Assembly: GCF_032362555.1 (NCBI RefSeq)
Contig: NC_083507.1
Span: 6,761,001 to 6,825,000, forward strand
DNA length: 64,000 nt
Reading direction: 5' to 3'
Origin: Amyelois transitella
Taxonomy: Eukaryota > Arthropoda > Insecta > Lepidoptera > Pyralidae
Position 1 is the stretch's first letter, and each line of letters starts with the position of its first letter. Positions 1 to 64,000 of the stretch are shown here, in pieces. Both the position numbers and the translations under genes were made by a program. The notes under the pieces are model-generated. The model did not search any database. It was not told the origin of the DNA and worked only from the letters and a program-made list of their open reading frames with translations.

Positions 1-454
1 TTAGTCTGGAAATACAGTTACAAAAGTAGCATTATGTTAATCTGGAAATTCTGTTCTGTATCTCTGCCAAATTTCATGTGTATCAGCCCAGTAGTTTTTG
101 TGGTTATTTCATTCCAAACATACAAAAATACAAATCAAGGTGAAAGGTCAGTTGAAGATCAGCAAGCACCATGCAGACTGCTGTGTGTTATACATATAGG
201 AAGCATAAAAAGGGCAAAAGTAATTGAAAATTCATTGTTGAAAAAAGGTAGACACTGGTAAATGCAGCGAGGGAGTAAAAAATCCAAGGACTTGTTCTGA
301 GTATTATTTTGACATTAGATGACATGATGACTTTCAACTTACCTACTCTGAAGAATCAATGATTACACAGAGGCTCTTTCTGATAATAATTTGCTAATAG
401 AAATCAAATATTTTTTATAGCAACAGACACTTATTTATATTTATTACATTTCAG

Positions 455-1060
455 GTATTGTTGCTGGCGGTGGACGTATCGATAAGCCCATATTAAAAGC
501 TGGTCGTGCCTACCATAAATATAAGGTGAAGCGTAACTGCTGGCCATATGTACGAGGTGTTACCATGAACCCAGTAGAGCATCCTCATGGTGGTGGTAAC
601 CATCAACACATCGGTGAGTATTGGTTTTAAAAAGCTCTAAGGGGTTTAGTATGTACAGATATAATAATGACTATATCCCTTGTGGGGTAGATGGATCAGT
701 TAAACAAAAGAATATGTCATTGCTCCTTAAAATAATTTTGTCACAAAGATATTTAGCACTTGTTTTAGGACCAATTCAGCGCCTTCTCTTTGGAAGTAGT
801 TGGCAACAGTGTTTATTTTTCTCCAACTGTAATTATATGCAAAACACTACATCCTAGGGAGTGTAGTCTATTCTGAAAATCTTGAGAAATAAAAATAGTA
901 TTCTGCGGTTACCAATAATTCACCTAACTTTTATTTTTATTCAGGTAAGGCTTCCACTGTAAAGAGAGGAACCTCAGCTGGTCGCAAGGTCGGTCTCATC
1001 GCTGCTCGCAGGACAGGAAGAATTCGCGGTGGCAAGACAGACACAAAGAAGGAGGCGTAA
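455..1060 (+). CDS. RpL8: 60S ribosomal protein L8, last two coding exons (partial)
   Basis: Exons 455-613 and 945-1060 join with the glycine codon split G|GT at both acceptors. The reading carries the conserved uL2 C-terminal region: the start [12 protein letters not shown], then the invariant stretch around [17 protein letters not shown], and the end [10 protein letters not shown] before TAA. Known role: RpL8 (uL2) sits in the large ribosomal subunit near the peptidyl transferase centre and helps join the subunits. The 5' exons lie left of the window; the intron before 455 fills all of 1-454. Donor gtgagt at 614 and acceptor ttcag before 945 are canonical. An AATAAA lies 17 nt past the stop. 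Identification is near certain; only the gene start is missing. Confidence 0.97.
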
Positions 1061-1076
1061 ATTTGAATTATTGCGT

Positions 1077-1082
1077 AATAAA
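1077..1082 (+). terminator. RpL8: RpL8 polyadenylation signal
   Basis: AATAAA starting 17 nt after the RpL8 stop codon. This short 3' UTR is usual for a ribosomal protein gene. Confidence 0.75.
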
Positions 1083-1662
1083 ACTTTTAAATCAAAAAAA
1101 ACGTGTTGTGAATTTAATACACCATAAATTTCCCTTCTTTTCATACAGCGATTTACACGGGGAATAAGGCCCATATCACATTGTAAAAAGCGTTTTCAAA
1201 CAGCAGTTTCGTAGTAAGTATTCGCTCATTGCTGCGGCACACGCGGCATATCCGGTACCGCCGTTTGATGGTTGCAAGAGAACCAGGGTACAGTTAAGTC
1301 ATGAACAAATGCATATCCAAATTTCTGGCGTAATTTTTCAAATGTCATCCTAGCAGAACAACACTAAAGTGAAAATCTCGGAAACTACTGGATGCCTTAT
1401 TTTTTCAATCTTTCGTCATATTTACTAACTAGCTCTTAACTGCGACTTCGCGTAAATTTCGAGTTCAAACTATAATTGGTGAAGGTTGTAATTAAATCGG
1501 TTTAGTACTTGGAGATAAGCGTGATCATACAGACAAAAAATGTAAAGAAAAATTCTATCCATTTCATTCAAAATACTAAATGTACACACAAATTAGTACC
1601 AAATGTACACCAAAACTTTTTACTAAAATAAGGATATTATCAAACTGATTTTCACTTATACA

Positions 1663-1912
1663 TACATATGGTCACGTCTATATCCTTTTGCGGGGAAGAC
1701 AGCCAACAGTCTTGAAAAGACTAAATGGCCACGTTCAGGTATTTAGCTTAATGAAAGAATTGAGATTCAAATAGTGACAAGTTGCTAACCCATCGCCTAA
1801 AAAAGAATCCCAAGTTTGTAAGCCTATCCCTTGGTCGCCTTTTACGACATCCATGGGAAAGAGATGAAGTGGTCCTATTCTTTTTTGTATTGGTGCCGAG
1901 AACTACACTGTA
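1663..1912 (+). mobile_element. Interspersed repeat, 'cttgcggggtagacagagcc' family
   Basis: Near full-length copy. It begins with the cataca run and 'gtcacgtctatatcc', passes through the 'cagtcttgaaaagact' segment, and ends with 'cgccttttacgacatccatg' and a run up to 'attggtgccg'. The same order of blocks recurs at least ten times in this window on both strands. I recognise the family as widespread in Lepidoptera; its class (a SINE or the tail of a LINE) cannot be settled from sequence alone. Confidence 0.75.
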
Positions 1913-1989
1913 CTGTATTGTATTTCACTTATATTTATATGTTATAGGTTGGATAATGATAACTGACTTTGAATTTTAAATTTCGTAAC

Positions 1990-2260
1990 ATATTTGCAGG
2001 CAAACTCATGCCTTGAGTTCATTGAAATGACGATAACTTTTTTTAGTGAACCGATTTTGATGAAACAAACTTTAAATGTTTTTCTGAGTTAAAACAAAGC
2101 AATTGGTGAAAGTTTTAAGTAAATCGGTTCTTTCGGAGATAAGCGTAATCATACATAAAGACAGAAAAAAAAATGTTTGCTTTCTATTATTCATCTAAGT
2201 GGCCCTCTATCCATGTCTGTCAAAAAAACTAAATGTACAGACAAAATATTTTTACTGTTT
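1990..2260 (+). mobile_element. Interspersed repeat, 'aatcggtt...gataagcg' family
   Basis: The region shares with 1425-1650 and 5457-5700 the pattern of 'attggtgaaggttgtaa', 'aatcggtt' and 'ggagataagcg', followed by 'acagacaaaaaatg'. These mark a lepidopteran interspersed repeat. The boundaries are approximate. Confidence 0.5.
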
Positions 2261-2798
2261 TATTATATGTATAGATTATCCAGTAACATCCAGTTTTGAT
2301 ATTCAGCACTTTTTTGCTTGCGTAATGCACACATAAAACAAAGTGGTAAAATGTTTAAACAAACTTGATGAAGATTTATGTACATAGAAGCTTACCTACG
2401 TGTACATAACACGGTAATGTTAAGATAATTTTTTTATTGCATAGGTACCCAAGGGGATCGTTGGATAGGTTTCTTAAAATCATTGTAAGAAATTTACGTT
2501 TTAGGGATACGTTTGCGATATTTTAACTTAGGGCACCATTTTACGATGTGAAAGTTCATGGTAATTGATGGTAGGTACTTGTACTAAACATGTGAAAAAA
2601 TGAGCCTACCTACTTGAATAGTAAAAATTGTTGAAAATCACGTTTTTTCTGTGATGGGGCAAACGAACAACTATGTAGGTGTTTGTGGCCCAGCACTGAA
2701 GTTTAAAAATTAAAGCAATAAGCTCAAATCTGACTCTTCAACATTGAAGACTATGTGCTATATGCCATTACGCACCATCCTCTAGTTTGATAAGGGAT

Positions 2799-2912
2799 AC
2801 ATACATATAATCACGTCTATATCCCTTGCGGGGTAGACAGAGCCAACAGTCTTGAAAATACAGATAGGCTACGTTCAGCTGTTTGATAGAATTGAGATTC
2901 AAATATTGATAA
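2799..2912 (+). mobile_element. Truncated copy of the 'cttgcggggtagacagagcc' repeat
   Basis: Starts with 'catacatataatcacgtc' and holds the 'ggggtagacagagccaacag' core and the 'attgagattcaaata' block, then loses similarity. It is a 5'-type fragment of the family seen at 1663-1912. Confidence 0.65.
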
Positions 2913-4185
2913 GGGATTCAATAAGATATCCAGTCAGTAGTGACTAGAGTAGGAAGCAGTGAACAAACATACTCTCATAAAATGACGTCTATCCCGGAGG
3001 TGTCGCTTCATAGGTACTAGTAATGAATGTGAATATATCTAGATTTATTCTGCTTTAGGTAACTCTGGATGCCTTTGAGTTCGATTTACAGCAAGGATAT
3101 AGTTTAGTGTTTTGTTTTAATTATTATTTTCCACCGAGCACTGCTCGAATCGTTCACTCGAGTAATAAGTAATTTCAGTGGCAGCTGGGAGCACCTACCT
3201 TTCGCGACGCCCTCTGGTGGCTTCAGAAGAAGTTTATTAATAGGTTTTAAAGTACTTATATATTAAAATTGAAAAAGTAATATGTTTTCGTTTAAATGTT
3301 TTTTTCGGCCGCCTCTGCACATATTGAAGGGCAATGTTTACGAAACTACAGTACCTACAACTTGGTCGACGGATCATAGTCGTTACAAAAATCATCAAAT
3401 CACTTGGCGAGTGTGAGTATCCCTCATGATCGAATATGTTATATGTGAGATAATGTTTGACGCGTGACGTGTCAAAATAAGATAACAATGTGGAACTGAT
3501 TTTGCAAAGATAGAGACTGGTTTTATGTGCCTACCTATCTAGGCACATAAAGTAATGCTGTATCATGGTGAAGAGTAAACAAGACGAGCTATGTAACAAG
3601 TATATTTATGGTTGATAAATCGTACTACAAGAACACTTTGCGTCGGTCGCTATCGCGGTTGTGATGTTCATGTCAATCAGTTTGCGGGTCGCACTCCCTC
3701 CCCAGTCCGCCGGCGGCGCCCGAATTATCTAGCCGCGTCGTATGTACGAATTGTTGTACTCCAGTCCATTAACAAAGTATTTGCTGTGATAATAGTGTAA
3801 TTATATATAAACTGAATAAGTATAAAATAAAATTTAAATCCAGTGATACTAACAAATTAGTGGAAAACAAAGTTTAATTAACTAAAGTGAATACAGAGCC
3901 GCAGGCGCCGCAGCTTTTCTTAAGATTCTGAGAAGATTTAAAAAATCTCAGTCGCAAAATTGTTATGCAATCTGTATTCCGGGCAAACTAATGCCATGGC
4001 CGTTCATCCTCGTTAGTCGTATAATTGAATGATTTATACTTAGATTAATTTGAAGTACTTAGCAAAATACCTAATTGTGAAACACAAATCGTAAATGCGT
4101 GGTCACTAGGCACTCCGACACGTTTTGCTTTATGGTAAAATCACCAACCTATTCGACTTAGGAGCACATCGAAGATTGGAAGATC

Positions 4186-23876
<19,691 letters not shown>

Positions 23877-25821
23877 GCCATATATTTATCAAACACAATT
23901 TATTTGTTTCAATTATGTATATCATGTGCGTCATGATGATTTTGTTGCGCTTAGTAAGTAGTAGTAAGGTTTCTATTTTGATCGAAATACAATACAAAAA
24001 TTCTTTATTAGACTGTTACTAACAAAGAGACAAGTGCTAGACCGCTTTTTATTTGAAATACAACAGTGATTTTTTGTGAATGTAGAAACTTTAAGAGTAG
24101 AGTAGTATTTTCAAGAAATTTATGATTGAAGTTTTCAAGATAATATCCTGTAATTGTTTTAATGAAGGACACTATGTCTATTTTGACGATATACAGGTAA
24201 CGATTGCATTATTTGCATTTATTACAAATTAAAATTTGTAATTTAATATACATATTAAGATAATGAATTTATAGCAATGTGTTCGTTTTTAAACATGTAC
24301 ATACTAAGTTCAATACTTTAATTAATAGAATTATCTATTTTCTTTAAATTTTAGAAAAAAGTCTATTAATATGGAATCAATGTGTGCCTATATTATATTA
24401 GATGTACTTAGACAAAGATATATGTCTGAAATTAAATAATGATAGCTAATGTCCATGCTGTGTCGTAGCTTTATTTTATTAATATTTCTGTATCCATTGT
24501 ATTGTATTGTGTACTTATCAGATGTTTGATGTATTACTTAATGAAAAACCACTTAAATGAACGGAGAATGGTATACAAGCACTCTTTACCACTGTAAATA
24601 ACTACTTAACGTGCTTTATTATTGGTGCATTTTATAAATATTTCTTGAAAAATTTTTTTTTTCTGATAAAATATATTTAAGCTAAGTATTATATAAACAA
24701 AGCCATTGTCACAAATTATACAATTTGGTAAAAAATATTGAATACCTGAAAGGACACCCTCTAGGGGAATATTAGCCAAGGTCAATATATTATTATACAT
24801 TTATTCCATTTTTTTAATTTTGAATAGGAAGTTATATAAATAGCTATTAAGATATTTGATAATACTTAATGTGTTTAACACAAATTAAATTAGAACAAAA
24901 AACTCAATTCAAACCAAAATTATTATTTATTTATTCATTTAATTAGGGCACAAAATAATTCTCAAAAAAATGTTCTTATTTTAAACCACAACGTGGAGTT
25001 TGAATGGGTTTTTACTGCTTTTAAGACTAAATTGTCTTAAGTTTAATACAATACTAAATGCACTTTACCATGAAAAAATTTAAAATGTATGAGTGTAAAC
25101 TGTTCCACATGCTGTTTACTTATATGTGTATTAATATTTATATGTAAATTTTTATATGACACAAGATATAAACTTTTTAAACTTTGATTGTGGATGGCCA
25201 AAGAATATAAAATATATTAATTCAATATATGATGACAGCCGGCTGATTAAGCTATTTACTCCATGTATATTTGATATGCATTCCACACCCAATTAAGATT
25301 GTATATCCAATAAAGTCACTGTGCCTTAACTGTTTAAATATTAAATTTATTGAGTTAAAAAGAAAACAATTACAGTTTGGCAAAGGAGTGAGTTTTACTT
25401 TTAATTGTAATCAAGAAAAAAAATGTATTTTTTAACATGTTTAATATTCACATTTTGGACTTTCTTTACAAAATATGCATGCATTGTATGTATTATATTA
25501 ATTGTTACCTAAGTTATGAGTATATAATTATGAATAAGTTCATCTGTTACCAGTTCAAGACTTTCTTGCCAAGCTGTATGGACAATCACTATTCAATACA
25601 GTATAAATATAATTAATGAATAATTTACTTTTATTCAAATCAAATAAATACTAACTAGGTACTTACTGGAAATTCAAAATGTACTTATAGGTAAAAAAAT
25701 ATACATGAATATTAGTATATGGTTACATATAATAAATAGGTATTTATCATAATACATGTCTATTTCCATTTACAAATAACTTACAAGGTTTTATCCTGTC
25801 CTCTGCCTTATTCCTATGCAC
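23877..25821. other. AT-rich tail between ABCC and GINS4 stop codons
   Basis: The two genes converge here. The sequence is very AT-rich with no coding signature. An AATAAA at 25309-25314 could end a long ABCC 3' UTR. On the minus strand an AATAAA at 25634-25629 lies about 190 nt past the GINS4 stop. No repeat I recognise is present. Confidence 0.6.
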
Positions 25822-26683
25822 TCAAATCAACTGCACTTTACCATTCTTGACTAAATCTGATATGGGTTTGTACTGAAGAATATGTTGTGATCCAGCTAAA
25901 ACAAATATAACTAATTAGTCTACATCTATATGAGACACATCTATAAGCCAAATCATTAAATAAGTATTTCACAAACTTAAACTCTGCCAGTGTTATAAAA
26001 GATTAGGGAATAACTTTGTGGCTTAAGGAAAACTTAGATCTGCAAATCCACGAAGTGAATGCAACTGGAGCAAATGCATAAAGTAGGAATAGTCTAAAGA
26101 TACCTTCTAAATCTATCTCTTCATCTTGATCTCCAAAAATATCCTCTAAGACAACTCCAGCAACAGATTCATTTGCCCGAAGAAACACATGTGTTTGTAA
26201 ATTAGGATGAACTGCCATCTTATTCATTTCAAAAGATTGCATATTATTTGGAACTTTATCTAGAATAACAGTCTTCAAATGATTCTCCATGTTTAGTAAA
26301 TATTCTTGGGCATAGTTAAATTCTGATGGGGTCAGATAATTTGTACCAGATTCAATTCGTTGTTTTTCTTCATTTAAAATAGGTATACAATATTTTTCAA
26401 TTTTACTTATCCTTGTTCTAAGATAATTACAAATGATAAACTTGATTCTGCTGAGTTCCATTTTATGAATAGACGCTCGAAGATCTGTTTTGGGCAATTT
26501 ATTTATATTACGCTCCATATGCTGAATCTGGCCAAGCATACACTCAACCATATCATTTCGATGCGGAAGTATTTCTGGCGCCAACCGTTCGTTTTGCCAT
26601 GCACTTTGAAGAGTTTTCAAAACCGTATCAGCTGTAATTTCTTCTTCTTCATCACTAAGTTCTATATCATCGTTTAGATCCAT
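25822..26683 (-). CDS. Sld5: GINS complex subunit Sld5 (GINS4), complete
   Basis: Two exons on the minus strand, 26683-26104 and 25895-25822, with a 208-bp intron (donor gtatct, acceptor tttag) and a split codon G|CT. The product is 217 residues; human GINS4 has 223. Recognisable family blocks are an acidic N-terminus, then LQSAWQNERLAPEILP, then IVEC-like DMVECMLGQIQHMERN, then MELSRIKFIICNYLRTR in the alpha-helical GINS A domain, and finally HILQYKPISDLVKNGKVQLI at the C-terminus. Known role: Sld5 forms the GINS tetramer with Psf1-3, part of the Cdc45-MCM-GINS helicase at replication forks. The ATG at 26683 begins MDLNDDIELSDEEEE. Confidence 0.95.
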
Positions 26684-27489
26684 AGAATCAACAAATTAAT
26701 AGGTAAATATAAAATTATAAACAACAGAAAAATAATATCATGTAGGTATTTGTGTTTTCAGAAAACAGTACTAAAACCAACGTGATAGAATTGTGAATTA
26801 TTAATTTTATTTTTATTTGACTTGTCATTTGACGGTCAAATTTTGACCGGGGACGTAGGTCATTGTCAAATTTTGTTTATTGTTAAATTTGACATTGACA
26901 TGACTTCAATTTGACAATGACATACGATGTTGCTATGTTTTAGGCCTAACTTACGGCCACGGATATGAGGTTTTTATGCCCTTCCAAAAACATCACGTCC
27001 TTCTGCTGCTTTTAGTTACTAGTCCTAGTCCTTACTTACTAGTTATTACACACGGCTTGACTGACAGAACTATATTAAGATTTTATTTTAAATATCTTAA
27101 AGAGGTTTACTACTATCGTTGTATTATTGGCGTTAATAAATAAATATTAAGTTGACACTTGATCTACATCTTCAAACAAACATGGGTATAGGTAGTGATA
27201 TACAGCGTATGGAACTGACCTGTCAGTATTTAGCAACGCCCAGCAGCTCCCCTCTTAGAAAAATGACCGACGAAATTATAATTCCCATAAGTACGGAACA
27301 TCATAAATATCACTTAGTTCTACACTTACGAGTTTCTAAGTTCACAACCTGCTATCAGACACTCTTAAGTCTTATTTAAAGCAGGAAAAAAGTACGTAAT
27401 TGAAAATAATATTTTTCGTCACAGACGGTCCAGTACATTTTGTGTGAAAATTAACAAACATTGAACATCCACACATTTGTACTTTAAAG

Positions 27490-27632
27490 TAGGACCACTT
27501 TATATATTTCCAATGGATGTCGTAAAAGGCGACTAAGGAAAATGCTAACAAACTTGGGATTCTTGTAGGCGATGGGTTGCTAGATACCTGTCACTATTTA
27601 ACTTTTAGTCGCCTTTTACGACATCCATGTTC
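27490..27632. repeat. Fold-back arrangement of the 'cgccttttacgacatccatg' block
   Basis: The minus-sense block 'ggatgtcgtaaaaggcgact' at about 27514 is mirrored by 'agtcgccttttacgacatcc' ending at 27627. The two arms of about 22 bp can pair around a spacer of some 70 bp that itself carries the 'cgatgggttgctag' block. Confidence 0.75.
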
Positions 27633-28167
27633 GTTGTAATATTTGTTGTATTTTTTTTTAACCAAAGTTGATAACAGTTAAAATACCTATTAATAGTATG
27701 TTTACTAAAAACAACATTCTCTACCCATTGCTTTTAGTAAATTATGTTAAATCCAGTAAGTATTATTTTCATTTGGCTGCTTTGCGAACATAGAGCTGTT
27801 AATCCCATTATATGATACACCCCCCTTATTCTTATAAGCAACCTCATAACGTCGTTAGTAACGTAAGGTAATATAAAGGTAGGTAATGTAAGCACAGGGA
27901 TGAACTGTATTACTATACATTTAAAAATATGACAGACTCCAAATTTGATATTTTGTATCTTTCATCACTAGCTCTAAAGGTTAAGTAAGATAATGAAGAA
28001 TAGATTTAAAAATACTTTATTACTTTGCCGATACCAGTAGGTAACTTTAGTTTTCCCAAGTTCTTATCATTATGTATATCTTGTGCTGATAATTAGATCA
28101 GCAAATACACCTCGAAATTAACATATCCGTTTTAAAAATATATTGAAATTATTTTTAGGGTCTAATT

Positions 28168-28320
28168 TTACATACATACATATAGTCACGTCTATATCCC
28201 TTGCGGGGTAGACAGAGCCAACAATCTTGAAAAGACTGATAAGCCACGTTTAGCTTTTAGGTTGCTAACCCATCGCCTTCAAGAGAAATCCCAAGTTTAT
28301 AAGCCTATTCCTTACTCATC
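28168..28320 (+). mobile_element. Copy of the 'cttgcggggtagacagagcc' repeat
   Basis: Begins 'acatacatacatatagtcac', contains 'ttgcggggtagacagagcca' and 'cccatcgccttcaagagaaa', and ends in 'tataagcctattccttac'. A partly complementary copy follows on the other strand 110 bp downstream. Confidence 0.75.
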
Positions 28321-28427
28321 TACTTAATTCACACGTTAAAACTAAAAATAAACCTACCTATGTAATCTACATAAATTTGCCAAAAAATGTTCTCAATTGG
28401 ATTGTATTTAGTTTTTTTTTAATTTTT

Positions 28428-28622
28428 AACGTATGAATTAGGCGAATAAGGGAGACGCTTATTAACTTGGGATTCTTCTTGAAGGTGATGGGTTAGCAAC
28501 CTATTTGAATCTCAATTCCATCATAAAACCATACATCTCTTAGCTCTTAGCCATACAGCCTTTTCTAGACTGTGGGTTCTGTCTTCCATGCAAGGGAAAA
28601 AGATGTGATGTGACTACCTATA
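28428..28622 (-). mobile_element. Inverted copy of the 'cttgcggggtagacagagcc' repeat
   Basis: Plus-strand text has 'acttgggattcttcttgaag', 'gatgggttagcaacc', 'gaatctcaattccatcat' and 'ctgtcttccatgcaagggaa', which is the complement of the family order. It is paired head to tail with 28168-28320. Confidence 0.7.
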
Positions 28623-29054
28623 GTAGGTATGTATGATTTTACAGGCTATAAGGTTTCCGGGAAATTATGAAAGTCGTCCTCCCAAGGGAGTCCGTCTTAT
28701 CATGATATGGGAGTGTGTAGGCATATTGGGTACGATCAACTTACGCGACCCTTATTGATGAAGAACTTAGAACATGGATGTACTTACATAGCACACACAT
28801 TCTTACATAGCCACAGTAAAAACACCCTGGGAGGAATCAAAACTGTAATTTAGAAAGGTACACACAAGAAGATACGGTGTTCATAACAAGGAACAGACCA
28901 CATTTTTGTTCAACAGGTTTATTAAAAAAATTACTCTTGTACAGAAAACGCCTTCCCTGTAAAAGTAGGTAGCTAAAGTAGGTACGTAATGTATTCACCT
29001 TCTTAGATACTTATATCTCATTATGAATATTGATTTTGTTCATGACGCCGTCGC

Positions 29055-29080
29055 TAATCCTCAGTTTCTCCATATATAAG
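29055..29080 (+). promoter_or_regulatory. Opsin core promoter: TAATCC site and TATA box
   Basis: TATATAAG at 29073-29080 is a good TATA box about 280 bp before the opsin ATG. TAATCC at 29055-29060 matches the K50 homeodomain (Otd-type) site known to control insect photoreceptor genes. The start of transcription is expected at about 29105. The roles of both sites are inferred from position and motif only. Confidence 0.55.
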
Positions 29081-29359
29081 ACACGGAAAACTTAAAGAAG
29101 ACGAGTAGCCTCCGCCTCGGCAGTCCACCGCAACGCGGGATTGGTTAACTAAAGACTGGAGTAGTTCGGCATACGATTTTCTTCAGTATTTTTGGTAATA
29201 ACCATCTCGGCGGCCCTACCCTATCCTGGACCTTATAAGTAAGAAAATACTTATTAGCTTAAAGTGTCAAAATGAGCTTTGAATTTAAGTGAAAAATTTA
29301 CAGTGAACTAATTATACTTCCTTGGATCACCAGGTTAATCTGGCAGAGATCGTGTGAAG

Positions 29360-32300
29360 ATGTCATTTGCAAGCTTAGATCCTGGACCCGGCGCGTCTGC
29401 GCTTCAGGCTTGGGGCGGACAGGTCGCTGCTTATGGTTCATCTAACCAGACAGTTGTTGACAAAGTGCCACCAGAACTACTGCATTTGGTTGACCCACAC
29501 TGGTAAGCTTAGTTGGTCTGAAATAATAATAAGTATTTACTCCATATTGACTTATCAATATCAATACATCATCAATCATTAATATAAAAATGTTAGCACA
29601 TTGAGTATAAGTAGAAATAGTACCTAACCGAGCATGAATTTAAAAAAAGTCTGTCTGTTTGTATATTTGTTTGTACACGCTAATCTCTGGAACTACTGAA
29701 TTGAATGAAACTTTTTTTGTTGTATAGCTCTTATACCTGGTCAACATATAGGATATTATTTATTTTGGGATTTAGAACAGCTGATGTAGAACCATAATAG
29801 CTCAGCTAAACTATAGGAAATATCGAAAAGATGTCTTTACAAAAGTTCTACAGCCCGATGAGGATTTTCGAAGATCGAAGAAAATCGAAGATCTGGAACA
29901 CCTGATGCGAAACCATTGTAGACTAGCTAAATCATCCGAATTATGGAATAGTCGTCTTAACGAAAGTTGTTTAACCTGATGAGCATTTCTTTTGGCGAAA
30001 AAAAAATTGGAAGATCTGGATCATGTGATGTGGTAACCAAAGGGACAAGTTACTCTGTAATATTTACAGAAATTATGTCTTAGCAAAAGTTGTATAATAT
30101 ATCGGTATTCATTAGAAACAAAAATACCAATCCTTTTTCTCTATGTAACATTAGTATACGGATTATGTGACAGTTTCGGGATATAATGGATTTTTGTTAA
30201 TCTAAATTATATCCTACGTTGAAATTTATTTTGGTGAATTTGACTAAATGTAATATCCTTAACCTCCGTATTTCCAATAACGAGCAAACAGCTAGGGATA
30301 CCGTTTTATTTATGCTTGATGTCATGTTATGCAGGTATCAGTTTCCTCCAATGAACCCATTATGGCACGGACTCTTGGGCTTTACTATTGGCGTCCTTGG
30401 TTTTGTCTCAATTACAGGCAACGGAATGGTCATCTATATCTTCACATCCACAAAGGTGAATTTATTTAAATATTCATTAATCTTGTTGTTTACTAACTTT
30501 GTCTCAATCCATGTAAGTAGTTTAACACTAATACATTTTTTCTTTATTTTAGAGTCTGAAGACACCCTCAAATTTGCTAGTAGTTAACTTGGCTTTTTCT
30601 GATTTCCTGATGATGTGCGCAATGTCTCCAGCTATGGTTATAAATTGTTACTACGAAACATGGGTGTTTGGTAAGTTTTTTGTAAAGATTTTCGCCAATT
30701 TGGTTTCCGCCAAAAAGATATTCTTTTAAATATTGATATATAATTTAAAAACGTAATATTTGTAGGTGCTCTAGCTTGTGAGCTATACGCTTGTGCTGGT
30801 TCATTATTTGGATGCGCTTCTATTTGGACAATGACCATGATCGCTTTCGACCGATACAATGTGATTGTGAAGGGTATTGCCGCCAAGCCTATGACCAACA
30901 ACGGTGCTCTTCTGCGCATTTTAGGAATCTGGCTCTTTTCTCTGGCATGGACTCTCGCTCCATTCTTCGGATGGAACAGGTAAGTAAATCCTCAATCATT
31001 AATCGAGGCACCATTATTTGAGCTTTACCGTATAACCATTTCACTTAGTTGGTTTCTGACTCGTTAGTCTGGCGCCTTATAGTTTCGTTAAAGGGTTTCA
31101 AAAGATATCCAGTTATGCCGCCAGAGTGGTTCCTTTGAGCTCTCAGTGTAATGCGGCTATTTTGATTAAATAATTACTTATTTAACATGTGTCTTATTGC
31201 AGATATGTTCCTGAGGGCAACATGACAGCCTGCGGTACTGATTATTTGAGCAAAGACTGGTTCAACCGCAGCTACATCCTTATCTACTCAGTATTTTGCT
31301 ACTTTATGCCCCTTCTGCTCATTATCTATTCTTATTTCTTCATTGTGCAGGCAAGTTTTTACTTATAATACGTTTTTTTTTTGTATAAACTTCTGTACAT
31401 ATTTAAGTCTTTAATAATCATCTGTTTATGATATTTAGGCTGTAGCTGCTCACGAGAAAGCCATGAGAGAACAGGCCAAAAAAATGAATGTTGCTTCACT
31501 GAGGTCTTCTGAAGCGGCGAATACAAGCGCAGAATGTAAATTAGCCAAGGTACACGACAAAATTGCAAATTAAAATATCTAACCATGTATAAATAAGTAT
31601 TTTTGAATAGACATGTGGAATATAGTCACTGGTCACAGGCTTAAAAAAATATTTTATTATGCTTTTATGTTTTTACAGCTATCTGTTCCTAAATGCCGTA
31701 TTTTTTGTTTACGTCAGGTGGCGTTAATGACCATTTCTTTATGGTTTATGGCCTGGACTCCATATTTGGTCATCAACTACACTGGCGTTTTCGAAAGCGC
31801 ACCGATCAGTCCATTGGCTACCATTTGGGGCTCGCTTTTCGCCAAGGCTAACGCTGTATACAATCCTATTGTATATGGCATCAGGTTAGTAAAGTTTGTG
31901 ACCGCTTGATTTTGTTAGGATCAAACAAACATCTAATCGTCACAGAACCCCCTATGAAAAAAAAAAGATCTAAGTTATAAGGGTCAGAATTTATATACCT
32001 ATATCCAATTCAATTAATCCGTCCAAATTTCTCATAAGTTTGGTAGTTATAAGTAAATACATTCATACATACATATAGTAACATCTACTTATATCCCTTG
32101 CAGGGTTGACAGAGCCAAAAGTCTTGAAAAGACTGATAGGCCACGTTCCGCTATTTGGCTTAATGATAGAATTGAGATTCAAATAGTGACAGGTTGCTAG
32201 CCTATCGCCTAAAAAAATAATCTTAAGTTTATAAGCCTATCCCTTAGTCGCCTTTTAAGACATCCATGGGAAAGAGATGAAGAGGTCCTTCTTTTTCCCA

Positions 32301-32504
32301 CACTTTTTCTTTTGAACCACACGGCACTTATATTATTAGTTATAAGTACTTACCTCTATTCAATGTTATCGGTACAGCCACCCCAAATATCGCGCGGAGC
32401 TGTACAAGAAGTTCCCATCGCTGTCGTGCCAAGCGTCGCCCGAAGAAACAGGTTCGGTGGCGTCGGGCACCACCGCCGTCTCGGAGGAGAAGCCCGCTGC
32501 ATAA
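29360..32504 (+). CDS. LWop: Long-wavelength-sensitive visual opsin, complete (8 exons)
   Basis: Exons: 29360-29502, 30335-30455, 30553-30670, 30766-30979, 31203-31350, 31439-31549, 31718-31884, 32378-32504; 382 residues. The product is a seven-helix GPCR: N-glycosylation site NQT near residue 34, the first helix with [16 protein letters not shown] at 156-158 ([13 protein letters not shown]), chromophore-binding Lys328 in [16 protein letters not shown], and a short C-tail ending EEKPAA. The third intracellular loop, [20 protein letters not shown], is that of Gq-coupled lepidopteran LW opsins. It works in rhabdomeres of photoreceptors with 11-cis-3-hydroxyretinal. The intron after 31350 starts with GC, not GT. 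Presence of introns shows this is not the intronless retrocopy reported in some moths. Confidence 0.96.
32066..32335 (+). mobile_element. Copy of the 'cttgcggggtagacagagcc' repeat in the last opsin intron
   Basis: Near full length: cataca run, 'cttgcagggttgacagagcc', 'aagactgataggccacgttc', 'attcaaatagtgacaggttg', 'ttagtcgccttttaagacat' and the 'aaccacacggca' end. It fills most of the 493-bp intron. Confidence 0.8.
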
Positions 32505-33790
32505 ACATGAGTGCCTTTACTCTGTTACGCTCGACAGAATCGAAAACGGCCTAGCTAATCGGACACATGAATCTGCCAAAGCGATTATTTATTTTTATAC
32601 GCAAACATTTACATTTGTACGATTTTTAAACTCGAACACAGAGCGTGTGCTGGTTGCAAAATATTCAGGCGGTAGAAGATTTTTTTTTAAAAATTAATAC
32701 CTGCGTATTTTGAGTTCACGTTTTGTGTATCGAGTTGAACGGTGCACACTTTTCTTATACCTGACACGCTTGATGGGTCGGCGACATATAAAAATACATA
32801 AAAAAATATATATTTATACTTTACCGCAATATGTCGCTAGACCACACCCCATCCATGAGACTGCTCCTATAGATGTAGGTAATTCGACGGATTCTTACGA
32901 CAAACGAATGCTTTGTATCTCGGACCAATAAAAATAATCAAGCAAAATGGTTCATGACCATAAACATGTGTTTGCTTTTTATTGCCTCACGATTTCAGCG
33001 ATTCCAAGAGCCGTTATTAGCGGGCCAGCTTCCATGGGAAGTAATGTTTACATACCTACATACGAGTATAAATTTAAATGTGCTATGAAAGCTTTATCTT
33101 TGATACTCCACACAACACCGTAAAGATTATTTTAGTTCTTTAAGTTGTCCCCTAGAGGGCGCTGTAATTAATTTAACTCTAAAATTTTCGTGACGTCATG
33201 GCAGCAGAAGATCAAGAGCCACTAACATATGTACTAACATACAAGATGCATACAAGTCAAAATCATAACCCGCCTTTTTGGATATGGAACCATAGAAATC
33301 TAAAATTTTTGTGTGTAGGCACATTCGTCTAGTGCAAGCTTTCATGTAGAGAAGAATAAACGTAGGATATGGCAGCTGCTTATGTATCCGTCCGTGCAGA
33401 TTGCAGAAGTCAATCACGGGAAAGGCTAATAGATTTGGGATTATACCTAACCTGCCATATATGGGTTATAAGTAATCGGAAAAATAACTGTAGTCTTATT
33501 CTGATTTTTATGACTCTGATTCTACCCCAAGAGACCCAACCTACTCGGGAGGATACCCGTTTGTTAGCTTTATAACAGATTTTCTTTAACTATTTGACGA
33601 GGGAACTACTTTAGATCCCGGTACGTTACCTCTACTACCTAAATACTTGACAGCCTAAGCTTGTTGCTAGGCAACACGATAATACAACAATCATCAAGTC
33701 GAGAACCAAACTATTGAGCAATTTTTCTATCAAATGTGACTTTTGTTTTTTGTTATGTAGTGCAGTAGGAAATATTTAACTGAACAGACT
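32505..33790. other. Opsin 3' UTR and spacer before DZIP1
   Basis: AATAAA at 32927-32932 fits the end of a 0.43-kb opsin 3' UTR. Beyond it no coding or repeat signal stands out. An in-frame TAG at 33758 precedes the DZIP1 start codon. Confidence 0.6.
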
Positions 33791-36700
33791 ATGGCTGGAA
33801 AAACTTCATACGAACTACATCACAATTTCCCAAAATTAGCAGACGAGTCAGGATTTGCGTTTAGTATACACCGTCCGCGAGCACACGTAGACTGGAATAA
33901 AATTAGTAAGTACCTACTAGGTACACCATAAATATTTTTATTTCCAACTTGATGCTTCCTTACATTTAAACTTAGCTGATAGAACTTTTAAATTTTACAA
34001 TCTATTCAGTTACCCATTATCTACATCTTGTCTATTACTAAAACTTACTACTAAATCTTTATCTTATTTCATTTTTCGTTAGTCTATTTGTTCTTACTGT
34101 ATGTTCAGAAATAACAGTAGTCCAGTGGATCTCTGTGCCAAATTTCGTCAAAATTCTGCATTTTTTAATTATATTCCTTGCAAAGAAAGATAAATATATA
34201 CATACATACATATATTTTCTCATACGAGAGAGAACATACATACATACATATAGTCACGTCTATATCCCTTGCGGGGTAGACAGAGCCAATAGTCCCGAAA
34301 AGACTGAATGGCCACATTCAGCTGCTCTGCTTAATGATGGAATTGAGATCCAAATAGTGACAGGTTGCAAGCCCATCGCCTAAAAAAAAGGATCGCAATT
34401 TTATAAGCCTATCCCTTAGTCGCCTTTTACGACATCCATGGGAAAGAGATGGAGTGGTCCTATTCTTTTTCGTATTGGTGCCGGGAACCACACGGCACGA
34501 GAGAGAATACTCATCATATTCTCTCTATGTGTTTTTAAATATTAAATTAAAAAAAATATTACAGGATTAATAGATATCGATAGCCTGATAAGAGAAAGAA
34601 AATTTACTCTCATAGAACAACATGTAAGCGATGTAAGTACTGTATTTTCTAATCTTACTAAAATTTGGTAAGCTTATACATTATAAGTAAGATATAATTG
34701 TAGTATACCTTTGTTTAGATACTGAACTGCGTATTGGAATCGGAATTTGATGTTAGAATTCTGAATGATGGGGTTTTGAAGATGTTCCGGCTAGCGCAAT
34801 TGGCGGTTGAATATCAACAGTTTTGTCGCCAGTACCTTGACAGAAGTGTGTATGTGCTAAAAGAGGAAATTTCGTCGCTAATACAGGTATCACTGACAGA
34901 AACTTTGATAGTAATATAGCAGAACTACCCTATTTTTAACTATAATAATATTTTTTTTTTAATTTAATTATTGCAGGAACTCGAATTTACCAAAAAAGAT
35001 CTTCGCGAGAAAGATGATGAAATAAGAAAACTTAAAAGAAAAGCTAAACCAACTTATAGAACTATGCCGTACGGAAATGAAAATATAGCAGCCATGATTT
35101 TAAAAACACTGTCGCAGAAAAATGAGTTATTTCCGTCTACATCAAACGGTGATATGTACCAATATAATAAGTGTAGTTATTGTGATAAAGTTTTTTTAAA
35201 CCAATTATATTTAAAAAGTCATATTGCTAGACGCCACGAAAATGCTGTAATACCACAAAGAGAAATTCCAGAAAATATGAGTAATGAGATAAGGTTAAGT
35301 GAAGAAATAACTGAACTTAAGAATAAATTGAAGGAAATGGAATCATTTATAAATGAAAACAAACGGTTCAATCAAAATGTTATAACGAATCCATCTACTG
35401 ACAACACTGTCCAAAGCACAGCAACCAAATCGGATGATGCCAAGGTCACTACAAATCTTATACAAAACAATATGCACAAAAAGACGAAGGACGCCGAAGT
35501 ATCTACTAATAACGAAGATTATTTACTTGACAAAATAGAAGAATGGAAGAAGGAAGAGCATGAAAAATACCAACAAGAAATATCCATTTTGCGAAACCAA
35601 ATTTTAGAAACAATCAATTCCTTAAAAGATAGAGAAATCAAGTCGACTAATCAAACTGAAGCTAACGTTATTGATTTACTACATAAAACAATACGTGAGC
35701 AAGGAGCAGAAATTATGGCATTGAAAAATGAATTGAATCATTCTGTAAGTATTTTTCACAGGCAATAGGTATCTAAATAAATAAATAAAATGTTATACGG
35801 GACATACTACAGAGATTAGCCTCGAAGTAATTAAGTAAGAAGTTGATAATATGCAATACGCGACAATACGAAAACGTTAATTTTATTGTTCCAGAAAGCA
35901 AAGTCAGATAATGAAAATGTACAACTACGTAAAGAAGCAGAAGAGCAATTGGCACATTGGACAAAACAATTAGAAGCTCAATCAAAGCAACAAGATTTAT
36001 TGTTACATAAACTAAACGATGTCGCAAAAAAAGCTCAAGAGACACGACAACAAGCTGAAAGAGAAAAATCAAGAGCGAAATATTTGGAAAATATTTTGCG
36101 TGAAAATATTCGTAATAAAGAAAATGAAGATCATAATGATGAAGTGGTATACCATTTTCTTATTGTTGAGTAGTTTCATCGAGAAATAGTCGCCCACAGA
36201 TTTATTTCCTCCTCGCGTAGTTTAAATTGTGCATTTAATGTAAAACTATTATTTTTCGATGTCCCAATTAAATCCCTATTAAATTGGTATAACTGCAAAA
36301 AATACTTTTATGGTTGTAGCGTTCTTTTTTTTATTTCACAGATCACAATGACCGAAAAACGCATAATAAGCCAAAAAACAAAACAGCCACAAGGTACCAC
36401 TTCTTTAAGTAAGAAGCAATCTCATCCTAAACAAGATGCCACTCCAAAATACAAAACTGTATCAGATCGTAAAACACTTGAAATACTTCATCAAAAAGCA
36501 CAAGAACTTCTAAATTTAGAAACAATTAGTTCTAGTTCTTCTGATACGTCAAGTGAAGATCGAATGGCAGAAATAATAAAACTACAAGTAGCAAATAATC
36601 ATAAACCAGTAAAATTACCAGATAATAGTAAACCAAATTACAAACAAAACAAGATTATTCAAGAGCAACGAAACAAAGATCATTTGAATGAACAAGAACA

Positions 36701-39093
36701 ATTACAAGATTTGAAATCAAAAGATTCTCAAAAATACAAAGACAAAAAATTTAAAACCAAGAAATCGCAGGCACCTAATAAAGATACAAATGGCCACATA
36801 CAAGTTCAAAGAAGGTAATCCAAATTAAATAATGTAGGAATGTTAGTTTTACTTAGGATTAGGATATTATGCCCAATTTAAAACTTAGACCGAGTTTTAA
36901 ATGTAAGGGTATGTTAACTATATAATAAACGTACCCCGAGCTCCACTCCACAGAGATGAAATCAACCTTTACCTTGCGCCAGGAGGATGATGACGCTGCC
37001 GCTTAGCACTTGAGATACTTACAATCAATTTATTATTAAGCGTAGTTCAGGTGTTTTATTCTGCAGCTAAAAAACTAATTTATTTTTAGTCCAATGAAAG
37101 TTGTGAGGGCAAAAATAACAGAAGAAGTAAATAATCGGATAGTGTCAGCAGGAATGGATCCTCTCAAGCTAAGACTTCCTAAAAATGTCTTCCATAAACA
37201 GAGACTCGTGTTACAACAACAACAAGATCAAAAAGCTAAGGTAAATAAAATTATTATTTTTTTAGGCGATGGACTAGCAACCTGTCACTATTCGAATCTC
37301 AATTCTATCATTAAGCTAAACAGCTGAATGTTATGCCTATCAGTTTATTCAAAACAGTAGGCTCTGTCTACTCCCCAAGGAATGTAAACGTGACTGTATG
37401 TATGTATGTAAATAAAGGGATTGCTTTAATTTTATCGGTACTGCTTTGTATTTAAGCAAATGCTTATATAAAAAATATATTAATATATAGTGAGTAATTA
37501 GTACTTATCCATTATTATACAACTAGTTATATGCTTCAAGTAATCAAAAACTACTTAAAAACATGTGGCTATATTCAGAAGAAGGTTTAAAACGTTGGAA
37601 ATAATGTTATTAAATGAAATTTTTTTACTGATGAAAATTTAATGGGACTTTTAATTGTATAAATTGTATTTTACAGAAAAACCCTATGCGTGAGAAAATA
37701 AAACATTCCATTTTAGCATATTTGGATTCAGCAGTATCAAATACAAACATTTCAATACCAGATACCGTTTCTCCAAATAAAGAATCCAGGTCATTAAGTT
37801 TGAGATCAGTTCTGTCGAATGTTAAAAGTAAGGCTCTATCTTTAGTAAAGTCCAATGATATTTACATAAAAACTAACCAAAAAATACCACAGTTAGAGAC
37901 GGCTTCACGAGACACTCTAAATGTAGAAGTAACCAAAAGAGCTTTAGACCTATTGAATACACCTCCAGGATCAATACATTCAAGTCCTGAGATAAACAAA
38001 CAAAGCCCCAAAAAGGAAAACAATGAATTAAGACGATTTAGTAATCCTCTCAGCCATGATACACATAAATCTGGAGTGAATTCTGAGAAAGATAAGAATA
38101 AAAAAAGACTCAAGGTGAGTAAAAGTATAGTACATGATGACACCAGCAGCGATTCGATGAAAAGTAATCATGAGTACTTTAGAACAAGCCAGCAAGTTTC
38201 AAAATCGATAGATAATTTAATTAAATCACCTGCTCGGAGACCTGCATCTGCTGAAGTGGATTATAATCATGGTTTAAAAAAATATATAAAAGATAATGAT
38301 GACATTGTTTTAACTCGAACTCAATCTGCTTTAAACGTATCTAATATAACAGATAATAACCTATATGACATGGATGATATAAAATCAATAAAAGAAGAAC
38401 ATAATTTAAAACGACAGACTTCAGATGAGAATATGCAAAGTAACACAAAACAAACTAAAAGTGTCTTAAAAAATGCGTCTTCAACATCTTCTTTAAATAA
38501 AAAGAAAGTGTTATTTGATATGGATGCAATACAAATGAAGTCCGTAAGTGCATCACCTTCTCAGAGTATTACTGAGAAAAACGATGACAATGAAAAGTAC
38601 GAGTTGGGTCTAATTAATCTGGATGGCGAAGAATGGGATATATCGAGGTTTGTATACCAATATAGAAAGTTTAATTTCGCAAATTTATATATTTGAAAAT
38701 AACGCAATCGTATCTTTTCTTTTAATCTGTTACAGCATAGAGAACGAGCCACTAAAAAACGACACCAAAATTCAAGTTAACAATCGAACCAGTCCGAAAA
38801 TAGCTGAATTGAAGCAAAGTATTGAGTCCCAATTGGCGCGGCGTAATGAAACGCCTTCAACAGTGCGCATTGGGGGGGTTGACATAACTGGACCCATGGT
38901 AAGGGTCGCCTCGAGCATTGGCGGCAGTAACACTAGTCTAGGCAGTTCAATATTAGACGACTCCGATGGTATTCCAGTACCGAGCACTAGAACTCTAGTG
39001 AAACCAAAAAAAAATGTAGAAAAAGAAGATAGCGAAGTGGATATATCTGATTTTAGTATTGATGGGATAAGAAATAAGAATGGATCATTTTAA
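33791..39093 (+). CDS. DZIP1: Cilium assembly protein DZIP1 (Iguana homologue), complete (9 exons)
   Basis: Exons: 33791-33905, 34565-34632, 34719-34886, 34977-35744, 35895-36146, 36342-36814, 37090-37240, 37677-38647, 38736-39093; 1,107 residues, all phases agreeing. The N-terminal Dzip domain (about 20-140) has the family pattern FAFSIHRPRAHVDWNKI, then KMFRLAQLAVEYQ. One C2H2 zinc finger follows (Cys183, Cys186, His199, His204; CSYCDKVFLNQLYLKSHIAR). Long coiled coils (about 215-390) and a serine/lysine-rich low-complexity C-terminal half come after. Known role: DZIP1 proteins act at the basal body and transition zone in ciliogenesis and, in vertebrates, Hedgehog signalling. In insects a role in sensory neurons and sperm is the likely one (inference). 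The C-terminal half is assigned by splicing continuity rather than similarity. Confidence 0.92.
34206..34500 (+). mobile_element. Copy of the 'cttgcggggtagacagagcc' repeat in DZIP1 intron 1
   Basis: Near full length. It begins in a cataca run, holds 'cccttgcggggtagacagag' and 'cttagtcgccttttacgaca', and ends 'gtgccgggaaccacacggca'. The sequences just outside both ends contain 'cgagagagaa', which may be a duplicated target. Confidence 0.8.
37255..37412 (-). mobile_element. Inverted, shortened copy of the 'cttgcggggtagacagagcc' repeat
   Basis: Reads on the minus strand from 'tacatacatacagtcacgtt' to 'gatgggctagcaacc'-like blocks; plus text has 'taggctctgtctactcccca'. It sits in DZIP1 intron 7. 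Confidence 0.7.
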
Positions 39094-39944
39094 GTAAGAA
39101 TACTGTATAAGTTTCCACATTATGTATTCCACTATTTTTGTAAAAGTCGCGGTTTTTATACCTACCAGGTTTTGTAATTAAACTTTTTAAACACTGTCAT
39201 ACTTTTTATTTCCAAATTGAAAATCACCTACTTCAAAAAGGGTTATTGCTTTTTTCGAAATAATACAATCATGTGCGTGGTGCTGAGCCATTGACTCCAA
39301 GGTAGGTACTCACCGACCTGACTACCGTACTATCGTATTCACAGGTAGTTTTATTTGGGATAAAATCGGCGTTTCGTCAGTATAACAAGTCGAAAGAAAA
39401 AATTCAACGGTTCGACTATCGAACCACTGGTAGGACTATAGATAGAATAAAGGCACTTTGCCACGCAACCATAGAACCTCGCGGACATACGGCTTTTTGC
39501 CGGAATGTCCCGTCGGTTCCTTGAGCGCATTTCATTGAACACCCATTTCCTGATAATAAAGTCAAGCCACAAAAACATTTTCGTGAAAAAAGTCGAGCCG
39601 TACGGGCTATATTGCTTGGCTTGTGCAATTCATTGGCATAATGGTGTGACTTCGTATCGGTCGTAAACCGTAAATCTATAAACACTAAATAATATACAGA
39701 AAATTTGCGAAGAGATAGAATAGAGGTCTTCTGTGATTTTTTCCAAAATAAAATCTCAGGACCAATTTATAGAAATTTGCGAAGAGATAGAACAGTGGTC
39801 TTCTATAAAGATAAAATCTCAAATACATTGTCCTTGTGCAATTTATTCATTGATAGCTCTAGTCAATATAAAACATTCATAATATTTATACATGTATTTA
39901 CTTAAACTAAAATAAGATAATGTTACCAAAAAATCTACTGCTGA
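39094..39944. other. Spacer between the convergent DZIP1 and COMMD2 genes
   Basis: No gene is seen. A short direct duplication ('atttgcgaagagatagaa' at about 39706 and 39775, spaced 69 bp) is the only structure noticed. The block 39350-39690 is less AT-rich than its surroundings and reads open in two minus frames without any familiar motif. Confidence 0.55.
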
Positions 39945-42900
39945 TTATAAAACTCTTTGCACTTTTCGAACATGCTGACTCTTTGATTCTTTTAATGCTT
40001 GCTCCAACACATTGGTCATATTAATTAAATTTGGTAAATCACACTGCAGCAAGTGATGACTTATAATATTCTGACAATGGCTAGATGTCTTAGCTTCTTG
40101 AATACTAGAATTTATATGCACTGGAGATATAGCATTCATATCATTGGCTATATTATATATTTGTTCGGTTTGACCAAAGTTTTTCGGTGTAGTGACCGTA
40201 AAATTCATGCTTATCATTGGTTTGATTTCTTCCATGCAACTTTTTGTCGCAACCTGAAAAAAAAAACAGTTTTAATCAATAAATAAGTCCCTTGAAACAG
40301 ATACAAAGGAAGGAAACTGTGATGTGCTCAGACGTGGACGCCTGGCCTCGCAGAATGAAGGATACCACACACTAAGATGAGAGAGAATGCTTAGAAGACT
40401 ACCAATATTGTTGTTTGATGACACTCATTTTAGCTGAGAAATAGAAGTCGTCAACTTTTCTAAGAAGTGGTTATTTTCTAACCTGAACTTCAAATCTCCA
40501 AGTGAAATCTTGATAGCTAGGCTCTCTCTGCTGCAGTAGGCTCAAGCTACTTGAAATCTCCGCATTCTTAGCGGAATACAACTTGACCAGAACATCTTGC
40601 TGTTCTTCTGAGAAACCCGCTATACCCAACGAAGATTTGAAATCTGGTTCTGACAACTGAAAAATATGAAATTTTTAAAGTTCATACAGTTTCGCAATTA
40701 AAAACGATATATGGAACGCTTTCAAAATCCACGTTCGTAGCTGATCTTTGGTAACCAGATAAGAACATTGTTATATTTTTTTTTCTTAATAACGCATGTG
40801 TGTAGCATAGCGGGCCAGAAGCAGGGCGGAAGACACACTGGATGCAATGATAGTTTTAGAGATTTTAAAACAGTTTCAAGGCACGCGTGCACAATCGTAA
40901 TCGTTTTGGATGATTTGTGCTGCTCTCTGCGACCTCCCTGCCCCAGGCGCCTGTTCGCTTTAATACAAATCGCTTTAAGACTGACTGTCAGTTGTTCTTC
41001 TGACATAACGGCTGTGGGTCAGTAGGGAGGACTGTTTAAAAGCGGGCCCGCGGTAGTTGTTATATAAAGATAATTATGAAGAAACAGAAGGGGTTCGTTT
41101 CTGGAGTATTAAAACATCAAAACATGTTACTGAAAATTTATGTTGGTAATGTAATTTATAGTGCCCTGTGGTTCACGCCCAGCACTCTAGAATAGGACCA
41201 CGCCATCTCATTTTTCTATGATATCGTAAAAGGCCATTAAAGGAGGCACACACATTTATCTAGTGCAGCTTTTACCATGATCGAATACGGGTTAGGTTCG
41301 CGGTACGCCTGCAGAGGTCAGATTGGAGTTGCTTCGTGTAGAAATCCTGAATTACCCAATCAGGATCATAGGCGCACTCCAGGCTTCTCCAGAGAGAAGT
41401 AACTGGGATTGAAGCCAGGATGAAGTAAAAGGCATCATTTATCATTAACAATATATAAAATTGGAATTGAATGAAACTCTTGGAATTTAAAACTACTTAC
41501 TTTGTGTTTGCATGCCTCCACGATGAGATAAAGTAAAGCATGTACAAGATTCTGTACAGCTACAACCGACACACCAAGTTTCTCTGAAATAAAAGTGAGC
41601 TGTCCATTATGGGGTAGACAGAGCCGAAAATCTTGAAAAGACTGAAAAAAAAATTTCAGCTGTATGGCCCAACAATAGGATTAAGATTCAAATAGTGACA
41701 GGTTACTTGCCCATCGCCCAAAAAATCCCATGTTTATTATTCTTTCCTTTGATTGAGTCTTACAATCTGTAGGGGAAGAGAAGCAGCTGGACCATAACAT
41801 ATCTTTTCTTCGCTACAAGGTCAACATGGAAGCTCATTGTTTTATCTACATGATAATTGTGCATCTCAAAGATTTGAATTTGAATTTCATAAAAATATAA
41901 ATCGAGGAAGCTATTTAATTGACTGACTAACATATCAGTGCACTAAGAGAGCCCTTCAGTTTAAACATTTAAAGATAATTTGTAAACTGGATAATAATGG
42001 CCCTTTTCTAGCCTCCCTTTGACTAGGATATCAAAATTTCAATGCTCCAAGTGAAAAGGTTAATAAACAATAATAAGTATACATACCAGCTGCTATACCA
42101 TATTTTTTTTCATTTATTCCGTTGTTCAAATAGTCTATGGCAAGTTTACAAAAATCAATTAACACTGAAACAGAAATAATAGAAAAATTTACCAAAAATG
42201 TGAAACATGTTAAGTGCTTCCTTCTGATTCATAAGGTTTCAGATTTGATCCACAGCCAAGTCAAGATTTCATATCATCTTTTTCAGATTGATGTAGGTCA
42301 TGGATGTTTGTTGTAAATTTCCCTCAAGGCTGCTTTTACTAATTATGGTTTTTCATGTAGTCTGAGGTTTTCCCAGCTACTCTCTATTTGATAAGATAAA
42401 GAATGAGCTCTACTTCTGTAGAGCTGAACTGGGAACATTATAGTAAACATTTTGTCTCTGAGCATGCATGAGCATGCACAAGTGCATGTGCAGCAAGTAT
42501 GTACATCAAAATCTAAACTCTCAGAGCAAAAAGGTTAAACAAAATAAACATTATACATTAAATATTGCACTAAAACCTCCAGGGATATTTGAGTGGCTCA
42601 TGTGATTTGCTCTACAATCTCCTCTAAAGAGCCCATCATTCCTGTATCAAAGTGGTGAAGAACATGTTGGCTCCAATGAAGAAATAACAAATATTCTAGA
42701 GTGAAAGCTCGCTGTTAGACAATATTGATAGGAATATTAATAATAGAGGTTAAGCTAAAAACACTCTCAATTAAACAAGAATGTTCTTAGCTGACCCTTT
42801 GGTCTAAAAAAGAGATGTGTTGTAAGTAAGCCTGTCTGGGTGTGTGTGTGTGTGTGTGTGTGTGTATGATGATCGATTGACAACTTAATCAAGAGTGCCC

Positions 42901-43620
42901 AAAATTTTACAACAAAATTTTCCCATGGAATAAGTGTAGAGAATAAACCTAATTTTTATTAGGATAAAAATTAAAACACCCATGACACACATCTAATTTC
43001 CCTTTAAAAAGTAAGAAATAATATACGAAATTCAATCTTAAGACCTTAGTATGTATTAATTAATAATTTCAAAGAAATATGTTACATTGGGGGACCCCTA
43101 GAAACCAAAAATAATATTAAAAACGAATTTAACCAACTAAGCAATTTACTTTAACTTTAACACAAAAAATATACTATAAGTTTTGGGTCAAACACTAAAT
43201 AGGTAGGCATACCATACTTTTCAAAAAAAATCGTACGACAAATAATATGAGTGCTCCCCCAACGCAACATATTTCTAAAAAGATATTATTTAATAAATAC
43301 TAAGGTGGTGCTTACCTCATTTTTATTTTTTGGATATACATATTTTTGATTATACTTGATGTATCTTTTATTTACTTTTTAAAAGGGAAATTTAATGTGC
43401 TCGGGGGTTTTGTTAATTTTTATTTAATATAATACCAAAGTGCAATTCAAACACTGTCTATTGTTTACATAACTTTCCGATACTCTGACCCTGACTAGTC
43501 TTGCACATTTGTTAAGAAAATGTTATCAAAATTATAGTAACAAAAAGAAATACCTTGTGTTGAATGTTTCTGAAGTAAACTCAAGTGGTCTTTTTGAAGT
43601 TCACTTAAAAATATAATCAT
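39945..43620 (-). CDS. COMMD2: COMM domain-containing protein 2, complete (5 exons)
   Basis: Minus-strand exons: 43620-43554, 42164-42087, 41583-41501, 40656-40483, 40253-39945; 236 residues. The family order is kept: LSELQKDHLSLL at the start, then FCKLAIDYLNNG, then the segment ending in the COMM domain (FSEEQQDVLVKLY, DFTWRFEVQVATKSC, EIKPMISMNFTV, and LEQALKESKSQHVRKVQRVL at the end). Human COMMD2 is 199 residues; the extra length is an insertion of about 35 residues between the two halves of the COMM domain, after the last splice. Known role: COMMD proteins form the Commander complex with CCDC22, CCDC93 and the Retriever subunits, which recycles endosomal membrane proteins. Confidence 0.92.
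41160..41290 (-). mobile_element. Diverged fragment related to the 'gtgccgggaaccacacggca' repeat end
   Basis: The plus strand reads 'agtgccctgtggttcacgcc' followed by 'aataggaccacgccatctca' and 'atcgtaaaaggcc', the complement of the repeat's 3' end. It lies in COMMD2 intron 3. Confidence 0.5.
41600..41735 (+). mobile_element. Truncated copy of the 'cttgcggggtagacagagcc' repeat
   Basis: Contains 'tatggggtagacagagccga', 'aatcttgaaaagactgaa', 'ttcaaatagtgacaggttac' and 'gcccatcgcccaaaaa'. It lies in COMMD2 intron 2, directly beside the exon 41501-41583. Confidence 0.65.
42841..42866. repeat. (TG)n microsatellite
   Basis: An uninterrupted run of 13 TG units in COMMD2 intron 1. Confidence 0.9.
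42977..43410. mobile_element. Long imperfect inverted repeat (fold-back MITE-like) in COMMD2 intron 1
   Basis: The left half and the reverse complement of the right half share in order 'aatttccctttaaaaagtaa', 'ccttagtatttattaa' and 'agaaatatgttacattgggg' with scattered mismatches. The inner arms end at about 43100 and begin again at about 43243, leaving a loop of roughly 140 bp. No coding capacity is seen. The outer ends and any target duplication are unclear. Confidence 0.7.
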
Positions 43621-45936
43621 TTTTATCGCATGTATGTGTATAAAAAATGGGAATAAATTATCAGCGCGTAATATTTCTTTAAATAGTTATGTTATAAACT
43701 TTATTTCGCCGATTTATAAACCTCAGACCAAATTATAAAAACACACTTCCTCAGTGTTACATATCACAGTTCCAAAATAAAATAAGAATCATGAAAATAA
43801 CAAAAGCCAATAGATCTCTATTTAGTTTGTGGGTGAACCGGTCGCCGGTCGTCTGTTTAGTCATTAGTCAAAAATGTCAAATCCACGTCAAAATGCCAGT
43901 TTGAGTGATTTGACAGCTAACGCCATTATTCTAAACAAGCTCAAAAACTCATTTTGACATTGACTGAAATACAGTCAAAAGTGTTGCCTTCATCATCAAC
44001 AACTTAGAAAGAAAGAAAGAAAAATCTTTATTTGGCGCAAGATGTGACATTACATTTTCATTCATAAACATAGAAATAAAAAATAAAAAAAATACATGAT
44101 GCGACCAAAAGGGTTTCCACTCAGCATATGCATGTGTATGATGAGGTTACACAATGCGCTGTTCAGTGGAACCTAGTACAGAGGCTTTGCCATTCAATAT
44201 GAAGGATACATATTAAAAATATCAACACAAAATAACAAGAAGACAGCAGTGCTAGGGAGTTAATATATGTTGAGTATGAGCGTGAGTGTAACTATGTTCT
44301 TATTGTTGAAGCAAAGTAGACAAAAGGTAGGCAGAAGGAAACTACAGAAAAATGCAAAGGGTATGCAAAGGTTTGCTGTTTTGTATTAGATTGAGATTGT
44401 AGTAAATAACTTTTCAGTTTATCTTTGAAGTGTGATACCGTAGTGCTTTTGAGTAAATCAAGGCAAGAGTGAACTGATCCTTACAAATAATCCCCAGTTA
44501 GTGAGCGCACATTAAAAGAGGTGACAGACATAACAGTAAGAGTGGAACATTTAACCACAGATTTAAAATCATTACTAAGTCTTTGATTCTTACTCATTAC
44601 CAACACAACCAACTTTCTGTTTAATTAATACGTAACGCGAGCGATAATTCGCGCTCAACCACCACAAAAATAAAATCCTCTGCCAGGCTAAGTTTATGCG
44701 CTAAGAAACATGATTAGAAATCACTGACCTCAATTTTTCACTGGCCTGTTCCATTAGCACAATTCAAACAAAATACTTTTTTTTACTCATAGACAGAAAA
44801 TCTGGTCATTTTAAAGGGGTTTTTTACTGAAACTTCTTGCATCTGACTCTTATGATTTGATAGATTAGACTCATAGTCTTAACTTTGGCACGCTGGCCAC
44901 GCCTATTTTAGATTTCTATTATGTTTACATTTGGTGTTAAAAGCGCGTTTGCTTTATGACGCCCTGTCCCTGTCTGTCACCTACTTATTACGCCAACATT
45001 GCAAGATTTTGAAGCTGTCAATTATTAGCAGTCACCCAAATCTAGGGATGTGACATTGCTGATAAAAAATCGATTTTTATGTAATCGATTTATTTTTTAA
45101 GTATGAAAAATCGATTAACAAATAATCGATTTTTCTAAAGAAAATAATCGATTTTATTATATTGATAGATTTTTTCCTAATTTTTCTATTTATGTCAAAG
45201 TAAACGCCATATACATTATATCAATAGATTTATTCATTAAAAATAAACAACAGAAACAGTAAGTTCTTATATACATACATAAAATCACGCCCCTTTCCCG
45301 GAGGGGTAGGCAGAGACTACCTCTTTCCACTTGCCTGCACTGCATAGTTACCACTGCATAGTTCTTATATAATCAACACAAATTAAAGTTATTAACAATC
45401 AAGTTTAAAAAATGAAGTTTCAGCAACTAATAATGAATAAAATATCAACTGAATGTCGGTAAAATACTGTTCATCGACTAATTCCATCTAGAGAATGTTT
45501 GATTAAATTAATCATCTTAACTGTTTTAAGAGCACAGAAAGAATGCACAAATGGCGTTAATGTAATATGTTATAAGTATTCTTTGGCAGTTCGCGTTCCG
45601 GGCTCCAAGCCAGAAGACAAAAACGTAATGTCGGAGTGCATTTATTGTATGATTATAAAAATCGATTCTTAATCGATTATTAATTTTAAAAAAATCACAT
45701 ATAAAAATCGATTTTTACTTTCAAAAAATCGATTTTTAATCGATTTTTTCCATAATCGATTTTTTTTTCACATTCCTACCCAAATCACTTGAGTTGTCAA
45801 ACCAAATACCTAGGTGTTTCGATGAAACTTCTGCAATTTGCGTAAAATAATGAAAACTCTTACTGAATTCTTTGTTTTGTAATTTTTTCATGCCACATGA
45901 ACTTAAATTTATGATTCAAGAAAATATTTGGTCATC
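43621..45936. other. Spacer between divergent COMMD2 and AP-3 delta genes
   Basis: Both genes start outward from here. The first 350 bp next to COMMD2 has several TTGACA/TGTCAAA-like words. About 44005-44560 begins with (GAAA)n and 'atctttatttggcgcaagat' and may be an old retroposon tail, not identified with certainty. A hAT-like MITE fills 45043-45778. The remaining 158 bp before the AP-3 start is presumed promoter and 5' UTR. Confidence 0.6.
45043..45778. mobile_element. hAT-like MITE with 8-bp target site duplication
   Basis: Terminal inverted repeats TAGGGATGTGA (45043) and TCACATTCCTA (ending 45778) differ at one position. They are flanked by the exact 8-bp repeat CCCAAATC at 45035-45042 and 45779-45786. 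Both subterminal regions are crowded with ATCGATTTTT words in both directions. A short piece of the LINE fragment seen at 46240 ('cccggaggggtaggcagaga', about 45296) lies inside. No transposase is encoded. Confidence 0.88.
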
Positions 45937-48900
45937 ATGGCTTTGAAAAAAGTCAAAGGAAATTTCGAAAGAATGTTCGATAAAAATCTCACGGATTTAG
46001 TACGAGGAATAAGAAACAACAAAGATAATGAGGTATTTGCATACATTACTTGTATAGGTACATTTTGCAGCCATAACGACCTGTCTGCCTTTACATTGAT
46101 AATAACAATTTGCTTTGTATTCTTCCGTTTTAGGCTAAGTACATAGCACAATGTATGGAAGAAATTAAGGTGGAATTGCGACAGGATAACATTGCCGTGA
46201 AAGCTAATGCAGTTGCCAAGTTGACATATGTGAGTAGATAAATCATTCATACATAAAATCACGCCTTTCTCCTGGAGGGGTAGGCAGGGACTACATCTAT
46301 CCACTTGCCACGATCTCTCCATCCTTTTTTCGCTTCATCCACATTCATAACTCTTCATGCAATCTCGGCGGTTTCGCGTACTCTAGACCTGACCTCTTGC
46401 CAGGACTTCCTTTATTTCATCAGTGTATGTTCATCTAGACATTCCCACTCCTACCTTTCCATCCACACTCCTTGTACATAAATTATTCATCACAAATAAA
46501 TCTTTATATAGAACTTACTGAATATCAACATATACCTATAAAATTCAGAAGCATCTAACAATACCCCCACATCAAGGAGTTGTGAAATAAATTCATAACT
46601 CAGTCTTTTATTAGATGTGTCTTATAAGATCTATTCTGAATATTCAATTTCTCATGTGTATAATTTTTTTTAGCTTCAAATGCTAGGATATGATATATCA
46701 TGGGCAATATTCAACATAATAGAAGTCATGAGTTCAAATAAATTTACATACAAGAGGATTGGCTATCTGGCTGCCAGTCAGTCATTCCATGCAGATTCCG
46801 AGTTGCTCATGTTGACCACAAATATGATTCGTAAGGATCTGAATGCTCAAAATCAGTATGAAGCAGGACTTGCCCTCAGTGGACTCAGCTGTTTCATTTC
46901 TCATGATTTGGCAAGAGATCTTGCCAATGATATCATGACCTTGGTAAGGAAATTGTTTAAAAAATAAAAATAAAATAAAAGAAGTTTAAGTAAATAAAGC
47001 TGTGCTTTATTAATTTACATATAAGATATAATCTTGTTTTCAACAGTGTAATTTGATCATTATAAAACCTGTTTGATATTATGTTTGTAGGTATTAATGA
47101 TGAGTTACAATTAGTTTTATATGCTTGCAGATGAGCTCTACTAAACCATATCTCCGAATGAAGGCCGTACTTATGATGTACAAGGTATTTCTAAGGTATC
47201 CTGAAGCTCTAAGGCCGGCTTTCCCTAAACTGAAAGAAAAGTTAGAAGACCCTGATCCTGGTAAATTTTATGTATTTATTTAGTATATAATTTATCTTGG
47301 AATAGATATTTCAAGTTGAAAAAATGTGTATCACAAACATATTTTGTAACATGTTTTCTACTTTGCTTATCATAAAAAGACAAAGAATGATTTTTGCACA
47401 TATCTGTATGTACATACTTAAAATATTTAATTGTTACAGGTGTTCAGTCAGCAGCTGTGAATGTTGTCTGTGAACTAGCTCGGAAGAACCCCAAGAACTA
47501 CTTGTCTTTAGCACCTGTCTTTTTTAAGTTGATGACAACCTCAACTAATAACTGGATGCTAATTAAAATAATTAAATTGGTAAGTTTATTTTATTTTTTT
47601 AATTTAAATGCATTCAGTCTGTACCTACCTACACACATTTTAAATATACTCTAGTAATTTTTTGTCTAATAAAATTAAGTTTAACCTATATGCTGTTTTC
47701 TAAAGCAGTGATTGGGTTATCTAATGTTTTGTGATTTATATGAATTGTTCTAGTTGAATACAGTTAGGTACCAACATAATAGAGAATTAATAATAATTAT
47801 GCTCTGCTTAATTATATGTAATTATATTAAATGTTTGTATTAAGCAAAATCCTAAGATCTGACATGATACCAGTAGTATTTTTGAGATGATATTTTCTAA
47901 TCCGATTTTGCATGTTGATTTCTCCGCAGTTTGGTTTAATGACACAATATGAACCAGACATCGGCAGAAAGATAACTCAAAGCCTCATAGATCTGATTTG
48001 CAGGTACCACAGAACCATGAACGAAGTTTAGCAGCTAGACTTATCACTACACCTCACCATTACAGTTTTCTAACAACTACACATACAATGGTTTATCATA
48101 TTAGTGTTGCTACTTTTAAACAGTACAGTCAGAAATGTTGTTTTTAGAAATCTTTTCCTGTATTTGTCATCTACATATATATAGTCACGTCTATATCCCT
48201 TACGGTGTAGACAGAGCCAACAGTCTTGTCGGGACTGGAAGGACATGTTCAGCTGTATGGCTTTATGATAAAGCTTGCCTATGGCCTACTCTGTTGTCGC
48301 CTTTTACGACATCCATGGTAAAGATATGAAGTATTCTATTCTAAATTGTCAGAAAGAAAGAAAGCTGATGGCAAGGTAATAACAAAGCTTTTGATTTTGT
48401 TGTTGTAAAATATGTTAATAATAATAATAGTTACTTACAAACATACTTTAACTGTAGCGTTTAGTGCTAGCTTAAAGATATTTTTTTCATGGTAAATTTT
48501 AGTACTTGCATAGCATAATTTTCGCTAATATAAAGTAAATTCATCTAATATGATAAACTTGTGTAAGAACATGTTTTCCCACATTATAACACACATATAA
48601 AATTAGCACAAGTCACATTTTATATTATGTTTGCTGCTAAATGATTAGAAATTAGCATCAACCAAGCAGAGTGACAAACAAAATTCTCTCTTTGTGTGAA
48701 ATTGATGAATATTAAAATGGAAAATATGAAGATTTTTTTTGACTACTAGCATATATACCATCATCCCCGTCCATAATATGCTGTCATGACATGAGCTAGT
48801 CTTATGTAGTTTCATTGTGTTTGTTGCAGTTTGGTGCCTTAACCCCATTAGAGCCTCGACTTGGCAAGAAACTGATAGAACCATTAACTAATTTAATACA

Positions 48901-51900
48901 TAGGTGAGTCAGTTATTGTCAAATGGAAATACTCGATTTGGTCTCTATGGGGTGAAAGGAAATTATAATTGTTGTTGCTTAGAAATCTGGTATTAAATAT
49001 AACTTTGTTTCAAAGATGTTATAAAATTGATATTGAAATGATATATGCCAAACATTTTATTTAAAATAATAATACTCTAAATTACTAATTGATCACTAAA
49101 ACTGGCTGCAGTCACGCTTTTTTTTTCTGGTTATTTTTTTACGTAAGCTTTTACATTGTAGGACCAAGAGCTGATTGTATTAATCAATCATAAATGCTAT
49201 ATACGCATACACTACTTTGTTTGCTTTAAAATAATCGCTTAAGAAAGTAACTTATTAGCTGGCTTGCAATGCTGTTTAAAAAAAGATATTTGAGAGAATA
49301 ATTGTATTAGTTTCTCAATCTTACAATGTTGGTCCTGTGTAAGGTGTACAATTTTCCCTATACTTATATATCATTTTCAGTAGGAATTAAAAAGAAACTG
49401 CTTCTTTGTTGTTATCGTCACTTATTCCATCTACAAAGTAAGTATCGATCCCAAGACTCATCTTAAGTTTAATGCGATAGCACTCTAGCAATCTAATAAA
49501 TAAAAATATAATCCAGAAATTCCTAGTCCCAAAACCCGTTTCGGGTTGCAATTGGTGACAAGTAAAAATTAAGAATACTGAATTTCTCTTTATTTTAAGT
49601 TTTATTCTTATTTTCCTTGATGTACATAAATTTATATAAAAAAAGAGGAGGGAATATAACATAATCTCAATCTTCAAACCTCAATAATGCAGGAAGAATA
49701 AAACTGTAGTTCCCTAAAAGAGGTACAGTCAAAACTTAACTTGGAGTATAGGGGAGCACTAAGGGAGTAAAGTAGTCGGAAATTTTTGGCGAGCGGAACC
49801 TAATTTAAATGTGTAGTGAACTGTTGTATACATATTTACGTTGTATAAAATCTTTAAGTAAATTATTCCTAGTAAGTACTTCAAAAACAACTCGTTTCCA
49901 ACAGTACGTCGGCGATGTCGCTACTGTACGAGTGTATCAACACGGTGATCGCGGTGCTCATCAGCATCAGCTCGGGCATGCCGGGCCACGCCGCCTCCGT
50001 GCAGCTGTGCGTGCAGAAGCTGAGGATACTCATCGAGGATAGCGATCAGAACTGTGAGTCGCATTGTACTGTCACCAAACGCCAGATATGTCTATCGTGC
50101 TGTACAAGTGTATCCACACGGTGATCGTGATTTTTTGTGATGAGAGACTTTGATATCGACCGATTTATATAAAGTTTATGCACGTAAAATGTACAACAGG
50201 TGGTTTAGGCATTATCTGCCAGTCGAACCTTTCGATAAAACTTAGATGTATGTACTGACTGAATGCTTATATACGCATTGTTTAATTTTTCAGTGTTCAG
50301 ACATTTTAATAAATGTTATAAAATCCGCTTGCCGTTAGCTTTGTATTCTCCTAAAATAATTTATTTCATAATATACTTTTATTGTTTAGTGAAGTACTTA
50401 GGACTGCTGGCCATGTCGCGAATATTGAAGTCCCACCCGAAATCGGTGCAGGCGCACAAAGACCTGGTGCTAGCGTGTCTTGACGACAAGGACGAATCTA
50501 TCCGACTGCGAGCCCTGGGCTTGTTGTATGGAATGGTGAGTACCAATCTGTTTGTAAATACGGATAAATCTTCCAAATTGAACAATGCCGCCTTCGATCA
50601 AGTATAAAAAGCTCCCTCCGCGTTGAACTAAAATTCCTATTAATCCTGTTCGTTACCCTGGGAATATATAGAAACAAAGCGTTGCTAATGTTTGACCTCG
50701 GCTAGTTACTTCACACAAAAATTCATCAAAGTTAGTTCAGCCATTTAGCTGTCATAGTGTAACATACAGATAGACAGACTTTCGCATTTAAAATATTAGT
50801 ACAGATAAAGATTTAACAAAGATTTAAATATTCCTTCCTTAGCGCATGTAGCGCAGTAGCGATGCCGACCGATTGTATGAAATCCTAGATGTTTCAACTG
50901 TTTGTTGATAGATAATTAGCTATTTATATTCACAAACTCAAAGCAATGATCATTTTCGAATCGTAAATAGCTAATCACATATGACTTCAACATTGCCTGT
51001 GGAAGCTTTCCGCCCAGATGTAACGTCTCAGCAGGCGGAAGGTGATAGATAAATTAAATTCTTATAAAATTTTTATTAAAGGTATCCAAGAAGAATCTAA
51101 TGGAAATAGTGAAGAAACTCATGGTTCACATGGAGCGCGCCGAAGGAACATTGTACCGTGACGAGTTATTGACGCGCATGATAGAGATTTGCTCTCAGAA
51201 CAACTACCAGCATGTGGTAGATTTCGAATGGTACGTCACCGTATTAGCCGAGCTCACGGAGATGGAGACCAGTGCTAAACATGGTGAGTTGCTTTTAAAT
51301 AATCGAGTATATCATCACGTCATAAACCCACATAGATGAAAGTGAAACCGTCGAGTCTTTTCGAGGCTGTTGGGTCTGTCTACCGTGTAAGGGATAATCA
51401 TCTTTTCATCTCGGAGGGATGGCAGACAATATATATTTTCATTTGCTACAATCTTTGCTGAATATTTATTTACTTTTTTTTTGTTATGAAAGCATATAAC
51501 GCTGAAGGTCAAGTACTCAACGTTCCAATAAAACAAAATATATACGAGTATTAACAAAACAACAAAATTGTAATCGAATTATCTCAATTAAGTTCTCTTC
51601 CAGTCGATTACAAAGTCAAGGACAGTCAGTTTTTAAATTTATGTTATTTTTACATTTGTTTTCAGGTATAATCCTCGCCCGTCAGCTGACAGAAGTGGGC
51701 GCTCGAGTGGCCGACGTCCGCGCGTTCGCCGCCCGCGAGAGCGCCGCCATCTGCGCTCGTTGCGCCGCCTCCACTCCGGGCCCCGCCTCCAGGGAGGTTC
51801 TGTACGCCGCAGCGTTTGTACTCGGGGAGTACTGCGAGTAAGTATATAGATACCAGTTCCGACGTCTGTTTTATTTAAACATATGTTACATATGTTATTT

Positions 51901-54900
51901 TTTGTTTAAACCGTGTGGCAACATCTCAGATTAAGAAGAAGACGGTTATTATTTTGCCTGATTTCAGAGAGGAGACTGTGATGCGCGAGTCGATCTCTCC
52001 TCTCACTTTGTGCGCCGGCGTCGGCGGCGGCCACATGAGAGCACGTGCTGTGTGTGTACACGCGGCGCTGAAGCTGGCCGCCAAGCTGCTGCTGCGGTAC
52101 GAGCGAGCGGGCCGAGCGCAGCAAGCCAGCGAGGTGAGCAGCATTGTGTACTGGCGGTAGTGGCGGTGTGTGTGTGTGTGTGTGTATACGCGGCGCTGAA
52201 GCTGGCCGCCAAGCTGCTGCTGCGGTACGAGCGAGCGGGCCGAGCGCAGCAAGCCAGCGAGGTGAGCAGCATTGTGTACTGGCGGTAGTGGCGGTGTGTG
52301 TGTGTGTGTGTGTACACGCGGCGCTGAAGCTGGCCGCCAAGCTGCTGCTGCGGTACGAGCGAGCGGGCCGAGCGCAGCAAGCCAGCGAGGTGAGCAGCAT
52401 TGTGTACTGGCGGTAGTGGCGGTGTGTGTGTGTGTGTGTGTACACGCGGCGCTGAAGCTGGCCGCCAAGCTGCTGCTGCGGTACGAGCGAGCGGGCCGAG
52501 CGCAGCAAGCCAGCGAGGTGAGCAGCATTGTGTACTGGCGGTAGTGGCGGTGTGTGTGTGTGTGTGTGTACACGCGGCGCTGAAGCTGGCCGCCAAGCTG
52601 CTGCTGCGGTACGAGCGAGCGGGCCGAGCGCAGCAAGCCAGCGAGGTGAGCAGCATTGTGTACTGGCGGTAGTGGCGGTGTGTGTGTGTGTGTGTGTACA
52701 CGCGGCGCTGAAGCTGGCCGCCAAGCTGCTGCTGCGGTACGAGCGAGCGGGCCGAGCGCAGCAAGCCAGCGAGGTGAGCAGCATTGTGTACTGGCGGTAG
52801 TGGCGGTGTGTGTGTGTGTGTGTGTACACGCGGCGCTGAAGCTGGCCGCCAAGCTGCCGCCTATCTCGACACACTACTACACATTTCAATAAAGTTACTG
52901 GGTTTGCAGTTTTATTCACTACTTTACTGCAACACGGCCTTTTATAACACAATGTGTGTGTGTTCATCGTTTATATTACAAGAAGTTATTCAATTGTTAT
53001 AAACAGGTGGTGCGTGAAACACTAGCTGGCATGCGGCCACTTCTTTGCAGCGAAGACATGGAGGTTCAAGAGCGGGCCCACAACGCCACCGCCTTGCTGA
53101 CGTTGGTATTACGTCGACTCGATCCCACGGACGAAAATCTCCCACCGGCTGATATGCCTGATATTGCCACACTTGTAGACCATGAGCAGAGGTAAAACCA
53201 CTGAAATAACTTATAATACTATTTTTTCTGTGCTTTATACCGAAGCAAATTATTATAACAGCGGGAAGACGATACCTGGACGTTCATACGATAACGATGA
53301 GGCAAATATCATGCCTCTCGCTCTTACTCGTCGGTTAAACTTATAGATCCGTAGAAAGGAATAATATGACATTTCCATTGTCAAAGTTTATGAATCGAGG
53401 AGACATATTATCAGTATGCTTCTGGATGATTAGACCCTTTTTTGAATCGATACGTTACAGAAGACTTATGTTTAATTTTCCAGTAACGGCCTTGAGAAGG
53501 AAGCGGAGGATGTGAACATGAATGGTGAGAATGGCCAGGGCTTCAGCGGGGGGCTGATAGAAGAGCTGGCAGATTTGTTCGACGGTGAACTCAAACCCGT
53601 CGCGCCTAAAGCACAGAAGAAAGTACCGATGCCACCTGAGTAAGTTTTATATTTTAATTGCTTAATGAATGCTTAACTATTCTTATTGTTTTAAAACTTC
53701 TTTCAAAAATATTAAACCTCGCAATGGCAGGGATTAAATAAATAGAACAATTTATTTACATTAGCTGAAATTTAACTGTCAGAAAATTTTTCTTTCCCCT
53801 TTCTCTTTCTAATTGGTGTAATAAGAAAGAGACAGGAACCAATTTGATAGAGAAGTAATAGAAAATTCTCGAGGTCAGTTATCCACGTAAATTCATTAGT
53901 CAAAACAATTTTTTACGAGACTAGTATGTTGCAATACATCTGTTTGATTATTCCAGCCTAGACCTCAGCCAATGGTTATCGGTGTCGCGCTGGTCCTCCG
54001 ACAGCTCCTCCTCGGAGGACGAGGAGGCCGAGGCGGTGTTCGCGGCGCCGCCGCCCGACGGGCGCCCCACGGCGCAGTTCACGCCCGAGGAACTGCAAAT
54101 GGTGAGTCGGCGTGTCTCTCGTCAATGGGTGCGTAAAGTATACGTAAGCGTAAGTGATTGGACATTAGCCATTGTCTGTTTGTCTCGCGCAAATCACGCC
54201 TGAGGAGCTTGAGCTGGTGCGAGATGGCATTACGTTACTGCGTCCCCACTTCTATTGCATCATATCACTCTTCAATTATTAATAAAAACATATGAACGCT
54301 ATGTTTGGTAATCGGTGTCGCGCTCTCGTCTCCTCGGAGGAGAAGGACGGCAAGGCGGTGTTCGCGGCGTCACATCACGCTTTCCGCCCGTGAAATTCAC
54401 GCCTGATGAACTAGAAATGGTGCGATATGGCATTATATTACTTAAGCGACTACCAATCATGGGCATGTCACTCGATCACTAAAGTCAACTCAATCATTGG
54501 CAGTCGATGTCGTGTTAGTCGTCACACAGTTCCTTGTTTTCAGTCAGACATTTCAGTTTTTGGCAAAATAAGTGAAATCAGAAATGCCAGAAGTGCTATG
54601 AAAAGCAGTGAATTATATATGTTATATGTTTTTTCACAGCTACGCGAGGCGCGTCGCCAAGAGCAGGCTAACAATCCTCATTACCTGAAAGATGACTCCC
54701 CGCGCTCCTACCAACAGGACGATATCCCCGTCGCCGAGATCGCATTGGAAGTGCCACTGCAAATACACAGTATGTTTAGTAACCTTGCTTCCATTACCAG
54801 TTTGTTTAGCACGTATTAGCTACGTTTTTTGAAGAGTATATAAATCACTTTAATAAGATCATATTTCTTGTACATCACGCTCATCTTACAAAGATTGAGA

Positions 54901-57355
54901 ATTAATTTCTTGTTGTGCATCTAGATCTCATCATAATGAACTATGGATATGATAATGAATAAAAACGGCTTTCCCGGCGGTTAATTCTAATAGTTATAGG
55001 TAATTATAACAAATTATATCTTGTTTAAATAAATTGTAATTTAGAATTTAAAGCCCACAAATAAGTTAAATAGTGGTTATACTTTTTGGCCTTTGTTCGT
55101 GCTTGGAATGAAGACTGAACCAGTCTTCATAAGAATGAAATTTAGAAGTGTTATTTATTGAATTAAACTCAATAAAAATAATTTAATAATACATTGTTGC
55201 AGCTAAGAGATCTGACAAGTACTTAATGTCGAAGGAAACTTCAAAGAAAACTAAGAAAGAGAAACGGCCGTCCAAGAAGCGAAAGAGCAAAAAAGATAGA
55301 CTTTCTTCTGAATCCGACAGCAGTGGTAAGTTATGTCAAGACTGTAAATTTCGAATTTCGACAAAGTTTCAACTTAGAAAATATATGCTTCGAAAAATTT
55401 ATTTGATTATTTATCATTAGACCGACAAAACTCATTTTGACAAGACACACCTTTGAATTACTGTAATTCGAGAAAACCTTTTGATAAATTAATGATAATT
55501 TTTTTAGGTTTTACATTGTATGTAAAATTTTAGCGTTATGCACAGTACGTTGAGTACTTATCGTCAAAACACATCTGTTGTAAATGGAACTGGTTCCATT
55601 ATGGAACTGTATCATGGTACTAGTGTCAACAAAAGCTGTTTACTGCTTCCAGCATCACTATTTTTATGCCGTCGAGTATATGTTATCTTCTCTTGGATTT
55701 TATCCTGGTTACATACCTTGTGCCGGTACCAATAGAAAAAAGAATAGGACTATTCCATATCTTTCCCATGAATGTCGTGAAAGGGGATTAAGGGATAGGC
55801 TCATAAACCTGGGATTCTTCTTTTAGGGGGTGTGCTAGCAACCTTTCACTATACATATACATCTCAATTAACAGCTGAACGTTACCTATCATTCTCAAGA
55901 CTGTCGGCTCAATCTACCCCGCAAGGGAGCCGATAGTAATGTGTTAACGAATACAATGTCCAGAGGAGGCCCCCGCGTGGTCGCGGCCGGCGGTGGCGGC
56001 GGGCGGCGAGCTGCCGGCGGGCGCGGCGCCGTCCGACGACGAGCCCGCGCCCGCGCGCGACGACCCGCACCGCGCGCTCGACCTCGACCTCGACCTGTCA
56101 GTATGCCGCGCCTGCCGCGCAACCTACGAGTATCAATCAAACGACTTCTTTACTCTAAGCTCTAACTGTATTTCCTTGTAATCCATGAATTTTATATATT
56201 CATTATATATTCAATTATACTTTGGCAAAAAAAGAACCGGCTTCCAATCGATATCCTTCTTTTTGAAGATGGTGAAATTTCGAAAACCTTCCAAGTGTAA
56301 TTAACACTTTCCTGATAACCGCGTCAAAATCGGTTTAGCCGAAAGCGAGATAATCGCTTACAAAAATATTACTGGTGAAACTAAGAACCACCATTTTTTA
56401 TAATTATTAGCCGACCCCCACGAAACTCAAAAGCTTTATGTACCTCTATTTTATACTTTCCGACTTTTAAAATCCCATGCGAATGGGTTAAGGGCCTTTT
56501 TCTTTCAACTTCATGTCATCACTACAATTGGTTGGAGCCCTTTCCATGTTTCTTTATTAATAGAACACACCGCCTTTTATATGACACAGGTGAACACTTC
56601 CGCATGCTCTGTAATGTGTGTGGAGCAGCATTTTCATATTACTGGGCAATGCCATAGACTATTGAGTTTTGAGACCATTGACTATTTAATGTTGCTTTTC
56701 TTCTTACAACCAAAGGCGCTGAGGAGCGGTCATTATATCAATTATTTGTTCTTTCTAGGCCCCTTCGCGAAGAAGAACTATTAACGTCCAGAATAAATCA
56801 GTATCCGTCACCCGAGAGTGGTCTTTTACATAAAAAAGCAAAAGAATCCAAGAAAAACAAATCTTCCGCCAAAGATGGCACTGAAAAATCTAAGAGAAAG
56901 AAAGATAAGAAAACTAAACATAATAAAGATTTAGTTTTAATGCTAGAAGAGAATAAGAACGCAAAGGAAGGGTTGCTTATAGAAGACCTGAGCAAACCTG
57001 ATGAGGTAAAGGGGGCGGGCGACGGAGAAACACTAGTCGACAATCATGTGAAGAACAGTAAGACTGAAAAATATAAGAAGTCGAAGAAGGATTCTAAAGA
57101 CAAAGAGCTCAAGAAAAAGAAGGCCTCCAAGAAAGGTAAAAACATTTTTCCCTTAGATACATTTATTTTTTGTGATTCCATACTACTTGTAATAACAATG
57201 TTACGGATGATTTTTAAACTAAATCCAAATAGCGTAGACAATAAACTTTAAAATTTCTTTCAACCGCGGTTTTTCCTGTTTCAGATAAGCATGAAACAAA
57301 AACGGGTTATGAAGAAGCATTAGGTATATCAACCCCGAGCAAGGAGGTTATATAG
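45937..57355 (+). CDS. AP3D1: AP-3 complex subunit delta (garnet homologue), complete (19 exons plus one alternative exon)
   Basis: Exons: 45937-46032, 46134-46229, 46674-46943, 47131-47260, 47440-47579, 48830-48903 (or 47930-48003), 49905-50053, 50390-50535, 51082-51283, 51666-51837, 51968-52133, 53007-53191, about 53484-53639, 53957-54101, 54640-54769, 55203-55325, 55964-56096, 56759-57135, 57285-57355; about 986 residues. The trunk matches delta-adaptin closely: MALKKVKGNFERMFDKNLTD, ISWAIFNIIEVMSS, KPYLRMKAVLMMYKVFLRYP, LYECINTVIAVLIS, KYLGLLAMSRILK, VSKKNLMEIVKKLM. PVAPKAQKKVPMPP and QEQANNPHYLK mark the hinge, followed by lysine-rich tracts. The C-terminal ear known from vertebrates is not seen. 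Known role: AP-3 sorts cargo from endosomes to lysosome-related organelles; fly garnet mutants have pale eyes. Confidence 0.95.
46240..46480 (-). mobile_element. Non-LTR retrotransposon 3' fragment
   Basis: Plus text 'tcctggaggggtaggcaggg', 'ccacttgccacgatctctcc' and 'catgcaatctcggcggtttc' is the same series as at 18098 and 23195. It lies in AP-3 delta intron 2, 11 bp after the donor. Confidence 0.7.
47930..48003 (+). CDS. AP3D1: Alternative exon 6a of AP-3 delta, candidate mutually exclusive exon
   Basis: A 74-nt open segment between acceptor tctccgcag and donor CAG|gtacca, in phase 0 and ending in phase 2, exactly like canonical exon 6b at 48830-48903. It encodes F-G at positions 1-2, T5, E-P at 8-9, G12, K14, L19 and L-I at 22-23, all shared with exon 6b (10 of 24 full codons identical and 5 more conservative). 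If the donor is skipped, the reading runs nine more codons (ending NEV) to a TAG at 48028-48030. Exon 6b is the one matching the human protein; 6a is the diverged twin. Confidence 0.75.
48172..48335 (+). mobile_element. Copy of the 'cttgcggggtagacagagcc' repeat between exons 6a and 6b
   Basis: Contains 'agtcacgtctatatccctta', 'gtgtagacagagccaacagt', 'ggacatgttcagctgtatgg' and 'tcgccttttacgacatccat', with an internal deletion. Confidence 0.7.
50084..50129 (+). pseudogene. Decayed partial copy of AP-3 delta exon 7
   Basis: Thirty bases past the exon 7 donor, the intron repeats the start of exon 7 with point changes. 'tgtacaagtgtatccacacg' here corresponds to 'tgtacgagtgtatcaacacg' in the exon, and 'gtgatcg' follows in both. 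No acceptor and no donor of its own are evident. Confidence 0.75.
51318..51425 (-). mobile_element. Fragment of the 'cttgcggggtagacagagcc' repeat
   Basis: Plus text 'cgtcgagtcttttcgaggct' and 'gttgggtctgtctaccgtgt' is the complement of the family core. It lies in AP-3 delta intron 9. Confidence 0.55.
52061..52856 (+). repeat. 128-bp minisatellite made from exon 11 end, donor and intron start
   Basis: The segment starting cgcggcgctgaagctggccg occurs at 52061, 52189, 52317, 52445, 52573, 52701 and 52829, exactly 128 bp apart. Six units carry the exon 11 end GCCAGCGAG and the donor gtgagc (donors at 52134, 52262, 52390, 52518, 52646, 52774). The seventh breaks off after about 28 bp. Each unit ends in a (TG)n run. 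The copies are almost identical, with one A/C difference seen in the unit reaching 52189. The first copy is the true exon end. Confidence 0.97.
54184..54520 (+). pseudogene. Decayed tandem copies of AP-3 delta exon 14 in intron 14
   Basis: Copy 1 (about 54184-54230) reads ITPEELELV where the exon reads FTPEELQM. Copy 2 (about 54304-54425) keeps 'aatcggtgtcgcgct' and 'tcctcggaggagaaggac', then 'aaggcggtgttcgcggcg' and the codons FTPDELEM. Copies 1 and 2 share a further downstream block ('gtgcga...atggcatta'). Copy 3 (about 54488-54520) keeps only 'gtcgatgtcgtgttagtcg'. Frame changes in the middle of copy 2 and loss of splice sites make them non-functional. Confidence 0.8.
55705..55935 (-). mobile_element. 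Inverted copy of the 'cttgcggggtagacagagcc' repeat
   Basis: Plus text runs 'gtgccggtaccaatagaaaa', 'tgtcgtgaaaggggattaag', 'ataaacctgggattcttctt', 'gctcaatctaccccgcaagg'. It ends about 30 bp before the AP-3 delta exon at 55964. Confidence 0.75.
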
Positions 57356-59737
57356 TGTACATTACATAGAATCATATTGTAACGTTCCAATGAGGGAAAA
57401 AATGTCGTCGTTTAAAATCGTATCAGTATGGCAAGGACGGCGATACACCCGTTAACATTTTTCTTATTGGTACGAATTGTATTTGGCCTTCGTCTTTAAC
57501 ATTATCTTGAGCTCGTCACAGTGCAATCATTGTTTGAACAATTTAGTTTTTTATTTTTTATGATTAGTCCACCAGCATGAAATATATGTAGGCATTGTTT
57601 TCATTCGTATTACAAATGAACCATGACCACTTAACTAATGATGTTATATTCTTTAGGCTATATGTATTGTAAAAAGGCAAACAAAAATAAATACAAAAAT
57701 ATATAATCATGTACAGTTTATTAAAAGCTATATGGAATAAATAATAGTCGTTTTTGTTTAAAATATCCAAATACAATAAATGATTTTGACAAACTGGTTA
57801 ACAAATTTCTTTATACTGTTACAAAAGACAAAATGTTTACAAAAGGGAGTTTCCGTTTGGTCAAATTTTTCTCACTCTCCGACGGCGGCCGCACAGACTC
57901 GGACACACTCCTCCGCCGCCGCCGCCACCACCACCTCCACTCTTCCCTCCTCCAGGTTTGTAAGAGATCGCAACCTATTTCATCAAAATTATTCAGTTTC
58001 TGTTATGTAATAAAAGGGTTCCAAAACAAGATACAGCTGGTCCCATTAGAAAAATATCAATATGCAGTAAGAACAATGATATATTTTTTCAAGTCATTAG
58101 TATTTGTAAATAAATACCTTTGTTTTAATATTTTTTGTTATACTATTGTAATAATCGTTAATCTTCCTATAAATAAATAAGGAAGGTGAAACAACAAAGT
58201 ATTTTCTATTTCGGTATATGTAAACTAGCTGTTAACCACGCATCCTTAAAGCATTAGCAACAGCTAGAAATTTGCACATGAATATCCTTTTTTCTAATAT
58301 TTGTAATTGATTTTCCATGGTGTTAAAAAAACCGATAACGCACACAAATATAATAAAAATGTTTCTTTTTTTTTGTTTAAGTATGTAACTATTAGTTCGA
58401 TTAAGATGAAATTGGGAACCCATTCTATTAATACATAGTGAGCCATAAAAAAGAAACAATCACTAAAAGGCAAAAATTCATTGTTTTTGCTGTATAACAC
58501 CATGATGGAAAAAATGAAATATTGGGGGGCGCAGAAAATACTATGATAATAGAGGAAGATCAAAACAACTGAACAGATCTAAATTAGATTTTATTACGTT
58601 TTTCTCAAGCCAATAAATTAAATTATATCAATATACAAGATCAAACAATATTGTACTTTAACTTTCCGACCAAGTCCTCATATTTATTTCTCCAATTGGA
58701 TACGTAAATAATTACAAGGAAGAAAGAACATGTACATAAAGTACTAACATACAATTATTGCGCTGATACACGTCTTGACGATGTCTTAAGACATTGATAA
58801 TATTTCAGAACAATTACATCAACAGTAACCTGCACTACAGTTATTTTCCACTATTCAATAGTTTAAATAAACAATAAATTCTTAACACGAAATGACTGCA
58901 TCACGTTGTGTAATAACGCGGTTTCCTTTCGATACTATAAGAAACGCGTATAATTTATACTTTACAATCTCCCATACTTGAGGTACATATCATATGACGT
59001 GTAAATGCTATATTAATCAAATAATTTATAACAGAAGTCATAGGAGAAGTAACAGAAAGTGGCGGATTATAGAACCCCACAAATTGATTTAAGCTAACTA
59101 CTTAACAACCAACAATATCTTAATCTACTAACAATTCAATGTTATTTAAATAAATAAATAAAAATGAACGAAGCTATTCTACTTAAATGTTGTCAAACAA
59201 CTCGTATTCCCGTAACAATGCTTTACCAATATTCTTTTCTCGACTACAGCACATACACTTACATTATATTTGATAAATTAATTTATCACAAAGGCTGTCA
59301 AAAATATATCCATAAAATTGTGTAAATAGAAAAATAAAACCAAAAATATCTAAAAACTAAAACAATACTCTGCATAAATCTTAAAAGTTAACATCGAAAC
59401 ACGAGTCGATACATCAAAGAGATAGTGAAATTACAATAATATGATCGAATGTTTCTCGTAAGATGTGATGGCGAGGTCGTAAGACTGATGGTAATGTGGC
59501 GAATAATGGGGCTAAACACGGACAAATATCTAGATAGACTCTGTGAGTAGTAAAAGGGCGATAAATGAACCTCTTTTTTCATTCGGCATTTGTACTGATC
59601 GTCATCAACTAAACTGTAAATATATCTGTAAAATATACCAAAAAAAAGTTGGTCAAAATATAAAACATCCTATTGGCTTCACATTGACCAGAAAGAAGTG
59701 GTTCATCTAGATCTAAGTCCGCTTCTGTTAATACTGT
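57356..59737. other. 3' UTRs of convergent AP-3 delta and succinyl-CoA ligase genes
   Basis: AATAAA at 57736-57741 fits an AP-3 delta 3' UTR of about 0.4 kb. A compact GC-rich triplet block at 57880-57955 stands out (see findings). The remaining 1.8 kb is AT-rich without a recognised repeat and is probably mostly 3' UTR of the minus-strand gene. Confidence 0.55.
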
Positions 59738-62700
59738 TTACTGCTCGATCATGTATCTGGGTATGTCGAACTGGACCTCGACTCCGGCCTTGCGCGCGAG
59801 CGCCACGATCTCGGAGAGCTGCACCACGAGCTGCGCCGCCTCGTCCAGGTCGTCGCGCGGCACGATGCGCAGCCCGGACTCGGCGATCAGTTTCCGCGCC
59901 TCGTGCACTTTCGTTCCCTGTAAACATTTCACATTTTAATTTCGCTATCGATATCCGTACTAAACGAATTAAGAACTGTTAATTTGAACTACCACTGTAA
60001 AGACCTTAGCTTGCTCATCTGGCACATTGAGTTGAGTAAGGTTATAACAGAAATTTTAAAAATTACTATTGGACCCCCGTGACTCCGCCTGCACATAACG
60101 AAAACTCCGGTTACTTACTAGTCCTGCAGCAATTTTGGGAAATCTCCTCTCAGTACACCCATTGGCCTGCAGGCCAGATTTTTTGTGCTCGAGTTGTCTC
60201 CCTTAACTCTCCAATACTATGTCAAGTTTCAAGTCTATAGACCCCGCGGTTTAGGCTGTGCGATGTCATGTTTTATATATATGGATTGTGGATATTGGCC
60301 TGCCAGGCAGTTCTTTAAAGTGTCCGGATAGTAACACGGCAGTTGTCGTTCATATTTTAAATAATGTTTAGTCATAACAGTGTTTGCATTTGTCGAGCTG
60401 AGGTTAGAGATAGGAATTTATGTCACTTCACAATATGACGTGGCGGATTAAACGCAGGGTGTGATAAGACTTATATCTACGGAAGTAAAACCAACCAGGA
60501 AAATACACACAAAACATTAATATAATAATTAAGAAATCTCTTTCAAATAAGACTCATTTAAGAAAGCCAGACATTTTTAGAAAGAGATATAGGGTTCAGA
60601 AAATTTTCTGGGGCATTATTCATGTCTGTTTGACGGCCTCTCTGGCTCAGTCTGTGTCACAGTATGTCCCGAATTCGAATCTTGGTCAGAACACGAGGAA
60701 TGCACTTTTTCTGATTGTCCTGGATCTTGGCTGTTTATCTATATAAGTATTAATTATAAAATATTGTATTGATGAGTATCTCATACCAAGTCTTAAACTT
60801 ACTCCGCATTTGGTCCCGTATATACATTGTACATCCAAAACCTGCTTGTGTGACTGTTTTTCTCATGCTAGTTGTGTTTCTATAAAGAGAGTTCATAATA
60901 ATTTTTGTGAACTGTACCTGTAGACGGACAATAACAGGGATCTGGATGTTCAGATTTTTTGCCGCGTTGATGATGCCCTCCGCGATCACGTCGCAGCGCA
61001 TGATGCCTCCGAAAATGTTCACCAGGATGGCTGTCACTTTCGGGTCCGATAGAATGATCTTGAATGCTTCCTGTAAAATAAATATACATATATATGCTAT
61101 CCATATGTTCCGGGGTTTTCATAACATAATTATGTTCTTCTTGCTGGCAGATCTAACCCGGTTTGGATCATGGTTACACATCCATTTGCCTGAATGTGCA
61201 GGTTTCCGCTCACGATGTTTTCTCTCAATGTAAGAGCATTGGTTAGTAGGTACTGAATGTACTGTACACTTAGGAAATAGGCATTGGTACATGGACGAGG
61301 TGGAATGTGTACCTCCATGTGCATTACATATTATGTTATTTAAAAAAAATTATGACATATAGGTAATATATAAAAGTAATTTATGTATAAGATTTTGACG
61401 ATATATATTCCAAAAAGAATGGTATAAAAGCTGGCAAAATTACATTTTTATAAAGCAAGTCGAAAGTACAAGTCATTTATACATTTTAACTTCAAACTCT
61501 CGACCGGATTTAATTTACGTTATCTATGTAGTTGACTTGTTTAAATTACTATCTAATCAACGACTTTAGTCGAGCCCAAATCAGAATATTTCAACTTCTT
61601 TATGTAGTCGAGGGGTGCACTAAAAAAGATTTACCGAAATTCCCGCGAGAACGCAAATTATCAGATTTTTTTATTTACGTGGGCGGACTCACGGGCGTTA
61701 TCTAGTTTTGTTTAGCTTATTGCGCGCAGTAAGTAAGCTAGTAGCTAATAAAATAAAAGATCATGATTTTCCTATTAGCATAAAAATAATACTGCAAATT
61801 GTATGAACAAATTACACAACTATATCTGTGTATAAGAAAAACAAATAACTTCGTGTTGATGATGATGTTAATATAAAAAAAAAAAATTTGTAAAAGGAAA
61901 GTTCTTGTTTTTTACCATATACCTACAAAAAACTTAATCTAGATTTAATTTTTATGCATGGCATTAAAAGCACGGAGGTTTGTTAGGTTTGTGTTTTGTG
62001 TTGCCACGAATGCATGATTCTCGGCGTCATCCAGTACCAAATATTACCTACTATGTTAATAAGCTACAATAATTCGAGGACGCCGAAAACCGGACCATGT
62101 GGAGAGAGAAAAGGCGGGCCCGAAACCCTTTTGTGGAGGGTGCAACCGAGTTCACGCAGAGATGATCGAGAGAATAAGATACAATGCGAATTGTAAATTT
62201 TTTTATCGGATTTATTATGGACATATGTACGTACATATTTCCTGAAATTTTTAGTTACTTTACTGGAGAAAACCGTCGTTAACTATGGAGACAAGAGCAC
62301 CTGCACAAAACGCAGCCATTTTGGATCAACTTATTTACAAGTATTAGAGTAGAAAGAGCAATGTTCAAAGTAATAAGTGATTGACAGACTGATTGCAATC
62401 AATTGAACTAGACAAAGGTAATGCAAAGGTCACTAGTACGAAGTACAAACGGGCATCGTAATGAACTGATGTATAAAAATTAAATTGTTTTCTGCGTTTA
62501 TCTTTCTTGTTTAGCCTCAATTATAGTCTTGTATGATAACTTGCACCCCGTTGTATAACAGTTTATATTAAGTAGTGTGCATTATGATTAATGTAACTCG
62601 GGTGTGTAAAATATAATACGCTGGTCTGGTAGTAAAGAAAAACTTAGTATGCGGCAGTGATTCACTTCCCGCGCACATTTCGATCAAAGGAAGATGAAAA

Positions 62701-63971
62701 TTGCGTTTTTGCAGGCGATAGATTCCACCACTAAGCTTATGGGGCCATTGTTTACTTACACTTATCACATCGTTAGGTATTAAGGCGTGAGGTGTGTTCA
62801 ACTTCGACGGCGGCAGGTATCAATTTCTTTTCTTAGTTATCATCCAATATTTAATAGAACACGTAAGGTTGCGTATATCAGAAGGGATTGAGGTCGTGTA
62901 AAAAGAGGAGGGGAGAGCACATGCGCGGCTAACGCCACGAAAATACAAATTCGTTTAAATTTAAGGAAACTTAGGTTAAGATGCAACTGGGAATACTATA
63001 AGATGAAAAGAGAAGAAATGCGACATACGGAGACAGCCTGCGCGGTGGCGCCGCCGCCCACGTCGAGGAAGTTGGCGGGGTCGCCGCCGTACAGCTTGAT
63101 GATGTCCATCGTGGCCATGGCCAGGCCGGCGCCGTTCACCATGCACCCGATGTTACCTGCGAAATAGTTGGCTTTATAAGTTACGCCGATGTCCCTACAC
63201 ATAAGCCTAACTTTTGTATGACGCGATAATAATATTAAATATATAATAATAATATATATGACGCGCAATATATATATCAGAGTCCGCTATAAATGATCAA
63301 TATGACGAATATTATAAAGAGGTAGAGTGTTACTAGGTTTTTTTGTTTACAAAGATAATATTCTGGAATAACCAAGAAATGAAAATTCTTTCGAATTTTG
63401 TTAAAAAAGGTGCATTATCTGCGGGTGTTTGGCTATGCAGGTTCCTATCTACAAAGGCGAAGCCGTGCGGGCTGCTTGTAAACTACTAATAGTTAGGTTG
63501 AAAATGTATTTGTTTTCATTACCTACCATCAAGCGCAATGTAGTTCAAGTTGAATTTGGCAGCTTCAATCTCTTTAGGATCCTCTTGTGTAGTGTCCCTG
63601 TAGGCGAATATTTTCTTTTGTCTGAAATCCGCATTGTCGTCAAACCTGAATTTGGCGTCTAAGCAGAAGACTGAAACAACAACAACTATATTTAAAAAAA
63701 AAATCATTTGAATTAATGTAAACCAGACAACATCATGTAGATGTTAATGTTAATACATAATAATTATAAGTTATTTGAATGTAGTAACTATTGTTGTTTA
63801 AACAAACTGATATCAAAGTTCAACAAACTGTATTCATAACATACATTTGCCGTTTATGGCATCTTCAGCGTAAGGGTTGACCTCGATCAGGAGCGCGTCA
63901 CTCTTACAAAATAAGTCGTACATTTTTTTTATCACATCAGATGCCTCGGCTGCGTTTCCTTCCAAGCCAAT
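59738..63971 (-). CDS. SUCLA2: Succinyl-CoA ligase [ADP-forming] subunit beta, C-terminal 243 residues (partial)
   Basis: Minus-strand exons: 63971-63845, 63670-63527, 63156-63029, 61070-60918, 59917-59738 with stop TAA; upstream exons lie past the right edge. Family blocks in order: [92 protein letters not shown], then [20 protein letters not shown]. These match the ADP-forming (SUCLA2) rather than the GDP-forming (SUCLG2) isoform, for instance [12 protein letters not shown] and [10 protein letters not shown]. Known role: in the mitochondrial matrix it joins the alpha subunit to convert succinyl-CoA, ADP and phosphate to succinate, CoA and ATP in the citric acid cycle. Introns are 174, 370, 1,958 and 1,000 bp; the two largest hold repeats. 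Confidence 0.95.
60628..60800 (+). mobile_element. tRNA-derived SINE-like element
   Basis: Shows an A-box-like 'ctctctggctcagtctg' and a B-box-like 'gaattcgaatc' about 45 bp apart. These are followed by the common tail 'tctgattgtcctggatcttg', 'gctgtttatctatataagta' and 'ttaattataaaatattg'. The tail resembles 9630-9760. It is in the last intron of the succinyl-CoA ligase gene. Confidence 0.65.
61135..61325 (+). mobile_element. Interspersed repeat with 'gtgcaggttt...cacgatgttttc'
   Basis: Contains 'gatctaacccggtttggatc', 'cacatccatttgcctgaatg' and 'ttccgctcacgatgttttct'. This order is familiar from lepidopteran repeats. It is in intron 61071-63028. The rest of that 2-kb intron is AT-rich with one possible LINE scrap ('ggacgccgaaaaccggacca' at about 62078). 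Confidence 0.55.
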
Positions 63972-64000
63972 CTGTAACAATGTCATGATTTATTTTTAGT

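What the first reader, a model, noticed from the sequence alone, without database searches (positions are those of the whole stretch)
47930..48903. Candidate mutually exclusive exon pair in AP-3 delta (6a and 6b)
Two 74-nt exons with the same entry phase, exit phase and splice-site frame encode homologous segments of the delta-adaptin trunk: 10 of 24 full codons give identical residues and 5 more conservative ones, while the DNA has diverged. Exon 5 ends in phase 0 and exon 7 begins with the last base of a codon, so either fits. Using both gives a stop five codons into 6b (S-L-V-P-stop), and using neither shifts the frame into exon 7. Only one-of-two yields full protein. This would change one HEAT-like repeat of AP-3 delta and so perhaps its partner or cargo choice. 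I know of no described case in this gene.
Basis: partly seen in the sequence, partly recalled or inferred. Interest (0 to 1): 0.87.

Follow-up and report, generated by a model that had tools for sequence, protein, structure and literature searches.

The report
Swappable exon pair in AP-3 delta
An insect gene for a cargo-sorting coat protein carries two versions of one small exon, of which an intact protein can use only one, so the animal can probably make two forms of a protein part that is otherwise almost unchanged between insect and mammal.

Summary
In the AP-3 delta gene (+ strand, from 45937) two 74-nt exons, 6a (47930-48003) and 6b (48830-48903), sit between exons 5 and 7 with the same splice phases. 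One-of-two gives an open frame; both or neither breaks it. 6b equals a solved delta-1 chain at 24 of 24 residues; 6a shares 10 of 24 with 6b, 16 of 24 BLOSUM-positive. 6a is not a decaying copy: 38 of 74 bases differ, dS was not estimable, and 0 of 200,000 simulated neutral copies of 6b kept as much protein similarity. The best candidate in 3 Mb of simulated sequence scored 18 against 52. Most likely it is a true mutually exclusive pair, at least partly enforced by frame and mRNA decay. The longest perfect RNA stem did not exceed shuffles, so docking/selector pairing is unsupported. An Rbfox-like site before 6a and a YCAY cluster after it are untested leads. No RNA reads or related insect genomes could be examined, so expression, tissue pattern and spread stay open. 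The kind is well known; none of the papers listed by my ten searches showed it in this gene, but several lists were capped and supplements were unreadable.

The parts
47440..47579 (+). AP-3 delta exon 5 (residues 199-244 plus a shared codon), upstream partner, ends in phase 0
   Evidence: 41 of 46 residues equal to the solved delta-1 chain
47909..47914 (+). TGCATG, Rbfox-like element 16-21 nt before exon 6a; the only one of 15 plus-strand TGCATG in the window that lies in the 11.4-kb gene
   Evidence: motif meaning from PMC3585155 passages; function here inferred
47930..48003 (+). exon 6a, alternative version of residues 245-268 (FGLMTQYEPDIGRKITQSLIDLIC)
48004..48063 (+). five YCAY motifs within 60 nt after 6a (48007, 48015, 48044, 48054, 48057)
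   Evidence: 0.37% of 60-nt windows reach 5; 0 after 6b, 0 before 6a, 3 before 6b; found after looking, untested
48830..48903 (+). exon 6b, canonical version of residues 245-268 (FGALTPLEPRLGKKLIEPLTNLIH)
   Evidence: 24 of 24 equal to the solved delta-1 chain
49905..50053 (+). AP-3 delta exon 7, downstream partner, starts with the last base of a codon

Best explanation
6a and 6b are a tandem-duplicated, mutually exclusive exon pair. Each pre-mRNA is spliced 5-6a-7 or 5-6b-7, giving two delta-adaptins that differ at 14 of 24 residues covering (inferred from sequence) the end of one helix, the E-P turn and the next helix of a HEAT-like hairpin (residues 245-268). Shown: anatomy, frame logic and protein-level constraint on 6a. 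Inferred: 6b is the default form; 6a, with the poorer splice sites, is probably a regulated, tissue-limited variant. Double inclusion or skipping yields an early stop and is expected to be removed by mRNA decay, so the frame enforces one-of-two at the protein level even if splicing leaks. Swapping the hairpin surface (R254D, P250Q, L251Y, P262S; net charge +1 to -1) while keeping most of the core retunes delta's contacts or the stiffness of its solenoid rather than abolishing AP-3 assembly.
For: One-of-two frame logic. 38 of 74 nt differ; third positions 18 of 24 against 11 and 9, P = 0.007 for 18 or more at third positions. 7 of 10 identical residues use different codons; NG86 dN 0.56, dS not estimable. 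Neutral decay of 6b with the same number of changes and no indels: 0 of 200,000 reach the observed score; identity of 10 or more in 0.25%; open frame in 23%. At the 8 positions where 6b equals the yeast chain, 6a is identical (5) or L-to-M/I (3); 0 of 300,000 neutral copies do this (the allowed L/I/M set was chosen after seeing 6a). The isoform with 6a still matches Adaptin_N at 407 bits, with 6b 425. 6a/6b score ratio is 0.42; a published MXE search used 15% as its minimum (its score may be computed otherwise). Of 9 exons scanned (1-5, 6b, 7-9; plus strand 44000-58000) only 6b has a real second copy.
Against: No transcript evidence. By a matrix from only 8 acceptors and 9 donors of exons 1-10, 6a scores -1.12 and -1.31, while held-out 6b scores 8.80 and 10.82 and the training sites 9.00-15.92 and 4.22-11.91 (the last are scored on their own matrix); 6a's U1 match, 6 of 9, is in the range 5-7 of the others. 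No relatives were reachable to show conservation. No RNA stem above shuffles. Two of 9 positions that are hydrophobic in both 6b and yeast are Y251 and T260 in 6a; 7 of 9 alone is reached by 1.8% of neutral copies, 8% of the open ones, so it is weak evidence by itself.
Confidence: 0.83

Rival explanations
1. 6a is a relic or decaying duplicate, never or hardly spliced.
For: Weak splice-site matrix scores; no RNA evidence.
Against: Protein-level similarity far above neutral decay (0 of 200,000), third-position excess, 8 of 8 moth-yeast invariant positions held or L-to-M/I.
Confidence: 0.08
2. 6a is a poison or regulatory exon: its added inclusion with 6b (frame shift) lowers AP-3 delta output through mRNA decay, and its protein is not used.
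For: Double inclusion gives a stop five codons into 6b.
Against: A poison exon needs no protein similarity; 6a's similarity is at protein more than DNA level.
Confidence: 0.05
3. A true pair, but mutual exclusion is set by competing long-range RNA pairings (docking/selector) as in Dscam, 14-3-3zeta or Mhc, rather than by RNA-binding proteins and frame. This overlaps the best explanation and differs only in mechanism.
For: A 14-bp perfect stem, arms starting at 48091 and 48545, inside the 826-nt spacer.
Against: 6 of 60 shuffles of the spacer and 4 of 12 shuffles of 47580-49904 reach 14 bp; both arms lie in the same intron, so they do not compete. Imperfect and G-U stems were not tested against shuffles.
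Confidence: 0.1

Closest known systems
Tandem-duplicated mutually exclusive exons whose joint inclusion shifts the frame (class described in PMC5740500; passages read)
   Same: Neighbouring homologous exons of equal length and phase; joint inclusion shifts the frame
   Different: Gene is AP-3 delta; 'AP3D1', 'AP-3' and 'adaptin' do not occur in that main text; splicing not yet observed here
C. elegans unc-32 exons 7a/7b and egl-15 5A/5B (PMC3585155; passages read)
   Same: Two exons, choice set by RNA-binding proteins; in egl-15 a UGCAUG in the upstream intron represses 5B, as a TGCATG lies just upstream of 6a
   Different: Trans-factors and tissue choice are shown there; here there is only a motif found after looking
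Dscam / 14-3-3zeta / Mhc docking-selector clusters (PMC6071210; passages read)
   Same: Insect mutually exclusive exons
   Different: No perfect stem above shuffles here
AP-3 delta / AP3D1 / garnet (solved chains 9c58_D, 9rtx_d, 7p3x_A)
   Same: The gene itself; the 6b form is the canonical sequence
   Different: The 6a form has 10 of 24 residues in common with the canonical segment

Membership tests
Mutually exclusive exon pair | Neighbouring exons of similar length with the same phases | tested here: met
   74 and 74 nt, same entry and exit phase
Mutually exclusive exon pair | Homologous protein sequence | tested here: met
   10 of 24 identical, 16 of 24 positive, score 52 of 124
Mutually exclusive exon pair | Compatible GT-AG splice sites on both | tested here: met
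   Both AG...GT; 6a sites weak by a small matrix
Mutually exclusive exon pair | Joint inclusion or skipping gives no intact protein | tested here: met
   Stop or frame shift
Mutually exclusive exon pair | Junction reads from each exon to both flanks, no stable 6a-6b message | not testable with these tools
   No RNA data held
Docking/selector RNA mechanism | Competing complementary sites beyond chance | tested here: not met
   Longest perfect stem reached by 6 of 60 and 4 of 12 shuffles; imperfect stems not shuffled; no covariation test possible
AP-3 delta (adaptin) | Trunk more similar to AP-3 delta than to alpha, gamma or epsilon | tested here: met
   843 bits to delta-1 9c58_D, 330 to 7p3x_A, 138 to gamma-1, 128 to epsilon-1, 122 to alpha-2
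Rbfox-regulated exon | (U)GCAUG near the exon, and dependence on Rbfox | tested here: inconclusive
   One TGCATG at -21 to -16 of 6a; dependence not testable

The most novel reading that the evidence does not exclude
Insects, or at least this lineage, toggle an otherwise near-frozen hairpin of the AP-3 delta trunk by Rbfox- and/or Nova-type tissue-specific splicing, making two AP-3 coats (for example neuronal versus pigment-granule or lysosomal) that differ in a trunk surface of unknown partner or in solenoid flexibility.
Probability: 0.25. Interest if true: 0.75.

Novelty: new member of a known kind. Interest (0 to 1): 0.55.

Why it matters
AP-3 serves lysosomes and related organelles such as insect eye pigment granules (abstract of PMC4643998; a role in synaptic vesicles is recalled). 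The 6b hairpin equals a solved delta-1 chain (mammalian by recall) at 24 of 24 residues, more than any of the 8 other exons compared, so it probably does something important. None of the delta point mutants in the passages I read of PMC13178560 lies in it. A natural second version gives a ready-made set of 14 changes to find out what that surface does, and suggests two AP-3 species where one was assumed.

Tried and rejected
Relatives: the first 368 residues of AP-3 delta against viral contigs (no pattern match) and genome contigs (21 stretches matched a pattern, 1 confirmed: a contig named uncultured bacterium matching 35 query residues, L001, not followed). Own-genome search: none held. No insect relative was available, so conservation is untested.

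dS: NG86 returned no value, the next method stopped with a math error and the ML estimate did not run; 'saturated' is my reading.

Docking/selector: inverted repeats I1-I9 and shuffles of the longest perfect stem gave nothing above chance.

Duplicates of other exons: the apparent second hits for exons 2 and 9 (46140, 51091) are shifted overlaps with the exon itself and were discarded; the other 6 of 8 have none above score 0. Exons 10 and later were not scanned.

One search used wrong exon borders and was replaced. The neutral simulation demanded 9 of 9 core positions (86 of 300,000 meet it), stricter than 6a itself (7 of 9), and is not used as evidence. One search uses 7 of 9 (5450 of 300,000; 1.8%, or 8% of open copies) and the 8 invariant positions (0 of 300,000).

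Papers: all 10 searches used. Papers found and listed: 213 found, 20 listed, 51 found, 12 listed, 11 found, 10 listed, 14 found, 12 listed,454 found, 15 listed. No title or abstract start listed shows an AP-3 delta mutually exclusive pair; unlisted ones were not seen. Passages by word search, not whole texts, were read in 11 papers. Zero occurrences in the main text: 'adaptin' and 'garnet' in PMC3228551, PMC3923563 and PMC7954323; 'AP3D1', 'AP-3' and 'adaptin' in PMC5740500 ('garnet' not asked); 'adapt' and 'garnet' in PMC3303723; 'isoform' and 'splice' in the Drosophila AP-3 paper PMC4643998. Supplements, where gene lists would be, could not be read, and Hatje and Kollmar 2013 was seen only as a reference, so a prior listing is not excluded.

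Structure prediction was not run: the tool takes proteins that the window DNA gives letter for letter, and a spliced protein does not meet that as I read it.

Full report
What is there. The + strand from 45937 encodes the delta subunit of the AP-3 adaptor complex: ten exons (1-5, 6b, 7-10) give 491 residues that match a solved AP-3 delta-1 chain over 490 of them at 843 bits, against 138 bits for the nearest gamma-adaptin. Between exon 5 (47440-47579) and exon 7 (49905-50053) lie two 74-nt exons, 6a at 47930-48003 and 6b at 48830-48903, both AG-exon-GT. With 6a or 6b alone the frame is open through exon 10; with both it stops five codons into 6b; with neither it is lost.

Which is canonical. 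6b (FGALTPLEPRLGKKLIEPLTNLIH, residues 245-268) equals the solved delta-1 chain at 24 of 24 positions, while the other 8 exons compared match at 69-90% (exon 9 over 62 of its 67 residues). Of 406 windows of 24 residues (406 is my count from the lengths compared), 23 are fully identical, 19 of them in one run, starts 238-256, over and around 6b. 6a (FGLMTQYEPDIGRKITQSLIDLIC) shares 10 of 24 with 6b.

Not chance, not decay. Among 109 open 74-nt AG/GT candidates on both strands of the window, 6a and 6b included, the scores are 124 (6b), 52 (6a), then 6; allowing lengths within 9 nt the next best in the gene region is 11. In 3 Mb of first-order Markov sequence the best of 1665 candidates scored 18. 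The exons differ at 38 of 74 bases; by codon position 11, 9 and 18 of 24, a third-position excess with P = 0.007. NG86 gave dN 0.56 and no dS, two other estimators failed or did not run, and 7 of 10 identical residues use different codons. Neutral copies of 6b with 38 changes and no indels stay open in 23%, keep 10 or more residues in 0.25%, and reach the observed score in 0 of 200,000. At the 8 positions where 6b equals the yeast chain, 6a is identical at 5 and L-to-M/I at 3; 0 of 300,000 neutral copies do this, though the allowed set was chosen after seeing 6a. A weaker test, 7 of 9 hydrophobic positions kept, is met by 1.8% of neutral copies. The 60 nt of intron on either side share no excess similarity (17 and 14 of 60 ungapped). 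So the duplication is probably old and 6a has been kept as protein.

What changes in the protein. F245, G246, T249, E252, P253, G256, K258, L263, L266 and I267 are kept; the 14 changes include P250Q, L251Y, R254D, I260T, P262S, T264I, N265D and H268C, with net charge +1 to -1. Two of 9 positions that are hydrophobic in both 6b and yeast become Y and T in 6a. Pfam Adaptin_N scores 425 bits with 6b and 407 with 6a. By sequence this is the end of one helix, a turn and the next helix of a HEAT-like hairpin (inference). The segment lies between the ARF1 site-2 residues (157-187) and the acidic patch (313-316) that were mutated in HeLa cells, and overlaps none of the delta mutants in the passages I read of PMC13178560 (12 of 29 places shown). 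Its partner is unknown. In yeast AP-3 the large-subunit solenoids flex (PMC8591511, passages), so a change in stiffness is as possible as a change in partner.

How one-of-two may be enforced. Frame logic alone gives one-of-two at the protein level; this is a recognised class, since exon-joining reads that shift frame are tolerated in the human MXE catalogue (PMC5740500, passages). The 826-nt spacer is not sterically short (general knowledge). The longest perfect stem in the spacer, 14 bp, is reached by 6 of 60 shuffles, and in the whole region by 4 of 12, so docking/selector pairing is not supported; imperfect stems were listed but not shuffled. 6a's acceptor (-1.12) and donor (-1.31, CAG/GTACCA) score lowest among exons 1-10 by a matrix from only 8 and 9 sites, while 6b, also held out, scores 8.80 and 10.82; 6a's U1 match of 6 of 9 is ordinary. 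Of 15 plus-strand TGCATG in the window, one lies in the 11.4-kb gene, at -21 to -16 from 6a, and five YCAY follow 6a within 60 nt (0.37% of windows reach this; 0 follow 6b). In C. elegans a UGCAUG in the upstream intron lets RBFOX proteins repress egl-15 exon 5B (PMC3585155, passages). By analogy 6a would be repressed where Rbfox is present and helped by a Nova/pasilla-type factor (the meaning of YCAY is recalled). These motifs were found by looking and not corrected for all motifs that might have caught my eye; they are leads.

What could not be done. No insect relative was reachable and no RNA data are held. The organisms of the solved chains (mammal, yeast) are recalled; one search does not name them.

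Verdict. Very probably a genuine mutually exclusive exon pair in AP-3 delta, a new member of a known kind. Its interest lies in the extreme conservation of the segment that is swapped. Ten searches of the held paper library listed no description of it, but five of the lists were cut short, and supplements and public gene annotation were out of reach, so a database may already list both isoforms.

Noticed in passing
window 52049-52857: The 3' part of AP-3 delta exon 11 (51968-52133) and its 5' splice site lie in a 128-bp tandem array of 6.3 copies, 99% alike, so exon end plus GTGAGC donor occurs six times (matches start at 52125, 52253, 52381, 52509, 52637, 52765). Reading past the first donor meets a stop after eight codons.
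   Followed up: partly
window 30219-30587: An exon of an arthropod-type opsin; the two solved sequences matched are both Kumopsin1 (jumping spider by recall). Pfam gave no match.
   Followed up: no
window 26003-26683 (-) and 7923-8276 (+): GINS subunit SLD5 ORF on the minus strand, and a piece of an ABC transporter transmembrane region (Pfam).
   Followed up: no
window 57285-57355: The delta reading frame appears to end at TAG 57353-57355 after a lysine-rich hinge (exon border by eye; frame). I did not test whether ear-domain exons follow; open stretches downstream were only listed.
   Followed up: no
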